Part shown: in pieces, positions 1-64,000 of the stretch | How positions within the stretch are numbered: position 1 is the first letter of the stretch | Layout: every line of letters starts with the position of its first letter | NCBI RefSeq assembly: GCF_016019955.1 | Contig: NZ_JAECRZ010000001.1 | Coordinates: forward strand, 1-64,000 | DNA: 64,000 nucleotides | Direction: 5' to 3' | From: Thiosulfatihalobacter marinus | GTDB lineage: Bacteria > Pseudomonadota > Alphaproteobacteria > Rhodobacterales > Rhodobacteraceae | Position numbers and translations under genes: made by a program | Notes under the pieces: generated by a model | What the model saw: only the letters and a program-made list of their open reading frames with translations | What the model was told of the DNA's origin: nothing | Database searches by the model: none

Positions 1-174
1 GGGCGCCCACTGGGTGGTTTCGTTGGCGATTCCCCGGGGGGGCCCCTGGGCGCCGCCCGCCTTTTATGCGCCGGGGGGGGCGGGGGGGGGGGGGGGGCCC
101 CCCCCCCGCCGCCCCGGCCCAACCGGCACAGCTGCCCGCCTCAGCGGGCGGCGATGACGGGCGGGAGCCCCTTC
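1..174. other. Window-edge flank with G/C homopolymer tract downstream of rodA
   Basis: No gene is supported here. About bases 69-118 are an almost pure run of G followed by a run of C, which is rare in real alphaproteobacterial DNA and may be an assembly or contig-end artefact. Closer to rodA there is a small hairpin (GCCCGC at 134-139, GCGGGC at 144-149, loop CTCA). It has no T-run on the rodA strand, so it is at best a weak terminator for the shape operon. Confidence 0.5.
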
Positions 175-1314
175 TCAGCGCGGCCGGTGCACATGGGCGC
201 TTTGCACCAGGCCAAAAGCCAGCATCAACACCAGCATGGCCGACCCGCCATAACTGACCAGCGGCAAGGGCACGCCAACAACCGGAGCCAGCCCCATCAC
301 CATTGCCATGTTGACCGCGAAAAACAGGAAGAAGGCGCCGGTGATGCCCAGCGTCAGCAAGGACGAATAGCGATCCCGGTTCATCAGCGCGGACGCGACA
401 CAGAACAGCACGATCAGCAGATACAGTGACAACAGCGAAACAGCGCCGACAAAGCCGAACTCCTCGGCCAGGGTCGTAAAGATGAAATCGGTCTGTTTTT
501 CTGGCAGAAAGTTCAGCCGCGATTGCGTGCCTTGCATGAAGCCGCGCCCGGTCCAGCCTCCCGAACCCAGCGCGATCTTGGACTGAGTGATGTGATAGCC
601 CGCGCCCAGCGGATCCATGGACGGGTCCAGAAACGTGTCGATACGGCGATACTGGTAATTTTTCAGGAGTTGCCAGCCAGTTCCACGCGACTGGAACACG
701 GCAACCACCATACCCGCCACCAGCCCGGCCACGACCGCGAAATAACCCCAGTGCACCCCGCCCACGAACATCACGATCGCCCCGCCGGTGATCAGCAGGA
801 TCGAGGTTCCCAGATCGGGCTGGCGCAGGACCAGCGCCGTGGGCAGCAGGATCAGGACAACCGGGATCAGCACCCAAAGCGGGTGCGATGTGCGTCGGGC
901 GGGCAGCCAGTCGTAATAGGCGGCCAGCGCCATCACCAGCGTGATCTTCATCAGTTCGGACGGTTGCAGCCGCATGAACCCGAGATCGATCCAGCGCTGG
1001 GCGCCCATGCCGACACTGCCCATGAACTCGACCAGTACCAGCAACAGTATGGTCACGAGATAGGCCGCCCCGGAAACCGAGCGCCAGAACCAGATCGGCA
1101 CCATTGCCACGAACAGCATCAGGCCCAGGCCCAGCACATAGCGTTTGATCTGCGGTTCGGCCCAGGGCGAGAACGACCCGCCCGCGACGGAATAAAGCAT
1201 CATGAAGCCCACCCCGGCCACCGCCGTCAGCAACAGGATCAGCGGCCAGTTCAGATACAGCACCTTGCGCAGCCCGGTGGGGACATATTTGACAGAATAT
1301 TCCAGATAGCTCAT
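175..1314 (-). CDS. rodA: Rod shape-determining protein RodA (SEDS peptidoglycan polymerase)
   Basis: SEDS-family glycosyltransferase of 379 aa that polymerises lipid II during lateral wall growth, working in the inner membrane with PBP2 (MrdA). The sequence is almost entirely hydrophobic segments, consistent with about ten membrane helices. The conserved SEDS motifs are visible: the RQPDLGTS segment in the middle, LAEEFGFVG, and the C-terminal VGVPLPLVSYGGSAML stretch. Length matches the family. The start codon overlaps the end of mrdA by four bases (ATGA), so the two are probably translationally coupled. It is the last gene of the mreBCD-mrdA-rodA operon. Confidence 0.97.
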   Translation of the reverse strand: MSYLEYSVKYVPTGLRKVLYLNWPLILLLTAVAGVGFMMLYSVAGGSFSPWAEPQIKRYVLGLGLMLFVAMVPIWFWRSVSGAAYLVTILLLVLVEFMGSVGMGAQRWIDLGFMRLQPSELMKITLVMALAAYYDWLPARRTSHPLWVLIPVVLILLPTALVLRQPDLGTSILLITGGAIVMFVGGVHWGYFAVVAGLVAGMVVAVFQSRGTGWQLLKNYQYRRIDTFLDPSMDPLGAGYHITQSKIALGSGGWTGRGFMQGTQSRLNFLPEKQTDFIFTTLAEEFGFVGAVSLLSLYLLIVLFCVASALMNRDRYSSLLTLGITGAFFLFFAVNMAMVMGLAPVVGVPLPLVSYGGSAMLVLMLAFGLVQSAHVHRPR

Positions 1315-3254
1315 GCCCGGTTCCGCCGTGTGATCTCGCGCCCGGGGGCAAGCCGCTCCAGCGCCTCTTGCTGGACCCGGATTCGCTCGCGGTCCTTGGC
1401 CGGATAGGCCATCAGGGGTGGCGGGCCGCCGTAAAGCGCCTGAAGTGTCACGTCACGCGCGATCGGCGCCGCCGCCGTGGAGCCGCCGCCGCCATGCTCG
1501 ACGACCACCGCCACCGCGATCTCGGGGGCCTCGAAGGGGGCAAAATTCACGAACAACGCGTGGTCGCGCCGGTTCCAGGGCAGGTCTTCGTTGCGGATCA
1601 CGCCGCTGGCGCGTTCGGCGGCGGTGATGTTGCGGACCTGGCTGGTGCCGGTCTTGCCGGCCATGCGAAAGGCGTCCTCGATAATGCGACTGCCATAGGC
1701 CGTGCCGCGCCGGTGGTTGGACACTTCGAACATGCCGCTCTGAACCCTGCGCAGCTGGTCGGGGTCGAACCCCATGGAGGCGGGTTCCGGAATGGGCGTT
1801 TCGATCCCGTTTATCGATTTGACCAGCCGCGGTTCAATATCCTTGCCCGAGGCCAGCCGCGCCGTCATGACCGCAAGTTGGAGAGGGGAAGTCTGCACGT
1901 AACCCTGCCCGATCGAGGTATTGACGGTGTCGCCGATCACCCAGGGTTCACCGCGGACGGTTTCCTTCCAGACGCGCGAGGGATTCAACCCATGGGCGAT
2001 TCCGGAAAGCGGCAGATCAGAGCGCAATCCCAGCCCGAACCGCTCGGCCATGGCCGAAATCTTGTCAATGCCGGTCTTCATCGCAAGATCATAGAAGTAC
2101 ACATCGCAGCTTTCGCGCAGGGCGGCGCCCAACGCGACATGCCCGTGGCCCGAGCGTTTCCAGCAATGGAACCGGCGGTTGGCGATTTCCAGATAGCCCG
2201 GGCAAAAGACCGTTTCGTCAGGGTCTATGCTGCCCTCTTGAAGCGCCGCCAGCGCCACGACCATCTTGAAGGTCGATCCGGGCGGGTAAGTGCCCTGAAC
2301 GGATTTGGCCGCCAGAGGACGAAACTGGTTTTCCGTAAGGGCGCGGTAATCGTCCACCGAGATGCCCTCGACAAAGTTGTTGGGATCGAAGGAAGGCGAG
2401 GACGCCAGCGTCAGCACGTCGCCGTTGCGGCAATCCACCACCGCAACCGAGGCGCTTTGTTCCCCCAGACGAGCCTGGGTATAGGATTGTAGCGCCTGGT
2501 CGATGGTCAACTGCATGTCGTCGCCCTGCTGGCCCTCGCGCCGGTCCAGTTCGCGCATGACACGCCCCACGGCATTGACCTCGACCCGCTTGGTTCCGGC
2601 CTTGCCCCGCAGTTGCTCTTCCAGCTTGGCCTCCAGCCCCACCTTGCCGATCTGAAAACGGGGTATGCGCAAAAGCTGGTCGGGATCTTCGATCCGGGAC
2701 AGGTCGTAATCGGAGACCGGGCCGACATAGCCCAGCACATGCGCAAAATCCCCGCGCAGCGGATAGTAGCGCGACAGGCCCACTTCGGGGGTGACGCCGG
2801 GCAGGGCCGGGGCGTTGACGGCAACGCGGCTCATTTCCTTCCAGGTCACGCGATCGGCGATGGTGACGGGCAGGAATGGCGCCGAGCGGTGCATTTCGGT
2901 CATCGCCCGTTCCAGCTCGGCCGGGTCCAGTTCGATCAGCCGGGCCAGACGCGCGATCACCGCGTCCACGTCGCCGGCATCCTCGCGCACCATGGTGATG
3001 CGATACGAGGGCTCGTTGCGCGCAAGAACGACACCGTTGCGGTCGAATATCTCGCCGCGCGCCGGAGGGATCAGGCGGATATTGATGCGGTTTTCCTCGG
3101 CCAGCATGCGGAACTGCTCGGCCTGGTCAACTTGCAGATACCGCATCCGCAGGCCCAGAACACCGGCAACGGCCACCTGCGCGCCGCCCAGCAAGAGCGC
3201 GCGGCGGCTGAGGCGGGCGTGGCTGGCGCCAAGTTCGGCGGGCGATTTTCTCAT
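1311..3254 (-). CDS. mrdA: Penicillin-binding protein 2 (peptidoglycan D,D-transpeptidase)
   Basis: Class B PBP (647 aa) that cross-links new glycan strands in the elongasome, partner of RodA. It has a short cytoplasmic tail, one membrane helix at about residues 18-36, a dimerisation domain, then the transpeptidase domain. The active-site set is intact: STFK with Ser near 327, an SxD variant of the second motif (SCD, as PBP2 proteins often carry), and KTGT with Lys near 534. The frame stays open further upstream, but starting at MRKSPAELG gives the expected PBP2 N-terminus and a four-base overlap with the mreD stop. Confidence 0.96.
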   Translation of the reverse strand: MRKSPAELGASHARLSRRALLLGGAQVAVAGVLGLRMRYLQVDQAEQFRMLAEENRINIRLIPPARGEIFDRNGVVLARNEPSYRITMVREDAGDVDAVIARLARLIELDPAELERAMTEMHRSAPFLPVTIADRVTWKEMSRVAVNAPALPGVTPEVGLSRYYPLRGDFAHVLGYVGPVSDYDLSRIEDPDQLLRIPRFQIGKVGLEAKLEEQLRGKAGTKRVEVNAVGRVMRELDRREGQQGDDMQLTIDQALQSYTQARLGEQSASVAVVDCRNGDVLTLASSPSFDPNNFVEGISVDDYRALTENQFRPLAAKSVQGTYPPGSTFKMVVALAALQEGSIDPDETVFCPGYLEIANRRFHCWKRSGHGHVALGAALRESCDVYFYDLAMKTGIDKISAMAERFGLGLRSDLPLSGIAHGLNPSRVWKETVRGEPWVIGDTVNTSIGQGYVQTSPLQLAVMTARLASGKDIEPRLVKSINGIETPIPEPASMGFDPDQLRRVQSGMFEVSNHRRGTAYGSRIIEDAFRMAGKTGTSQVRNITAAERASGVIRNEDLPWNRRDHALFVNFAPFEAPEIAVAVVVEHGGGGSTAAAPIARDVTLQALYGGPPPLMAYPAKDRERIRVQQEALERLAPGREITRRNRA

Positions 3255-3787
3255 GTCACGGCTCCCATGGCGGTGTCCCGCGCCTTGGTTCGGCGCACGC
3301 CGCACAGAATTGCCGAAAGAAACACGACGAGCGGGTAGATGGCGATGTTCATGATCACCTGCATCAGCGGCAATCCCAGCGGCACGTGATGCACCATGAA
3401 GATCGTCAGCCCAAGCCGATAGGTCAGTGCCACGCCCACCATCACCGCCGCGGCCGTCAGCCATTCGGTGGTAAAGGTGGCGGCGCGCAGCCCGCTGGCG
3501 CGGCTGTTCAGGAAGTGGGTGGCCACGACCATGATCGCCGCCAGCAGCCCCGGAGGGCGCAGCAGCAGGAGATCGGCCAGAAGAAACAGTGCGGCGACCA
3601 AAACAGGCGGGGTGTATTTTGGTTGCCGCGCAGCCCAGGCCACGGTCAGTACCACAAGCCAGTCTGGCCCGGCCCAGCGCCGTGGAGTTGTTTCCAGCGG
3701 CAAAAGCTGAAGAAAAAGGATAGCCAGGCACAGCACGGCGAACGTAAGCCGCATCACCCATTTGCGGGATACCAGTCCGCTAGCCAT
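3251..3787 (-). CDS. mreD: Rod shape-determining protein MreD
   Basis: Small inner-membrane protein (178 aa) of the elongasome, thought to link MreC/MreB with the wall synthases. Several closely spaced hydrophobic stretches (for example FAVLCLAILFLQLLPL and LVAALFLLADLLLL) give about five membrane helices, typical of MreD. The start MASGLVSRKW was chosen because the longer reading has an Arg/Cys-rich, non-membrane N-terminus and runs into mreC. It overlaps mreC by 8 bases and mrdA by 4. Sequence conservation in MreD is low, so operon position carries much of the call. Confidence 0.9.
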   Translation of the reverse strand: MASGLVSRKWVMRLTFAVLCLAILFLQLLPLETTPRRWAGPDWLVVLTVAWAARQPKYTPPVLVAALFLLADLLLLRPPGLLAAIMVVATHFLNSRASGLRAATFTTEWLTAAAVMVGVALTYRLGLTIFMVHHVPLGLPLMQVIMNIAIYPLVVFLSAILCGVRRTKARDTAMGAVT

Positions 3788-4673
3788 CGTTCCCTCCTGC
3801 TGACGCCGCGGCCTGCGCAGGGGCCACCACAGAGCCCGGCGTGGTGACTTTTTCCTGGCCGCGATCCCGCAGGACGCGCAGGAATTCCAGCCGTTCGTAA
3901 TCCGCCGACAGCCGCACCCGCAGCCGTCCTCCCGGATCGGTGGCGACATGGCCGATCAGCAGGCCGCCGGGAAACACGCCGCCATCCCCGGACGTGACAA
4001 CCCGGTCGCCCGGGCGCACCAGTTCCGGGGTTTCCAGGAAATCCACATTTGGCGCGATCGAGTTGTCGCCCGCGATCAGCGCGGTCTGGCCGGAAGGCTG
4101 GATGATTGCGGGAATGCGGCTGGAACTGTCGGTCAGCAGGATCACACGCGACGTGGATTTTCCGACACCGGAAATGCGCCCGACCAGGCCGATTCCGTCC
4201 ATCGCGGCCCAGCCATCCACGACCCCGTCGCGTGCGCCGATATTGAGCAGCACGGATTGGCGGAAAGGCGAACCGCTGTCGGCCAGTACCACGCCGGTGA
4301 TATAGGTCAGCCGGGGATCAAGCCGCACGTTGTTGAGATCCAGCAGCCGGGCGTTTTCCTGTTCCAGCTGAAGCGCGGCCTCTTTCCAGGCCTTCATTTG
4401 CTGAAGCTCGCGCCGAAGTTCCTGATTTTGTTCGACGATACGCTGATAGCTTTGAACGTTGCGGAACAGGTTCACCGTGGCGGTGACTGGTGCCATGGCC
4501 CAATCGAAGCTGGGCACCACCCGGTCCGTTACCTGTGCGCGAAACCGTTCTACGCGGGGGCTGTCGATCCGCCAGATCAGGAAGATGCCGATCAGACACA
4601 GCACCAGAACGCTCAACAACAAACGCTTGAGCGGGCCTGAATAGTCTTCGCCTTGGTTGCGGTCTCTGGCCAC
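3780..4673 (-). CDS. mreC: Rod shape-determining protein MreC
   Basis: Bitopic membrane protein (297 aa) that forms periplasmic filaments and activates PBP2/RodA. It has a short basic N-terminus, one membrane helix at about residues 14-34, a coiled-coil stretch around residues 75-115 (rich in Glu, Gln and Leu), then the beta-rich MreC core containing GVVDGWAAMDGIGLVGRI and a VTSGDGGVFPGGLLIG segment near the C-terminus. Length and layout are standard. It follows mreB after a 75-base spacer and overlaps mreD. Confidence 0.95.
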   Translation of the reverse strand: MARDRNQGEDYSGPLKRLLLSVLVLCLIGIFLIWRIDSPRVERFRAQVTDRVVPSFDWAMAPVTATVNLFRNVQSYQRIVEQNQELRRELQQMKAWKEAALQLEQENARLLDLNNVRLDPRLTYITGVVLADSGSPFRQSVLLNIGARDGVVDGWAAMDGIGLVGRISGVGKSTSRVILLTDSSSRIPAIIQPSGQTALIAGDNSIAPNVDFLETPELVRPGDRVVTSGDGGVFPGGLLIGHVATDPGGRLRVRLSADYERLEFLRVLRDRGQEKVTTPGSVVAPAQAAASAGGNDG

Positions 4674-4726
4674 CTTGCCCCCGGGAGTGGTTCAGGTTCA
4701 ACGGGTTACATGTAGCACGCCCCCGC

Positions 4727-4744
4727 GCGCCGTCCAAACGGCGC
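4727..4744 (-). other. Intercistronic hairpin between mreB and mreC
   Basis: GCGCCGT (4727-4733) and ACGGCGC (4738-4744) form a perfect 7-bp stem with a 4-base loop just after the mreB stop codon. There is no T-run, so it is unlikely to terminate transcription. It could protect the mreB message or mark a processing site that lets mreB accumulate above mreCD. That role is inference. Confidence 0.4.
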
Positions 4745-4748
4745 CGCG

Positions 4749-5813
<1,065 letters not shown>

Positions 5814-5815
5814 TC

Positions 5816-5848
5816 AAAAAGGGCCCGCGACTCTGTCGGCTGCGGGCC
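5816..5848 (-). promoter_or_regulatory. Terminator-like hairpin at the 5-prime end of the mreB transcript
   Basis: On the mreB strand, GGCCCGC (5848-5842) pairs with GCGGGCC (5828-5822), followed by C and five Ts (5820-5816), about 27 bases before the mreB start. This has intrinsic-terminator form. The candidate promoter would start transcription very near 5848, so the hairpin could instead be a 5-prime stabilising stem. Which of the two applies cannot be decided from sequence. Confidence 0.5.
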
Positions 5849-5854
5849 GACCTT

Positions 5855-5883
5855 CTTATATGGAGTGCAGCCGGTTTGTGAAA
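5855..5883 (-). promoter_or_regulatory. Candidate mreB promoter
   Basis: On the minus strand there is a TATAAG -10 (5860-5855), 17 bases downstream of a poor -35-like TTTCAC (5883-5878). The -10 is good and the -35 weak. The predicted start is around 5848, at the base of the hairpin. Confidence 0.35.
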
Positions 5884-5997
5884 GACCCTGACCGGTGCAA
5901 ATGCGCGTGAATCCGCCGCGCGGGGTGTTCCTGCCGGAAGCGCTTGCATTTCCGGGCGCGAAATGGGCATCTCCGGGTCAGGAAGAAGGGGCGCAAC

Positions 5998-6780
5998 ATG
6001 TTGAGCTATCAGCATATTTACCATGCGGGCAATCTGGCGGACGTGCATAAGCACGCGCTGTTGGCGGTCATGCTGGCCTATATGGGGCAGAAGCCCAAGC
6101 CGATCAGCTATCTGGAGACCCATGCCGGGCGGGGGCTGTACCGGCTGGATGATGCGGCGGCGTTGAAAACCGGCGAGGCGGCGGCGGGGATTGGCGTGGC
6201 GCAAGGCTGGTTTGGAGAGAAACACCCCTATTATCAGGCGCTTGCAGATGTTCGCGCGCGCCATGGCGATGCGGCCTATCCGGGGTCTCCGGCGCTGGCG
6301 GCGGCGTTGTTACGGGACGCGGACCGGATGCATCTGGCCGAGTTGCACCCGCAGGAATGCGATGCCTTGCGGCTTGCGATGCGCGGATCGGGGGCGAAGA
6401 TCCACCATCAGGACGGGTTCGGGATGGCGATGGGGGTTTGTCCGCCAGAGCCGCGCCGGGGGCTGTGCATGATTGATCCGAGTTATGAAATCAAGAGTGA
6501 TTACAAGACAATACCGGGATTTGTGGGCAAGCTGCATCGCAAGTGGAACGTGGGGGTGATCGCCTTGTGGTACCCGATATTGAGTGACGCGGGCCACAAG
6601 GGGATGATCGCGGCGCTCAAGCAACAGGGACTGCCAAAAATGTTGCACCACGAGGTGCGGTTTCCACCGGTCCGGGAGGGGCACCGGATGGTGGGATCGG
6701 GGCTGTTCGTGGTGAATGCGCCTTATGGTGCGCAGGACGAGGCGGACCGGCTGGGGCGGCATTTCGCGGCGCTGGGGTGA
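5998..6780 (+). CDS. rlmJ: 23S rRNA (adenine(2030)-N6)-methyltransferase RlmJ
   Basis: SAM-dependent N6-adenine methyltransferase (260 aa) that modifies A2030 of 23S rRNA. The N-terminal MLSYQHIYHAGNLADVHKH block is the family hallmark, YLETHAGRGLY is the SAM-binding region, and MIDPSYEIK near residue 160 is the catalytic motif IV (DPPY-type, here DPSYE as in this family). The start was chosen at MLSYQH because a GGAAGAAGGGG ribosome site lies just upstream and homologues begin there. It is monocistronic and divergent from mreB. Confidence 0.95.
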   Translation: MLSYQHIYHAGNLADVHKHALLAVMLAYMGQKPKPISYLETHAGRGLYRLDDAAALKTGEAAAGIGVAQGWFGEKHPYYQALADVRARHGDAAYPGSPALAAALLRDADRMHLAELHPQECDALRLAMRGSGAKIHHQDGFGMAMGVCPPEPRRGLCMIDPSYEIKSDYKTIPGFVGKLHRKWNVGVIALWYPILSDAGHKGMIAALKQQGLPKMLHHEVRFPPVREGHRMVGSGLFVVNAPYGAQDEADRLGRHFAALG

Positions 6781-6816
6781 GGCCCGGCAGGTTGCGCGGG
6801 CGGCGGCGTTGGGGAT

Positions 6817-6841
6817 TTGAGTATTTTCGGAACAATGAAAG
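6817..6841 (+). repeat. Dispersed intergenic repeat, solo arm
   Basis: TTGAGTATTT, a short variable spacer, then GAACAATGAAAG. It matches the right arm of the palindromic element at 17989-18069 at 23 of 25 positions. Related copies lie at 15145-15167 and 37857-37879. Confidence 0.7.
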
Positions 6842-6939
6842 GTTAAGCATGTCTGTCCGGGGCGGGCGATGTGAGGTGGCGGGCGGGCGGCGAATCGGGG
6901 TGACTCGCCTAGGTTAACAGGGCGGAACGGGGCGCGGCA

Positions 6940-6972
6940 TTGCGTTGGTATCGCGTCGGTATTGCGTCGGTA
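6940..6972 (+). repeat. Three tandem 11-base repeats (TTGCGTCGGTA type)
   Basis: Units TTGCGTTGGTA, TCGCGTCGGTA and TTGCGTCGGTA follow one another without spacing. A second set of three such units occurs at 24194-24226, and both sets are followed by GTGCG and, roughly 25 bases later, GTTAAG. The 11-base period is close to one DNA turn, so one protein could bind repeatedly on the same face. Function unknown. Confidence 0.75.
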
Positions 6973-7110
6973 CTGGCGTGCGAAATCGCGCGGTTAAGCC
7001 TGTGGGCGGCGGGTTTGCGGGATGTTCATCTGCGATCGGGGCGTTTGCCGCAGGCGCGGCGCGCGGGGGATTCGCCCTGGCGCCGCCCATGCCCGGTTTG
7101 TCATGCTTTG

Positions 7111-7163
7111 GCCGGGGACCAGAAGGACCGCCCCGGAGGGGCGGCCCGTGGGTTTGGTCCGGC
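7111..7163 (-). terminator. Candidate leuA terminator (interrupted hairpin)
   Basis: The inner stem CCGCCCC (7128-7134)/GGGGCGG (7138-7144) sits inside an outer stem GGACCA (7116-7121)/TGGTCC (7155-7160), with GCC/GGC at the base. It lies directly downstream of the leuA stop on the leuA strand. No strong T-run follows, so termination efficiency is uncertain. Confidence 0.4.
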
Positions 7164-7172
7164 ATAGTGGGG

Positions 7173-8747
7173 TCAGGTGAGATCCTTGTAGGAAATCTCG
7201 CGCGAATCCGCGCCCTGGCCCATCTTGCCGCGCCGCACGATCAGGCGGTTGAGAGCGTGGATATAGGCCTTGGCGGAGGCGACCACCGTGTCGGTATTGG
7301 CTGACTGGCCGGTGGCGATGACGCCGTCTTCTTCGAGCCGGACAGAGACCGTGGCCTGGGCATCGGTGCCTTCGGTCACGGCGTGCACCTGGTAGAGTTG
7401 CAGATGGGCCGAGGAGGGGTGCAGGGCGCGGATGGCGCGGAACGTGGCGTCCACCGGGCCGTCGCCGGTTTCGCTGGCCGACACGTCGCGCCCGTCGATT
7501 TCCATTTCGACGGTGGCTTCGGCCGGACCGCCGGTGCCGCAGACCACTTTCATCGAGACCAGTTTCAGCGTGTCGTTCTCGGCGTCCTCGCCGACGCGCA
7601 CCAATGCAATGATGTCGTCGTCGAAGACTTCTTTCTTGCGGTCGGCCAGTTCCTTGAAGCGGACGAAGATGTCCTTGAGCTGATTGTCGCCCACGTCAAA
7701 GCCCAGATTGTGCAGCTTGTCGCGCAGCGCGGCGCGGCCCGAATGTTTGCCCAGCGGCAGCGAGGTGCCCGAGAGGCCGATATCCTCGGGGCGCATGATC
7801 TCGAAATTCTCGCGGTTCTTGAGCATCCCGTCCTGGTGGATGCCGCTTTCATGGGCGAAGGCGTTCTTGCCGACGATCGCCTTGTTGAACTGCACCGCAA
7901 AGCCCGACACCGTGGCGACGCGGCGGGAGATGGCCATGATCTTGGTGGTGTCGATGCCGGTGGTCCAGGGCATGATGTCGTGGCGGGTTTTCATTGCCAT
8001 GACCACCTCTTCGAGCGCGGTGTTGCCGGCGCGTTCGCCCAGCCCGTTGATGGTGCATTCGATCTGGCGCGCGCCACCGGCGACGGCGGCCAGCGCGTTG
8101 GCCGTGGCCATGCCAAGGTCATTGTGGCAATGGGTGGCGAAGATCACCTCGTCCGCGCCGGGAACGGTTTCGATCAGGCGGCGGATCAGGCTCGCGCTTT
8201 CGTCCGGGGCGGTGTAGCCGACGGTATCGGGGATGTTGATCGTGCTGGCGCCGGCCTTGATCGCGATCTCCACCACGCGGCACAGGTAGTCCCATTCGGT
8301 GCGGGTGGCATCCATGGGCGACCATTGCACGTTGTCGCACAGGTTGCGGGCGTGGCTCACAGTCTCGTGGATCTTGTCGGCCATCTCATCCATGGTGAGG
8401 TTGGGAATGGCGCGGTGCAGCGGCGAGGTGCCGATGAAGGTGTGGATACGGTTCAGCCGCGCGTGTTTCACCGCCTCCCAGCAGCGGTCGATATCGGCGA
8501 AATTGGCGCGCGCCAGGCCGCAGATGCGGCTGTTCACCGCGTTTTTCGCGATCTCGGACACGGCGGCGAAATCGCCTTCGGAGGCGATCGGAAAGCCGGC
8601 CTCGATGATGTCCACGCCCATGTCATCGAGCATGGCTGCGATTTCGAGCTTTTCGTCATGGGTCATGGTGGCGCCGGGGCTTTGTTCGCCGTCGCGCAGG
8701 GTGGTGTCGAAAATGACAACGCGGTCGTTCTGGGGGGTATCGGTCAT
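7173..8747 (-). CDS. leuA: 2-isopropylmalate synthase
   Basis: Condenses acetyl-CoA with 2-oxoisovalerate, the first committed step of leucine synthesis (524 aa). The N-terminal TIM barrel shows FDTTLRDGEQSPG at residues 13-25 and the metal-binding THCHNDLG motif. HESGIHQDG follows in the linker region, and the C-terminal part is the LeuA allosteric domain that senses leucine. The start MTDTPQNDR is preceded by AGAAAGAA on the minus strand. Upstream lies a leucine-rich leader peptide with an alternative pairing that reaches the leuA translation start, so attenuation control is likely. Confidence 0.97.
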   Translation of the reverse strand: MTDTPQNDRVVIFDTTLRDGEQSPGATMTHDEKLEIAAMLDDMGVDIIEAGFPIASEGDFAAVSEIAKNAVNSRICGLARANFADIDRCWEAVKHARLNRIHTFIGTSPLHRAIPNLTMDEMADKIHETVSHARNLCDNVQWSPMDATRTEWDYLCRVVEIAIKAGASTINIPDTVGYTAPDESASLIRRLIETVPGADEVIFATHCHNDLGMATANALAAVAGGARQIECTINGLGERAGNTALEEVVMAMKTRHDIMPWTTGIDTTKIMAISRRVATVSGFAVQFNKAIVGKNAFAHESGIHQDGMLKNRENFEIMRPEDIGLSGTSLPLGKHSGRAALRDKLHNLGFDVGDNQLKDIFVRFKELADRKKEVFDDDIIALVRVGEDAENDTLKLVSMKVVCGTGGPAEATVEMEIDGRDVSASETGDGPVDATFRAIRALHPSSAHLQLYQVHAVTEGTDAQATVSVRLEEDGVIATGQSANTDTVVASAKAYIHALNRLIVRRGKMGQGADSREISYKDLT

Positions 8748-8764
8748 GTCGGGTTCTTTCTGAT

Positions 8765-8833
8765 TTCTGCTGGTTGCGGGGCGCGAAGGCACATCCTCTG
8801 AGCGGTCGCGCCAGGCAATGGCACGCTCAGAGG
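8765..8833 (-). promoter_or_regulatory. leuA attenuator (alternative RNA pairings)
   Basis: Two mutually exclusive pairings are visible on the leuA strand. First, CCTCTGAGCG (8833-8824, containing the leader stop codon) pairs perfectly with CGCTCAGAGG (8804-8795). Second, the Leu-codon run TTCTGCTG (8849-8842) is perfectly complementary to CAGCAGAA (8772-8765), about 17 bases before the leuA start. Ribosome position on the Leu codons would decide which region is free. The 10-bp stem has no T-run, so control of translation or rho access is as likely as classical termination. Confidence 0.7.
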
Positions 8834-8928
8834 CGGGCTAGCAGCAGAAGGAGGCCGGCCGGAATCGCCAGGGCCGCCAGGGCGCGGCTGCGCTGGTGGT
8901 CGAATGCGATATGGGCCGTACTGATCAT
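8827..8928 (-). CDS. leu leader peptide (33 aa, five consecutive Leu codons)
   Basis: Short frame upstream of leuA encoding a 33-residue peptide ending AGLLLLLARL. Five leucine codons in a row (CTC CTT CTG CTG CTA) just before the stop are what a leucine attenuator leader needs. No Shine-Dalgarno sequence precedes its ATG. Instead a promoter-like element places the transcript start at or within two bases of the A of the ATG, suggesting a leaderless mRNA, as known for trpL leaders in some alphaproteobacteria. The stop codon sits inside the attenuator stem. No function is expected for the peptide itself. Confidence 0.75.
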   Translation of the reverse strand: MISTAHIAFDHQRSRALAALAIPAGLLLLLARL

Positions 8929-8935
8929 GGGGCAG

Positions 8936-8964
8936 ACTATAGGATTGGCAAAAAGGAATGAAAA
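8936..8964 (-). promoter_or_regulatory. Candidate promoter of the leu leader-leuA transcript
   Basis: On the minus strand TTTTCA (8964-8959), 17 bases, then TATAGT (8941-8936). The predicted start falls at about 8928-8930, coinciding with the leader ATG. Spacing is optimal and the -10 has five of six consensus bases. Confidence 0.55.
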
Positions 8965-9067
8965 GCGGGAATTTGCCGGATTGGCCGGTCTTCGGCCGCG
9001 CCGCGTCCCGACACGGGGCCGCGCGCAAACGGGGCCGCGCGAAACCGGGCGGTGGCCGGGGCCGGAA

Positions 9068-10468
9068 TCAGTTTTGCAGCGCGCCGTTGTCCCATTGGCC
9101 GGTGGCCTCTTCGCCGCCGGCATAGCGCATGGTGCCTTCGCCCTGGCGTTTGCCGGCCTTGAACGTGCCTTCGTAGATATCGCCATTGGCATAGGTGGCG
9201 ACGCCGACGCCATCGATCTCTCCGGCTTTCCATTCCCCGGCATAGGTGAAGCCGTCCGGCATGACGATCTCGCCGACGCCTTCGCGCTGGCCGTTGACGA
9301 ACTGCCCGGTATAGACCGTGCCATCCGCATAGGTGGCCTTGCCCATGCCGTGGCGCTGGCCATCCGCCCAGGCGCCTTCGTAGCGGTAGCCGTCGGAATA
9401 GGTCATCACGCCGTTGCCGTGATTGCGGGCGTTCTTGAATTCGCCCTCGTAGGTCAGCCCGTTGGCATAGGTGGCCCTGCCGACGCCGTCGATCACGCCG
9501 TTCTTCCAGTCGCCTTCGTAGACCGAGCCATCGGGGTAGGTGATCCTGCCCTGGCCATCCGCCAGATCGTCCTTGAACTGGCCGGCATAGACCGAGCCGT
9601 CGGGATAAGTGACCTGGCCCTGGCCTTCGATTCGGCCATTGACCCAGCTGCCCACATAGACATAGCCATCGGCGCCGGTGAAAGTGCCCTGGCCGTGGCG
9701 TTGGTCGGCTTCGAACTGGCCCTCGTACACGTCGCCATTTGCGTAGGTGACGCGGCCTTCGCCCTGGCGCTGACCGCCGACCAGTTGTCCCACATACATA
9801 TCGCCATTGGGCTGGGTCAGGGTTCCGGTTCCTTCGATCTGGCCATTCGCCCAGGTGCCGGAATAGACCAGCCCGTCCGCCATGGTCAGCGTGCCCTGGC
9901 CGGCGCGTTCGCCGGCGACGATTTCGCCGTCATAGACGGTGCCGTCGGCATAGGTGATCCTGCCCAGACCTTCCTTGACGCCATTGATCCAGTCGCCTTC
10001 GTAGCGGTAGCCGCCGGGCGACAGCATCACGCCCTTGCCGTGGTGATTGGCATTCAGGAAGCCGCCTTCGTAGCGCACGCCATTGGCGTAGATCGCCACG
10101 CCCTGGCCGGTGATCTTGCCTTCGGCCCATTCGCCTTCGTAAGTGCCGCCATCGGTGAAGGTGATCTTGCCGATGCCGTGCGGTTTGCCCTTGGCGAATT
10201 CGCCCTCGTAGACCGAGCCGTTGGGGAAGCGGGCCGTGCCCATGCCCTTGATCTCGCCGTCGATCCACTGGCCGGAATATTCATAACCGTTGGGCAGCCG
10301 GTAGGTGCCGGTCCCGTGTTGCAGCCCGCCCTTGAAGGTGCCCTCGTAGACGCCGCCATCGTCGTATTGTTTGGTCAGGACCTGCCCGTCCTGGGCCAGC
10401 GCGGGCGCGGCGGCCAACAGGAAGGCAAAGGTAAGTGCCTGAGTTCTGCTCATCTTTTTGGTCCCCAT
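9068..10468 (-). CDS. Secreted MORN-repeat protein (19 repeats)
   Basis: 466 aa. An N-terminal signal peptide (FAFLLAAAPALA, cleavage before QDG) is followed by nothing but 23-residue MORN repeats of the form YxGxW/F...G.G....NG; 18 are canonical and the last (ATGQW) is degenerate. The first aromatic of each repeat alternates F and W along most of the chain, implying a two-repeat unit. MORN arrays form extended beta-hairpin sheets and in some proteins bind phospholipid or other proteins. The specific role here is unknown; export implies a periplasmic or surface function. The start at 10468 has AGGGG upstream; Met at 10453 is an alternative. Confidence 0.88.
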   Translation of the reverse strand: MGTKKMSRTQALTFAFLLAAAPALAQDGQVLTKQYDDGGVYEGTFKGGLQHGTGTYRLPNGYEYSGQWIDGEIKGMGTARFPNGSVYEGEFAKGKPHGIGKITFTDGGTYEGEWAEGKITGQGVAIYANGVRYEGGFLNANHHGKGVMLSPGGYRYEGDWINGVKEGLGRITYADGTVYDGEIVAGERAGQGTLTMADGLVYSGTWANGQIEGTGTLTQPNGDMYVGQLVGGQRQGEGRVTYANGDVYEGQFEADQRHGQGTFTGADGYVYVGSWVNGRIEGQGQVTYPDGSVYAGQFKDDLADGQGRITYPDGSVYEGDWKNGVIDGVGRATYANGLTYEGEFKNARNHGNGVMTYSDGYRYEGAWADGQRHGMGKATYADGTVYTGQFVNGQREGVGEIVMPDGFTYAGEWKAGEIDGVGVATYANGDIYEGTFKAGKRQGEGTMRYAGGEEATGQWDNGALQN

Positions 10469-10610
10469 GGGTTTGCCCCTGCCGGCTGTGCGGCTTTTGC
10501 GAAATTCTAGGGCATGGGGGCGGCATGGGCAACGGGTTTTGCGCCTTTGCGCTTTTCCCCGCCGCCGGTTCTGGTAAATCTGCCTGCAAGCGATGTGACA
10601 GGAGGCCGGA

Positions 10611-12269
10611 ATGGCTGACACTTTTCGTCTGACGATGGCCCAGGCCAACCCCGTGATGGGCGATCTGGAGGGCAATGCCGCCAGGGTGCGCGAGGTCTGG
10701 CAACAGGCAAAGGACGCCGGGTCGGATCTGGTGGCGTTCCCGGAGATGTTCATCGTGGGCTATAACGCGCAGGATCTGATCCTGAAGCCGGCCTTGCAGG
10801 CGGCGGCGCTGGACGTGATTGACCGGCTGGCCGCCGATTGCGCCGATGGGCCGGTGATTGCGGTGGGCGGGCCGTATGCCCATGCGGGCAAGCTGTACAA
10901 CGCCTATTTCGTCCTGAAGGGGGGCAAGGTGGTGCATCGCCAGCTGAAACACCATTTGCCAAACTACACGGTGTTCGACGAGGCGCGTCTGTTCGATCCG
11001 GGGCCGGTGAGCGGGCCGTATGACGTAAACGGGGTGCGGATCGGCTCTCCGATCTGCGAGGATGCGTGGTTTGGGGATGTGCCGGAAACCATGCAGGAGA
11101 CCGGCGCCGAAATCCTGATCGTGCCCAACGGATCGCCCTATTATCGGGACAAGTTTGACCGGCGCGTGACCCATATGGTGGCGCGTGTGATCGAGACCGG
11201 GCTGCCGCTGGTCTATCTGAACATGGTGGGCGGACAGGATGACCAGGTGTTTGACGGCGGCTCGTTCGTGCTGAACCCCGGCGGGGAACTGGCGATGCAG
11301 TTGCCGGTTTTTGACGAGGTGGTGGCGCATGTCGGGTTTACCCGGACGGAGCGCGGCTGGCGCTGCGAAGCCGGTCCCCGGGCGGTGCTGCCTGCCGGTG
11401 AGGAACAGGATTACCGGGTCTGTGTGGAAGCGTTGCGCGACTATATGGGCAAGACCGGGTTCCGGAAGGTGCTGCTGGGCCTGTCGGGGGGGATCGACAG
11501 CGCGCTGGTGGCGACGATCGCGGTGGACGCGCTGGGGGCGGACAACGTGCGCTGTGTGATGCTGCCCAGCGAATACACCTCGCAAGGCTCGCTGGACGAT
11601 GCCGAGGATATCGCGAAGCGGCTGGGCGTGCGGTATGATTTTGTGCCGATTGCCGAGGGGCGCGCGGCGATCACCAACACACTTGCGCCTTTGTTTGCGG
11701 GCACCGAGCCGGGGTTGACCGAAGAGAATATCCAGAGCCGTCTGCGCGGCCTGTTGTTGATGGCGCTCAGCAACAAGTTTGGCGAGATGCTGCTGACCAC
11801 CGGCAACAAGTCCGAGGTGGCGGTGGGCTATGCCACGATCTATGGCGACATGGCGGGCGGCTATAACCCGATCAAGGACATGTACAAGACGCGGGTGTTC
11901 GAAACCTCGCGCTGGCGCAACGCGGTGCATCGGGAGTGGATGAGTGGCCCCGCGGGCGAGGTGATCCCGCCCGCGATCATCGACAAGCCGCCAAGTGCCG
12001 AGCTGCGACCGGACCAGAAGGACGAGGACAGTCTGCCGCCCTATGACGTGCTGGACGCGATTTTGTTCATGCTGGTGGATGAAGACAAATCTGTCGCCGA
12101 GTGCGTGGCCGCCGGGTATGATCGCGAGACCGTCAAACGGGTCGAACACCTGATTTACATCAGTGAATACAAGCGGTTTCAGTCCGCCCCCGGTGCCCGG
12201 CTGAGCAAGAAGGCGTTCTGGCTGGACCGGCGCTATCCGATCGTGAACCGGTTTCGCGACCCGAGTTAG
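10611..12269 (+). CDS. nadE: Glutamine-dependent NAD+ synthetase
   Basis: Makes NAD+ from deamido-NAD+, ATP and glutamine-derived ammonia (552 aa). The N-terminal nitrilase-fold glutaminase has its triad visible: Glu in FPEMF, Lys in LKHHLPNY, Cys in PICEDAW. The C-terminal synthetase domain carries the PP-loop SGGIDSALV near residue 290 and the TTGNKSE motif. Length fits the two-domain bacterial form. AGGAGG stands just before the ATG. It is divergent from the MORN gene. Confidence 0.97.
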   Translation: MADTFRLTMAQANPVMGDLEGNAARVREVWQQAKDAGSDLVAFPEMFIVGYNAQDLILKPALQAAALDVIDRLAADCADGPVIAVGGPYAHAGKLYNAYFVLKGGKVVHRQLKHHLPNYTVFDEARLFDPGPVSGPYDVNGVRIGSPICEDAWFGDVPETMQETGAEILIVPNGSPYYRDKFDRRVTHMVARVIETGLPLVYLNMVGGQDDQVFDGGSFVLNPGGELAMQLPVFDEVVAHVGFTRTERGWRCEAGPRAVLPAGEEQDYRVCVEALRDYMGKTGFRKVLLGLSGGIDSALVATIAVDALGADNVRCVMLPSEYTSQGSLDDAEDIAKRLGVRYDFVPIAEGRAAITNTLAPLFAGTEPGLTEENIQSRLRGLLLMALSNKFGEMLLTTGNKSEVAVGYATIYGDMAGGYNPIKDMYKTRVFETSRWRNAVHREWMSGPAGEVIPPAIIDKPPSAELRPDQKDEDSLPPYDVLDAILFMLVDEDKSVAECVAAGYDRETVKRVEHLIYISEYKRFQSAPGARLSKKAFWLDRRYPIVNRFRDPS

Positions 12270-12461
12270 AGTGCGCGCGATCAACCCGAGGCCGGGATGG
12301 GGCGCGGCGGGGCGCAGGATACCGGTGTTTTGCGGCTCTGCCAAAATCCGATTGCTGGCCCCGGCCTTCACGGCCGTCGCCCAAATGCCTGCCGCAACCG
12401 CGCGGACGATTGGTGATCCCGCCGGGAATGACGCCGCCTGCGCGCCGCGCCAATGCCGCTG

Positions 12462-13079
12462 CTAGGGGGTCAGCAGTTTGCGGAACATTGTGTCGAGATA
12501 GGCGTCTGCGCCTTGCAGAATGGCCTTGTCGCCGGTCATCAGAACCCGCACCTGGGCGTCGAAATCGGCATAATGCTGGGTGGTGGCCCAGATCGAGAAG
12601 ATCAGGTGACGCGGATCGACCGGGGCCAGCCTGCCGGCATCGATCCAGCGTTGAATCAGGGCGGTCTTTTCGTCAAAGAGCGGTTTCAGCCCGGACAGGA
12701 GATGCGGCCCCATGCGCGGGGCGCCTTGCAGGATTTCATTGGCAAAGAGGCGGCTTTCGCGCGGGTAGGCGCGGCTCATTTCCAGTTTGCGGTGCACATA
12801 GGCCAGAAGTTCGTCAAGCGGATCGCCATCCGGATTCATTTCCCGGAGCGGATCGAGCCAGGTTGCCATAAGCTGGTTCAGAAGGGTGACATGGATGTCC
12901 TTCTTGCCGTCGAAATAATACAGGATGTTGGGTTTGGAGAGGCCGGATTCCTCGGATATCTGATCCAGCGTCGCGCCGCGATAGCCATGGCCGGAGAACA
13001 CGTCGAGCGCGGCATCCAGAATGCGCCTGCGGTTGCGTTGCTGGATGCGGCTGGGTTTCTTGGCGGGGCCGGGGGCCAT
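12462..13079 (-). CDS. TetR-family regulator, RutR-like (distal copy)
   Basis: 205 aa. The N-terminal TetR helix-turn-helix (ILDAALDVFSGHGYRGATLDQISEESGLSKPNILYYFDGK) is followed by a RutR/YcdC-type ligand domain with WATTQHYADF. It is clearly paralogous to the TetR gene 15 bases upstream, with which it forms a two-gene unit. RutR-type proteins sense uracil or thymine and control pyrimidine genes. With the neighbouring operators and pyrimidine operon, a similar role is likely; which copy binds which site is not known. Confidence 0.85.
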   Translation of the reverse strand: MAPGPAKKPSRIQQRNRRRILDAALDVFSGHGYRGATLDQISEESGLSKPNILYYFDGKKDIHVTLLNQLMATWLDPLREMNPDGDPLDELLAYVHRKLEMSRAYPRESRLFANEILQGAPRMGPHLLSGLKPLFDEKTALIQRWIDAGRLAPVDPRHLIFSIWATTQHYADFDAQVRVLMTGDKAILQGADAYLDTMFRKLLTP

Positions 13080-13094
13080 GGCGGTCCTTTCGGG

Positions 13095-13730
13095 TCAGTC
13101 CAGCGCGCCGATGCCGCGCAGGATGATCTGTTTGACGCTGGCCTTGGCCGCGTCCCATTGCGTATCGGACAGCGGCGCACCGCCGTTCAGCGTTTCGATC
13201 TGGTGGCCGAAATCGGCATAGTGCTGGGTTGTGGCCCAAAGCATATAGAGCAGATGGTCGGGATCGATCGGGTCCATCCGGCCCTCTTCGGTCCAGCGCC
13301 GGATAATCGCGGCGCGCCCCTCTGTCCATTCCATCAGCGTGGTTTCGAGATAGTCCTGGATGACGGGTGCACCATGCATCACCTCGGAGGCCCAGACCTT
13401 GGAGCCTTCGGGGTGGCGGCGCGAGATTTCCATCTTGGCGTCGATATAGGCGCCGATTCCCTCGGCCGGGCCGTCGGCGGCGTCAAAGATGTCGGCCGCT
13501 TGCAGCCAGATCTGGAAAATATTCTGCACCACCTGTCGGTAAAGCGATTCCTTGGTGGGGAAATAATAGTGCAGGTTGGCCTTGGGCAGGCCGGCCACAT
13601 CGGCAATCAACTGCATCGTGGCCCCGCCAAACCCTGCCTCGGCAAAGACTTTTTCCGCTGCCGACAAAATAAGCTTTTCGCTTTCCTGGCGGCGTTCTTT
13701 CTTGCTGCTGGCGCGGCGGATGGGGGGCAT
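13095..13730 (-). CDS. TetR-family regulator, RutR-like (promoter-proximal copy)
   Basis: 211 aa. The HTH covers about residues 15-60 (ILSAAEKVFAEAGFGGATMQ...GLPKANLHYYFPTK) and the RutR-type C-terminal domain shares WATTQHYADF with the downstream paralogue. The start MPPIRRASSKKE was chosen because the upstream extension would cover the twin operators. It is divergent from the amidohydrolase gene at 13859 with both palindromes between them, so it probably represses that operon and itself, with release by a pyrimidine or a pathway intermediate (inference). Confidence 0.88.
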   Translation of the reverse strand: MPPIRRASSKKERRQESEKLILSAAEKVFAEAGFGGATMQLIADVAGLPKANLHYYFPTKESLYRQVVQNIFQIWLQAADIFDAADGPAEGIGAYIDAKMEISRRHPEGSKVWASEVMHGAPVIQDYLETTLMEWTEGRAAIIRRWTEEGRMDPIDPDHLLYMLWATTQHYADFGHQIETLNGGAPLSDTQWDAAKASVKQIILRGIGALD

Positions 13731-13752
13731 GGAACCTGCCTTGAGAATTTTC

Positions 13753-13801
13753 TTGACCGTTTGGTCAGGGTGTGGTGCTCTGAATTTGACCATACGGTCA
13801 G
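13753..13801. promoter_or_regulatory. Twin RutR-like operators
   Basis: TTGACCGTTTGGTCAG (13753-13768) and TTGACCATACGGTCAG (13786-13801). Both follow TTGACC-N4-GGTCA, close to the described RutR box TTGACCAnnTGGTCAA. Centres are 33 bases apart, three DNA turns, so two dimers would bind one face. They lie in the only gap between the divergent tetR pair and the pyrimidine operon. Confidence 0.8.
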
Positions 13802-13858
13802 GAAGTGCGCGAAAGCAAGAGGCCAGGAGGCCCGCAGCGAAACAGGGGAGAAAATGGC

Positions 13859-15109
13859 ATGGCGGCACCCGGTGAAAACCTGAAGGTAAACGCGGACCGG
13901 CTGTGGGACAGCCTGATGGAGATGGCCAGGATCGGTCCCGGCGTGGCGGGGGGCAACAACCGCCAGACGGTGACGGATGAGGATGGCGAGGGGCGTGCCC
14001 TGTTCCAGAAATGGTGCGAGGATGTGGGCTGTACCATGGGGCTGGACACGATGGGCAACATGTTTGCCCACTATCCGGGAACCGACCCGGAGGCCTTGCC
14101 GGTCTATGTGGGGTCGCATCTGGATACCCAGCCGACGGGCGGCAAATATGACGGGGTTCTGGGCGTGCTGGGCGGGCTGGAGATCCTGCGCACGATCAGG
14201 GATCTGGGGATCAGGACGAAACATCCGATCGTGGTGACGAACTGGACCAACGAGGAGGGCACGCGGTTTGCCCCGGCGATGCTGGCCTCTGGCGTGTTTG
14301 CCGGTGTGCATACCGAGGACTGGGCCTATGCGCGCACGGACGCCGAGGGCAAGACGTTCGGCGACGAGCTGAAGCGGATCGGCTGGCGTGGCGACGAGCC
14401 GGTGGGCGCGCGCGGGATGCATGCCATGTTCGAGTTGCATATCGAGCAGGGGCCGATCCTGGAGGCCGAGGGCAAGGATATCGGGGTTGTCACCCACGGG
14501 CAGGGGCTGAGCTGGACGCAGGTGACGATCGAGGGCAAGGACAGCCACACCGGATCGACACCGATGCCGATGCGCCGGAACGCCGGGCTGGGCATGGCGC
14601 GGGTGCTGGAGAAGGTGGACGAGATCGCCTGGAGCCATGCGCCGCACGCGGTGGGGGCGGCCGGGCATATCGATGTCTATCCAAATTCGCGCAACGTGAT
14701 CCCCGGCAAGGTGGTGTTCACGGTGGATTTCCGCTCGCCCGAATTGTCGGTGATCGAGGACATGGAGGCGCGGCTGCGTGTCGAGGGGCGGAAGATTGCC
14801 GACGGGATGGGGCTGAGCATATCGTTCGAGAAGGTGGGCGGGTTTGACCCGGTGCAGTTCGATGAGGGCTGTGTCGGGGCGGTGCGCGGCGCGGCGGAGC
14901 GGCTGGGTTATTCGCATATGGATATCATTTCCGGGGCGGGGCATGATGCCTGCTGGATCAACCAGGTGGCGCCGACGGCGATGGTGATGTGCCCCTGCGT
15001 GGACGGGCTGAGCCATAACGAGGCGGAAGAGATTTCCAGGGAATGGGCCGCCGCCGGTGCCGATGTGCTGATGCATGCGGTGTTGGAAACGGCACAAATC
15101 GTGGAGTGA
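13859..15109 (+). CDS. Zn-dependent N-carbamoyl-amino-acid hydrolase (beta-ureidopropionase type)
   Basis: M20-family amidohydrolase (416 aa) that removes the carbamoyl group from N-carbamoyl-beta-alanine or N-carbamoyl-amino acids, the last step of reductive pyrimidine or hydantoin breakdown. Metal ligands are visible: GSHLDTQPTGGKYDG (His, Asp), TNEEGTRF (Glu), ELHIEQGP (His) and GAGHDACW (His). The start MAAPGENLK was chosen for the AGGGGAG site 8 bases upstream. It is the first gene of the operon under the RutR-like operators, with a dihydropyrimidinase two genes on. Confidence 0.93.
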   Translation: MAAPGENLKVNADRLWDSLMEMARIGPGVAGGNNRQTVTDEDGEGRALFQKWCEDVGCTMGLDTMGNMFAHYPGTDPEALPVYVGSHLDTQPTGGKYDGVLGVLGGLEILRTIRDLGIRTKHPIVVTNWTNEEGTRFAPAMLASGVFAGVHTEDWAYARTDAEGKTFGDELKRIGWRGDEPVGARGMHAMFELHIEQGPILEAEGKDIGVVTHGQGLSWTQVTIEGKDSHTGSTPMPMRRNAGLGMARVLEKVDEIAWSHAPHAVGAAGHIDVYPNSRNVIPGKVVFTVDFRSPELSVIEDMEARLRVEGRKIADGMGLSISFEKVGGFDPVQFDEGCVGAVRGAAERLGYSHMDIISGAGHDACWINQVAPTAMVMCPCVDGLSHNEAEEISREWAAAGADVLMHAVLETAQIVE

Positions 15110-15117
15110 CGCGGATG

Positions 15118-15167
15118 CCGGGGGGCCAGCCCCCCGGACCCCCCGGAGTATTTGGGGCAAAATGAAG
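15118..15167 (+). repeat. Composite hairpin plus dispersed repeat
   Basis: A 9-bp GC-only inverted repeat (15118-15126/15129-15137) is followed by GGAGTATTTGGGGCAAAATG and AAG (15145-15167). The same two-part layout recurs at 37831-37879. It sits between two genes of the pyrimidine operon and may act as an mRNA-stabilising or partly terminating element. Confidence 0.6.
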
Positions 15168-15187
15168 AAGGGACGGCGGACAGGATC

Positions 15188-15544
15188 ATGATCGCGGACA
15201 TCAGCCATGCGGCGCGCGTGCGGGCGTTGATTGCCGCCGAGTTGCGGGATTATGACCCCGCGCGGGCGGCGCGTGTGGTGGGCTGGGGCGCACCGATGAG
15301 CGCCGAGTGGCACCGGGTGACGTTGGCGGAGTTCCGGGCGGCGATGATCGCGCCGGTCGAGGTTGAGGTGACGTTTTCGGGGGGCGTGTCGATGATGTGC
15401 TGGGCGGTGACGCGCAGCGATGGCGACTACCGGGTGGTCTGGGTGCCGTCTGCCGAAACCTTTTCGCTGGTGACGGAAAGCAAATTCGGCCCCGTGGATA
15501 TCGGGGTGCATGGCGACGCGATCGGGGTGTTCGGGTCGGTCTAG
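15188..15544 (+). CDS. Conserved-type hypothetical protein (118 aa)
   Basis: I do not recognise the family. It is a soluble-looking 118-aa protein without signal peptide or membrane helix. It has an Ala/Arg-rich helical N-terminus and a beta-rich C-terminal half (VEVTFSGGVSMMCWAVTRSDGDYRVVWVP). It lies between the carbamoyl hydrolase and dihydropyrimidinase genes on the same strand, 22 bases before the latter, so it is probably co-expressed. The start at MIADISHAA is preceded by GGACAGG; a longer N-terminus from 15152 is possible but would begin inside the repeat. Confidence 0.7.
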   Translation: MIADISHAARVRALIAAELRDYDPARAARVVGWGAPMSAEWHRVTLAEFRAAMIAPVEVEVTFSGGVSMMCWAVTRSDGDYRVVWVPSAETFSLVTESKFGPVDIGVHGDAIGVFGSV

Positions 15545-15566
15545 AGAACAACAGGGAGTTTGAGAA

Positions 15567-17021
15567 ATGTCGACGGTTATCAAGAACGGAACGATTGTGA
15601 CGGCGGATCTGACCTATAAGGCGGATGTGCTGGTTGAGGGCGGGGTGATCGCCGGGATCGGGCCGGATCTGAAGGGGGACAAGGCGCTGGACGCCAGCGG
15701 GTGTTACGTGATGCCGGGTGGAATTGACCCGCATACGCATCTGGAGATGCCGTTCATGGGCACCTATTCCAGCGATGATTTCGAAAGCGGTACGCGCGCT
15801 GGTCTGGCCGGGGGCACCACGATGGTGGTGGATTTCGCGTTGCCCAATCCGGGCGAGAGCCTGCTGGATGCGCTGAAACGCTGGGACAACAAATCGACGC
15901 GCGCCAATTGCGATTACTCCTTTCACATGGCGGTGACATGGTGGGGCGAGCAGGTGTTTGACGACATCAAGACCGTGATCGAGACGCGCGGGATCAACAC
16001 GTTCAAGCATTTCATGGCCTACAAGGGCGCGTTGATGGTGAATGACGACGAGCTTTATGCCTCGTTCCAGCGGCTGGCGGAGCTGGGCGGGATTGCCATG
16101 GTGCATGCCGAGAATGGCGACGTGGTGGCGGAGTTGAGTGCAAAGCTGTTGGCACAGGGCAATACCGGGCCCGAAGCCCATGCCTATTCGCGCCCGCCGC
16201 AGGTGGAGGGCGAGGCCACCAACCGCGCGATCATGATCGCCGACATGGCCGGTGTGCCGCTTTATGTGGTGCACACGTCCTGCGAGGACAGCCACGAGGC
16301 GATCCGGCGCGCGCGGATGCAGGGCAAGCGGGTCTGGGGCGAGCCGTTGATCCAGCATCTGACGCTGGACGAGAGCGAGTATTTCAATACCGATTGGGAT
16401 CACGCCGCGCGCCGTGTCATGTCACCGCCCTTTCGCAACAAACAGCATCAGGACAGCTTGTGGGCCGGGTTGCAGTCGGGGTCGTTGTCGGTTGTGGCGA
16501 CCGATCATTGTGCGTTCACCACGGAACAGAAACGCTATGGTGTGGGGGATTTCACCAAGATCCCGAACGGCACCGGCGGGTTGGAGGACCGGATGCCGAT
16601 GCTGTGGACGCATGGGGTGGCGACGGGGCGGTTGACGATGAATGAGTTTGTCGCCGTGACTTCGACCAATATTGCCAAGATCCTGAACTGTTACCCGAAG
16701 AAGGGTGCGATTCTGGTGGGCGCGGATGCCGATATTGTCGTGTGGGATCCTGAAAAGGAAAAGACCATTTCGGCCGGCAGCCAGCAATCGGCGATCGATT
16801 ACAACGTGTTCGAGGGCAAGCAGGTCAAGGGCCTGCCGCGCTATACGCTGACACGCGGACAGGTGGCCGTGAATGATGGCGCGATCCAGACGCAGGAGGG
16901 CCATGGCGAATTCGTGGCGCGCGAGGCGAATGCGACCGTGAACAGGGCGCTGTCCACGTGGAAAGAGCTGACCGCGCCGCGCCCGGTTGAGCGTAGCGGA
17001 ATCCCCGCAACCGGCGTTTGA
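15567..17021 (+). CDS. hydA: Dihydropyrimidinase / D-hydantoinase
   Basis: Cyclic amidohydrolase (484 aa) that opens dihydrouracil, dihydrothymine or hydantoins to N-carbamoyl products. The TIM-barrel metal motif GGIDPHTHLEMPF near residue 57, the carboxylated-lysine segment FKHFMAYKGALMVND near 150, and later ligands in MVHAENGD, YVVHTSCEDS and VATDHCAFT are all present. Length and motif order match HydA/PydB. AGGGAG precedes the ATG. The product is the substrate class of the amidohydrolase at 13859, so the two form consecutive steps. Confidence 0.95.
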   Translation: MSTVIKNGTIVTADLTYKADVLVEGGVIAGIGPDLKGDKALDASGCYVMPGGIDPHTHLEMPFMGTYSSDDFESGTRAGLAGGTTMVVDFALPNPGESLLDALKRWDNKSTRANCDYSFHMAVTWWGEQVFDDIKTVIETRGINTFKHFMAYKGALMVNDDELYASFQRLAELGGIAMVHAENGDVVAELSAKLLAQGNTGPEAHAYSRPPQVEGEATNRAIMIADMAGVPLYVVHTSCEDSHEAIRRARMQGKRVWGEPLIQHLTLDESEYFNTDWDHAARRVMSPPFRNKQHQDSLWAGLQSGSLSVVATDHCAFTTEQKRYGVGDFTKIPNGTGGLEDRMPMLWTHGVATGRLTMNEFVAVTSTNIAKILNCYPKKGAILVGADADIVVWDPEKEKTISAGSQQSAIDYNVFEGKQVKGLPRYTLTRGQVAVNDGAIQTQEGHGEFVAREANATVNRALSTWKELTAPRPVERSGIPATGV

Positions 17022-17064
17022 TTGGTTTCCCCGGGGCGTAAATGGCTCCTCGGGGAACTGGACC

Positions 17065-17079
17065 TGCCCGAAACGGGCA
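17065..17079 (+). other. Intercistronic hairpin before the ABC ATPase gene
   Basis: TGCCCG (17065-17070), loop AAA, CGGGCA (17074-17079): a perfect 6-bp stem between hydA and the importer genes. There is no T-run, so it is probably an RNA stability or processing element. Confidence 0.35.
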
Positions 17080-17095
17080 AACAAGTGAGACCTGT

Positions 17096-17878
17096 ATGAG
17101 CGACGCACCTGTCATCGAAGCCAAGAACCTGAGCCTGACCTTCCAGACGAATGACGGCCCGGTCCATGCGCTCAAGGATGTGAACCTTGAGATCAACAAG
17201 GGCGATTTCGTAAGCTTCATCGGCCCGTCCGGCTGTGGCAAAACCACTTTCCTGCGGGTGATTGCCGACCTGGAGCACCCAACCGCCGGTGAGATCACGG
17301 TGAACGGGATGAGCGCGCAGGAGGCGCGGCGCGCGCGGGCCTATGGGTATGTGTTCCAGCACGCAGGGCTGTATCCCTGGCGCACGATCGGCGGCAATAT
17401 CCGCCTGCCGCTGGAGATCATGGGGGTGAACAAGGCCGAACAGGACGAAGCGGTGCGCGAGGTGCTGGACCTGGTGCATCTGGACGGTTTCGAAAAGAAA
17501 TACCCCTGGCAATTGTCCGGCGGGATGCAGCAGCGCGCGAGCATCGCGCGCGCCCTGGCGTTCCACGCCGACATCCTGTTGATGGACGAGCCGTTCGGCG
17601 CTCTGGACGAGATCGTGCGCGATCACCTGAACGAACAGCTTCTCGACTTGTGGGCGCGCACCAACAAGACCATCGGCTTTGTCACCCATTCGATCCCGGA
17701 GGCGGTATATCTGAGTACCAAGATCGTGGTGATGTCGCCCCGGCCGGGACGGATAACGGATGTGATCGACAGCCCGCTGCCAAAGGAGAGGCCGCTGGAT
17801 ATCCGTGACAGCAAGGAATTCATCGAAATCGCGCACCGGGTGCGCGACGGATTGCGCGCGGGGCACGAAGATGATTGA
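17096..17878 (+). CDS. ABC importer ATPase (NMT1/nitrate-taurine class), likely pyrimidine uptake
   Basis: 260 aa with all ATPase motifs: Walker A GPSGCGKTT, Q-loop VFQHAGLYPWRT, signature LSGGMQQRASIARAL, Walker B ILLMDEPFGALDE, and the switch His in FVTHSIPEA. The Q-loop ending in LYPW and the C-terminal RPGRI motif are typical of the SsuB/TauB/ThiZ group. The start MSDAPVIEAK was chosen since family members begin close to the first beta strand. Partners are the two permeases and the NMT1-type binding protein downstream. Co-expression with pyrimidine catabolism suggests a pyrimidine-related substrate (inference). Confidence 0.9.
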   Translation: MSDAPVIEAKNLSLTFQTNDGPVHALKDVNLEINKGDFVSFIGPSGCGKTTFLRVIADLEHPTAGEITVNGMSAQEARRARAYGYVFQHAGLYPWRTIGGNIRLPLEIMGVNKAEQDEAVREVLDLVHLDGFEKKYPWQLSGGMQQRASIARALAFHADILLMDEPFGALDEIVRDHLNEQLLDLWARTNKTIGFVTHSIPEAVYLSTKIVVMSPRPGRITDVIDSPLPKERPLDIRDSKEFIEIAHRVRDGLRAGHEDD

Positions 17879-17988
17879 CATCCCGCCCCCGCAACGCCGC
17901 CTTGCCCCTTTTGGGGAAGCAAAGCCTTTCACCGTTCACGGCCATCGGCTCTCCAGCCTGTACCGCGTGATCAGGAAACCACCAATTC

Positions 17989-18069
17989 CTTTCATTGTTC
18001 TTAAAATACTCAACAATTCCGCCCGTGAGACCGGGCGTGCCGTTTTGAGTATTTGTGGAACAATGAAAG
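17989..18069. repeat. 81-base palindromic intergenic element
   Basis: Two 25-base arms in inverted orientation (17989-18013 and 18045-18069), each reading TTGAGTATTT, three variable bases, GAACAATGAAAG, flank a 31-base centre containing the stem CGCCCG (18020-18025)/CGGGCG (18032-18037). Single arms of the same repeat lie at 6817, 15145 and 37857. The structure resembles a BIME/REP doublet. It lies inside an operon between the ATPase and permease genes. Confidence 0.75.
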
Positions 18070-18100
18070 CAGCTTTGGTCATGGGTACGGAGGTTGTGGC

Positions 18101-18985
18101 ATGAGCGCGCTTTGGTATCGTGTCGGGCCGGTGATCACGGTTGTGATCGCCATTTTTGTGCTTTGGTATGCCGGGGCGGTGGCGTTGAATTCGGCCTGGG
18201 CCTATGACAAGGCCAAGCGCGCCGGGGTGGAGCTGAGCACATCCGAGCTGATTGCCGACACGTTGAGCCAGGACAAGCCCAAGCTGCCGGCGCCCCACCA
18301 GGTGGGGCGTGAGATATGGAAGACGACCGGCGGGATGGTGGCCTCGGGGCGGGCGTTTTCCAAGCGTTCGCTGATCTATCACAGCTGGATCACGCTGAGT
18401 TCGACCTTGCTGGGGTTCGTGATGGGCACGGCGCTGGGCATCGGGCTGGCGGTGGGGATCGTTTACAACCGGACCATGGACATGAGCGTGATGCCCTGGG
18501 TGATCGCCAGCCAGACCATTCCGATCCTGGCGATTGCGCCGATGATCATCGTGGTGTTGAACGCGATCGGCATATCCGGGCTTTTGCCCAAGGCGGTGAT
18601 TTCCATGTATCTGTCGTTCTTCCCGGTGGTTGTCGGCATGGTCAAGGGGCTGCGCAGCCCCGGGCGGATGCAGCTGGACCAGATGAAGACCTGGAACGCC
18701 AGCGGGGGGCAGGAGTTCCGGAAGCTGCGGTTGCCGAGCTCGATGCCGTATCTGTTCACCTCGCTCAAGGTGGCGATGGCAGCGTCGCTGGTGGGGGCGA
18801 TCGTGGGTGAGTTGCCCACGGGCGCCGTGGCGGGCCTTGGCGCGCGGCTTCTGGCGGGGAGTTATTACGGGCAGACGATCCAGATATGGAGCGCGCTGAT
18901 CACGGCGGCGGCCCTGGCGGCCAGTCTTGTGGGGCTTATCGGGTTTGTGCAGAAGGCGGTTCTCAAGCGGATGGGGATGGCGTGA
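18101..18985 (+). CDS. ABC transporter permease, first subunit
   Basis: 294 aa, BPD_transp_1 type. A membrane helix near the N-terminus (VGPVITVVIAIFVLWYAGAVAL) is followed by a hydrophilic stretch of about 50 residues, then the core permease helices with the EAA-like loop region (WNASGGQEFRKLRLPSSMPYLF). Start MSALWYRV. Its stop shares one base with the start of the second permease, so translation is coupled. It forms the membrane channel of the importer with the ATPase at 17096. Confidence 0.88.
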   Translation: MSALWYRVGPVITVVIAIFVLWYAGAVALNSAWAYDKAKRAGVELSTSELIADTLSQDKPKLPAPHQVGREIWKTTGGMVASGRAFSKRSLIYHSWITLSSTLLGFVMGTALGIGLAVGIVYNRTMDMSVMPWVIASQTIPILAIAPMIIVVLNAIGISGLLPKAVISMYLSFFPVVVGMVKGLRSPGRMQLDQMKTWNASGGQEFRKLRLPSSMPYLFTSLKVAMAASLVGAIVGELPTGAVAGLGARLLAGSYYGQTIQIWSALITAAALAASLVGLIGFVQKAVLKRMGMA

Positions 18986-19824
18986 TGGGGTGGTTGATTG
19001 CAGCGATCGGTATCTGGCTGGGCGGCTGGGCGCTGAATGTCTGGCTGGCGCGGCAGCCGCGCACGCGGGCGCGCGCGTTGGCGGTGCCGGTCATCTTTGG
19101 CGTCACGCTGGTGTTGATCTGGGAAGGCGTGGTGCGTGGGTTCGAGATCAACCCGGTTTTGTTGCCGCCGCCTTCGGCGATCCTGATCCGGTTTGGCACG
19201 TCGCTGCCGATCCTGTGGGAGGATTTTGTGCAGACCGCGATCAAGGGCGCGTTGTCGGGCTATGTCATCGGCTGCGGCGCGGCGTTCCTGACGGCGGTGG
19301 TGATCGACCGGTTTCCGTTCCTGCAACGCGGGCTGTTGCCGGTGGGCAATTTCGTGGCGGCCCTACCGATCATCGGCATGGCGCCGATCCTGGTGATGTG
19401 GTTCGGTTTTGACTGGCAGTCCAAGGCCGCCGTGGTGGTGGTGATGGTGTTTTTCCCGATGCTGGTGAACACGGTGCAGGGGCTTCAGGCCACGGATGCG
19501 ATGCAGCGCGACCTGATGCGCACCTATGCGTCAGGCTATTGGCAGACGCTGATGAAGCTGCGCCTGCCGGCCGCGATGCCGTTCATCTTCAACGGGCTGA
19601 AAATTTCGACAACGCTGGCGCTGATTGGTGCTATCGTGGCCGAGTTCTTCGGTTCGCCCATCAAGGGGATGGGGTTTCGCATTTCGACCGAGGTGGGGCG
19701 GCTGGCGCTTGATATGGTCTGGGCCGAGATCGTGGTCGCGGCCATTGTGGGATCCGCCTTTTATGGCGGTGTGGCGCTTGTGGAGAAAGCCGTCACATTC
19801 TGGCATCCTTCGCAACGGGGATGA
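18985..19824 (+). CDS. ABC transporter permease, second subunit
   Basis: 279 aa, SsuC/TauC/ThiX-like. About six hydrophobic helices and the EAA-type cytoplasmic loop near residue 185 (YASGYWQTLMKLRLPAAMPFIFNGLK). It probably heterodimerises with the preceding permease. The start GTGATGG context (ATG at 18985) overlaps the upstream stop by one base. The binding protein gene follows after 46 bases. Confidence 0.88.
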   Translation: MGWLIAAIGIWLGGWALNVWLARQPRTRARALAVPVIFGVTLVLIWEGVVRGFEINPVLLPPPSAILIRFGTSLPILWEDFVQTAIKGALSGYVIGCGAAFLTAVVIDRFPFLQRGLLPVGNFVAALPIIGMAPILVMWFGFDWQSKAAVVVVMVFFPMLVNTVQGLQATDAMQRDLMRTYASGYWQTLMKLRLPAAMPFIFNGLKISTTLALIGAIVAEFFGSPIKGMGFRISTEVGRLALDMVWAEIVVAAIVGSAFYGGVALVEKAVTFWHPSQRG

Positions 19825-19870
19825 GCATGACAACAACAATAATGAAACGTTCAACAAGGAGAGTAAAACT

Positions 19871-20860
19871 ATGAAGACACTGATGAAAACCATCAGCGCG
19901 GCGGCGCTGGGCCTTGCTGCGGGCATGGCGCAGGCGGCGGAAGACGTGACGCTGCAACTGAAATGGGTCACGCAGGCGCAGTTTGCGGGCTATTACGTGG
20001 CGCTGGACAAGGGCTTTTACAAGGAAGAGGGGCTGGATGTCACGATCAAGCCGGGCGGCCCGGACATCGCGCCGGCGCAGGTGATCGCGGGCGGCGGGGC
20101 CGATGTGGTTCTGGACTGGATGCCGTCGGCGCTGGCCAGCCGCGAAAAGGGTCTGGCGCTGGTGAATATCGCCCAGCCGTTCAAATCGTCGGGCATGATG
20201 CTGACCTGCCGCAAGGATGCCGGGATCTCGTCGCCGGCCGATTTCGCGGGCAAGACGCTGGGCGTGTGGTTCTATGGCAATGAATACCCCTTCCTGAGCT
20301 GGATGAGCAAGCTGGGCCTGGCCACGGATGGTTCCGATGGCGGTGTGACCGTGCTTAAGCAGGGCTTCAACGTGGATCCGATCCTGCAAGGCCAGGCGGC
20401 CTGTGTGTCGACCATGACCTATAACGAATACTGGCAGATCATCGATGCGGGCCTGACCCCGGATGACCTGGTGGTGTTCAAGTATGAGGATCAGGGCGTC
20501 GCGACGCTGGAAGACGGCATGTATGTGCTGGAGGACAACCTGAAGGATCCGGCCTTTGCGGACAGGATGGTGCGGTTCGTGCGCGCGTCGATGAAGGGCT
20601 GGAAATGGGCCGAGGAAAACCCGGACGAGGCCGCGATGATCGTTCTGGACAATGATGCATCGGGTGCACAGACCGAGGAACATCAGAAACGGATGATGCG
20701 TGAGGTGGCCAAGCTGACCGCGGGCAGCAACGGCGCGCTGGACCCGGCCGATTACGAACGGACGGTAGAAAGCCTGCTGTCGGGCGGATCCGATCCTGTC
20801 ATCACCATGAAGCCCGAAGGCGCCTGGACGCACATGATTACCGACAAGGCGCTGAACTGA
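19871..20860 (+). CDS. NMT1/THI5-like substrate-binding protein
   Basis: 329 aa periplasmic binding protein. Signal peptide MKTLMKTISAAALGLAAGMAQA, then the diagnostic opening LQLKWVTQAQFAGYYVALDK and FYKEEGLDVTIKPGGPD. NMT1/THI5-fold proteins bind pyrimidines (ThiY binds formylaminopyrimidine, others uracil-like or riboflavin-related ligands). Its operon places it with dihydropyrimidinase, so a pyrimidine or ring-opened derivative is the likely ligand. GGAGAG precedes the ATG. A clear terminator follows. Confidence 0.92.
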   Translation: MKTLMKTISAAALGLAAGMAQAAEDVTLQLKWVTQAQFAGYYVALDKGFYKEEGLDVTIKPGGPDIAPAQVIAGGGADVVLDWMPSALASREKGLALVNIAQPFKSSGMMLTCRKDAGISSPADFAGKTLGVWFYGNEYPFLSWMSKLGLATDGSDGGVTVLKQGFNVDPILQGQAACVSTMTYNEYWQIIDAGLTPDDLVVFKYEDQGVATLEDGMYVLEDNLKDPAFADRMVRFVRASMKGWKWAEENPDEAAMIVLDNDASGAQTEEHQKRMMREVAKLTAGSNGALDPADYERTVESLLSGGSDPVITMKPEGAWTHMITDKALN

Positions 20861-20894
20861 GGCGAGACTTGCCATTGCTCCTGACGGGGGGCGG

Positions 20895-20920
20895 GGGCCG
20901 GGCGCAAGCCCGGCCCTTTT
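20895..20920 (+). terminator. Rho-independent terminator of the pyrimidine operon
   Basis: GGGCCGGGC (20895-20903), loop GCAA, GCCCGGCCC (20908-20916), then TTTT. A perfect 9-bp GC stem 34 bases after the binding-protein stop codon. Confidence 0.9.
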
Positions 20921-20957
20921 GATTTGCGCATATCGGTGGCTGTGATAGCAGGCGGAC

Positions 20958-22004
20958 ATGGTGCAGTGGATCAGGGATAATCCGGCGGTGCAAACCGTCT
21001 TGACGTTGGTGGCCGGCGTGGCGGGGGCGGCGCTGGGCGGGCTGATCGGGCTGCCGCTTTATCAGATCACAGGGCCTGCGATCCTGGTGGGGGCGCTGGC
21101 GTTGACAGGGCTGCCGCTGGCGATTGCCGTGCCGGTGCGCGACCTGGCGTTTCTGGTGGTGGGGATCGGCGTGGGCGCGGGCATGAACGCGCAGGCGCGC
21201 GAGGCGATCCTCAAGTGGCCGTTTGCCTTGCTGGCGCTGGTGGTGATGCTGGTGGCGATCATGTTCCTGTGCCGCTGGATGCTGATGCGCGGCTTTGGGT
21301 TCGACCGCCGGGCGGCGGTGCTGGCATCGTCCCCCGGACATCTGAGTTTCGTGATCGCGATGAGCACGGCGCTGGAGGCGGATGTGGCGCGGATCACGGT
21401 GATCCAGACCATCCGGGTGATGGCGATGACGGTGGCGGTGCCTTTTGCGCTGATGCTGGCGGGGGCGGATCTGGATCGTCCGGTGGCCGCGCCGGATGCG
21501 GTGATGGGATGGGGGGCGTTGGCGGCGCTGGTGCTGGCGACGATCGCGATTGCGCCGCTGCTGCGGCGGCTGAAGGTGCCGGCGCATTTCCTGTTGGCGG
21601 GCATGGGCGTTTCGGCGGTGGCGCATTTGCTGGAGTGGACGCCCGGCGCGATGCATCCCGGCCTGGCCTTGCTGGGGTTTGTGGCAATCGGCACGCTGAT
21701 CGGGACGCGGTTCACGGGTATATCGCTCAAGCTGCTGGGGCAGATGAGCGTGGCCGGGTTGTGTGTGACTGGCGTGGCGATGGGCATGGCGGTGCTGTTC
21801 GCGGTGCCGGTGGCGGCGTTTCTGGGAATGCCGGTGAGCCATGTGGTGGTGGCGTTTGCGCCCGGTGGGCTGGACACCATGATCGCGATGGGCGGTGTGT
21901 TGGCGGCGGATGCCGGGTTTGTCGCGGCCAGCCATGTCGGGCGGCTGGTGGTGCTGCCGGTTCTGGTGCCGCTGATGCTGGGGCGGGGTTCAAAGCCGGG
22001 ATAG
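20958..22004 (+). CDS. AbrB-family (AmoA-like) membrane transporter
   Basis: 348 aa, hydrophobic throughout with about ten membrane helices in two related halves, as in the PF05145 AbrB/ammonia-monooxygenase-named family. The family motif FAPGGLDTMI occurs near the C-terminus and a related SSPGHLSFVIAMS in the first half, supporting the internal duplication. Despite its old name it has no link to ammonia oxidation shown here; family members are putative transporters or regulators. Stands alone after the terminator at 20920. Confidence 0.85.
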   Translation: MVQWIRDNPAVQTVLTLVAGVAGAALGGLIGLPLYQITGPAILVGALALTGLPLAIAVPVRDLAFLVVGIGVGAGMNAQAREAILKWPFALLALVVMLVAIMFLCRWMLMRGFGFDRRAAVLASSPGHLSFVIAMSTALEADVARITVIQTIRVMAMTVAVPFALMLAGADLDRPVAAPDAVMGWGALAALVLATIAIAPLLRRLKVPAHFLLAGMGVSAVAHLLEWTPGAMHPGLALLGFVAIGTLIGTRFTGISLKLLGQMSVAGLCVTGVAMGMAVLFAVPVAAFLGMPVSHVVVAFAPGGLDTMIAMGGVLAADAGFVAASHVGRLVVLPVLVPLMLGRGSKPG

Positions 22005-22049
22005 CGCGCCTATATATCGATTGAATGGAATGTGATCTGGAGGTCCGGG

Positions 22050-22481
22050 ATGGCCGGGAAGAAACTGACATGTCTGGCATGTGGGCAGATGAATCGCGTG
22101 CCGTTTGACAAGCTGGCGGCGGGGCCGAAATGCGGCACCTGTGGCGCGGAATTGGCGGGCGGCACGGTGGCCGAGGTGGATCTGGCGACGCTGGAAAAGG
22201 CGGCGCGCAATGACGATCTGCCCATCGTGGTGGATTTCTGGGCGCCGTGGTGCGGGCCGTGCCGCCAGATGGCGCCGCAATATCAGACGGCGGCGCAGGC
22301 GTTGCAAGGGCAGGTGCGGCTGGTCAAGCTGAACACCGAGGCCCACCCGAACGCGGGTGCAAAATACCGCATCCGGGGCATTCCTACCATGGCCGTCTTT
22401 TCAAATGGTAAAGAGCGGGCGCGCCAGTCGGGGGCGATGCCGTCACAGGCAATCGTGAGCTGGATCACGGCGCATACGTAA
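22050..22481 (+). CDS. trxC: Thioredoxin 2 (zinc-type)
   Basis: 143 aa cytoplasmic disulfide reductase. The N-terminal zinc finger is visible as CLACGQMN and CGTCG (two CxxC pairs), then a thioredoxin fold with active site FWAPWCGPCRQM near residue 70 and the cis-Pro region RIRGIPTMAVF. The start MAGKKLTCLACG is placed by CTGGAGG about 8 bases upstream and by the TrxC N-terminus. The zinc finger separates it from TrxA. Regulation not evident. Confidence 0.95.
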   Translation: MAGKKLTCLACGQMNRVPFDKLAAGPKCGTCGAELAGGTVAEVDLATLEKAARNDDLPIVVDFWAPWCGPCRQMAPQYQTAAQALQGQVRLVKLNTEAHPNAGAKYRIRGIPTMAVFSNGKERARQSGAMPSQAIVSWITAHT

Positions 22482-22518
22482 GGGGAAACCTCTGCCGAGA
22501 GGCGGCCGCCGGCATGGC

Positions 22519-23667
22519 CTAGCGACGCAGCGCGTTCAGCAGGTACCGGGGCAGGCGCGCCACCACGCTGCGGGCCAGTTCGGGATAGTCCAGTTCACCC
22601 GCAAGCAGACGCATGTATTGCATCCGCACCGTGCCGGAACGGCGGAACGTGGCGGTGAACGCCTTTTGCCAGCGCGGGGCGAAGATGATGCGGCGCAGGC
22701 GGCGGGCGATGCGCAGGTTGCGGTGTATGTCTTTTAGCGCGGTCCGGTAGCGGGGCAGGGCAGTCTCGGGCGCCCCGGCGGCCAGCGCGTCAAGCGCGGC
22801 CTGCGCGGCAAGTTGTCCGCTTTGCATGGCCAGGGCGATGCCCTCGCCGGTGATCGGATCGACCAGCCCGGCGGCATCTCCGGCCAGCAGCACGGGGCCG
22901 CGCCCGGGCGTTTGGCGAAAGTCGCCAAAGGGCAGGTAATGGCCCTTGAAGCGGGTCTGCGCGGGATCGAGGCCAAGGCCGAGCAGGTAGTCCGAGAACC
23001 GCGCCTTCATGTCGGGGTTGGGGGCGTGCAGCCCGCCCACGCCCACGGTGGTGGAGCCCTGTTTCGGGAAGGACCAGCCATAGCCCCAACTGGCGGCGGC
23101 GAAATCGATGCGCAGGGGCTGATTGGCGGGATCTTGCGCGGTGGGGGGCACCTCGATTTCAAGGCCGAACCCGATGCTGTCGCCGGAGAAAGCGGCGCCA
23201 AAGAGGTGGCGGGCGACAATGGAATTGACCCCGTCCGCGCCGATCAGGATATCGCCCGATATCGTGGTGCCGTCGCGAAAAGTGACCGTATTGTCAGAGA
23301 GTTGCGCGATGGCACGGCCCGAGTAGTCGGCGGCTCCGGCGTGCAGCGCGTGGCGGAACAGCGTGTCGTCCAGATCGCGCCGCATGGTCAGGTGCAGGGG
23401 CGGGATATCGTGCAGCACCGCAAGGGTGCGGCCGGTGTGCCAGAAGGCGATTTCGGTGCGGCTGATGGCGCGGGACAGATCGAAATCCTGCCCGAAGACC
23501 GCGCGATAGGTGGCGCGGCTACGCTCGGTGAACAGACCGCCGCACAGCTTGTCGCGGGGAAAGCGCGCCTTGTCGATCAGGGCCACGCGCCGGCCCTGGC
23601 GCGCGGCCCATGTGGCCGCGGCGCTGCCCGCGGGGCCGGCGCCGATCACGAGGATGTCGAATTTCAT
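22519..23667 (-). CDS. Geranylgeranyl-reductase-family FAD oxidoreductase
   Basis: 382 aa. The FAD-binding Rossmann motif is at the very N-terminus (DILVIGAGPAGSAAATWAARQG), then PRDKLCGGL, typical of the group, and the second FAD motif GPVLLAGDAAGLVDPITGEGI near residue 265. Members reduce isoprenoid double bonds (BchP, archaeal GGR) or act on other lipids. No photosynthesis or carotenoid genes are nearby, so the substrate is open. Convergent with trxC with a short gap and no clear terminator. Confidence 0.88.
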   Translation of the reverse strand: MKFDILVIGAGPAGSAAATWAARQGRRVALIDKARFPRDKLCGGLFTERSRATYRAVFGQDFDLSRAISRTEIAFWHTGRTLAVLHDIPPLHLTMRRDLDDTLFRHALHAGAADYSGRAIAQLSDNTVTFRDGTTISGDILIGADGVNSIVARHLFGAAFSGDSIGFGLEIEVPPTAQDPANQPLRIDFAAASWGYGWSFPKQGSTTVGVGGLHAPNPDMKARFSDYLLGLGLDPAQTRFKGHYLPFGDFRQTPGRGPVLLAGDAAGLVDPITGEGIALAMQSGQLAAQAALDALAAGAPETALPRYRTALKDIHRNLRIARRLRRIIFAPRWQKAFTATFRRSGTVRMQYMRLLAGELDYPELARSVVARLPRYLLNALRR

Positions 23668-23769
23668 CAGCGCTTGTCCCCCGGGGTTGGCGTTATGCCG
23701 GTTCTACCAGCTTTCGCGCGCCGCGCCAGAGGGTTAGGGTGGCAGCGAACCAGGACAGGGAACAGTGAC

Positions 23770-24159
23770 ATGGCGCAAGAAACCCAACCCACCGGCGAGG
23801 CCACTTTGCGGGTACAGGCCATGCCGGCGGATGTGAATGTGAATGGCGATATCTTTGGCGGCTGGGTGCTGAGCCAGATGGATATTGCCAGCGGCATCGT
23901 GGCGGCGCAGCGCGGGCAGGGGCGCGTGACCACGGTGGGGGTGGATGCGATGAAATTCATCCGCCCGGTGCAGGTGGGCGACATCCTGGCGGTGTGGGCC
24001 TGGGTGGAGCGGGTGGGGCGCAGCTCGATGGGGATACGGATCGAGGCCTGGGCCAAGCGCCGTCACCGGGGGATCTCGGAGAAGGTGACAGAGGCGGTCT
24101 TTACCTATGTGGCGATCGACGAAAACGGCCGCCCGCGCCCGGTGCCGCCCGAGGCATAG
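23770..24159 (+). CDS. Acyl-CoA thioesterase, YciA-like hotdog protein
   Basis: 129 aa single hotdog domain. The family signature is clear: MPADVNVNGDIFGGWVLSQMDIASGIVA, with the catalytic Asp in QMD, and VDAMKFIRPVQVGD following. It hydrolyses acyl-CoA esters to free acids and CoA, in the cytoplasm, typically as a hexamer. The start at MAQETQPTGE is preceded by AGGGAACAG. It is divergent from the flavoprotein at 22519. Confidence 0.9.
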   Translation: MAQETQPTGEATLRVQAMPADVNVNGDIFGGWVLSQMDIASGIVAAQRGQGRVTTVGVDAMKFIRPVQVGDILAVWAWVERVGRSSMGIRIEAWAKRRHRGISEKVTEAVFTYVAIDENGRPRPVPPEA

Positions 24160-24193
24160 GCCGGGCGCAATCGCCCGGAATGCCGGGTCGGCG

Positions 24194-24226
24194 CGGGATC
24201 GGTATTGCGTCGGTATTGCGACGGTG
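24194..24226 (+). repeat. Second set of 11-base tandem repeats
   Basis: Units CGGGATCGGTA, TTGCGTCGGTA and TTGCGACGGTG. Matches the set at 6940-6972, including the downstream GTGCG and GTTAAG. Here it lies about 70 bases upstream of the 24297 gene, where it could serve as promoter or operator. Confidence 0.7.
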
Positions 24227-24296
24227 CGCCCGTGCGCTGGCGCAGGGCGGTGTTAAGACGGATCTGGCAGGGTGGCGGCAAAGAGGAGTACCGACC

Positions 24297-24620
24297 ATGC
24301 CGACCAAGACCCAACGCATCGCCCGCGAACGTCTGACCCGCAACCTGATCTGGCTGAACAACGAGCTGTGGCTGCCGGCGGCCATGCGCGAGGATGTGCC
24401 CGAGGCTTGGCACACGCTGGAACAGGACGTGGATGTGGACGAGCCCAAGGACAAGATCACACTGTATGTGGATCGCTCGGTGGCCAGGTTCTACCGGGCC
24501 ATGGGCAAGGGGTATCAGGAGCGGATCAACCGGTTGCTGGCGACCTGGGCGCAGATGAAGATTGCCGACGAACTGCGGGTGGATGCGTTGATCCGGGATC
24601 GGCTGGACGGGGAAATCTGA
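24297..24620 (+). CDS. Orphan BrnA-antitoxin-like protein (DUF4415 type)
   Basis: 107 aa. The C-terminal half (KITLYVDRSVARFYRAMGKGYQERINRLL) has the BrnA/DUF4415 pattern of a short beta strand followed by two helices, a ribbon-helix-helix-like DNA-binding fold. BrnA normally pairs with a BrnT toxin encoded just upstream; none is seen on either side, so it is an orphan antitoxin or a plain regulator. AAGAGGAG gives a good ribosome site. The 11-base repeats lie in its upstream region. Confidence 0.72.
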   Translation: MPTKTQRIARERLTRNLIWLNNELWLPAAMREDVPEAWHTLEQDVDVDEPKDKITLYVDRSVARFYRAMGKGYQERINRLLATWAQMKIADELRVDALIRDRLDGEI

Positions 24621-24735
24621 GGCGCGGTTTGGCCCGGGCAAGGCGGCTTTGGGCCGAAGACCGGGGGCGCGGCGACGTTTGAATTGCGGGTATCGCCGTC
24701 TGCCCCGGACAAGGCCGCAATCAGCGTGCCGGAGG

Positions 24736-25629
24736 TTAGCGCACGCCGATCGGAAGCTGCTGGGCCTCGCTCCAGTGTCGCGGCGACTGCCCGAACATGC
24801 GTTTGAACTCTCTGCTGAACTGTGACGGGCTGACATAGCCGACATCCAGTGCCGCTTCGTTGACCGTCATGCCGCCGGAAATCTTCATCGCGGCATTGTT
24901 CAGCCGCATCGATTTCACGAACTGGATCGGAGCCATCGATGTCGCCTGCTTGAATTTTCGGTGAAACACCGCCCGGCTCATGCCTGCGCGGGCCGCCATG
25001 TCATCAATCGAAATCGGTGCATCCAGCCGGGCGGAAACCTGTGCGATGGACCGCGCAATGGCATTTCCGGGGCCGAAAGCCTGCCGCGCAAATATCCCCG
25101 CCTCGCCCTTCAGTAAAGCATAATGCACCTCGCGCAATCGCGCATCCCCCAGGATCGCCGCATCCGTCCGGTTGGTCCCAAGGGTCAGCAGCCGATACAG
25201 AGCATCGCCAAAGGCCGCATCCCATCGGGCCAGCTTGATCCCTTGCGCAGGCAGGCCGCTCTTGCCCGGGGGCAGCACCCCGCCGGCGGTCTCCATCTGC
25301 ATCGCCAGTGTCGTCAATGCCTGCGGGTCGAGCGAGATGAACACGCCAAGGAGGGGATTGTCGGGCGATGCAGTGGGCGTGCCCGCCTTGACCGGCATCG
25401 ACATCGGACAGCACAGGTATTGGCGCGCGTCATAGACATATCGCTGGCCGTCAAAGACAGCCTCCTTGGCCCCGCTGACAATGGCGACGACACAGGGTTC
25501 GTAGACAACCGGGGCACAGGGGATCGCCCGGGTTGCCCGAAACAGGCGCACGCCCTTGATGCCGGTTTCCGTCAGACCGTCATCATCGGTGCGGGACGCG
25601 ATCAGGTGCTTGATCCGGTCTTTGCTCAT
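24736..25629 (-). CDS. AraC-family transcriptional regulator
   Basis: 297 aa. N-terminal AraC_N-type ligand or cupin-like domain, then two HTH motifs in the last 100 residues (SIDDMAARAGMSRAVFHRKFKQATSMAP and VNEAALDVGYVSPSQFSREFKRMFGQSP). The N-terminal type is that of regulators next to oxidoreductase genes (YqhC-like group). It is divergent from the SDR at 25799, which it probably controls (inference from gene arrangement). Confidence 0.9.
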   Translation of the reverse strand: MSKDRIKHLIASRTDDDGLTETGIKGVRLFRATRAIPCAPVVYEPCVVAIVSGAKEAVFDGQRYVYDARQYLCCPMSMPVKAGTPTASPDNPLLGVFISLDPQALTTLAMQMETAGGVLPPGKSGLPAQGIKLARWDAAFGDALYRLLTLGTNRTDAAILGDARLREVHYALLKGEAGIFARQAFGPGNAIARSIAQVSARLDAPISIDDMAARAGMSRAVFHRKFKQATSMAPIQFVKSMRLNNAAMKISGGMTVNEAALDVGYVSPSQFSREFKRMFGQSPRHWSEAQQLPIGVR

Positions 25630-25798
25630 GGAGCTTGTCTAAGGCCTTTCAGGGCGCATTCGCAATGGGTTTGATACAATCAGGCAAGAAAACGCGACGA
25701 ATTCGCATGGTGTCAGGCTGAAATGAGAGTTATTTGCATGTTCTGGACGGAATGGCACCCCGCGCGGCAAGACCGCCTGCGGCACAAGGAGAATGACA

Positions 25799-26746
25799 AT
25801 GCCAGACAGGACTTTTGGACCAGCGGGCTGGACCCCCGAACGGCTTGGCTCGCTCGTGGGCAAAACCTATGTGATCACCGGGGGCAACGCGGGCGCCGGT
25901 TTCCAGGCGTCGCGCATTCTTTTGTCAAAGGGCGCGCGTGTGGTGATGCTGAACCGCAACGCCGGGAAATCCGACGCTGCGGTCAAGGACCTGAAGACGG
26001 AGTTCGGGCCAGAGGCCGAGGTTGGATTTGTCCGCATGGACCTGTCCGAGCTGGCAAGCGTTCGCGCGGCGGCAGGTGAGGTGCTGGCAACAGTCCCTCG
26101 CATTGATGCGCTGATCTGCAATGCCGCTATTGCGCAGGTGCCGACACGGAAGCTGACCGTTGACGGCTTTGAAAGCCAGCTTGGTACCAACCACTACGGC
26201 CATTTCGTGCTGCGCGGGATGCTTTTTGACCGCGTTGAGGAGTCGCAAGGGCGGATCGTGGTCGTGGCCAGCCTTGGCTACAATATGGGGACCAGGACGA
26301 TCCGGTTCGACGATATGAACTGGGACAGGAACTACAGCGCCAACCCGGTCTACAGCCAATCCAAGCTGGCGCAGATGATGTTTGCGTATGAATTGCAGGA
26401 TCGCGTCAGGGCCGCGGGAAAATCGGTGGACGTGTATGTATGCCATCCGGGGGCTTCCGCGACTTCGCTGATCCGCACAAGCGGCGGTTTCCTGACGCGT
26501 GTGGCGTGGTGGCTGATGACCAAGTCGCCAATGGTGCAAACCGCCGAGAAAGGCGCCTATCCGGAAGTGATGTGCGCGACCGAACGCGGGCTGGAGCAGC
26601 GGGCGCTGTACGGCCCGACAGGCCGAATGGAATGCGTCGGCCCGGTCGGAAAGGGTACGTTGAACCCGCACGCCCATGACAAGGCGGTCATGTCAAGACT
26701 GTGGGATGTGTCTGAAAAGGCGACAGGGTTCAGTTGGAGCGTTTGA
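25799..26746 (+). CDS. Short-chain dehydrogenase/reductase (retinol-dehydrogenase-like)
   Basis: 315 aa, longer than the 250-residue classical SDR and similar to the WW-oxidoreductase or retinol-dehydrogenase group. Cofactor motif VITGGNAGAGF, structural motif CNAAIAQ (NNAG equivalent), and catalytic YSQSK with Ser in VVASLGYN. Cofactor and substrate are not deducible. The ATG at 25799 is preferred over the one at 25793 because AAGGAG lies 7 bases before it. Partner regulator: the divergent AraC gene. Confidence 0.87.
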   Translation: MPDRTFGPAGWTPERLGSLVGKTYVITGGNAGAGFQASRILLSKGARVVMLNRNAGKSDAAVKDLKTEFGPEAEVGFVRMDLSELASVRAAAGEVLATVPRIDALICNAAIAQVPTRKLTVDGFESQLGTNHYGHFVLRGMLFDRVEESQGRIVVVASLGYNMGTRTIRFDDMNWDRNYSANPVYSQSKLAQMMFAYELQDRVRAAGKSVDVYVCHPGASATSLIRTSGGFLTRVAWWLMTKSPMVQTAEKGAYPEVMCATERGLEQRALYGPTGRMECVGPVGKGTLNPHAHDKAVMSRLWDVSEKATGFSWSV

Positions 26747-26766
26747 TCAAGAATCGGCGGGGTGGT

Positions 26767-26793
26767 GCAGGACTAATGGGTCCTGACCCTAGA
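26767..26793. repeat. 27-base repeat at convergent gene ends, degenerate copy
   Basis: GCAGGACTAATGGGTCCTGA followed by CCCTAGA; 24 of 27 bases match the copy at 28970-28996. Only CAGGA/TCCTG of the stem pairs here. It lies between the convergent ends of the SDR and the small membrane protein, whose TAG stop is inside the repeat. Confidence 0.6.
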
Positions 26794-26995
26794 CCTTGGT
26801 CCAGCCGAAATCGTCCAGATCGCGGGGGGCGGGGCGCAGGCTCCAGACCAGAAGACCGGTGGCGGCTGGAAAACCGAAGGAAAACGCGAGATAGGTGCCC
26901 AGCCCCTGCCAGAAACCGACATCCTGAAACAGCATCTGCACGGCGGCCGTGACGATGCCGATGAAGCTTCCGATAAAGATCAGGATCAGGGCCAT
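26789..26995 (-). CDS. Small two-helix membrane protein (68 aa)
   Basis: Two hydrophobic segments ([21 protein letters not shown] and [17 protein letters not shown]) separated by a short loop, then a polar tail ending FGWTKV. Codon usage looks coding and GGAGC precedes the ATG. I recognise no named family. It stands divergent from the IlvD-family gene. Confidence 0.68.
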
Positions 26996-27185
26996 GGGCG
27001 GCTCCTTTCATGCGGTTCGCGTTCAGGAAAGCAGCGCAATGGGGCAGGAATGTGGCGCGGATCGGGCGGTGGTGTGCGTTTGTGGCCAATTCTGGCGTGC
27101 CGCGGGGGGAATTTGCCGGGCGGCGGGGTTGACCTTGGGGGCGTGCCCGCGCAAACCCTTCATCACAGTTTCAAAGGATTACGAG

Positions 27186-28967
27186 ATGAAGTTGCGCAGC
27201 CAACAGTGGTTTGACAATCCCGACAACCCCGGCATGACGGCGCTGTATATCGAGCGCTATCTGAATTTCGGCATCACGCGCGAGGAATTGCAATCGGGCA
27301 AGCCGATCATCGGTATTGCACAGACCGGCAGCGATCTGAGCCCCTGCAACCGCCATCATATCGAGCTGGCCAAGCGTGTGCGCGAAGGGATCGTGGCCGC
27401 GGGCGGAATCTGTTTCGAATTTCCGGTGCATCCCATTCAGGAAACCGGCAAGCGCCCGACGGCGGCGCTTGACCGGAACCTGGCCTATCTGGGGCTGGTC
27501 GAGAGCCTGTATGGCTATCCGATTGACGGCGTGGTGCTGACCATCGGTTGCGACAAGACCACGCCGGCGCTGTTGATGGCGGCGGCGACGGTGAATATTC
27601 CGGCGATTGCTCTGTCGGTGGGGCCAATGCTGAACGGGTGGTACAAGGGCACGCGCGCCGGGTCGGGCACGGCGATCTGGCAGGCACGCAAGGCGCTTGC
27701 GGCGGGCGAGATCGGGTATGACCAGTTCATGGATGTGGCCACGGCCTCGGCCCCGTCGGTGGGCTATTGCAACACAATGGGCACGGCAAGCACGATGAAT
27801 TCGCTGGCCGAGGCGCTGGGAATGCAGTTGCCGGGCAGCGCGTCGATCCCGGCGCCCTATCGCGAACGCGGGCAGATCAGCTATGCCACCGGCAAGCGCA
27901 TCGTCGAGATGGTGCATGAAGACCTCAAGCCCAGCGATGTGATGACGCGCGCGGCGTTTGAAAACGCCATTGTGGCCAATTCCGCGATTGGCGGCAGCAC
28001 GAACGCGCCGATCCATCTGAACGCGGTGGCGGCCCATCTGGGGATCGGGCTGACCAATGACGACTGGCAGCGGCTGGGGCATCGGATCCCGCTATTGGCC
28101 AATGTGCAGCCGGCGGGGGCGTATCTGGCGGAGGATTTCCATCATGCCGGGGGCGTGGCGGGGATCATGGCGGAATTGCTGGCCCATGACGCGCTGCCGC
28201 ACCCGGAGGCGATCACGGTGAATGGCCGCACTCTGGGCGAGAACTATGCCGGCGCCGGGGTACAGGACGCGGATGTGATCCGGCCTTTTGACGCGCCGCT
28301 GAAAAAGGATGCGGGGTTCATCAACCTGCGCGGCACCCTGTTTGACAGCGCGATCATGAAGACATCGGTGATTTCCGAGGATTTTCGGGCGCGTTATCTG
28401 AGCAACCCGGAGGACCCGGAGGCGTTCGAGGGGCGGGCCATCGTGTTTGACGGGCCGGAAGATTATCACGACCGGATCGACGACCCGGCGCTGAAGATCG
28501 ATGCCGGCTGTGTGCTGGTGATCCGGGGCGCGGGGCCGATCGGCTATCCCGGTGGGGCCGAGGTGGTGAACATGCAGCCCCCCGCAAGCCTTTTGAAACA
28601 GGGCATCGAGGAACTGCCCTGTATCGGCGACGGGCGGCAATCGGGCACGTCGGGCAGCCCGTCGATCCTGAACGCCGCGCCCGAGGCGGCGGCGATGGGA
28701 GGGCTGGCGCTGCTGGAGACGGGCGATGTGATCCGCATCGACCTGCGCAAGGGGCGGGCCGATATCCTGCTGGACGAAGCCACGCTGGCGGCGCGGCGCG
28801 CGGCGTTGGAGGCGCGGGGCGGGTTTGGCTATCCCGAGAGCCAGACCCCCTGGCAGGAAATCCAGCGCGGGGTGGTGGACCAGTTCGACAAGGGCATGGT
28901 GCTGAAACCCGCCGTCAAATATCAGCGCATCGCGCAGACCAGGGGCGTGGCGCGCGACAACCACTAG
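27186..28967 (+). CDS. IlvD/EDD-family sugar-acid dehydratase (arabinonate/xylonate type)
   Basis: 593 aa Fe-S dehydratase. Cluster cysteines and motifs: [10 protein letters not shown] near residue 55, IGCDKTTPA near 120, [11 protein letters not shown] near 195, and [16 protein letters not shown] near 485. From memory these resemble the L-arabinonate/D-xylonate dehydratase branch rather than biosynthetic IlvD, so a role converting an aldonate to a 2-keto-3-deoxy acid is favoured. The start [10 protein letters not shown] was chosen by AAAGGA upstream; the frame is open further but lacks homology. It converges with the amidohydrolase at 29108 across a perfect palindrome. Confidence 0.88.
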
Positions 28968-28996
28968 GGTCAGGATTAATGGGTCCTGACCCTAAA
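28966..28996. repeat. Perfect palindrome at convergent gene ends (repeat copy)
   Basis: AGGGTCAGGA (28966-28975), loop TTAATGGG, TCCTGACCCT (28984-28993). It starts inside the dehydratase stop codon and lies between convergent genes. A direct-repeat copy is at 26767. No T-run on either strand, but position suggests a bidirectional transcription stop. Confidence 0.65.
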
Positions 28997-29107
28997 GCGT
29001 TCCGCTGGGTACCTGAGGCAGGGATCGGGCGGGGCGGCGCGCAGGAAATCGGCAAGTCGCGCGCGCCGCCAAGATCCTTTTTGACAGCCCGTTTTGGGGG
29101 CAGGCCC

Positions 29108-29977
29108 CTAGAACCGGTAAAAGCCGTGTGCGGTGGCGCCGAACACCTGCGGCTGCATGTCGGCCGGAATCAGCGTGTCATAGGCCGTGGCCAGCGCGGC
29201 GTAGCTGGAATAAAGGCTGTCGACCGGGAAGTTCGAGCCAAACATGGTGCGGGCCGGGCCGAATTGCGCCAGGCAGGTTTCGACGATCGGGCGGATTGTC
29301 CCGACGCTCCAGCCGTGATCGAACATGCCAAGCCCCGAGAGCTTGCAGGTGACGTTGGGCAGGGCCGAGAGACGTTCGAGCCTGGTTGCCCAGTCGCGCA
29401 GGCCTTGCGCGCTGCGATCATGCGGGGAGCCGGCGTGGCAGAGCGCGACCGGAAGGTCGGGCACTTGTTCCAGCACATCCGCCGTGGCCGGGATCAGCGC
29501 CGGAGTGAGTTGCAGATCAAAGGACAGGCCCCGCGCGGCAAGCGATTTGAGACCGTCGACAAAAGCAGGGTCGGACAGCAGCCTGTTGGTGCCGGTAACG
29601 GCATCCTCGCCCGGCGCGCGGCCCACGATCTGGCGGGCGCCGCGCAGGGTGGGCAGGGTTTGGAAACGGTCCAGATGCGCCTCGCGGTCGGGGGCCGCCA
29701 GGTCGCAGAACACGACCTGGGCCAGGGGCCAGCCGGGGTTGGCATCGGCCTGTGCCTGCACCCATTGCGCCTCGGCCCAGCCATCGGCCGCACCGACCTG
29801 GATATGGACCGAGCCAGAGATGCCCTGCGCCGCCGCATCGGCGCGGAATTCGGGCAGCAGGTAGTCGCGCTGGATCGGGGAGGGATCACCAAAGAACCGC
29901 CACGCGCCGCGCTCCATCAGCCACGGATAGGTGACGGCAGAGAGATCCCAAAGGTGGTGATGGGCGTCGATCCTCAT
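29108..29977 (-). CDS. Amidohydrolase-2 family protein (sugar lactonase-like)
   Basis: 289 aa metal-dependent TIM-barrel hydrolase. The N-terminal IDAHHHLWD motif and late FGSNFPVDSLY segment are those of the L-fuconolactonase / 4-sulfomuconolactone hydrolase group, with VALCHAGSPHD in between. It probably opens a lactone produced by one of the neighbouring dehydrogenases (inference). It starts four bases inside the end of the SnoaL gene at 29974, so the two form one operon leaving the LacI-type operators leftward. Confidence 0.85.
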   Translation of the reverse strand: MRIDAHHHLWDLSAVTYPWLMERGAWRFFGDPSPIQRDYLLPEFRADAAAQGISGSVHIQVGAADGWAEAQWVQAQADANPGWPLAQVVFCDLAAPDREAHLDRFQTLPTLRGARQIVGRAPGEDAVTGTNRLLSDPAFVDGLKSLAARGLSFDLQLTPALIPATADVLEQVPDLPVALCHAGSPHDRSAQGLRDWATRLERLSALPNVTCKLSGLGMFDHGWSVGTIRPIVETCLAQFGPARTMFGSNFPVDSLYSSYAALATAYDTLIPADMQPQVFGATAHGFYRF

Positions 29978-30972
29978 GGTGTTTCAATCCCCGTGGTGCG
30001 GGCCAGAATATCGACGCCCTGGGTTTTCCAGAAATGCAGCAGGTCGATGAAGATCCAGTTTTCGGCCAGCTTGTCGGTACCGCGCCGGTAGATGTCGATC
30101 ACGCGAAACTCGCCTGCGCTGCCGGTGGCGGGCATACCCATGAAGCCCCCCGTTGGGCGGGCCGTGAAATTGGGCCAGCCGAAGAAGCCGCCGTAATGGC
30201 CTTCGGCAAGGCGACAGATATGGGCGGTTTTGCTGCGGTCTGTAAAGGACGCGCGGAAGGGGCCGGAATGCTGGCGGGCATAGCGCGCGATCGTGTAGGT
30301 GGCGCCGATGCCTTCGGGCCCCCACCAGAGCATGTTGTCATCCCATGAGCGGGCGAGTTCCTCTTCCAGCGGCAGGCCCAGCTGCCATTGGCCAAGGTCA
30401 AGGATCATGGCCTGAATGGCGGTGAGGGTTTTTTCGCCCGCGTCGGCGGGCTGGGGATCGAACATCAGGCCGTCATGAGTGAGGGGGCCGGGTTGAACGA
30501 GGTGGGCGGCGGTTTGCGGCGGAAAGGGGTTTTGCCCGGCCTGCACCATCAGGTGGGGGATGTCGAAATACATTGCCGTTTCGGTGATCCTGCCGCCGTC
30601 GACCCGGTGAAAGGCGCAATAGCGCAGCATGGCGAGTTTGCCAGTGGGGCGAATGCCCAGCCAAGGCTGATCGAACAGGCCCATCAAGTGCCCCATCGAC
30701 ACGACCCAGACGCCACCCGCCGACAGCGTATTCTGCCCGGCCATGAAGATATCCATGCGCCGTTGCAGGCGGGTGAAAGAGCTGCGCAGCGGCTGCCAGA
30801 ATTGTTCGGCCACCGCGCGCGCCGTGGTGATTTCGTTGAAGGGATGGAATCCCCGCCAGAGCAGATTCGGGGCGCAGAACGTCTCTGTCACGCGCGGAAT
30901 TTCTGCGATTTCGGCACTTTCGAGCGCGCTGTAATAGGCGCGGACGATGTTTTTTTCAGCCTGGAAGCTCAC
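29974..30972 (-). CDS. Two-domain SnoaL/NTF2-like protein
   Basis: 332 aa made of two NTF2-fold domains (about 1-160 and 185-332). Domain 2 reads WWGPEGIG...GHYGGFFGWPNF...VIDIYRRGTDKLAENWIFIDLL...GVDILAR, closely related to the 37874 protein, with which domain 1 also shares PWLGIRPTG, GRI-E and DIP motifs. SnoaL-fold enzymes are isomerases, cyclases, hydratases or dehydratases. No signal peptide. First gene of the leftward operon, upstream of the amidohydrolase. Confidence 0.8.
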   Translation of the reverse strand: MSFQAEKNIVRAYYSALESAEIAEIPRVTETFCAPNLLWRGFHPFNEITTARAVAEQFWQPLRSSFTRLQRRMDIFMAGQNTLSAGGVWVVSMGHLMGLFDQPWLGIRPTGKLAMLRYCAFHRVDGGRITETAMYFDIPHLMVQAGQNPFPPQTAAHLVQPGPLTHDGLMFDPQPADAGEKTLTAIQAMILDLGQWQLGLPLEEELARSWDDNMLWWGPEGIGATYTIARYARQHSGPFRASFTDRSKTAHICRLAEGHYGGFFGWPNFTARPTGGFMGMPATGSAGEFRVIDIYRRGTDKLAENWIFIDLLHFWKTQGVDILARTTGIETP

Positions 30973-31045
30973 CGGATTTACCTTTTGTGCTCAGTTGGTT
31001 GGTGGGGATCATGAGTCGTGGTTTCCCCTGGGTCAGCACTATTTT

Positions 31046-31059
31046 TGCATACGTATGCA
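31046..31059. promoter_or_regulatory. LacI-type operator 1
   Basis: TGCATACGTATGCA, a perfect 14-base palindrome with central CG, in the gap between the divergent operons. It fits operators of the LacI/GalR family, whose member at 39693 is encoded in the rightward operon. Confidence 0.75.
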
Positions 31060-31067
31060 GAAATGTC

Positions 31068-31097
31068 TTGCCTAAAGTGACATGTCGCGCCTACCAT
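31068..31097 (+). promoter_or_regulatory. Candidate rightward promoter between the operators
   Basis: TTGCCT (31068-31073), 18 bases, TACCAT (31092-31097). It lies between the two palindromes, with operator 2 covering its start region, an arrangement suited to repression. The -10 is moderate. Confidence 0.35.
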
Positions 31098-31116
31098 TTT
31101 GCAAGCGTATGCAAAA
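31097..31116. promoter_or_regulatory. LacI-type operator 2
   Basis: TTTTGCAAGCGTATGCAAAA, a near-perfect 20-base palindrome sharing the GCGTATGCA / CGTATGCA half with operator 1. Centres are 54 bases apart, about five DNA turns, compatible with looping. It ends 22 bases before the ABC ATPase start. Confidence 0.75.
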
Positions 31117-31138
31117 CGATTCCGACCGGGAGGTGGAC

Positions 31139-32194
31139 ATGGCCGAGATTCAACTGCGCAATGTGGGCAAGCGGTGGGGCTCGTTTGTGGGGGTCGACAA
31201 TTTCGACCTGACGATCGCGGACAAGGAATTTCTGGTGCTGCTGGGGCCGTCGGGCTGTGGCAAGACCACGACCATGCGCATGATTGCCGGTCTGGAGGAT
31301 GTCACCGAGGGCGACATCACGATTGACGGCAGGGTGGTGAACGACCTGGAGCCGAAGGATCGCGATGTGGCGATGGTGTTCCAGTCTTACGCGCTGTATC
31401 CGAACATGAACGTTTACGAGAATATCCGGTTTCCGTTGAAGGTGCGCGGCATCGATCCGGCGACTCATGACGAGAAGGTGCGCCGTGCCAGCGCCATGGT
31501 GGAGCTGGATGAGTTCCTGCATCGCAAGCCGGCGGAGCTTTCGGGTGGTCAGCGTCAGCGCGTGGCTCTGGCCCGTGCGATCGTGCGCGAACCCAATGTG
31601 TTCCTGATGGACGAGCCGCTGTCGAACCTTGACGCCAAGTTGCGGGTGAGCACCCGCGCCCAGATCAAGAACCTGTCGCATGAACTGGCCGTGACCACGA
31701 TTTACGTCACCCATGACCAGATCGAGGCGATGACGCTGGCGGATCGGGTTGTGGTGATGAAACGGGGCGTGGTGCAGCAGGTCGGCAGCCCGACCGAGAT
31801 TTACGACAATCCCGCCAATACCTTTGTGGCAAGCTTTATCGGCTCGCCGGCGATGAACCTGATGGATGGCGAGGTGAAGGGCGGTGTGTTCAGCGCACAG
31901 CATACGCGGATCGGCGGGCTGACGGCGCCGGACGGCCCGGTGACACTGGGCTTTCGGGCCGAGGATGCCGCGCTGGCCGAGGACGGGCAGGGCCAGATCA
32001 ACGCGCCGATCTACACACTGGAATTGCTGGGCGATGCCACGATGGTGTCGATCCGCATCGGTGGGGCGCTGGTGTCGGTCAAGGCCGACAAGAATTTCCG
32101 GGCCGAGATCGACGACATGGTGTCGATCCGGGTGCCGGCGGAGATTTGTCATCTTTACGAAGCGACCGAGGATGGCGCGCGCATCGGGGGCTGA
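31139..32194 (+). CDS. Carbohydrate-type ABC importer ATPase (UgpC/MalK-like)
   Basis: 351 aa. Walker A GPSGCGKTT, Q-loop VFQSYALYPNM, signature LSGGQRQRVALARAI, Walker B VFLMDEPLSNLDAKLR, switch His in YVTHDQ, then a C-terminal TOBE/OB regulatory domain from about residue 240. This is the CUT1 class used for sugars, polyols and glycerol-phosphate compounds. The start MAEIQLRNVGK was chosen by GGGAGG and by the family N-terminus. First gene of the rightward LacI-controlled operon. Confidence 0.93.
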   Translation: MAEIQLRNVGKRWGSFVGVDNFDLTIADKEFLVLLGPSGCGKTTTMRMIAGLEDVTEGDITIDGRVVNDLEPKDRDVAMVFQSYALYPNMNVYENIRFPLKVRGIDPATHDEKVRRASAMVELDEFLHRKPAELSGGQRQRVALARAIVREPNVFLMDEPLSNLDAKLRVSTRAQIKNLSHELAVTTIYVTHDQIEAMTLADRVVVMKRGVVQQVGSPTEIYDNPANTFVASFIGSPAMNLMDGEVKGGVFSAQHTRIGGLTAPDGPVTLGFRAEDAALAEDGQGQINAPIYTLELLGDATMVSIRIGGALVSVKADKNFRAEIDDMVSIRVPAEICHLYEATEDGARIGG

Positions 32195-32278
32195 GCCTCT
32201 GCAACCTGCTGTCTGTAAGGGGCGGCATATCAGGGTCCGGACGTGCACGACGGACCTGCATCAACCGGGAGATAGATG

Positions 32279-33484
32279 ATGCTCAAGAAACTTGTAATGG
32301 CCGGCGCGATGTCGCTGATGGCGTCAGGAGCCTGGGCGGCCTGTGCCTATGAAAACACCACGCCGATCAAATCGTTGTCGGCGGGGTTCCAGGCATGGAA
32401 GGCCGTCACCGACGCGATGGCGGAATGCGGCAACTTTGCCGCCTCGCTGGATCAGGACTTTCGCGAGAAACAGCCCGAAGCCTTTGCCGCGAAGCCGTCG
32501 CTGTATCATATTGGCGGGGTCGCCAATTCGACCATGATCCCGCTGCTCAATGCGGGGACGATTCGTCCGCTGGATGATCTGGTGGCCAAGTACGGTCAGA
32601 ACCTGACCCCGAACCAGTTGATCAAGGTTGATGGTGTCACTTACGCGATTGCCATGATGGTGAACGCCCAGCACCTGATGTATCGCGAGGACATTCTGAG
32701 CGATCTTGGCATCGCGGTGCCGACGACTTATGCCGAGATGCTGGACGCGGCGGCCAAGATCAAGGAAGCCGGCGTTGTTGACTATCCGATCGGCGGCACG
32801 TTCAAGACCGGCTGGAACCTGGCCGAGGAATTCGTGAACAACTTCCTGGGTGAGGGCGGCGATTTCTTCACCCAGGGCAACATGCCCAATATCAACAACG
32901 AAAAAGGCATGGCCGCGCTGGAGGTGATGAAGGCGCTGACCGAGTACATGGACCCGGAATACCTGGTGTCTGACTCGACCTATGTGCAGCAGCAATTCCA
33001 GCAGGGCAAGATCGCCATGGCGAACCTGTGGGCCAGCCGAGCCGGTGCGATGAACGACGAAGCCGAAAGCCAGGTTGTGGGCAAGGTTATCATGGCGGCC
33101 GCGCCGATGGGATCGGCGGCCCCGGCCTCGTCGCTGTGGTGGGACGGAATCGTGATCGCCAGCAACATCTCGGACGAGGAAGCCGAAGCCGCGTTCCAGG
33201 TGGCGATGGAGGGCATCGATGAAGAGATGGTCAAGGCCAACAACGATCTCGCCGTCTGGCTGATCCCGGGCTACGAGCCCGGTGCGCTGGCCGCGGGCGC
33301 GGCCGCCACCGCCGCGGCAGGCGCGCGCCCCTACCCGGCCTCGGGTCCGATGGGCATCATGCACACCGCGCTGGGCAATGGCATCTCGGCCTACCTGACC
33401 GGTGCAAAAGACGCCGCAACCACCCTCGCGGATATCGAGGCCGCCTATGTTTCGGCCGCGAAAGAAGCTGGTCTTGTGAAGTAA
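32279..33484 (+). CDS. Extracellular solute-binding protein of the importer
   Basis: 401 aa. Signal peptide (KKLVMAGAMSLMASGAWA, cleavage before ACAYEN), then a type 1 family binding fold of the sugar-binding class. The ligand is not deducible. The ATG at 32279 has GGGAG seven bases upstream; the ATG at 32276 is three bases longer and equally in frame. A strong stem-loop follows the gene, a frequent way to raise binding-protein levels above those of the permeases. Confidence 0.9.
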   Translation: MLKKLVMAGAMSLMASGAWAACAYENTTPIKSLSAGFQAWKAVTDAMAECGNFAASLDQDFREKQPEAFAAKPSLYHIGGVANSTMIPLLNAGTIRPLDDLVAKYGQNLTPNQLIKVDGVTYAIAMMVNAQHLMYREDILSDLGIAVPTTYAEMLDAAAKIKEAGVVDYPIGGTFKTGWNLAEEFVNNFLGEGGDFFTQGNMPNINNEKGMAALEVMKALTEYMDPEYLVSDSTYVQQQFQQGKIAMANLWASRAGAMNDEAESQVVGKVIMAAAPMGSAAPASSLWWDGIVIASNISDEEAEAAFQVAMEGIDEEMVKANNDLAVWLIPGYEPGALAAGAAATAAAGARPYPASGPMGIMHTALGNGISAYLTGAKDAATTLADIEAAYVSAAKEAGLVK

Positions 33485-33499
33485 GACCTCTCCTCCCCT

Positions 33500-33525
33500 C
33501 GGGGGGCTTCGGCCCCCCGATTTTT
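33500..33525 (+). terminator. Terminator-like stem-loop after the binding-protein gene
   Basis: CGGGGGGC (33500-33507), loop TTCG, GCCCCCCG (33512-33519), A, TTTTT. It has full intrinsic-terminator form with an extra-stable UUCG tetraloop. As the permeases follow on the same strand, it probably terminates part of the transcripts and protects the upstream mRNA end. Confidence 0.85.
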
Positions 33526-33569
33526 CCCGCAGACCGGTATGTTCGCAGGATCATGAGAAAGGCAGAGCC

Positions 33570-34592
33570 ATGAATTTCAAGACATTCGCAGCCTTCGTCG
33601 GACCCTCTGTCTTTATGATGCTCCTGTTCATCGCCTTTCCACTGGCGACTGTGTTCAAGAACAGCTTTTATGTGACGCAGCCTGTTTACGAGACCGTTGT
33701 GGCCGAAACCTGCACGCCGGGGTTCCTGACCCAGACCTGCGTGACCGAGGAAAAGTCCATTCCCAGGCTGGACGAGGATGGCGAGATTGTCACCACCACC
33801 TCGTATGTCGGGCTGCAAAGCTATGGCAACGTGCTGGAACTGGGACGGGCCTGGGAGGCGTTGTCGCAGGGCAGCTGGGCGGCATTCCAGTCGATCGATT
33901 TCTGGAAGGCGCTGCGCTTCACGCTGATGTTCACGCTGGTCACTCTGCCACTTGTGCTGGGAGGTGGGCTGGCGATTGCATTGATGATCAACAATGCCTC
34001 GCGGCTGGTCAAAGGCCCGGTGATCTTCATCTCGCTGTTGCCGTTCATCATCACACCGGTGATCGGCGCCTTGTCGATCAACTGGCTGTTTCGCGGCGAC
34101 GGTATCCTGACCGCGTTTCTGGAGTGGTACCTGGCGCGGGACGTGGCGATGTTTGCCCAGGCCTGGACAATCGAGGTTTTGCTGATGGTTTACCGTGTCT
34201 GGTCCGTCGCGCCCTTTGCCGCCATCGTGTTCTACGCGGGGCTTCAGACCGTGAACTCGGATGCGCTTGAAAGCGCGGTTATCGACGGCGCGAGCCGCTG
34301 GCAGCGTCTGAAATACGTGGTCATTCCGCATCTGATGCCGCTGATCGTCTTTATCTCGATGATCCACCTGATGGACGCCTATCGCGCCTTTGAAGAAGTC
34401 GTCGGCTTTTCCTCGCAGGGCTATGTCATCACGCTGCAATGGCTGACCTATGACTTTCTTGTGCCGGATGAGGCCGGGAACCGGTCCATCAGCCGCGCAT
34501 CGGCCTCGGCCATGCTGACCATGATCGGGATTGCCCTGTTGCTGATCCCGCTGCTGCGCCGCACCTGGCGCGACCACAAGGGAGGACATTGA
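33570..34592 (+). CDS. Sugar-type ABC permease 1
   Basis: 340 aa. Membrane helix at about 8-28, then an unusually long periplasmic segment of about 80 residues that contains a Cys pair (ETCTPGFLTQTC), followed by the five core helices and an EAA loop (ALESAVIDGASRWQRLKYVVIPHLMP). MalF-like permeases also have a long extra loop, but the sequence here is not obviously related to it. The stop is one base before the next permease start (spacing G). Confidence 0.9.
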   Translation: MNFKTFAAFVGPSVFMMLLFIAFPLATVFKNSFYVTQPVYETVVAETCTPGFLTQTCVTEEKSIPRLDEDGEIVTTTSYVGLQSYGNVLELGRAWEALSQGSWAAFQSIDFWKALRFTLMFTLVTLPLVLGGGLAIALMINNASRLVKGPVIFISLLPFIITPVIGALSINWLFRGDGILTAFLEWYLARDVAMFAQAWTIEVLLMVYRVWSVAPFAAIVFYAGLQTVNSDALESAVIDGASRWQRLKYVVIPHLMPLIVFISMIHLMDAYRAFEEVVGFSSQGYVITLQWLTYDFLVPDEAGNRSISRASASAMLTMIGIALLLIPLLRRTWRDHKGGH

Positions 34593-34593
34593 G

Positions 34594-35748
34594 ATGTCGT
34601 CGCGCGCATTGCAACAGCCGCTGGGGCTCAGACTTACTTCGGCCAGCTTCCTTGCCATCTGGTGCCTGGTCGCCGCTTTCCCGATCTTCTGGATCGTGGT
34701 GATGAGCTTCAAGTCGCCGGTGGACGCTTATGATCCGAACGCGCTGAACGTGATCCTGGGGCCGAACACGCTGGCGGCGGGCAAGGGGCTTTCGATTCTG
34801 GATATTGTCCTGGGTATCGTGGTGATCTGGGTCACGATCCGCCTGTGCGCGCGCAAGCTGCCGGGGATGGTGCGCAGCCATGCGCCCGGCGGACAGGTGG
34901 TGTTCGGCTGGATCATTGCCGGGCTGGTGGCTGTGCTGGGGTTCCTGGTTGTGTTTTTTGCGATCCTGCCGGTGGTGCTGAACCTGTTGAACCCGATCCT
35001 GGGGCCGCTGGGGCGGGATGTGATCGGCATGACACCGGAGCATTACAAGACGGTCTGGATCGACCGGGGGTTTTCCAACAATTTCAAGAACTCGCTGATC
35101 GTGACCACCGGGGTTGTCACCGTGTCCCTGACCGTGGGCACGCTGGCGGGCTATGGGCTGGCGCGGTCGGGAAGCACGCTGGCGTTCTGGATACTGATCA
35201 TTGCGCTGATCTTTCGGGCCCTGCCGCATTCGGTGCTGGTGGCCGGCTATCTGCCGGTGTTCATCAGCTCTTCCGAGTGGCTTAGCCCCGTTCTGGGCGA
35301 GAACGCGCCCACGCTGTATGGCAAGCCGATGGCGGTGATCGCGGTACTGGTGGCAATCAACCAGCCCTTCACGATCTGGATGTTGCGCTCGTTTTTCCAG
35401 AACATCCCGGCCGAGCTGGACGAGGCCGCGCGGGTGGACGGGTGCAGCCATTTCCAGGCGTTCCGCCGGGTGATCATGCCGGTGATGTGGCCGGGTGTCA
35501 TTACCACGGGGCTGTTCAGCTTTCTGTTGGGATACAACGATTTTCTTGTGACCTCGCTGCTGCTGGATGCGCAGAACCAGACCATGGTTCCGGCCATTGC
35601 GGGCATGTTCAACCGCGAGACCACCACCACCGACCAGGTGGTGGCGGTGGCTGCCGCGGTGTCGATTACCGCGCCGCTGTTCTTCCTGGTCATGGCATTC
35701 CAGCGCCAGATCGTCAGCGGGCTGACCGCGGGGGCGGTGAAGGGGTGA
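34594..35748 (+). CDS. Sugar-type ABC permease 2 with extra membrane helices
   Basis: 384 aa, about 100 longer than usual MalG/UgpE proteins. After the first helix (SFLAIWCLVAAFPIFWIVVM) there is an insert at residues about 45-140 with two or more hydrophobic segments (LSILDIVLGIVVIWVTI and WIIAGLVAVLGFLVVFFAIL). The core then shows the EAA motif ELDEAARVDGCSHFQAFRRVIMP. The insert does not break the core motifs. Pairs with the 33570 permease. Confidence 0.9.
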   Translation: MSSRALQQPLGLRLTSASFLAIWCLVAAFPIFWIVVMSFKSPVDAYDPNALNVILGPNTLAAGKGLSILDIVLGIVVIWVTIRLCARKLPGMVRSHAPGGQVVFGWIIAGLVAVLGFLVVFFAILPVVLNLLNPILGPLGRDVIGMTPEHYKTVWIDRGFSNNFKNSLIVTTGVVTVSLTVGTLAGYGLARSGSTLAFWILIIALIFRALPHSVLVAGYLPVFISSSEWLSPVLGENAPTLYGKPMAVIAVLVAINQPFTIWMLRSFFQNIPAELDEAARVDGCSHFQAFRRVIMPVMWPGVITTGLFSFLLGYNDFLVTSLLLDAQNQTMVPAIAGMFNRETTTTDQVVAVAAAVSITAPLFFLVMAFQRQIVSGLTAGAVKG

Positions 35749-35879
35749 TGAGCTGTGCGGCGCGGCATAAGGCCCTGGGGCGTCATCCGGCACTGAACAG
35801 GATGCCGCGGGATTTCATCTGGTCCGGGGGATTTTCCCCGGTACAGACCACTCCCGACGCATACTGAAAGGAAGAGACC

Positions 35880-36413
35880 ATGAAAGCCAGCCGTCCAGAA
35901 CAAGCGGTCCTGACCCGCGATACGGACATGAGCAAGACAGAGCAGACCCGCGCCGTGATCGAAGGCATGGTTGACGGGCTGAACGACCACAGGATTGACG
36001 ACATCGGCGAGTTTTTTGCCGAAGGGTTCCGCTGGATCGGCAACCGGGGGTGCGGCACCAAGACCGGGTTGAAGGAATTCCAGGACAATTGGCAACGCCC
36101 CTTTCAGGCGGCGTTTTCCGATAAGGTATGTGTTGATGAGGCCCGGCTGTACATGGGCGAGTGGGCGGCGGCCTTTGGCCGTCAGGAAGCCACCCATTCG
36201 GGGGAGTTCCTGGGTATCGCCCCGACCGGAAAGCGGGTGGAGATCCGTTACATGGACTTCTGGAAAGTGGTCGATGGCAAGATCGTGGACAACTGGGTGA
36301 ACGTGGATTTCGCCCATGTGGCGGCGCAACTGGGCGTGGACCTGTTCAACGGCGAGGGCTGGGAAGCCTATGATCACGGCGCGAAAGTGGCGCCGCGCCC
36401 CGACGGGAATTGA
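35880..36413 (+). CDS. Single-domain SnoaL-like protein
   Basis: 177 aa, one NTF2-fold domain. The end ([21 protein letters not shown]...LGVDLF) matches domain 2 of the 37874 and 29974 proteins, so it belongs to the same paralogous set. The [10 protein letters not shown] segment is the SnoaL hallmark. GGAAGAG precedes the ATG at 35880; Met at 35928 (MSKTEQTR) would give a 161-aa form and is plausible. Its place right after the permeases suggests an early step on the imported compound (inference). Confidence 0.8.
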
Positions 36414-36484
36414 AACGTGTTCCGGGCCGGCCCCGGAACCTGGCAAAGGAGGCCCCGGCGCGGCTCTGGGGCGGGTATGGGAAA

Positions 36485-37813
36485 ATGACGATGGAATATC
36501 TGAAACGGGGCAAGCCCGAAGCGGACCGGGCCGAGGATGACGCCAGGACACGCGCCGTGGTCGAGGCGACGCTCAAGGATATCGAGACGCGCGGTGACGC
36601 GGCGGTGCGGGATTTGTCGGAAAAGTTCGACGCGTATTCGCCGGAGAGTTTCCGGCTGAGTCAGGACGAGATTGACGCGCTGATCGCGCAGCTGAGTGCG
36701 CGCGAGCTGGCCGATATCAGGTTTGCGCAGGAACAGGTTGTGAATTTTGCCCGCGCGCAACGGGACTCGATGCTGGATATCGAGGTCGAGACCATGCCCG
36801 GCGTGATCCTGGGCCACAAGAATATTCCGGTGCAATCGGTGGGCTGTTACATCCCCGGTGGCAAGTTTCCGATGGTGGCCAGCGCCCATATGTCGGTGGC
36901 CACGGCCAAGGTGGCGGGCGTGCCGCGCATTGTCGCCTGCACCCCGCCGTTCAACGGCAAGCCCAATCCCGGCGTGATCGCGGCGATGCATCTGGGGGGG
37001 GCGGACGAGATTTACGTGATGGGCGGTATCCAGGCGATCGGGGCCATGGCGATCGGGACCGAGACCATCGATCCGGTGCATATGCTGGTGGGGCCGGGCA
37101 ACGCCTTTGTCGCCGAGGCCAAGCGGCAGTTGTTCGGCCGGGTCGGTATCGATCTGTTTGCCGGGCCGACGGAAACCATGGTGATCGCCGATGACACGGT
37201 GGATGCGGAACTGTGTGCGACCGACCTGCTGGGGCAGGCGGAACATGGCTATAACTCGCCCGCAGTGTTGCTGACCACCTCGCGCAAATTGGCCGAAGAG
37301 ACCCTGGCCGAGATCGACCGCATTCTGGGTATCCTGCCCACGGCGGGCACGGCGAAAGTGTCGTGGGAAGATTATGGCGAAGTGATTCTGTGCGACAGTT
37401 ATGACGAGATGCTGGCCGTGGCGGATGACTATGCCAGCGAGCATGTGCAGGTGATGACGGAGCGCGATGACTGGTTCCTGGAGAACATGACCTGTTATGG
37501 TGCGCTGTTCCTGGGCGCGCGCACCAACGTGGCCAATGGCGACAAGGTGATCGGCACCAACCATACGCTGCCCACCAGGAAGGCCGGGCGCTATACGGGG
37601 GGGCTTTGGGTTGGCAAGTTTCTGAAGACGCACAGCTATCAGAAAGTGACCACCGATGAGGCGGCGACGCTGATCGGGGAATACGGGTCACGGTTGTGCA
37701 TGCTGGAGGGATTTGTCGGCCATGCCGAGCAGTGCAACATTCGCGTACGCCGCTTTGGCGGGATCAACGTGCCCTATGGCGAGGGCGCGCCCGGTCGGGA
37801 CGCGGCGGAGTAA
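36485..37813 (+). CDS. Histidinol-dehydrogenase-family enzyme, HpsN-like
   Basis: 442 aa NAD- and zinc-dependent alcohol dehydrogenase of the HisD fold. The HisD motifs are kept: [29 protein letters not shown] (zinc Gln and His), SEHVQVM (catalytic Glu-His), GDKVIGTNH (zinc Asp) and GFVGHAEQ (zinc His). No other his genes are present, and features such as [12 protein letters not shown] resemble, from memory, sulfopropanediol 3-dehydrogenase HpsN, which oxidises a primary alcohol to a carboxylate. Substrate here unknown. The start MTMEYLK was chosen by family N-terminus; an earlier TTG at 36410 is less likely. Confidence 0.85.
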
Positions 37814-37830
37814 GGTTTTTGCGGCAGATG

Positions 37831-37879
37831 CGAGGGGCCAGCCCCTCGCGCTCCCCGGAGTATTTTTGGAACAATGAAG
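37831..37879 (+). repeat. Composite hairpin plus dispersed repeat
   Basis: CGAGGGGC (37831-37838)/GCCCCTCG (37841-37848), then GGAGTATTTTTGGAACAATG and AAG (37857-37879). Same two-part layout as 15118-15167. The ATG inside the repeat is used as the start of the next gene. Confidence 0.65.
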
Positions 37880-38929
37880 ATGGACGTTCAGAGCCAGAAC
37901 AAAGAGTTGATCGCACCCGTTCGGGCGGCGATGTATGATTTTGACCTGGGGGCGCTGAAGGCGTTGCTGGGAGCGGTTTCGGCGCCCGACGCGGTGTTTC
38001 ATCTGTGTTTTCCGTTCGGGGACACGGTGGGGGCCGAAGCGTTTTGCGATCATGCCTATGGCGGATTGCTGGACGCCTGGCCGGACCTGGAGCGGCGCGA
38101 CTATATCGTGATGGCGGGGCCGGATGAGGATGGGGCCGAATGGGTTGGCTGTGGCGGCTATTATACCGGCACGTTCGAGGCGCCGTGGCTGGATATTCCA
38201 CCGACGGGCCATCAGACGCATATGCGGTTTCACGAGTTCTTCCGCATCGAGGATGGCAGGATCGCGGAGTTTCAGGCGTTGTGGGACATTCCCGAGGTGA
38301 TGCTTCAGGCCAATGCCTGGCCGCTGGCGCCGTCGCTGGGCCGGGAATGGCATGTGCCGGGGCCGGCCACCTGTGACGGGATCGTGCCGGGGCCCTATGA
38401 CATGCGAAAAGGGACGGCATCGCGTCAGCATATCATCGACATGCTGGAGCATATGAAGCGCCACCCGTCGCGGGGGGGGCCGGAAGTCATGGAGATGGAC
38501 CGGTTCTGGCATGACACGATGAGCTGGTACGGTCCGTCGGGCATCGGTACGGGGCGTGGCATTCGCGGATTTCGCAACTGGCACCAGATTCCGTTTTTGA
38601 ACGGGATGCCGGATCGCGGGAAATACGTGGACGAGATCGATTATCATTTTTTCGGGGATGGCGATTATGCCGCCGTGACGGGCTGGCCGGACATGATCCA
38701 GACCGTGACCCACGGTGGATGGATGGGCATTGCGCCTTCGGGCAGGAAGATCACCATGCGCAGCCTTGATTTCTGGCGCATCGAAAACGGCAGGATTCGC
38801 GAGAACTGGGTGCTTGTCGATCTGTTGGATGCCTATGACCAGTTGGGCGTGGACGTGTTTGCCCGCTTGCGCGAGTTCAACAAGGTCCGCAACATGGGCC
38901 GACTGAAGATACCGGATGGAATGAGTTGA
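37874..38929 (+). CDS. Two-domain SnoaL/NTF2-like protein
   Basis: 351 aa. Domain 1 (about 10-160) has PWLDIPPTGHQTHMRFHEFFRIEDGRIAEF; domain 2 (about 195-335) has SWYGPSGIGTGRGI, GWPDM, GGWMGIAPSGRKI, LDFWRIENGRIRENWVLVDLL and LGVDVFARL. Both domains align with the 29974 protein, so the pair arose by gene duplication after domain doubling. The start lies inside the dispersed repeat (ATGAAGATGG; the second ATG at 37880 is possible). The stop shares one base with the SDR start. Confidence 0.8.
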   Translation: MKMDVQSQNKELIAPVRAAMYDFDLGALKALLGAVSAPDAVFHLCFPFGDTVGAEAFCDHAYGGLLDAWPDLERRDYIVMAGPDEDGAEWVGCGGYYTGTFEAPWLDIPPTGHQTHMRFHEFFRIEDGRIAEFQALWDIPEVMLQANAWPLAPSLGREWHVPGPATCDGIVPGPYDMRKGTASRQHIIDMLEHMKRHPSRGGPEVMEMDRFWHDTMSWYGPSGIGTGRGIRGFRNWHQIPFLNGMPDRGKYVDEIDYHFFGDGDYAAVTGWPDMIQTVTHGGWMGIAPSGRKITMRSLDFWRIENGRIRENWVLVDLLDAYDQLGVDVFARLREFNKVRNMGRLKIPDGMS

Positions 38930-39693
38930 TGAGCCAACTGCCACACACGCCGTCTTTTGGCCTTGGGGGCAAGCGCGCGCTTGTCACCGGGGCGTCGTCT
39001 GGCATCGGGCAGGGCTGTGCGGTGGCGCTGGCCGAGGCGGGGGCGCACGTGGTCTGTGCGGCGCGCGGGGCGGCCAGGCTGGAGGAGACAGTCGCGGCCA
39101 TGGCGGCGCGGGGGCTGAGCGCGGAGGCACGGGTGCTGGACCAGACCGATCTGGGCGCGCTGGCGGATATGTTTGTGGGCGATGTCTTTGATATCGTGGT
39201 CAATTCGGCGGGGTTGGCGCGCCATGCTCCGGCCGTTGAGACGACCCCGGAAGCGTATGACGCCGTGATGAGCGTCAATCTGCGGTCGGCCTATTTCCTG
39301 TCCGCCTTTGGGGCCAGGGCGTTGATCGATGCGGGCCGGCCCGGTTCGATCATTCATGTCAGCAGCCAGATGGGCCATGTCGGAGGCATTGATCGCGCTG
39401 TCTATTGCGCGACAAAGCACGGGCTGGAAGGCATGGTGAAATCCATGGCGATCGAATGGGGACCGCGCAACGTGCGGATCAACACGATTTGCCCGACCTT
39501 CATTCGCACGCCGTTGGGCGCGCAGACCCTTGCGATCCCTGAGCGGCGCAAATGGATCGAGGAAAAGATCAAGCTGGGCCGGGTGGGCGAGGTGGAGGAC
39601 ATCATGGGGGCGGTGGTGTACCTGGCGTCCGATGCCTCGGGGCTGGTCACGGGGGCGTCCATGCTGATTGACGGAGGTTGGACGGCGGATTGA
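38929..39693 (+). CDS. Classical SDR oxidoreductase
   Basis: 254 aa. Cofactor motif VTGASSGIGQG, NSAG near residue 85, Ser in VSSQ, and catalytic YCATK; C-terminal LASDASGLVTGASMLIDGGW. This is the FabG/sugar or polyol dehydrogenase type. The residue after the second strand (AARGAA) favours NADP or mixed specificity. The ATG at 38929 overlaps the previous stop by one base, and its own stop overlaps the lacI-type gene start by one base, so all are tightly coupled. Confidence 0.92.
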   Translation: MSQLPHTPSFGLGGKRALVTGASSGIGQGCAVALAEAGAHVVCAARGAARLEETVAAMAARGLSAEARVLDQTDLGALADMFVGDVFDIVVNSAGLARHAPAVETTPEAYDAVMSVNLRSAYFLSAFGARALIDAGRPGSIIHVSSQMGHVGGIDRAVYCATKHGLEGMVKSMAIEWGPRNVRINTICPTFIRTPLGAQTLAIPERRKWIEEKIKLGRVGEVEDIMGAVVYLASDASGLVTGASMLIDGGWTAD

Positions 39694-40739
39694 TGAAGGA
39701 CAAGATCACCTCGTTTCAGGTTGCGCAACGGGCCGGTGTGAGCCAGTCGGCGGTAAGCCGCGTGTTCACGCCGGGGGCGTCGGTGAGCAAGAAGACCGAA
39801 GCCAAGGTGCGCGCCGCGGCGACGGAACTGGGGTATCGTCCGAATGTGCTGGCCCGCGCGATGGTGTCGGGCAAGAGCCGGATCATCGGGCTGGTCGTGG
39901 CCTATCTGGACAATCACTTTTACCCCGAGGCGCTGGAGAAGTTGTCCAACGCGCTGCAGGCCAGGGGCTATCACGTGCTGGTGTTCATGGCCTCGCAGAC
40001 GGCGGGCAATATCGATGACGTGATGGCCGAAATTCTGGACTATCAGGTGGACGGGATCGTGATGGCCTCGGCGGCGATGTCGTCGGACATCGCGTCGCGG
40101 TGCCAGCAGGCCGGGGTGCCTGTGGTGCTGTTCAACAGAAGCCAGGACATTGACGGGATCACCTCGGTCACGTCGGATAATATTGCCGGCGGGCGCAAGG
40201 CGGCCGAGTTCCTGCTGGCGGGAGGGCATGAGCGGATTGCCTATGTCGCCGGGTGGGAAGGCGCGTCAACGCAGCGCGACCGCGAGGCCGGGTTCCGTGC
40301 CGGGCTTGCGGGGGCGGGGGTGGTGCTGTTTGCCCGTGCGGTGGGTGACTACCGCACCGCGGAGGCGCAGGCGGCGGCGCGCGCGCTGTTTGACGTGGCC
40401 CCGGCGATGCGGCCGGATGCGGTATTCGTGGCCAATGACCACATGGCCTTTGCCGTGATGGACGTGATCCGGTTCGAACTGGGCCTGCGCATCCCCGAGG
40501 ATGTATCGGTGGTGGGGTATGATGACGTGCCCCCGGCGGCCTGGGCCGCCTATAATCTGACCACGGTGCGCCAGCGCGCGAACCTGATGGTGGAAGAGAC
40601 CGTGGACGCGCTTATGGCGCATATCGAGACACCTGATACCGCCGCGCCGCGCCGGGTGGCTATCGATGGACCGCTGGTGGTGCGCGGATCGGCAAGAATG
40701 CCCGGGGCAAGGGTGCAATTTGACAAGGATGGAACATGA
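39693..40739 (+). CDS. LacI-family transcriptional regulator
   Basis: 348 aa. The N-terminal LacI HTH (SFQVAQRAGVSQSAVSRVFTPGASVSKKT) and hinge helix region (LARAMVSGKSRIIGLV) are followed by a periplasmic-binding-protein-like ligand domain (VFVANDHMAFAVMDVIR, VSVVGYDDVPPAAW). It is encoded within the operon it probably controls through the palindromes at 31046 and 31097. The inducer is probably the imported compound or an intermediate. Start MKDKITSF by one-base overlap with the SDR. Confidence 0.93.
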   Translation: MKDKITSFQVAQRAGVSQSAVSRVFTPGASVSKKTEAKVRAAATELGYRPNVLARAMVSGKSRIIGLVVAYLDNHFYPEALEKLSNALQARGYHVLVFMASQTAGNIDDVMAEILDYQVDGIVMASAAMSSDIASRCQQAGVPVVLFNRSQDIDGITSVTSDNIAGGRKAAEFLLAGGHERIAYVAGWEGASTQRDREAGFRAGLAGAGVVLFARAVGDYRTAEAQAAARALFDVAPAMRPDAVFVANDHMAFAVMDVIRFELGLRIPEDVSVVGYDDVPPAAWAAYNLTTVRQRANLMVEETVDALMAHIETPDTAAPRRVAIDGPLVVRGSARMPGARVQFDKDGT

Positions 40740-41722
40740 AGGGCTTTGATCCCAAATTCGTCGATTTTCCCGATTACATCATCGGGATCACCAGGGAGAT
40801 CTGGGAAGATCGCGGCATTGCCACGCTGCACCAATATTACGGCGACGATATCGTGGTACGTTCGCCCGCGTCGGTGGTGATCGGCAACCAGAACGTCATC
40901 GGCGCCACGATGGCCACCCTGGCCGAATTCCCGGACCGGGAATTGCTGGGCGAGGACGTGATCTGGTGTGGCACGCCCGAAGAGGGGATGTTGTCGTCTC
41001 ACCGGATCATTTCCACCGCGACCCATGCGCGGGACGGCGTATATGGCAAGGCCACGGGCAAGCGGTTGCGATACCGTATCCTGGCGGATTGTCATGCGAT
41101 CGACAACCAGATCAACGATGAATGGCTGATCCGCGACCAGGGCGCGATCGTGCGCCAGATGGGGTGGGACCCCAAGGAATACGCCGCCGGGCTGATCGAG
41201 CGGGAAGGCGGGCCGGAGGCCTGCGTGAAGCCGCTGACGCCGCATACCGACCAGCCGGGCCCCTACAAAGGCAAGGGCAATGACAATGCGTGGGGCGCGC
41301 GCTATGCCGATTTGCTGAGCGGCATGATGGGCGCGGACATGCGCCGGATCGAGAGCGAATACGACCGGGCGGTGCAATGCGAATATCCGGGCGGTCTTAC
41401 CGGCCATGGTTGGGGCGCGGTTGACAGTTTCTGGATGGGGCTGCGCGCCGCGTTCCCGAATGCCGCGTTCACGGTCGAGCATGTGATCGGGCGCGAGGAC
41501 GAGATGATGTGCCCGCGCGCTGCGGTGCGCTGGAGCCTGTGGGGCAAGCATGAAGGCTGGGGCGCGTTTGGCGTGCCGACCGGGGCGGAGGTCTATGTTC
41601 TGGGGATCAGTCACGCCGATTTTGGCGCGGTGATATCGGGCCAGCCCAAGGTGCGGCGCGAATTCACGCTGTTTGATGAAACCGCGGTTTGGAAGCAGAT
41701 CCTGCTGCAAACGGGGGCTTAG
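40736..41722 (+). CDS. Two-domain SnoaL-like protein, divergent paralogue
   Basis: 328 aa. Two NTF2-type halves (about 20-150 and 180-325), more distant from the other three. Recognisable features are YGDDIVVRSPASVVIGNQNVI in the first half and MRRIESEYDRAVQCEYPGG and RWSLWGKHEGWGAFGVPTGAEVYVLG in the second. It overlaps the LacI gene by four bases (ATGA). Fourth SnoaL-type gene of the cluster and last of the tightly coupled operon. Confidence 0.75.
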   Translation: MKGFDPKFVDFPDYIIGITREIWEDRGIATLHQYYGDDIVVRSPASVVIGNQNVIGATMATLAEFPDRELLGEDVIWCGTPEEGMLSSHRIISTATHARDGVYGKATGKRLRYRILADCHAIDNQINDEWLIRDQGAIVRQMGWDPKEYAAGLIEREGGPEACVKPLTPHTDQPGPYKGKGNDNAWGARYADLLSGMMGADMRRIESEYDRAVQCEYPGGLTGHGWGAVDSFWMGLRAAFPNAAFTVEHVIGREDEMMCPRAAVRWSLWGKHEGWGAFGVPTGAEVYVLGISHADFGAVISGQPKVRREFTLFDETAVWKQILLQTGA

Positions 41723-41885
41723 GTGGTTGGAGGCAAGGCAGTCGGGCTGGACGAAAGCCAGGCGCGGCGGCGATTTCATGCGCACCGCCAGTCGTTGCGG
41801 GCGCGCCGGCTGAACAACCGCCCGCCCGGGACCGCCAGGGTGATCTGAAAGACCTTGTCCGGGCCTGACCCGAGACCGTTTCAAT

Positions 41886-41897
41886 TTTGCAAGCGAC
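41886..41897 (+). promoter_or_regulatory. Possible degenerate LacI-type half operator
   Basis: ATTTTGCAAGCG is identical to the left 12 bases at operator 2 (31096-31107), but the right half is missing. It lies 37 bases before the bicupin gene. Could be chance or a weak site linking this operon to the same regulon. Confidence 0.25.
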
Positions 41898-41933
41898 CCC
41901 GGTAAACCCTCGGGGCGCGACGGAGAAAAGCAA

Positions 41934-42890
41934 ATGTCCATCCAAGACCGCATCGTGCGCTATGGCGACCTGCAACCCTGCAAGACAGCCTTTATCGACG
42001 CCCATACGCCGGGCAGCGATCAGAAAGAGAACTTTACCATCATTGGCGGCGGCGTCAGCGAAAGCCCCGACCAGCACGTGCACCTGACTGACAAGATCGG
42101 GTTCAACATCGGTGCGGCGGGGCAGCCGCCCAAATGCCGCAACTCGCTGCACAGCCACACCACCGCAGAAGTGTTTTTCGTGCTCAGGGGCCGCTGGCGG
42201 TTCTTCTGGGGGCGCTGGGGAGATGCCGGGGAATTCGTGGCCGAGGAGGGCGATATCTTCAACATTCCGACCGGGATTTTCCGAGGGTTCGAGAATATCG
42301 GGACGGATTACGGGATGATCATGGCCATTCTGGGAGGGGACGATGCCGGAGGCGGCGTGACATGGGCGCCGCAGGTGATCGAGGACGCCCGGGACCACGG
42401 GCTGATCCTGGGGGAAAACGGTGTTCTGTATGACAGCAAGAAGGGCGAGAGCCTGCCCCATAACGTGGGCCCGATGCCGGTGTTGCGCGAGGAAGAGCTG
42501 AAGTCTTTCCCGGAAGTGCCGGTGGAGGCGGTGGTGCGCGACTATGTGGCGCGCTATTGGGATCTGATGGCGCTGTCCGGCAGGAAGCCGGCCAAGGTGA
42601 TCGGCGAGGATGCGCTGTTGCGGGACAAGCCGGGATTCGAAGTGGAATTCCTGAGCCGCAATTCGATCCCGGACGAGATGCACGCGCATGACAAGCCGAC
42701 CGTTCTGATGCCGGTGCGTGGCCATTGGAAGCTGCGCCATGACGGGGGCGCGACTGTGCTCAACCCCGGAGATACCTGTCTGGTGAATGCGGGCGAACGG
42801 CACGCGCTGGCGCCCTCGATGACGGGCGAGGCGAGCCTCTATCGCGTCACCGCGACGGATGATCCGGCCGGGGCCACCTGGGCGGGCTAA
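41934..42890 (+). CDS. Bicupin protein, gentisate-dioxygenase-like
   Basis: 318 aa with two cupin domains. Cupin 1 (about 60-145) has LHSHTTAEVFFVLRGRWRFFWG and EGDIFNIPTGIFRGFEN, giving the His-His-Glu-His metal set. Cupin 2 (about 225-300) has MHAHDKPTVLMPVRGHWKL and NPGDTCLVNAGERHA. The layout resembles gentisate 1,2-dioxygenases, but several bicupins are isomerases or lyases, so activity is open. GGAGAAAAGC precedes the ATG. First gene of an operon running to the RraA-like gene. Confidence 0.78.
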   Translation: MSIQDRIVRYGDLQPCKTAFIDAHTPGSDQKENFTIIGGGVSESPDQHVHLTDKIGFNIGAAGQPPKCRNSLHSHTTAEVFFVLRGRWRFFWGRWGDAGEFVAEEGDIFNIPTGIFRGFENIGTDYGMIMAILGGDDAGGGVTWAPQVIEDARDHGLILGENGVLYDSKKGESLPHNVGPMPVLREEELKSFPEVPVEAVVRDYVARYWDLMALSGRKPAKVIGEDALLRDKPGFEVEFLSRNSIPDEMHAHDKPTVLMPVRGHWKLRHDGGATVLNPGDTCLVNAGERHALAPSMTGEASLYRVTATDDPAGATWAG

Positions 42891-42969
42891 GCCAGGCCAC
42901 TGTTGCACGGGAGGCCGTTGCGCGACGGCCTCCCGATGCGGGACGGGGAAGGACGGGAAAGGACAGGAA

Positions 42970-43593
42970 ATGAGCGAGATGGCGACGGACCTGTCGGACA
43001 AGACGCGGCAGATTTACGAGGACCAGGCCGAACAGTTTGACCGCGACCGGAGCCGCAAGCTTTTCGAGGCGCGCTGGCTGGCCCGGTTTTCCGACGGTTT
43101 ACCGCGCGGCGCCCGGGTGCTGGACCTGGGATGCGGCGCGGGCGAGCCGATCGCAAGCTGGCTGATCGCCGAGGGGTTTCGTTATACCGGCGTGGACTAT
43201 GCCGAAGCGATGCTGGCGATTGCGCGCGGGCGCTGGCCCGAGGGCGACTGGCGGCTGGCGGATATGCGTAAGCTGGATCTGGGCGAGCAGTTTGACGGAA
43301 TCGTGGCCTGGGACAGTTTCTTTCATCTGACCCGCAACGAGCAACGCGCCTGTCTGCCCCTGTTGGGGCGGCATCTGAAGCCCGGGGGGCAGTTGCTGGT
43401 GACGGTGGGGCATGGCAACGCAGAGGTGACAGGGCGTGTCGGCGGCGAAACCGTATATCACGCGAGCCTGTCGCCGGCCGAATATGCCGGCCTGCTGGAA
43501 GATTGCGGGATGTTGATGACCGGGTTTCTGGCACAGGATCCGGAATGCGAAAAACACAGCGTGCTTTTGGCGCGCAAGCTGAAACAGCCGTGA
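42970..43593 (+). CDS. Class I SAM-dependent methyltransferase
   Basis: 207 aa. SAM-binding motif I VLDLGCGAGEPIASWLI near residue 47, motif II GVDYAEAMLAIAR, and motif IV region GIVAWDSFFHLTRNEQ. Small-molecule methyltransferase type. It stands directly upstream of the MetE-like gene, suggesting linked methyl-group chemistry (inference). The start MSEMATDLSD was chosen by GGACAGGAA upstream. Confidence 0.87.
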   Translation: MSEMATDLSDKTRQIYEDQAEQFDRDRSRKLFEARWLARFSDGLPRGARVLDLGCGAGEPIASWLIAEGFRYTGVDYAEAMLAIARGRWPEGDWRLADMRKLDLGEQFDGIVAWDSFFHLTRNEQRACLPLLGRHLKPGGQLLVTVGHGNAEVTGRVGGETVYHASLSPAEYAGLLEDCGMLMTGFLAQDPECEKHSVLLARKLKQP

Positions 43594-43605
43594 GAGGACA
43601 GACCG

Positions 43606-44724
43606 ATGCGTATTCCGACAACCCATGTGGGCAGCCTGCCGCGCACGCAAGAAGTGGTGGATTTCATCTTTGCGCGCGAGCATGAAAAGCCGTTCGATCA
43701 GGCCGCGTTCGATGCCTGCATGACGGCGGCGGTGGATGAAACGGTCCGCCGGCAGGTGGCCGCCGGGGTGGATATCGTCAGCGATGGCGAAACCTCGAAA
43801 ATATCCTATGCCACCTATGTGAAGGATCGCTACACCGGGTTTGCCGGAGACAGCGAGCGCAACGCGCCCGCCGATCTGAAGATGTTTCCGGGCTTCCTGC
43901 AACGGCTGGCCGACGATGGCGGCACACCGCAATATGCGCGCCCCAAATGCGTGGGCGCGGTGACATCGAAGGGGCAGGGCGAGCTGGAAAAGGATATCGC
44001 CAACCTCAAGGCCGCGATGGCGGCGCACGGGGTGGAGCGCGGGTTCATGAATGCCGCCAGTCCCGGAGTGATCTCCTTGTTTTTGCAGAACGATTTCTAC
44101 AAGACGCGCGAGGCCTATCTTGCGGCGCTGGCCGATGCGATGAAGGCAGAATATGAAACCATCGTGGCGGCGGGGCTGGATTTGCAGCTGGATTGCCCGG
44201 ACCTTGCGCTCAGCCGTCACATGCTGTTCACCGATCTCGGCGACGAGGAATTTGTCAAGGTGGCGGATATGCATGTGGCGGCGCTGAACCATGCGCTGCG
44301 GGACGTGCCGCAGGACAGGGTGCGCGTGCATATCTGCTGGGGCAATTACGAAGGCCCGCATTGCTGTGACATCGCCATGGACAAGGTGTTTTCGACGCTG
44401 ATGGCAACCAAATCGCGTTATGTGCTGTTTGAAACGTCCAACCCGCGCCATGCCCATGAATGGACCACGTTCCGTGACCGCAAGGCGGAAATTCCCGACG
44501 ACAAGGTGCTGGTCCCCGGTGTGGTGGACACGACGACCAATTTCGTCGAGCATCCCGAGTTGGTGCGTCAGCGGATCGGGCGGTTCGTGGATATCGTGGG
44601 GCGCGAGCGGGTGATTGCGGGAAGCGACTGTGGCTTTGGCACATTCGCCGGGTTCGGCGCGGTGGATCCGGAGATCGCCTATGCCAAGCTGGGCGCCCTG
44701 GCCGAGGGGGCGGGGCTGGTCTGA
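43606..44724 (+). CDS. Cobalamin-independent methionine-synthase-like protein (MetE C-terminal type)
   Basis: 372 aa, only the catalytic barrel of MetE. The opening MRIPTTHVGSLPRT is the family signature. Zinc ligands are probably His and Cys in HICWGNYEGPHCC and the Cys in AGSDCGFGTF. Relatives include core MetE enzymes and epoxyalkane:coenzyme M transferase, all activating a thiol on zinc. No coenzyme M genes are present. Likely a methyl or alkyl transfer to or from a thiol; substrate unknown. It overlaps the next gene by one base. Confidence 0.85.
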   Translation: MRIPTTHVGSLPRTQEVVDFIFAREHEKPFDQAAFDACMTAAVDETVRRQVAAGVDIVSDGETSKISYATYVKDRYTGFAGDSERNAPADLKMFPGFLQRLADDGGTPQYARPKCVGAVTSKGQGELEKDIANLKAAMAAHGVERGFMNAASPGVISLFLQNDFYKTREAYLAALADAMKAEYETIVAAGLDLQLDCPDLALSRHMLFTDLGDEEFVKVADMHVAALNHALRDVPQDRVRVHICWGNYEGPHCCDIAMDKVFSTLMATKSRYVLFETSNPRHAHEWTTFRDRKAEIPDDKVLVPGVVDTTTNFVEHPELVRQRIGRFVDIVGRERVIAGSDCGFGTFAGFGAVDPEIAYAKLGALAEGAGLV

Positions 44725-45419
44725 TGACACCCCTTTTGCTGCTGCCGGGCATGATGTGCGACGCGCGCCTTTTCGGGCCGCAGATCGCGGCCTTTTCCGG
44801 GAAGGTGGCGATGATGTCGATGCCGATGGGGGCGCGTGACGACATGGGTGCGCTGGCGGCGGACGTTCTGGCCTGCGCGCCCGCCCGGTTTGCCATGGCC
44901 GGGCTGTCGATGGGCGGTATCCTGGCGATGGAAGTGCTGCGGCGGGCGCCGGAGCGCGTGGCGGGAATGGCGCTGATGGATACCAACCCGCTCGCCGAGA
45001 CCGAGGCGGCGAAGGCGCGGCGCGGGCCGCAGATCGCGGCGGCGAAGGCGGGCGAGTTGCGCCGCGTGATGCGGGACGAGATGAAGCCGAACTACCTGGC
45101 GGACGGGCCGGACAGAGGGGCCATTCTGGAGTTGTGCATGGTCATGGCAACGGATCTTGGGCCGGATGTTTTTATCAACCAGTCAAAGGCTTTGCGAGAC
45201 CGGCGCGACCAGTGCGACACGCTGCGCGGCTTTGACGGGCCGGCGCTGGTGCTGTGCGGGCGGCAAGATGTGCTGTGCCCGGTGGAACGGCATGAGTTGA
45301 TACACGGGCTGTTGAATAACAGCCGGTTGGAAATCATCGAGGACGCGGGGCATTTGCCAACCTTGGAAGCCCCCGAACGGACAAATGCAGCGCTGGGGCG
45401 CTGGCTGGAGGACCTATGA
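44724..45419 (+). CDS. Alpha/beta hydrolase
   Basis: 231 aa. Nucleophile elbow AGLSMGGILA near residue 58, Asp in LCGRQDVLCP and His in IEDAGHLPTLE complete the triad. The oxyanion region is LLLPGMMCDARLF. Length and motifs fit small esterases or C-C bond hydrolases. Coupled by overlap to both neighbours. Substrate not deducible. Confidence 0.87.
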   Translation: MTPLLLLPGMMCDARLFGPQIAAFSGKVAMMSMPMGARDDMGALAADVLACAPARFAMAGLSMGGILAMEVLRRAPERVAGMALMDTNPLAETEAAKARRGPQIAAAKAGELRRVMRDEMKPNYLADGPDRGAILELCMVMATDLGPDVFINQSKALRDRRDQCDTLRGFDGPALVLCGRQDVLCPVERHELIHGLLNNSRLEIIEDAGHLPTLEAPERTNAALGRWLEDL

Positions 45420-46108
45420 CACCATCATTGCTGGAGCTGTTGCGCAAGGTCGATACGCCGACCGTGTGCAACGCGATCGAAGTGGCCGAGGGCAAGCGCG
45501 GCTTCAACCGTTTCACGCGCGGCACCATGCTGTGTTCGGCGCCCGGGGAAGGGGCCATCGTGGGCTATGCGCGCACCGCCAGGATTGCCGCCGCCAATCC
45601 GCCGCAGGAGCCGCCCGAGGTGATCCGCGCGCGGCGCATGGCCTATTACAAGCATATGGCCGACGGGCCGTTGCCCTCGGTTGCCGTGGTGGAAGACGTG
45701 GATTATCCCCATGCCGTGGGTGCCTTTTGGGGCGAGATCAACACCAGCGTGCACAAGGGGTTTGGCATGGTCGGGGCGCTGACCAACGGGGTGATGCGCG
45801 ATCTTGGCGACCTGCCCGAGGGGTTTCCGGTGGTTGCCGGATCGATCGGGCCGAGCCACGGTTTCGTGCATGTGCGCGAGGTTGGCACGCCGGTGACGAT
45901 TTTCGGGATGGAGGTGACGGTGGGCGACCTGATCCACGCCGACCGGCACGGCGCGCTGGTGGTGCCGCAAGCGGTGATTGCAACGTTGGAAGGCGCGATC
46001 CGAAAATTGTTGGAGACCGAAGGGATCGTGCTGGAAGCGGCGCGGGACGGGTTCGATTTCGAACGGTTTTGCGAGGTTTGGGCGCAGTTCGAAGCGGCGC
46101 GCACCTGA
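45416..46108 (+). CDS. RraA-like protein (HMG/CHA aldolase family)
   Basis: 230 aa. The RraA/HMG-aldolase fold motifs are present: GALTNGVMRDLGDL (Arg-Asp pair that binds the metal-pyruvate enolate) and GDLIHADRHGALVVP. Enzymes of this family cleave 4-hydroxy-4-methyl-2-oxoglutarate or related acids to pyruvate, or decarboxylate oxaloacetate. Being last in a catabolic-looking operon it could make pyruvate (inference). It is not the RNase E regulator, which is shorter. Confidence 0.82.
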   Translation: MTPSLLELLRKVDTPTVCNAIEVAEGKRGFNRFTRGTMLCSAPGEGAIVGYARTARIAAANPPQEPPEVIRARRMAYYKHMADGPLPSVAVVEDVDYPHAVGAFWGEINTSVHKGFGMVGALTNGVMRDLGDLPEGFPVVAGSIGPSHGFVHVREVGTPVTIFGMEVTVGDLIHADRHGALVVPQAVIATLEGAIRKLLETEGIVLEAARDGFDFERFCEVWAQFEAART

Positions 46109-46178
46109 TCTGATCACAACAGGGACAGACACGGCCCGGGGGCGCGATCCGTCGGGGGGTTACGGGGGAACGAATTTG

Positions 46179-46188
46179 TTGTGTACAA
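46179..46188. promoter_or_regulatory. Candidate GntR operator and promoter
   Basis: TTGTGTACAA, a near palindrome of the TTGTnnACAA type bound by FCD-class GntR proteins, lies 80 bases before the GntR gene. TTGTGT at its left, 16 bases and TAAAGT could form a promoter, so the site would overlap the -35. Confidence 0.4.
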
Positions 46189-46269
46189 AGTGTATTCAAA
46201 TAAAGTACATGAGATATGCAATGGGGAAGCGGATGAGTCGCTTTGCGTTCACAGGCATGGGGAGCGATG

Positions 46270-46986
46270 ATGAAAGATGAAGCCAGACAGCGGCGGCAAC
46301 AGCTGTATGACCATCTGAAAATGTCGATCCTGACCCTGCGCCTGGCGCCGGGCAGCGATCTGGACGAGGCCGCGCTGAGCCAGGCGTTCGGTCTGTCGCG
46401 CACACCGCTGCGCGAGGTGTTCCGCGAGATGGCGGGCGCGGGTTATCTGGATCTGCGCGCCAATCGCGGCGCGCGGGTCAGCGAGATGGGCTATGCCACG
46501 CTGCGCGATTTCTTTCTGGCGGCACCGATGATCTATGGCGCGATCCTGCGGCTGGCGGCGCTGAATGCCACACCGGTGCAGATTGCCGCGCTGAAGGACG
46601 CACAGGCGGCGTTTCGGGCGACGTTGCGCACGGGTGGCGGCGCGGACCGGGCGCTGGCCAACAACCGGTTTCACGAGGTCACGGGCGAGATGGCGGGCAA
46701 TGTCTATCTGTTGCCCAGCTTTCACCGGCTGTTGATTGATCACGCAAGGATCTCGATGACGTTCTACCGGCCCGGCGACGCGCGGATGGCCGAGAACGTG
46801 GCCGAGGCCAGCGCGCATCACGAGGCGATCATAGCCGCGATCGAGGCGCGCGACGCGGATGCGGCAGAGGCTTTGGCCGAGGCGCATTGGAACCTGTCGC
46901 GCGGCCATATCGAGATGTTCGTGATGCCGGACGGGCTGACCATGACATTGGGCGCGATGCCCGGAGCGGCGGAGGGGATGAGATGA
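46270..46986 (+). CDS. GntR-family regulator (FCD type)
   Basis: 238 aa. N-terminal winged HTH (LYDHLKMSILTLRLAPGSDLDEAALSQAFGLSRTPLREVFREM) and a helical FCD-like ligand domain (NNRFHEVTGEMAGN, SAHHEAIIAAIEARDADAAEALAEAHW). These regulators usually respond to organic acids or amino-acid-like compounds. Two adjacent ATGs exist; 46270 has the better spacing from GGGGAG. It overlaps the next gene by four bases and heads its own operon. Confidence 0.9.
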   Translation: MKDEARQRRQQLYDHLKMSILTLRLAPGSDLDEAALSQAFGLSRTPLREVFREMAGAGYLDLRANRGARVSEMGYATLRDFFLAAPMIYGAILRLAALNATPVQIAALKDAQAAFRATLRTGGGADRALANNRFHEVTGEMAGNVYLLPSFHRLLIDHARISMTFYRPGDARMAENVAEASAHHEAIIAAIEARDADAAEALAEAHWNLSRGHIEMFVMPDGLTMTLGAMPGAAEGMR

Positions 46987-47900
46987 CACCGATATTCCGG
47001 TTCGAGGGCATATATACGCCGGTGGTGACACCCTATCACGCCGACGGGGCGGTGAACTGGGAGGCGCTGGCCGATGTGGTGGACTACCTTGTTGAAAACG
47101 GGGTGCACGGGCTGATCTCGGGCGGATCCACGGGCGAGAATTACGCCCAGACAGTTGCCGAACGGCTGGAGATTGCGCGGTTCACGAAAGACCGGCTGGG
47201 CACGCGGCTGCCATTTGTGATGGGCACCGGCGCGATGCTGACCGGCGACTCGATCGCGCTGGCCCTTGGCGGGCGCGAGATGGGGGCGGATGCGATCCTG
47301 CTGGCCAGCCCGCCCTATGCGGTGCCGACGGATCGGGAAAATGCGCTGAATGCGCTGGCCATCGACAAGGCGGCCAATCTGCCGGTGATGTTGTACAATT
47401 ACCCCGGCCGGACCGGGACGATGATGGGCGAAGACTTTCTGGACCGGGTGGGGCGCAGCCGGAATTTCTGTGGCATCAAGGAAAGCTCGGGCGATATCAA
47501 CCGGGTGCATCTGTTGGCGCGGGAATACCCGCATATCGCGCTGGGCTGTGGCATGGACGATCAGGCGCTGGAGTTCTTTGCCTGGGGCGCGCCGTTCTGG
47601 GTGTGCGGCGGATCAAATTTTCTGCCGCGCGAACATGTGGCGCTGTATGACGCCTGTCGGCGGGACGGCGATTTCGCCAGAGGGCGGCGGATCATGTCGG
47701 CGATGTTGCCGCTGATGCGGGTGCTGGAGCAGGGCGGAAAGTTCATCCAGACGATCAAATATGGCGTGACGCTGAACGGCATCCCGGCAGAGGCCGTGCG
47801 CGCGCCCCTGAAGGGGCTGAACAAGGACGACAAGCGGGTGCTGGAACAGGTGGTGGGGGTGCTGACCCGCACGGTTGCCGGCATACAGGCGGAGGGCTGA
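46983..47900 (+). CDS. Dihydrodipicolinate-synthase-family aldolase/dehydratase
   Basis: 305 aa TIM barrel of the DapA/NanA family. Schiff-base Lys in GIKESSGD near residue 160, Tyr in LYNYPGRTG, and GGSTGENYAQT near 45 (DapA position for the Thr pair; here Ser-Thr). It is not in a lysine context. The family covers KDG aldolases, 2-keto-3-deoxy-acid dehydratases and hydroxyproline deaminase. With an aldehyde dehydrogenase next door, a product semialdehyde is likely (inference). Confidence 0.88.
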   Translation: MTPIFRFEGIYTPVVTPYHADGAVNWEALADVVDYLVENGVHGLISGGSTGENYAQTVAERLEIARFTKDRLGTRLPFVMGTGAMLTGDSIALALGGREMGADAILLASPPYAVPTDRENALNALAIDKAANLPVMLYNYPGRTGTMMGEDFLDRVGRSRNFCGIKESSGDINRVHLLAREYPHIALGCGMDDQALEFFAWGAPFWVCGGSNFLPREHVALYDACRRDGDFARGRRIMSAMLPLMRVLEQGGKFIQTIKYGVTLNGIPAEAVRAPLKGLNKDDKRVLEQVVGVLTRTVAGIQAEG

Positions 47901-47903
47901 GAC

Positions 47904-49400
47904 ATGGCATTGCTGACACGGGACGAATATGGCGCGATTGCCGCCGGTCTGGATTTTCCGGGCGGGGCATTTATCGACGGGAGCTACCGGCCCGCGATTT
48001 CGGGGGCGGTGTTTGACACGGTGAACCCGGCCACTGGCGAGGTGCTGGCGCAGGTGGCGGCCTGTGGGGCGGACGACGTGGATTTCGCCGTGCAAAAGGC
48101 GCGGGCGGCGTTCGAGGACGGGCGCTGGGCGCGGCGCCCCCCGGCAGAGCGCAAGGCGGTGCTGATCCGGCTGGCCAGGCTGATCGCGCGCAACGCGCGC
48201 GACCTGGCGGTGATGGAGAGCCTGGACAGCGGCAAGACGATCTTTGACTGCGAAACCGTCGATCTGCCCGAAACCGTCAACTGTCTGACATGGCACGCCG
48301 AGGCGATTGACAAGATCTATGATCAGGTGTCGCCGCCTTCGGATGATCACATCGCGATGATCCTGCGCGAGCCGGTGGGGGTGGTGGGGTTGGTGCTGCC
48401 GTGGAATTTCCCCTTGCTGATGCTGGCCTGGAAGATCGCGCCCGCGCTGGCGGCGGGCTGTTCGGTGGTGGTGAAACCGGCCGAGGAAACCGCGCTCACG
48501 GCCTTGCGGGTGGCCGGGCTGGCCGCCGAGGCCGGGCTGCCTCGGGGGGTGTTGAACGTGGTGCCGGGGGGCGGGGCCGAGGTGGGCGAGCCGATCGGGC
48601 GGCACATGGATATCGACATGGTGTCGTTCACCGGGTCAACCGAAACCGGCAAGCGGTTCCTGACCTATGCCGGGGAGAGCAACGCCAAGGAGGTGGTGCT
48701 GGAAATGGGCGGCAAGAACCCGGCGGTGGTGCTGGAGGATGCCGACAATCTTGACCGTGTGGCGCAGCATGTGGTGAACGGGGCGTTCTGGAACATGGGC
48801 GAGAATTGTTCGGCCAGTTCGCGTCTGATCGTGCACAGGGCGGTCAGGGACGCGTTGCTGGCGCGGATCCAGGCCCATGTGCGGCACTGGAACACGGGCG
48901 ACCCGCTGAACCCGGAAACGCGGTTGGGCGCGTTGGTCAGCAAGGCGCATTTCAACAAGGTTTCCGGGTATCTGAGCGGTGCGGGTGATGTTCTGATCGG
49001 AGGGCGGGCCAGGGATGGGTTTGTCGAGGCGACGGTGGTTGCGGTGCCGGACAGTTCCGACCGGCTGGCGCGTGAAGAGATTTTCGGGCCGGTGCTGAGC
49101 GTGATCGAGGTGGCCGGGTTTGACGAGGCCATCGCGCTGGCCAACGATACCGAATACGGGCTGTGTGCATCGATCTTCACGTCGGATGTCAAACGCGCCA
49201 TTCGCGGCGCGCGGGCGCTTCGGGCGGGGACGGTGACGGTGAACTGTTTTGGTGAGGGCGATATCACGACGCCGTTTGGCGGCTATGGTCAATCGGGGTT
49301 CGGCGGGCGCGACAACGGATTGGCGGCGCATGATCAGTATACCCGGCTGAAGACCCTGTGGATCGATCTGGCCGATGATGCCGACGAGGCGGTGGACTGA
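47904..49400 (+). CDS. NAD(P)-dependent aldehyde dehydrogenase
   Basis: 498 aa, typical ALDH length. Cofactor region LPWNFPLLMLAWK and FTGSTETGK, catalytic Glu in LEMGGKNP, and catalytic Cys in GENCSASSR near residue 300; C-terminal PFGGYGQSGFGGRDNG. Resembles the PuuC/betaine-aldehyde group. It probably oxidises the semialdehyde made by the DHDPS-family enzyme or an amine oxidase product. Three bases separate it from the preceding stop; it shares one base with the next start. Confidence 0.92.
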   Translation: MALLTRDEYGAIAAGLDFPGGAFIDGSYRPAISGAVFDTVNPATGEVLAQVAACGADDVDFAVQKARAAFEDGRWARRPPAERKAVLIRLARLIARNARDLAVMESLDSGKTIFDCETVDLPETVNCLTWHAEAIDKIYDQVSPPSDDHIAMILREPVGVVGLVLPWNFPLLMLAWKIAPALAAGCSVVVKPAEETALTALRVAGLAAEAGLPRGVLNVVPGGGAEVGEPIGRHMDIDMVSFTGSTETGKRFLTYAGESNAKEVVLEMGGKNPAVVLEDADNLDRVAQHVVNGAFWNMGENCSASSRLIVHRAVRDALLARIQAHVRHWNTGDPLNPETRLGALVSKAHFNKVSGYLSGAGDVLIGGRARDGFVEATVVAVPDSSDRLAREEIFGPVLSVIEVAGFDEAIALANDTEYGLCASIFTSDVKRAIRGARALRAGTVTVNCFGEGDITTPFGGYGQSGFGGRDNGLAAHDQYTRLKTLWIDLADDADEAVD

Positions 49401-50737
49401 TGCAGAGAACGGCGCGCCGCCTTCCGGTTCAGCGGGGGGTGGCGGCGTGGAATGCCATTCTGGAGCCGCAGGGCGCGCCGCGCGTGCTGGAGGCGGACCG
49501 GACGGCGGATTTTGTGGTGGTGGGCGCGGGCTTTGCCGGGCTGAGCGCGGCGCGGCGGCTGACCGGGTTGCAGCCAGGCGCGCGGATCGCGGTGCTGGAG
49601 GCCGGGCGCGTGGCCGAGGGCGCGGCGGGGCGCAATTCGGGTTTCATGATCGATCTGCCGCATGATCTGACCAGCGCGGATTATGCCGGCGCGGGGGACG
49701 AACGGGCGCTGATTGCGCTGAACCGGCGGGCCCAGGAATTTGCCGCGGACGCCGCGCGGGCTTATGGTATTGCGCCCGAATACCTGGACCCGGCGGGCAA
49801 GGTGAATGGCGCGGCGGGTGCTGCGGCCATGGCCCATAACGAAAGCTATGCACGGCACCTGGAGGCGCTGGGCGAGCCTTGCGAAATGCTGGATGCGCGC
49901 CAGATGCGCGACTTGACGGGCAGCGGGTATTACCGCTCGGGGCTGTATACGCCGGGCACGGTAATGTTGCAGCCGGCCGGGTATGTGCGCGGGCTGGCGG
50001 CGGGACTGACACGCAGTGGCGTGGATGTCTACGAGGCCTCGCCGGTCACGGGATACCGCAGGGATGGCAGCGGCTGGCGGGTGCAGACGCCGCGCGGGGC
50101 GGTGTCGGCGGGGCGGGTGATCCTGGCGGTCAACGGGCATCTGGAGAGTTTCGGTTATGCCCGTGACCGGCTGATGCAGATCTTCCTGTTCGCGGTGATG
50201 ACGCCGGAGCTTGGCCCGGAGGCGCTGGCGGCGTTGGGCGGGGCGCCGCGCTGGGGGATCACGCCGTCCGACCCGATGGGCACCACGGTGCGGCGGATCG
50301 ACAGCGGGCAGGGCGGCAACCGGATCGTGACCCGCAGCTGCGCCGTTCTGCGCCCCGGAATGCGCCCCCGGGCAGGTGATCTGGCGCGGGCCGCGCGGGT
50401 GATGCAACGCAAGTTCGATGCGCGGTTCCCGCAACTGGCCGGAATGGCGATGGAACATGCCTGGGCCGGGCATCTGTGTCTGAGCCTGAACGGTGTGGCG
50501 GTCAATCGCGAGGTGGAGGAGGGAGTGTTCTCGGCCTGTGTGCAGAACGGGCTGGGCACGGCGCGCGGGACGTTGACGGGTATCGGCGCGGCGGAGCTGG
50601 CCTGTGGCGAGACCAGCGACATCACCCGTCATTTCAGTACCCAGCCGGACCCCAAACGCCTGCCGCCGCGCCCGTTGCGCGAGATCGGTGCCAATGCGGT
50701 GTTGCGGTGGCGCGAATGGCGGGCGCGGGGGGAATAG
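49400..50737 (+). CDS. FAD-dependent oxidoreductase (DAO family)
   Basis: 445 aa. The FAD motif VVVGAGFAGLSAARRLTG near residue 40 and EGAAGRNSGFMIDLP, typical of PuuB/OrdL-like amine oxidases, are present. Substrate is probably a secondary amine or D-amino acid. With GntR, DHDPS-family and ALDH genes it forms an oxidation, deamination and dehydrogenation set, as in hydroxyproline-type pathways, but no epimerase is seen. One-base overlap with the ALDH. Confidence 0.88.
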   Translation: MQRTARRLPVQRGVAAWNAILEPQGAPRVLEADRTADFVVVGAGFAGLSAARRLTGLQPGARIAVLEAGRVAEGAAGRNSGFMIDLPHDLTSADYAGAGDERALIALNRRAQEFAADAARAYGIAPEYLDPAGKVNGAAGAAAMAHNESYARHLEALGEPCEMLDARQMRDLTGSGYYRSGLYTPGTVMLQPAGYVRGLAAGLTRSGVDVYEASPVTGYRRDGSGWRVQTPRGAVSAGRVILAVNGHLESFGYARDRLMQIFLFAVMTPELGPEALAALGGAPRWGITPSDPMGTTVRRIDSGQGGNRIVTRSCAVLRPGMRPRAGDLARAARVMQRKFDARFPQLAGMAMEHAWAGHLCLSLNGVAVNREVEEGVFSACVQNGLGTARGTLTGIGAAELACGETSDITRHFSTQPDPKRLPPRPLREIGANAVLRWREWRARGE

Positions 50738-50848
50738 GCGCGGGTGGGGCGCCGGCCGTGCGGTTTGTCCGCGACGAAGGGCAGGATTCGCGCGCGATTT
50801 CCGAGGTTTTGATTGCAGTTGACGGGCGAATCCACCTTTGATTGGCCC

Positions 50849-51973
50849 ATGTCTGCGCCAAGTCTCACATTGGAGGGGTCCGATTCGGGGGCCGTCCTGC
50901 ATCTGGCCGGGCGGTTCCTGACGCGTTCGTTGGGAACCGTCGAGAAGCGCTTTGCCGACTTGTCGGGCGGGACGGGGCCATTGCGCATCGACATGAGCGA
51001 AGTGGATGTCGTGGATACCGGCGGCGCCTGGCTGATCTGCGATCTGATGGCACGGTTGCAGGCGGAGGGTGTCGCGGTGGAGCTTGTGGGCGTGAAGGAC
51101 GCGCACCGGGCGCTGATTGATACGGTGCGCGACGCCATACCGGAAGAACATGGCGAGGAGGAGGCCGCGCGCGGCCTTGTGCCTTGGCTTGAGCGGCTGG
51201 GCAAGGGTGTGGTTGGGGCGGGGAAGGACACCGCCTCGATATTGAGTTTTCTGGGGCAGACTCTGGCGGCGCTGGCCAAGGGGCTGGTGCGGCCATGGAC
51301 GTTGCGGGGGGCGTCTCTGGTCAGCCAGATGGATGACGCGGGATTCAAGGCGGTGCCGATCGTGGCGCTGATGGGATTTCTGATCGGTGTCGTGCTGGCG
51401 TTTCAGGGCGCGACACAGTTGCAGCAGTTCGGAGCGGAAGTGTTCGTTGTCGAGCTGATTTCGATCTCGGTTCTGCGCGAGTTGGGGATCCTGCTGACAG
51501 CTATTATCGTGGCGGGCCGGTCGGGTTCTGCGTTTACGGCCTCGGTCGGGTCGATGAAGGTGCAGGAAGAGATCGACGCGATGCGCACGCTTGGGCTGGA
51601 CCCGATCGAGGTTCTGGTATTGCCGCGCGTGCTGGCGCTGTTGATCATGCTGCCGATCCTGGGGTTCATCGCCAACATGGCCGGGCTGTTTGGCGGTGCC
51701 CTGATGAGTTGGATCAATCTGGGTGTCAGCCCGGGCATGTTCATCACCCGGTTGCAGGAAAACACCGATTTCTGGCACCTGGCCGTGGGCATGATCAAGG
51801 CGCCGTTCTTTGCCGTGGTGATCGGGGTGATCGCCTGCTGGCAGGCTTTTCAGGTGCGCGGATCGTCCACCAGCGTGGGCCAGCGCACCACCGCTTCGGT
51901 GGTGCAGTCGATCTTTCTGGTGATCGCGATTGACGCGCTGTTTTCCATCTTTTTCGCGGAGATGGGGATATGA
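50849..51973 (+). CDS. mlaE: Mla-type ABC permease with N-terminal STAS domain
   Basis: 374 aa. Residues 1-100 form a STAS-like domain (LRIDMSEVDVVDTGGAWLICDL) and the rest is the MlaE permease core (GFLIGVVLAFQGATQLQQFGAE, MKVQEEIDAMRTLGLDPIEVLVLPR). This fusion replaces the separate MlaE+MlaB pair of enterobacteria and is common in other proteobacteria. It moves phospholipid across the periplasm together with MlaF and MCE protein. The start MSAPSLTLEG lacks a clear ribosome site; an upstream TTG at 50813 is possible. Confidence 0.9.
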   Translation: MSAPSLTLEGSDSGAVLHLAGRFLTRSLGTVEKRFADLSGGTGPLRIDMSEVDVVDTGGAWLICDLMARLQAEGVAVELVGVKDAHRALIDTVRDAIPEEHGEEEAARGLVPWLERLGKGVVGAGKDTASILSFLGQTLAALAKGLVRPWTLRGASLVSQMDDAGFKAVPIVALMGFLIGVVLAFQGATQLQQFGAEVFVVELISISVLRELGILLTAIIVAGRSGSAFTASVGSMKVQEEIDAMRTLGLDPIEVLVLPRVLALLIMLPILGFIANMAGLFGGALMSWINLGVSPGMFITRLQENTDFWHLAVGMIKAPFFAVVIGVIACWQAFQVRGSSTSVGQRTTASVVQSIFLVIAIDALFSIFFAEMGI

Positions 51974-52791
51974 TGGACGGTGTGATGCAACAGCAGGTGC
52001 AGGGCGCCGGCGAGACCCGTGAGGCGGTGATCACGGTGCGGGGGTTGCGCAACCAGTTCGGGGCGCAGGTGGTGCATGACAATCTGGATCTGGATGTGTG
52101 GCGCGGCGAGGTGCTGGGCATCGTGGGCGGGTCGGGCACCGGCAAGTCGGTGCTGTTGCGCACCATCGTGGGGCTGAACCGGCCCGCCGCCGGGAGCATC
52201 GACGTGCTGGGCGTGGATGTGCTGAACGCCAGCGACGCCGATCGCCAGACCGTGGAGCAACGCTGGGGGGTGGCGTTTCAGGACGGGGCGCTGTTTTCGG
52301 CGCTGACCGTGTTGCAGAACGTGATGGCGCCGATGCGCGAACATCTGAAGATGAGCCATGCGTTGATGCGGGCGCTGGGCGAGTTGAAGATCAGCCTTGT
52401 CGGCCTGCCGCCACTGGCCTGTGGCAAGTTCCCGTCAGAGCTTTCCGGCGGGATGCGCAAGCGTGCCGCGCTGGCGCGGGCGCTGGCGATGGACCCGGAG
52501 ATCGTGTTTCTGGACGAACCCACTGCGGGACTCGACCCGATTGGCGCGGCAGCGTATGACGAACTGATCGGCGAGTTGCAACGCTCGCTGGGGTTGACGG
52601 TGTTCATGGTCACGCATGACCTGGACAGCCTGTATGCGATTTGCGACCGGATCGCCGTTCTGGCGGAAAAGAAGGTTCTGATCGAGGGGCCGATCGGGGA
52701 GATGACGAAGGTCGATCATCCCTGGGTCCAGGAATATTTCACCGGCCCGCGCGCACGTGCGGCGCAGGAAAAGGGTTTGGGACGCGGGTAG
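51970..52791 (+). CDS. mlaF: Mla-type ABC ATPase
   Basis: 273 aa. Walker A GGSGTGKSV, Q-loop AFQDGALFSALTV (MlaF-typical FQ.GALF), signature LSGGMRKRAALARAL, Walker B IVFLDEPTAGLDP, and switch His FMVTHD. Powers the MlaE/MCE lipid transporter. ATG at 51970 overlaps the mlaE stop by four bases; a second ATG at 51973 is equivalent. Confidence 0.94.
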   Translation: MMDGVMQQQVQGAGETREAVITVRGLRNQFGAQVVHDNLDLDVWRGEVLGIVGGSGTGKSVLLRTIVGLNRPAAGSIDVLGVDVLNASDADRQTVEQRWGVAFQDGALFSALTVLQNVMAPMREHLKMSHALMRALGELKISLVGLPPLACGKFPSELSGGMRKRAALARALAMDPEIVFLDEPTAGLDPIGAAAYDELIGELQRSLGLTVFMVTHDLDSLYAICDRIAVLAEKKVLIEGPIGEMTKVDHPWVQEYFTGPRARAAQEKGLGRG

Positions 52792-52795
52792 GATC

Positions 52796-54889
52796 ATGGA
52801 GACACGGGCGAATTATATCCTGATCGGCGCCTTTACCCTGGCGGGCATTATCGGCGCGTTCGGGTTTCTGTTGTGGCTGGCCAAGATCGACGTGGACCGG
52901 CAATACGCCTATTACGATGTGTTGTTTGACAATGTCGCCGGGCTGAGCAGCGCCGGGGATGTGCGTTATAACGGCTTGCCGGTGGGGCAGGTGGTGGATC
53001 TGCGGCTGGACGCGGAGGATCCGGCCAAGGTGCGGGTTCGTCTGGAACTGGACGCGACCACGCCGGTGCACACCGACACGGTTGCGCAGTTGCAATCGCA
53101 AGGCGTGACCGGCGTCAGCTATGTGGCGCTGTCGGGTGGCTCGGCGGATGCGCCGCGCCTGCCGCGCGGGGGCGTGATCCAAAGCGAATCCAGCGCGCTG
53201 CAATCGATATTCGAGGGCGCGCCGCAGTTGCTGGAAAAGGCCATTGCGTTGCTGGAAGACGTGCGCGAGGTGTTGAATGATGACAACCGCATGGCGGTGT
53301 CGGACATGCTGAGCAATCTCAGCTCGGCATCGGGGCGGCTGGACAGTGCGCTGGCGGATTTCGAAACCCTGTCGGGCAACCTGGGTGAGGCGGCGCAGGC
53401 GATTGCCGGGTTCACCGACCGGCTGGAGACCCTTTCGGACACGGCGGAGGTGACGTTGCAGGAGGCGACGGAAACCTTGCAGGGCGTGCGCGGGGCGGTG
53501 GACAACGCGGGCGAAGCCTTTGCCACGGCGGACGGGCTGATGCAGGGCCAGCTCATGGATTTCATCGAACGTGGCGCCGAGGCGGCGCGTACGCTGGACA
53601 GTGTTGTCAAGACGCTCGAGCCATCGGTGGTGGCGGCGATGCAATCGGCGCAGGGGCTGATTGGCGAGCGTTTGCCCGAACTGGTGGCGCAGTTGCAGGA
53701 CACGGCCGCGGTGGTCGAGGATCAGGTGGCGATAGTGGGTGAGGATGCGTCGCGGCTGATGGCGCGCTACGAGGACGTGGGCGCGGAGGTGCAGGCGCGG
53801 GTGGCGCAGGCCGAAAGCGCGATCTCGGCGCTTGAAGGCGCGTCGCTCAAGGCCGGTGAAACGCTGGAGTCGGTGCGCAGGACATCGGATGTGGCGGGCA
53901 GCGTTCTGGAAGAGGATATTCGGCCGCTGGCGGACGAGGCCACCGCGACGATGGCCACGGCGCGCGATCTGGCTGAGCAGCGTCTGCCGGGGCTGATCGA
54001 CCAGACGCAAAGCACGCTGGCCACGGTGGAGACCGAAGCGCGCGCCCTGTCGGGCAGCGCGCAGGTGGCGCTGGCAGAGGCCACGGCGAGGTTGGGCGAG
54101 GCGCAGGCGACGCTGGCGGCGTTCCGGGAGTCGGTGGCGCAGGCCGAGGACATGCTGGCCTCGGTGACGGAGACCTCTGACATCATCGGCGCGCTGGTAC
54201 GCGAAGACGGTGCGGCGCTGGTGGCGGATGCGCGGGTGGCGGCGCAAGAGGCGCGGGCGGCGATCGAAACGATCAATGTGGCGGTGCAGGACGATCTGCC
54301 CGGCATGATGGCGGATGTGCGGGACGCGGCGCAGACAGCGAACCGGGTGATCGACGAGGTTGGCGCACAGGTCGGCGGGGCGGCGGGCACGTTTGACAGG
54401 CTGGCCGATGAGAGCGGCGTGGCGCTGGCGGCGGCGACGGATGCGTTTGCCAATGCCAATGAAACGCTGGCCGCGATCAGCACGGCGATGGAATCGGCCG
54501 AGGGCACGCTGGGCGCCGCGGAACAGACATTCACCTCGGTCAATGCGATTATCGACGAGGATATTGACGGTATGGTGGTGGACATTCGCCGGGCCGTGGA
54601 CGCCTTTACCACCACTGTCACCGGCGTGTCGGATGACTTTGACAGGGTGGCGGACGAGGTGCTGGCGGCCTCGGAATCGGCGGCCGATCTGATGGCGACG
54701 GTGGACGGGATCGTGCAGGCCAACCGTTTGCAGGTCAGCGAGTTCATGCGGATCGGTCTGCCACAGTTTGTGCGGTTCATCGAGGAATCGCGGCTGTTGG
54801 TCGGAAATCTTGAACGGCTGGCCAAACGGGTCGAACGCGATCCGGCCCGCTTCCTGCTTGGTACACAAAATTCGGAGTTCCGCCGATGA
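52796..54889 (+). CDS. mlaD: MCE-domain protein with very long helical tail
   Basis: 697 aa against about 180 for E. coli MlaD. One membrane helix at residues 7-25, an MCE domain at about 35-125 (YYDVLFDNVAGLSSAGDVRYNGLPVG), then roughly 550 residues of Ala/Glu/Thr-rich heptad-like helix with Met-accepting-protein-like composition. A 97-residue repeat is visible (TSDVAGSVLEED and TSDIIGALVRED). The tail may form a tunnel or needle across the periplasm as in PqiB/LetB-type systems (inference). GGATC context, ATG at 52796. Confidence 0.9.
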   Translation: METRANYILIGAFTLAGIIGAFGFLLWLAKIDVDRQYAYYDVLFDNVAGLSSAGDVRYNGLPVGQVVDLRLDAEDPAKVRVRLELDATTPVHTDTVAQLQSQGVTGVSYVALSGGSADAPRLPRGGVIQSESSALQSIFEGAPQLLEKAIALLEDVREVLNDDNRMAVSDMLSNLSSASGRLDSALADFETLSGNLGEAAQAIAGFTDRLETLSDTAEVTLQEATETLQGVRGAVDNAGEAFATADGLMQGQLMDFIERGAEAARTLDSVVKTLEPSVVAAMQSAQGLIGERLPELVAQLQDTAAVVEDQVAIVGEDASRLMARYEDVGAEVQARVAQAESAISALEGASLKAGETLESVRRTSDVAGSVLEEDIRPLADEATATMATARDLAEQRLPGLIDQTQSTLATVETEARALSGSAQVALAEATARLGEAQATLAAFRESVAQAEDMLASVTETSDIIGALVREDGAALVADARVAAQEARAAIETINVAVQDDLPGMMADVRDAAQTANRVIDEVGAQVGGAAGTFDRLADESGVALAAATDAFANANETLAAISTAMESAEGTLGAAEQTFTSVNAIIDEDIDGMVVDIRRAVDAFTTTVTGVSDDFDRVADEVLAASESAADLMATVDGIVQANRLQVSEFMRIGLPQFVRFIEESRLLVGNLERLAKRVERDPARFLLGTQNSEFRR

Positions 54890-55566
54890 CACGGGTTTCC
54901 CTTTTCCTTGCCCTTCTCGCGATGTCCGGCCTGAGCGCCTGTGCCGGGATCGGCACGCTGAGCCGGGCGGCGACGCCGTCCGATCTGTATGCGCTGACAC
55001 CCAAGAGCACGTTTTCATCATCCCTTCCGCGCCTGAATCAGCAGATCGTGGTAGAGGAGCCAACCGCCACCTCGGCGGTGGATACCGACCAGGTGGCGGT
55101 GATGCCCAACCCGTTGCAGGTGCAGTACCTGCCCAATGTGCGCTGGGTGGATCGTGCGCCGCTGATTGTGCAGACGCTGTTGGTGGAGAGCTTTGAAAAC
55201 AGCGGCAAGGTGGCCGCCGTGGGGCGGTCAGGCGTGGGGCTGCGGGCGGATTATGTCATCGTGTCGGATCTGCGCGAGTTTCAGGCAGAGGTGCCCGAAG
55301 GGGCGGGCGAAGACAGTTTGCTGGATGTTCGGGTTCGGCTGAACATCAAGATCCTGGATGCCTTCAACGAACAGATCATTGCCTCGAGCGGATTTGCCAA
55401 GACCCGCAAGGCCGAAAGCGACGAGATGATCGACATTGCCGGGGCGTTCGATTCGGCGCTGGGCGCGGCGATGCGGGACGCGGTGGAGTGGAGCATCCGC
55501 AAGATCAACGACCACGCCAGCGCCAATCCCAGGCCGGACCTGTATTCGCGCCGCGCCGGGAGGTAG
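54886..55566 (+). CDS. PqiC/ABC-type transport auxiliary lipoprotein
   Basis: 226 aa. Lipoprotein signal with lipobox LSAC (Cys at residue 19), then the ABC_trans_aux/PqiC fold (YLPNVRWVDRAPLIVQTLLVESFENSGKVAAVGR, ADYVIVSDLREFQAEV). It is thought to sit at the outer membrane and join the end of the MCE bridge. Four-base overlap with the MCE gene. Confidence 0.88.
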   Translation: MTRVSLFLALLAMSGLSACAGIGTLSRAATPSDLYALTPKSTFSSSLPRLNQQIVVEEPTATSAVDTDQVAVMPNPLQVQYLPNVRWVDRAPLIVQTLLVESFENSGKVAAVGRSGVGLRADYVIVSDLREFQAEVPEGAGEDSLLDVRVRLNIKILDAFNEQIIASSGFAKTRKAESDEMIDIAGAFDSALGAAMRDAVEWSIRKINDHASANPRPDLYSRRAGR

Positions 55567-55574
55567 CGCGGAAT

Positions 55575-56924
55575 TCAGATCTGGTCCTGTATTTCGTACC
55601 AGCCATAGACCAGCGGCAGGATCAGGCGGCGCCATGATCCCAGTTCGAACCGGCGCAGCGGGGCTGACATGAGGCCGGGTGTTGGGGGGCCGGTGCCGGT
55701 GATCCGGGCTGCCAGAAGCCGGCCGGCATAGCTTCCCATTGCCACGCCATTGCCGTGATAGCAGAGCGCCGCCCAGGTGTTGTCCATCCCCGGCACCTGC
55801 CCGGCAAAGGGCGTGAGGTTGCGCGCCAGTGCCACCAGGCCGGACCAGAAATGCGCCGTGTCCACGCCGCGCCAGGCGGGGAACATACGGTCGAAATCGC
55901 GCCGCGCCCGTTTGCGGGTTGCGGCAAAGCCGGCCGGGGTGGCGCGGTAATCGGCGCGCAGGCCAAATAGCATCCGGTTGTCCGGCAACAGGCGGAAATA
56001 ATGCAGCAGGTGGCGGGTGTCATAGCTCATCTGGCGGCTGGTCCAGCCCTGCGCGGTCAGTTCGTGCCCGGACAGGGGGCGGGTGACGAGGATCGAGCTT
56101 TGCACCGGCAGCACCCGTCCGCCCAGCCAGCGCGGCAGGTCTTCGGCGCCATAGCCGTTGGTGGCCAGGATCAGGTTGGTCGCGCGGATGGTGCCGGTGG
56201 GCGTGTGCAGCAGGTGGGCGCCTGTCGCGTCGCGTCTCAGCGCGGCGACGGGGCTGTTGCCATGCAGGCGGGCCCCGGCGGCGCGCGCGGCGTCGGTCAG
56301 ACCGGCGATGTATTTCATCGGATTCAGGGCAAAGCCGATGGGGACGGTGAGCGCGCCGTGAAACTCGGGGCTGTTCAGGCCGTGTTCGGGCAGGGCCTCG
56401 CGCGGCAGGACCGTGGGGGCGATGCCATAATGGCGCTGGTAATAGGCGGCCCCGTCCTGCAACGCCGCAATGCGTGAGGCGCGGTGCGCCAACAGGGTTT
56501 CGCCCCGCGAATGGGTGTCGGCCTCGATGCCATGATCGGCAAGCAGGGCGGCGACGTGATCGACGGCGGCGCGTTCGGCGTCAAGGTATTCGCGGGCCGC
56601 CCCGGCACCGTGGCGCTTGGCCAGCCCGTCAAAATCGAGCTTGGCGCCGCCAAGGCAGCAGAACCCGCCATTGCGCCCGGATGCGCCCCAGCCGGGCTGG
56701 TTCGCGTCCAGCACCACGACATCCTGTCCGGCCCGCGCCAGCGCCAGCGCGGCATTCAGCCCGGTGAATCCGGCGCCGATGACCGCTGTTTCACAGTGTT
56801 GTGCCCCGTCGATCGGCGGGCAGGCGGGCGGGGTGGCCGTGGTGCGCCAGAAATTGTCGGCGATGGGGGCAGGGCCATAGGCCATCGGCTCGTACAGGTG
56901 CCGCCCGGGCAGCGTGTCGGGCAT
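55575..56924 (-). CDS. FAD-dependent amine oxidase, PuuB/OrdL-like
   Basis: 449 aa DAO-family flavoprotein. FAD motif TAVIGAGFTGLNAALALARAG near residue 47, GWGASGRNGGFCCLGG (PuuB-type), and C-terminal LARNLTPFAGQVPG and YHGNGVAMGSYAGRL. PuuB oxidises gamma-glutamylputrescine. Its one-base overlap with the putrescine-type permease potI supports polyamine or related amine catabolism, though other puu genes are absent. Confidence 0.88.
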   Translation of the reverse strand: MPDTLPGRHLYEPMAYGPAPIADNFWRTTATPPACPPIDGAQHCETAVIGAGFTGLNAALALARAGQDVVVLDANQPGWGASGRNGGFCCLGGAKLDFDGLAKRHGAGAAREYLDAERAAVDHVAALLADHGIEADTHSRGETLLAHRASRIAALQDGAAYYQRHYGIAPTVLPREALPEHGLNSPEFHGALTVPIGFALNPMKYIAGLTDAARAAGARLHGNSPVAALRRDATGAHLLHTPTGTIRATNLILATNGYGAEDLPRWLGGRVLPVQSSILVTRPLSGHELTAQGWTSRQMSYDTRHLLHYFRLLPDNRMLFGLRADYRATPAGFAATRKRARRDFDRMFPAWRGVDTAHFWSGLVALARNLTPFAGQVPGMDNTWAALCYHGNGVAMGSYAGRLLAARITGTGPPTPGLMSAPLRRFELGSWRRLILPLVYGWYEIQDQI

Positions 56925-57736
56925 CAGCCGGCTGCCATCTGTTCTTCGGCCTGCCGGCGTTTGACCGCGCGCTTGGTGACAAGCGACGCCGAGATCGTGC
57001 CGACCGCGACAATCAGGATCAGGATGGTCGAAAGCGCGTTGATTTCCGGGCTGACGCCGAGACGCACGGACGAGAAGATCTTGATCGGCAGCGTGGTAGA
57101 GGACGGTCCGGCCACGAAGGAGGCGATCACCAGATCGTCCAGCGACAGGGTCAGCGCCAGCAACCAGCCCGACACCACTGCGGGCGCGATGATCGGCAGG
57201 GTAACGAGGCGGAAGGCTTCGAACGCGGAACTGCCCAGATCAAGCGCGGCCTCTTCCAGAGACTTGTCAAAGCTGACAAGGCGCGAGCTGACCACCACGG
57301 ACACGTAGCACATGGAGAAGGTGGCGTGGGCCAGAACGATGGTGAACATGCCGCGATCCAGCCCGATCGAGATGAACAGAAGCAGCAGCGAAAGGCCGGT
57401 GATGACTTCGGGCATCACCAGTGGCGCGTAGATCATGCCGGAAAACAGCGTGCGCCCGAAGAAGCGCCCGCCGCGCACCAGCACATAGGCCGCCATGGTG
57501 CCCAGCACGGTGGCGATGGTGGAGGAGGCAACGCCCACCTTGAGCGTGACCAGCGCGGCATCCAGAAAGGCCTGGTTTTGCAGCAGTTCGCCATACCATT
57601 TGGTCGAGAAACCGGCCCAGACGGTGACAAGACGGCTTTCGTTGAAGCTGAAGATGATCAGGATCACCATCGGCAGGTAGAGAAAGGCAAATCCCAGTGC
57701 AAGCGAGGTGGTGTTGAACCATGTCAGGCGTCTCAT
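56924..57736 (-). CDS. potI: Putrescine-type ABC permease PotI
   Basis: 270 aa with six hydrophobic segments. Near the N-terminus FLYLPMVILIIFSFNESR is characteristic of PotC/PotI; the EAA loop is SLEEAALDLGSSAFEAFRLVTLP. The start MRRLTWFNTT overlaps the end of potH by four bases. The upstream frame is long but antisense-like. Likely substrate putrescine or a related amine, by similarity of the ATPase to PotG. Confidence 0.88.
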   Translation of the reverse strand: MRRLTWFNTTSLALGFAFLYLPMVILIIFSFNESRLVTVWAGFSTKWYGELLQNQAFLDAALVTLKVGVASSTIATVLGTMAAYVLVRGGRFFGRTLFSGMIYAPLVMPEVITGLSLLLLFISIGLDRGMFTIVLAHATFSMCYVSVVVSSRLVSFDKSLEEAALDLGSSAFEAFRLVTLPIIAPAVVSGWLLALTLSLDDLVIASFVAGPSSTTLPIKIFSSVRLGVSPEINALSTILILIVAVGTISASLVTKRAVKRRQAEEQMAAG

Positions 57737-58629
57737 TGTTCCGCCTCCATCATCTTTTGCTGATTGCGCTGATACATCACGATCGGGACGATCAGGATCA
57801 GGAGCAGCACCACCGCCACCGCGCTGGCCACAGGCCAGTCGCGATTGGCGAAGAATTCCTCGTAAAGCACCTTGCCGATCATCAATGTGCGCGACCCACC
57901 CAGAAGCGAGGGGATCACGAATTCTCCCAAGGCCGGGATGAAGACCAGAAAACAGCCCGCGATAATGCCCGGACGGGCCAGGGGCATGGTGATCAGCCAG
58001 AAGGCCGAGGTGCGCGAACAGCCCAGATCGACGGCGGCCTCGTTGAGCGAGGTGTCGAGCTTTTCCAGCGTGGCATAGATCGGCAGGATCATGAATGGGC
58101 AATAGGTGTAGACAATGCCGATATAGACCGCCCAGTTGGTATTGAGGATGATCAGCGGTTCCGAGATGAGGCCGATGCCCATCAGGAACTGGTTGAGAAA
58201 GCCCTCCTGGGAGAGAATGCCCATCCACGAATAGACCCGGATCAGGAAGCTGGTCCAGAAGGGCAGGATCACCAGCATCATCAGCGTGGGGCGCCATTCA
58301 TCGGGCGCGTTGGCCATGCCATAGGCGATGGGAAAGCTGACCAGCAGGGTAAGCGCGGTGGCAATGGACGCGATTTTCAGGCTGGAGAGATAGGCCTTCC
58401 AGTACAGATCGTCGTCGGTCAGGAACACGTAGTTTTCGAAATCCAGCTCGGACAGAAACGTCTTGAACCCGGCCCAGCCCGTGGCGAGATCAAGCGTGGG
58501 AGTGTAGGGCGGAATCGAGATCGCGTAATCGGACAGAGAGATCTTGAACACGATGCCGAAGGGCACAAGGAACAGCAGGAACAGCCAGAGATACGGGACC
58601 GAGATCAGCGAGAAGCGGCGTAAATTCAT
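57733..58629 (-). CDS. potH: Putrescine-type ABC permease PotH
   Basis: 298 aa. The first helix VPYLWLFLLFLVPFGIVFKISLSD is typical of PotB/PotH; the EAA loop is SLNEAAVDLGCSRTSAFWLITMP. Five to six helices. Start MNLRRFSLI, ten bases after the potG stop. Forms the channel with PotI. Confidence 0.88.
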   Translation of the reverse strand: MNLRRFSLISVPYLWLFLLFLVPFGIVFKISLSDYAISIPPYTPTLDLATGWAGFKTFLSELDFENYVFLTDDDLYWKAYLSSLKIASIATALTLLVSFPIAYGMANAPDEWRPTLMMLVILPFWTSFLIRVYSWMGILSQEGFLNQFLMGIGLISEPLIILNTNWAVYIGIVYTYCPFMILPIYATLEKLDTSLNEAAVDLGCSRTSAFWLITMPLARPGIIAGCFLVFIPALGEFVIPSLLGGSRTLMIGKVLYEEFFANRDWPVASAVAVVLLLILIVPIVMYQRNQQKMMEAEQ

Positions 58630-58639
58630 GGATGCGCCC

Positions 58640-59779
58640 TCATTTGTCCAGCACGATGCCGGCGGTTTCGGTCCAGCTGAGCCAGACATCGTCTTCCCAG
58701 GTCAGTTCCCGGCGCGACAGGCGGCGGTTGTTGGCGGTCTGGGCCTTGACGCGGGTGCCGTTGGCCAGCAGCACGCTGTAGACCGAAAGGCTGCCCAGAT
58801 AGGCGATGTCTTCGATCCTGCCCTGTATGACGTTGGTGCGGTCGCTCGGGCGGTCCTTGGAAATGGAGACTTTCTCGGGGCGGATGGCAAAGGTGCAGCG
58901 CGCCTGCGTCTCGGGGGCGTGCGGGCATTCGGCCACCAGCGGCGGCTGGCCCTCGGCCCAGTGCAGAAGGGTCTTGCCGTCGCCGCGCGGGCTGGCGTTG
59001 CCCTCGATCAGGTTCACGTCGCCGATGAAATCGGCCACGTAGACGGAATTTGGGGTTTCATAGATGCGGTCGGGTGTGTCGACCTGGATCAGACGGCCGT
59101 CATCCATCACCGCGATGCGGGAGGCGACGGTCATCGCCTCTTCCTGATCATGGGTGACGATCACGAAGGTGGTGCCGGTTTTTTCCTGGATGTCCATCAG
59201 TTCGAACTGCGTGTCCTGGCGCAGTTTCTTGTCAAGCGCGCCCAGCGGTTCGTCAAGCAACAGCAGCTTGGGCGCCTTGGCCAGCGAGCGGGCCAGCGCG
59301 ACGCGCTGGCGCTGGCCACCGGAAATCTGGTGCGGCTTGCGGCGGGCGAATTTGTCCAGCCGGACCAGCTTGATCATCTCTTCGACTCGCGCGGCGACCT
59401 GCTCTTTGGGCAGTCTGTCACGGCGCAGGCCGAAGGCGATATTGTCCCAGACGGACAGATGCGGGAACAGCGCGTAGCTTTGGAACATCATGTTCACCGC
59501 GCGTTTGTTGGGAGGCACGCCCGCCATGTCCTGCCCATCGATGGTGATGGTGCCCGATGTCGGGGTTTCGAACCCGCCCAGCATCCGCATCAGCGTGGTC
59601 TTGCCACAGCCCGAGGGGCCAAGCAGGGCAAAGAATTCGCGCCGGTAGATATCAAGGCTGATCGAATCGATGGCGGTGAAATCGCCGAACCGCTTGGTGA
59701 CGTTCGAAAACGCGATCAGCGGTGTTTCGTCCGGGTCGTGCCAGGGCGCGAAAACGGTTTTCTCGGCCGATTGGTTCAT
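58640..59779 (-). CDS. potG: Putrescine-type ABC importer ATPase PotG
   Basis: 379 aa. Walker A GPSGCGKTT, MMFQSYALFPHLSVWDNIAFGL Q-loop region, signature ISGGQRQRVALARSLAKAPK, Walker B LLLLDEPLGALDKKLR and C-terminal TOBE domain. The stretches around the Q-loop and DKKLR resemble E. coli PotG more than PotA. First gene of the leftward operon; GGAGGGATCCC precedes the ATG. The periplasmic binding protein (PotF) is not in the window. Confidence 0.9.
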   Translation of the reverse strand: MNQSAEKTVFAPWHDPDETPLIAFSNVTKRFGDFTAIDSISLDIYRREFFALLGPSGCGKTTLMRMLGGFETPTSGTITIDGQDMAGVPPNKRAVNMMFQSYALFPHLSVWDNIAFGLRRDRLPKEQVAARVEEMIKLVRLDKFARRKPHQISGGQRQRVALARSLAKAPKLLLLDEPLGALDKKLRQDTQFELMDIQEKTGTTFVIVTHDQEEAMTVASRIAVMDDGRLIQVDTPDRIYETPNSVYVADFIGDVNLIEGNASPRGDGKTLLHWAEGQPPLVAECPHAPETQARCTFAIRPEKVSISKDRPSDRTNVIQGRIEDIAYLGSLSVYSVLLANGTRVKAQTANNRRLSRRELTWEDDVWLSWTETAGIVLDK

Positions 59780-60343
59780 CGGGATCCCTCCTTGGTCATT
59801 GGCATCCGGGGTCTGTCGCCCGGTTGGCGCGCGGCCTGTGGTGATATTGCGCGCATGGGCCGGGGCGATGCAAAGGCGAAGTTGACCCCGCGGTCACCAG
59901 AACCTGAATCGCCCCAACTATGGGCGATATCGCAGGCTGAGGAGGCAAAGGGCATACGCGGCTCCGGCGTGTCGTTGGATGATGATCGCCATATTTGATC
60001 AAAAAATTGATTCGATGCAATGCGAAGCCGGGCGCTTTTGTCGATATACTGACCGGAATACGGCCCGGAGCAACCACAGCCTGCGGTGGTTCGCAACGAA
60101 AAATCACGCCGGGTAATGTCGGAAATGGCAAGAAAAGCAGAGCCGGGAGGGGCTTGAGACGAGAATGCGGGCGTTTCCGGGAACGTGCCAAAGCGGTGTC
60201 GATTTTTTTGATCAAAAAAGCAGCGGATGGGCCGATGACCGACGTTTGGCACGATCCACGCCTGGCGGTCGACACGGAACCCGCCGCCACTTGCGGGAAG
60301 GTCTTTTCCCCTGTCCGGATTTGCGCTAGGGACAATCGCAAGC
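59780..60343. other. 564-base intergenic region between divergent potG and tRNA-Arg
   Basis: No coding gene is convincing; a 123-residue frame from 59995 runs into the tRNA and has no homology I recognise. The region holds TTTGATCAAAAAA twice (59994-60006 and 60207-60219); the second is part of the perfect 16-base palindrome TTTTTTGATCAAAAAA (60204-60219). These may be operators for the pot operon. The 3-prime end carries the tRNA promoter, which I cannot place precisely. Confidence 0.5.
60204..60219. promoter_or_regulatory. 16-base A/T palindrome, candidate operator
   Basis: TTTTTTGATCAAAAAA, perfect, in a strongly GC-rich background. Its right 13 bases with the preceding T recur at 59994-60006. 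It is 425 bases upstream of potG and 125 before the tRNA. Bound protein unknown. Confidence 0.45.
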
Positions 60344-60420
60344 GGTCCCTTAGCTCAACTGGATAGAGCAGCTGACTTCTAATCAGCAGGTTGAGGGTTC
60401 GAGTCCTTCAGGGATCGCCA
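60344..60420 (+). tRNA. tRNA-Arg (anticodon TCT)
   Basis: 77 bases including encoded CCA. The acceptor stem GGTCCCT pairs with AGGGATC, D-arm contains AGCTCAACTGGATAGAGC, anticodon stem GCTGA/TCAGC holds loop CTTCTAA with anticodon TCT at 60378-60380, and the T-loop is TTCGAGT. Reads AGA/AGG codons, rare in this GC-rich genome. Confidence 0.95.
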
Positions 60421-60547
60421 CTTTCAAGAGAGTCTTTTGAATACACAACGATCCGCGATCCGGTCTTTGGCTCATTGGCGCGGGTTCGGGTTGAAATCCG
60501 GTTCGGTTGCGCGTTGATGGTATCCGTTGACCTTCGGAAGTGTTCGC

Positions 60548-62149
60548 ATGGATTCGCAAGACAAGAGACCGGTAGACCTGTTCGTGATCGGCGGCGGAAT
60601 CAATGGTTGCGGCATCGCGCGGGATGCGGCGGGGCGGGGGCTGGTGGTGGAACTGGCGGAAATGGGCGATCTGGCCTCGGCCACGTCTTCGGCCTCGACC
60701 AAGCTGTTCCATGGCGGATTGCGGTATCTGGAGTATTTCGAACTCCGGCTGGTGCGCGAGGCCCTGAGCGAGCGGGAAACCCTGTTGTCGGCAATGCCGC
60801 ATATCAGCTGGCCGATGCGTTTCGTGCTGCCCTATAACCGCGAGATGCGGTTTGATGCGGACACGTCGGCGTCCAGGCTGTTGAGCTTTTTCCTGCCCTG
60901 GATGGAGGGACGGCGACCGGTCTGGATGATCCGGCTGGGGCTGTTTCTGTATGACCATCTGGGTGGGCGCAGGATCCTGCCGGGAACCCGGCGCGTGGAC
61001 CTGAAGGCCGATCCGGTGGGTGCGGCGCTGAAGGACCGGTTCGAAAAGGCGTTTGAATATTCCGATTGCTGGGTCGAGGACAGCCGCCTTGTGGTGCTGA
61101 ACGCGCGCGACGCGGCGGCGCGCGGGGCACGGATCCGGACGCGGTGCAAGGTGGTGGCGGCGGAGTGCCGTGACGGGCTGTGGCATGTGACCTGCGAGGA
61201 TGTCGAGAGCGGCGCGCGATCGGTCACGCTGGCGCGCGCGCTGGTGAATGCGGCCGGGCCCTGGGTGGCGCAGGTGATCGGCGGCGTGATGCAGCGGGAC
61301 AGTCAGGAAAGTGTGCGGCTGGTACGAGGCAGCCATATCGTGACAGGGCGGCTGTTTGATCACGACAAGTGCTACTTCTTTCAGGGCCGGGATGGGCGGA
61401 TCATTTTTGCGATACCTTACGAGCAGGATTTCACGCTGATCGGGACAACGGATCAGCCCCATTCCGGGCCGGACACACGCCCGGAATGCACCGACGAGGA
61501 GGCGCAGTATCTGTGCGATTTCGCGTCGGAATATTTCGAACGTCCCGTGACGATGGCCGACATTGTATGGCGCTATTCCGGGGTGCGGCCGCTTTTCGAT
61601 GACGGGGAAAGCTCGGCCACGGCGGCGACGCGCGATTATGTGCTAAAGCTGGAACATCCCGGTGCGCCGCTGCTGAATGTGTTCGGCGGCAAGATCACGA
61701 CCTATCGACGGCTGGCCGAGGCGGCGCTGGGCAAGCTGGGACCGGCATTGGGTATGCAAAAGGCGGGCTGGACGGCGGGCGTGCCGCTGCCCGGCGGGGA
61801 TTTTGCGGTGGATGGCGTGGCGGCGCAGATCGAGGGTTTGCAAGGCGCGTATCCGTTTCTGGACAGTGCCTGGGCGGCGCGGCTGGTGCGGGCCTATGGC
61901 ACCGAGGCAAGCGACATGTTGGGCGATGCGCATTCGGTTGACGATCTGGGAACGGATTTTGGCGCGACCCTGTATGCGCGCGAAGTGACATGGCTGATGA
62001 CACGGGAATTTGCGTGCAGGGCGGATGATGTGTTGTGGCGGCGCGGCAAGCTGGGGCTGCGGGTGAACGCGGATCAGGCGGCGGCGCTGGATCGCTGGAT
62101 GACCGGGGCGCGTCAAAATGCTCGGGCGGGGGCGATTGCGAAGAATTGA
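60548..62149 (+). CDS. glpD: Glycerol-3-phosphate dehydrogenase (FAD, aerobic)
   Basis: 533 aa. Oxidises glycerol-3-phosphate to dihydroxyacetone phosphate at the membrane, passing electrons to quinone. FAD motif LFVIGGGINGCGIARDAAGRG near residue 12, then SATSSASTKLFHGGLRYLEY, the GlpD signature, and VRPLFDDGESSATAATRDYVL later. The C-terminal DAO_C domain is present. The start MDSQDKRPVD has GGAAG eight bases upstream. No glpFK genes adjoin. Confidence 0.95.
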   Translation: MDSQDKRPVDLFVIGGGINGCGIARDAAGRGLVVELAEMGDLASATSSASTKLFHGGLRYLEYFELRLVREALSERETLLSAMPHISWPMRFVLPYNREMRFDADTSASRLLSFFLPWMEGRRPVWMIRLGLFLYDHLGGRRILPGTRRVDLKADPVGAALKDRFEKAFEYSDCWVEDSRLVVLNARDAAARGARIRTRCKVVAAECRDGLWHVTCEDVESGARSVTLARALVNAAGPWVAQVIGGVMQRDSQESVRLVRGSHIVTGRLFDHDKCYFFQGRDGRIIFAIPYEQDFTLIGTTDQPHSGPDTRPECTDEEAQYLCDFASEYFERPVTMADIVWRYSGVRPLFDDGESSATAATRDYVLKLEHPGAPLLNVFGGKITTYRRLAEAALGKLGPALGMQKAGWTAGVPLPGGDFAVDGVAAQIEGLQGAYPFLDSAWAARLVRAYGTEASDMLGDAHSVDDLGTDFGATLYAREVTWLMTREFACRADDVLWRRGKLGLRVNADQAAALDRWMTGARQNARAGAIAKN

Positions 62150-62174
62150 TATTTGACGCGACCCGATCTATAGG
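62146..62174 (+). promoter_or_regulatory. Candidate icd promoter
   Basis: TTGATA (62146-62151), exactly 17 bases, TATAGG (62169-62174). Overlaps the glpD stop codon and would give a leader of about 115 bases before icd. Both hexamers match consensus at four or more positions. Confidence 0.5.
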
Positions 62175-62295
62175 GGGCGTGACCCGTGCCCGGCCATCGT
62201 GGCGCGCGACGATGAAATTGACGGAACCCGGCCCCGGCCGCCCCAAATCTCTAGTCGAGACACTATCCCGACGCTGAAAAAAAGGTTGTGAGAAA

Positions 62296-64000
62296 ATGGC
62301 AGACCATAAATCCGCAGACATATTGTATACCATTGTAGACGAAGCGCCCGAACTGGCCTCGGCCTCGTTCCTGCCGATCATCCGCAAGTTCGTTTCGGCG
62401 GCTGGAATCACGGTGGGCACACCGGATATTTCGCTGGCCGGGCGCATCATCGCGACCTTTCCGGAAAACCTGACCGAGGCGCAGCGCCAGTCCGACGATC
62501 TGGCCGCGCTGGGAGAACTGGTGAAGACGCCGACCGCGAATGTGATCAAGCTGCCCAATATCTCGGCTTCGGTACCACAGCTGACCGCCGCCGTGGCGGA
62601 GTTGCAGGCGCAGGGCTATGACATTCCGAACTATCCCGAAGACCCGCAGACCGACGCGGACAAGGCGATCCGCGCGCGATTCGATGCGATCAAGGGATCT
62701 GCCGTGAACCCGGTTCTGCGCGAAGGCAATTCGGACCGTCGTGCGGCCAGGGCCGTAAAGAACTATGCCCGGAACAACCCGCATTCGATGGGCACATGGT
62801 CAGGCGACAGCAAGACCAGGGTGTCGTCCATGCCGGACAATGATTTCTATGCCAACGAAGTGTCGGCCACCATCACCGGGGCGCAGGCCGGGGATGCGAA
62901 GATCGAGTTTGTCGGCAAGGATGGCAGCGTGAGCGTGCTGAAGGACAACTGGCCGCTGGACGCTGGCACGGTGGCGGATGCGACCTTTATGAGCGCCAGG
63001 GCGCTGGGCGGGTTCCTGGCCGAGGCCATCGAGGATACCCGGAAAGACGGCACCATGTTCTCGCTTCACATGAAGGCGACCATGATGAAAGTGTCGGACC
63101 CGATCATCTTTGGCCACGCGGTCAAGGCGTGGCTGGGGCCGGTCTGGGCGCAGCATGGCGAGGCGATCGTGGCCGCCGGCGGGGCACCGAATTCGGGGCT
63201 GGGCGCGGTTCTGGCCGCCATTGACACCCTGGATAATGCAGAAGAGATCAAGGCCGGGATCGCCGCGCTGGAACGCCCGTCCATGTATATGGTGGACAGC
63301 GACAAGGGCATCACCAACCTGCATGTGCCCAGCGATGTGATCATCGATGCCTCGATGCCGGCGGTGATCCGCGCGGGCGGCAAGGGTTGGGACGAAACCG
63401 GCGCCAAGGGCGACACGAATTGCGTGATCCCCGACCGTTGCTATTCGACCGTCTATGACGAGACCATCAACTTCTTCAAGGCCAACGGCGCGCTGGACGT
63501 GACCACCGCCGGGTCGGTGGCCAATGTCGGACTGATGGCGCAGAAGGCCGAGGAATACGGCAGCCACCCCACCACGTTCGAAGCGCCTGCCGATGGCACC
63601 ATCCGCGTGGTTCTGGCCAATGGCGAAACGCTGCATTCGCATGACGTGGAAGCCGGAGACATCTGGCGCGCCTGCACAGTGAAGCAGGCCCCGATCGAGA
63701 ACTGGATCGAGCTGGCGATGGACCGTCAGCGACTGACCGGGTCCGAGGCGATTTTCTGGCTGGACGAAAACCGTGCCCATGACGCGGAACTGATCCAGTA
63801 CGTGAAGCCCGCATTGGAAGCCGCTGGTGTGGCGGACAAGTTTCTGATCATGGCCCCGCGCGAGGCAACCCGCCAGTCGCTGGAAACCATCACGGCGGGC
63901 AAGGACAGCATCGCGATCACCGGCAATGTGCTGCGCGACTACCTGACCGATCTGTTCCCGATTCTGGAGCTTGGGACCTCGGCCAAGATGCTGTCGATCG
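62296..64000 (+). CDS. icd: NADP-dependent isocitrate dehydrogenase, monomeric type (partial)
   Basis: 568 codons are visible and the gene continues beyond the window; the family is about 740 aa. It begins [21 protein letters not shown], with the isocitrate-binding [12 protein letters not shown] near residue 135, [34 protein letters not shown] near 255 and [15 protein letters not shown], all hallmarks of the monomeric IDH-II family, distinct from the homodimeric Icd. Converts isocitrate to 2-oxoglutarate and yields NADPH. AGAAA precedes the ATG after a T/A-poor leader. Confidence 0.95.

What the first reader, a model, noticed from the sequence alone, without database searches (positions are those of the whole stretch)
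17989..18069. 81-base palindromic element built from a repeat that is also scattered as single arms
Two inverted 25-base arms flank a small hairpin inside an operon. Single arms occur at 6817-6841 (23 of 25 identical), 15145-15167 and 37857-37879. All arms contain ATGAA, and at 37874 this ATG is used as a gene start. Arms at 15118 and 37831 are preceded by a GC-only hairpin. The pattern resembles REP/BIME elements and might be mobilised by a RAYT-like enzyme elsewhere, or serve as RNA-level punctuation.
Basis: seen in the sequence. Interest (0 to 1): 0.6.

Follow-up and report, generated by a model that had tools for sequence, protein, structure and literature searches.

The report
Guide RNA matching scattered repeats
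The palindrome is one end of a non-coding locus that carries a two-part copy of the address shared by dozens of small repeats scattered behind genes in the same bacterium, which looks like a repeat system addressed by an RNA rather than by a protein.

Summary
The arms belong to a genome-wide repeat, GRR-TATTT-NN-tail: one tail pattern has 115 hits in this 4.16-Mb genome against 3 for the reversed control. Of 99 read, none lies in a called gene, and 95 have a gene's 3' end facing them. The 81-bp palindrome is the arm pair of a non-coding 'master' locus, window 17899-18069. Masters share a core (hairpin B), an 11-nt guide and a stem A. Among 167 masters the guide matches the arms' tail; the hairpin-B loop fits the arms' head in 113 of 117 scorable cases. 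In 13 of 14 genomes scattered tails fit their own guides best on average. Two predictions held: a third master here named a tail with 67 hits, control 0; in 400 kb of a relative its three named tails occur 6, 7 and 3 times, eight other tails never. G.U asymmetry points to an RNA from the tail-sense strand. No RAYT-type transposase in this genome, no Rfam family and no paper was found. I infer an RNA-addressed REP-like system; enzyme, transcription and function are unproven.

The parts
17899..18069 (-). master locus of the AACA tail family; inferred RNA reads the - strand from 18069 towards 17899
   Evidence: core at 17940-17964; guide, arms and stem A as below; RNA fold of 17895-18072 (-) has z -5.6
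18045..18069 (+). arm: head GAG-TATTT, tail AACAATGAAAG
17989..18013 (-). arm in inverted orientation, same tail
18020..18037 (.). small GC hairpin between the two arms
   Evidence: sequence; paired in the predicted fold
17937..17967 (-). hairpin B: constant core 17940-17964 with loop 17951-17954 (CTCC on +, GGAG on -), fitting the GAG head of the arms
17926..17936 (-). 11-nt guide (on - AACGGTGAAAG, against arm tail AACAATGAAAG)
17899..17925 (-). stem A next to the guide
   Evidence: predicted fold; stem in masters better than swapped
6817..6841 (+). scattered copy, AACA family
15118..15167 (+). scattered copy, CAAA family, with GC hairpin and C-run in front
   Evidence: an element at the same place in 18 of 23 genus genomes read
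37831..37879 (+). scattered copy, AACA family, with GC hairpin and C-run in front; overlaps a possible gene start

Best explanation
SHOWN BY COMPUTATION: a genome carries a few non-coding master loci (three found here) and many scattered REP-like copies of GRR-TATTT-NN-tail near gene ends. Each master holds a loop that fits the head and an 11-nt guide that fits the tail of one scattered family. The conserved pairs fit a transcribed RNA of the tail-sense strand, which in the window is the - strand. INFERRED: that RNA base-pairs, through its guide (with a fixed G.U pair) and its GGRR loop, with the anti-tail strand of the scattered copies and so directs a protein encoded elsewhere to them. MOST LIKELY PURPOSE (inferred): dispersal or upkeep of these elements, that is, a REP-like system whose address lies in a non-coding RNA instead of a RAYT protein. 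The reported 81-bp palindrome is the arm pair of the AACA-type master.
For: (1) Guide against own right arm: mean 8.77 of 11 letters, 6.97 when swapped among 167 masters (largest of 200 shuffle means 7.12); of the 105 mismatches at one fixed guide position, 101 are the same T>C change. (2) The hairpin-B loop predicts head letters 2-4 in 113 of 117 right arms and 101 of 105 left arms; for letters 3-4 of right arms shuffles average 47.8, maximum 68. (3) In 13 of 14 genomes scattered tails fit their own genome's guides better than the average of the others; 0 of 20000 permutations as good. (4) Predictions: 67 hits of the tail named by the third master, 65 of them outside that master, 0 in the control; 6, 7 and 3 copies of the tails named by G196's three masters in 400 kb of G196, 0 for each of eight other tails. 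The ten third-family copies that I read all carry the GGA head expected from its TCCC loop. (5) Covariation: inner pair of hairpin B T-A 86, G-C 76, A-T 3, T-G 2 of 167; outer pair 107 Watson-Crick, 42 that are G.U only on the tail-sense strand, 1 the other way, of 150; stem A A.C:G.T 96:18 against 33:23 swapped. (6) 120 of 290 genomes with a core have 10 or more scattered copies, 13 of 100 without one.
Against: No enzyme is identified and there are no transcript data. In core orientation the upstream gene is on the same strand at 51 of 63 distinct sites, so the inferred RNA runs antisense to it, and I identified no promoter. In tandem gaps scattered copies lie in both orientations (40 and 27). 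Thirteen genomes have 10 or more copies but no core by the strict pattern. In one search G324 fails (own 4.6, others 5.64) and G365, G118 and G030 are weak; some of the 14 genomes share a genus, which the permutation ignores. G196 also has CAAGATGAA tails, one letter off its CAAAATGAA guide family. By eye only 9 of 18 tails at the 15145 site fit a guide found in the same genome. The pairs further out of hairpin B do not covary (46 and 52 Watson-Crick against shuffle means 50.2 and 49.9), and the 2 T-G inner pairs favour the other strand. The window master lacks the usual left arm, as do the other 8 at that site. Guide and arms could stay alike by gene conversion inside the locus without action in trans.
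Confidence: 0.45

Rival explanations
1. Trans-acting small RNA: the master makes an sRNA that pairs with anti-tail stretches in the 3' UTRs of many mRNAs, and the scattered elements are its target sites; no mobility is involved.
For: Strand-specific RNA structure; copies sit close behind stop codons; one position is kept in 18 of 23 genus genomes read.
Against: Copies lie in both orientations: 55 of 99 have a downstream gene that would carry the anti-tail strand in its 3' UTR. It does not explain why the RNA locus is flanked by inverted copies of its own target, nor the empty site in the nearest relative.
Confidence: 0.25
2. Non-autonomous DNA element (MITE-like): arms are terminal repeats, the guide is a subterminal repeat, single copies are solo ends, all kept alike by recombination and by a transposase supplied in trans.
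For: Inverted arms flank the core. The ATPase-permease gap is 222 nt here and 6 nt in G196; of 14 orthologous gaps compared, 7 have no element in G196.
Against: The loop-head fit and wobble pairs confined to one strand point to RNA pairing. At L085 both flanks align and only the tail differs. Target duplications were not looked for.
Confidence: 0.2
3. REP/BIME elements moved by a RAYT in the strict sense.
For: Copy number, extragenic position, hairpins, inverted pairs.
Against: No Y1_Tnp match in this genome, and 9 of 13 genus genomes searched (own included) have none; heads are GAG or GGA before TATTT, not GTAG or GTGG; the flanked locus is non-coding.
Confidence: 0.04

Closest known systems
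REP/BIME elements with their RAYT transposases
   Same: Short extragenic hairpin repeats, many copies, inverted pairs, several families per genome, each with a master locus flanked by inverted copies (RAYT architecture from passages of PMC2817692).
   Different: The master is non-coding and its address is a two-part sequence match; no Y1 transposase in this genome; the head is GRR-TATTT, not GTAG or GTGG.
DNA uptake sequence dialects of Neisseriaceae (recalled, from no call)
   Same: Constant part plus lineage-specific part; single copies and inverted pairs.
   Different: 0 of 99 copies read lie in called genes; tail families have matching non-coding guide loci.
Bridge RNA or seekRNA of IS110-type elements (recalled, from no call)
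   Same: A non-coding RNA beside element ends carries two guide segments that match a split target.
   Different: No transposase gene in the masters read, other hairpin architecture, no recombination shown; an IS110-type enzyme elsewhere in this genome was not tested.
Small MITE-like repeats such as RUP, BOX and Correia (recalled, from no call)
   Same: Modular, intergenic, hairpin-forming, non-coding.
   Different: Guide and loop match scattered copies, and wobble pairs are confined to one strand.

Membership tests
REP/RAYT | many short extragenic hairpin-forming copies | tested here: met
   115 hits vs 3 control; 0 of 99 inside called genes
REP/RAYT | Y1 (PF01797) transposase in the genome | tested here: not met
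   0 matches in G000; of 13 genus genomes incl. G000, 4 matched, 3 over the cut-off
REP/RAYT | GTAG or GTGG head at the foot of the palindrome | tested here: not met
   head GAG or GGA before TATTT in copies read
REP/RAYT | master locus between inverted copies codes for the transposase | tested here: not met
   116 masters with flanks, core inside no called gene
DNA uptake sequences | occurs inside genes as well | tested here: not met
   0 of 99 in called genes
DNA uptake sequences | raises DNA uptake | not testable with these tools
   needs a transformation assay
known RNA family (Rfam 15) | match to a covariance model | tested here: not met
   window: only a tRNA; 8 loci at E<=1: one hit, E 0.31, far below gathering; 7 loci at E<=0.5: none
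structured RNA | compensatory changes with strand-specific G.U pairs | tested here: met
   two further-out pairs tested show none
RT-based retroelement | RVT_1 reverse transcriptase in the genome | tested here: not met
   0 matches in G000; 9 of 25 genus genomes have one
IS110 bridge-RNA element | IS110-type transposase in the genome | not tested

The most novel reading that the evidence does not exclude
A bacterial RNA-addressed repeat-writing system: a structured RNA with a GGRR loop and an 11-nt guide, working with an unidentified protein, places or rewrites the tails of dozens of elements at gene ends, so that the genome-wide repeat set follows whatever its few guide loci say.
Probability: 0.25. 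Interest if true: 0.95.

Novelty: categorically new. Interest (0 to 1): 0.82.

Why it matters
The upkeep of REP-like repeats is explained, where it is explained, by a protein that knows a hairpin. Here the address of each repeat family appears to be written a second time in a non-coding locus, as a loop for the head and a guide for the tail; 13 of 14 genomes tested agree and two predictions held. If it acts in trans it would be a nucleic-acid-guided, genome-wide repeat system in a large bacterial order, testable in laboratory strains. If it acts only in cis it is still an undescribed structured RNA family, with its core in 290 of 390 genomes sampled from the order.

Tried and rejected
RAYT: no PF01797 match in G000. 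Rewriting by a reverse transcriptase: no RVT_1 match in G000. Phage origin: one element against phage records gave short weak matches only, none to a phage of this order among the 20 listed of 23. The core pattern hit 3 viral contigs: L404 shows the usual right arm, L403 has different inverted repeats, L405 shows no arms by eye. A protein-coding reading of the core was dropped because the open loop-closing letters pair and no core of 116 lies in a called gene. One whole master against plasmids gave partial matches only; the three looked at are the 3' module or arm, not a core. Literature: ten searches showed no description; of the long result lists only the top rows were seen, and the one hit is an aptamer paper. 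I saw search listings, and by term look-up passages, of PMC8632094, PMC2817692 and PMC5107571. Two Rhodobacterales motifs in PMC8632094 (between cco operons; upstream of cysS) lie at other places. Not done: IS110 and other transposase families, expression data, supplementary files.

Full report
What was checked. In the whole genome the pattern GAGTATTTN{5,10}ANGAA has 115 hits against 3 for its reversed control. I read 99 of them with flanks; the rest were not in the listing or not fetched. They are of the tail families CAAAATGAA (62), AACAATGAA (34) and CAAGATGAA (3); arms of masters are included. None lies inside a gene called by my own simple gene finder; in tandem gaps 40 are sense and 27 antisense, 28 lie between convergent genes and 4 in divergent gaps. 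The gene finder was checked only for plausibility (60 genes in the 64-kb window).

Anatomy of the single copies. A 5' module of varying kind comes before the head: GGGGGCGCTGCCCCC plus a second variable hairpin plus a C-run; GCCTCCGGC; a single hairpin with a C-run; or a T-rich stretch. In the 42 copies where G-run and two C-runs could be parsed, all three have equal length in 35, against a shuffle mean of 17.5 and maximum of 26. Eight plasmid matches that I read, from Ruegeria (degenerate), Leisingera, Salipiger, two Paracoccus, Roseinatronobacter, Antarctobacter and Sagittula, carry the same kind of element; weaker matches in unrelated genera were not read. In one search the head is fixed by the pattern; 287 of 390 genomes of the order have a hit, and the tails listed differ from genome to genome.

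The master locus. The window palindrome is part of a larger block. A 214-nt query over it matches 23 of 25 genus genomes, mostly over its letters 43-87. That part is a constant core, GGNCANCGGCNNYCCNGCCTGTNCC, present in 290 of 390 genomes of the order, with one reversed-control hit seen, and in 8 of 385 genomes drawn from the class, of which 3 are in the window's own family. Typically a master reads: arm, stem A, an 11-nt stretch like the arm's tail, the core hairpin B, then an arm in the other direction. Of 13 loci outside the usual labels that I read (two pairs are identical), one, L413 from a 42%-GC genome, shows the full arrangement including the guide's T>C change; others are partial or unclear.

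Guide and tail. In 167 masters (150 at less than 75% identity) the 11-nt guide matches its own right arm at 8.77 letters on average, against 6.97 when partners are swapped. Among 146 masters with 8 or more matches, 105 differ at one fixed position, and in 101 of these the arm has T and the guide C. Only letters left open by the search pattern, or outside it, entered these tests. In 14 genomes whose scattered tails were listed, tails fit guides of the same genome better than the average of the others in 13, and 0 of 20000 permutations do as well; G324 fails, G365, G118 and G030 are weak, and genomes of one genus are not independent.

Head and loop. The loop of hairpin B is complementary on the core strand to the head before TATTT: CTCC loops go with GAG heads, TCCC with GGA, CCCC with GGG. 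Letters 2-4 of the head agree in 113 of 117 right arms and 101 of 105 left arms; all four letters agree in 62 and 64. For letters 3-4 of right arms the shuffle mean is 47.8 and the maximum 68 of 117 in 10000 shuffles.

Predictions. G000 has three masters by the core pattern. The third, near C22:274682, was read and names a tail, CCAAAAGAAG, that the earlier pattern could not find. The genome has 67 hits of TATTT-N2-5-CCAAAAGAA and none of the control. Two of the 67 are that master's own arms, and 14 form seven close inverted pairs. The ten copies that I read all have the GGA head that its TCCC loop calls for. In 400 kb of G196 the three tails named by its three masters (one of them shared with G000) occur 6, 7 and 3 times behind TATTT, and eight other tails 0 times; a TTTAT control gave 1 for one tail and 0 for the rest.

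Which strand. On the core strand the outer pair of hairpin B is G-C 76, A-T 30, C-G 1, A-C 42 and G-T 1 of 150; A-C becomes a G.U wobble only on the opposite strand. Watson-Crick pairs number 107 against a shuffle mean of 75.5 and maximum of 91. The next pair inward is nearly invariant (C-G in 149), and the two pairs further out show nothing. The inner variable pair is T-A 86, G-C 76, A-T 3, T-G 2 of 167. In stem A the departures from Watson-Crick are A.C 96 and G.T 18, against 33 and 23 per swapped set. The opposite strand also folds better against shuffles of the same composition (mean z -3.2 against -2.2; better in 51 of the 60 tried of 150). This fits an RNA of the tail-sense strand, the - strand of the window, where 17895-18072 folds at z -5.6. 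Against it, the upstream gene lies on the core strand at 51 of 63 distinct sites. A GTTAA word within 45 nt after the core, in 91 of 150 against 3.8 in shuffles and mostly at one spacing, is unexplained.

Change over time. At the 15145 site an element, in some species degenerate, follows the hydrolase gene in 18 of 23 genus genomes read, with tails that differ between species; in the other five, whose gaps are long and only partly printed, I saw none. By eye 9 of the 18 tails fit a guide found in the same genome. The ATPase-permease gap of the window master is 222 nt here and 6 nt in G196, the best DNA match among the relatives; G395 has a master of the same tail there, G178 of another genus seems to as well (by eye), and 9 of 116 masters with flanks lie at this site. 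Of 14 orthologous gaps compared between G000 and G196, 3 have an element in G196 by its exact tails, 4 more by eye (15145 site, L083, L085, L135) and 7 have none. At L085 both flanks align and only the tail differs; L122 and L135 look alike with looser flanks.

What it most likely is. The repeat families, the masters and their two-part match are shown. That an RNA is made rests on pairing evidence only. That it acts in trans, and that its job is dispersal or upkeep of the elements, is inferred from the fact that scattered copies follow the guides in tail and in head. Rivals are an sRNA that regulates transcripts carrying the elements, and a MITE-like DNA element kept uniform by recombination. 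Neither a RAYT-type transposase nor an RVT_1 reverse transcriptase was found in the genome; other enzymes were not sought.

Novelty. Rfam 15 has no match above gathering. Core and tail strings are in no held paper except one unrelated hit, and topic searches listed nothing alike. The library lacks most subscription journals and all bioRxiv preprints, so a description elsewhere is possible.

Noticed in passing
L144 (NZ_CP121115.1) 2501-2564: Roseinatronobacter sp. S2 carries a scattered-type element, antisense and with another 5' module, in the same ABC ATPase-permease gap that holds the window master.
   Followed up: partly
L408 (NZ_CP022304.1) 1502-1673: In Thalassococcus sp. S3 an arm-like stretch and its GGGGGTG hairpin module lie in a 172-nt gap between bchZ and bchY.
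   Followed up: no
L151, L152, L154, L155, L174, L176: ATPase-permease gap: Relatives with 411 or 423 nt in this gap have what reads like an acetyltransferase-type frame there (by eye, no family search).
   Followed up: no
masters, within 45 nt after the core: A GTTAA word recurs, in 91 of 150 against 3.8 in shuffles, with TTAA mostly 25-26 nt after the core; a protein site or promoter part, unexplained.
   Followed up: partly
L403 2508-2532: A viral contig with ankyrin-like frames has the core flanked by inverted repeats of about 27 nt unlike the usual arms.
   Followed up: partly
window 37874-37880: The element's ATG and a second in-frame ATG 6 nt on are rival starts for the gene called at 37874-38929.
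   Followed up: no
G000 scattered copies with a C-run: G-run and both C-runs have equal length in 35 of 42 copies, as if the G-run could pair with either C-run.
   Followed up: partly
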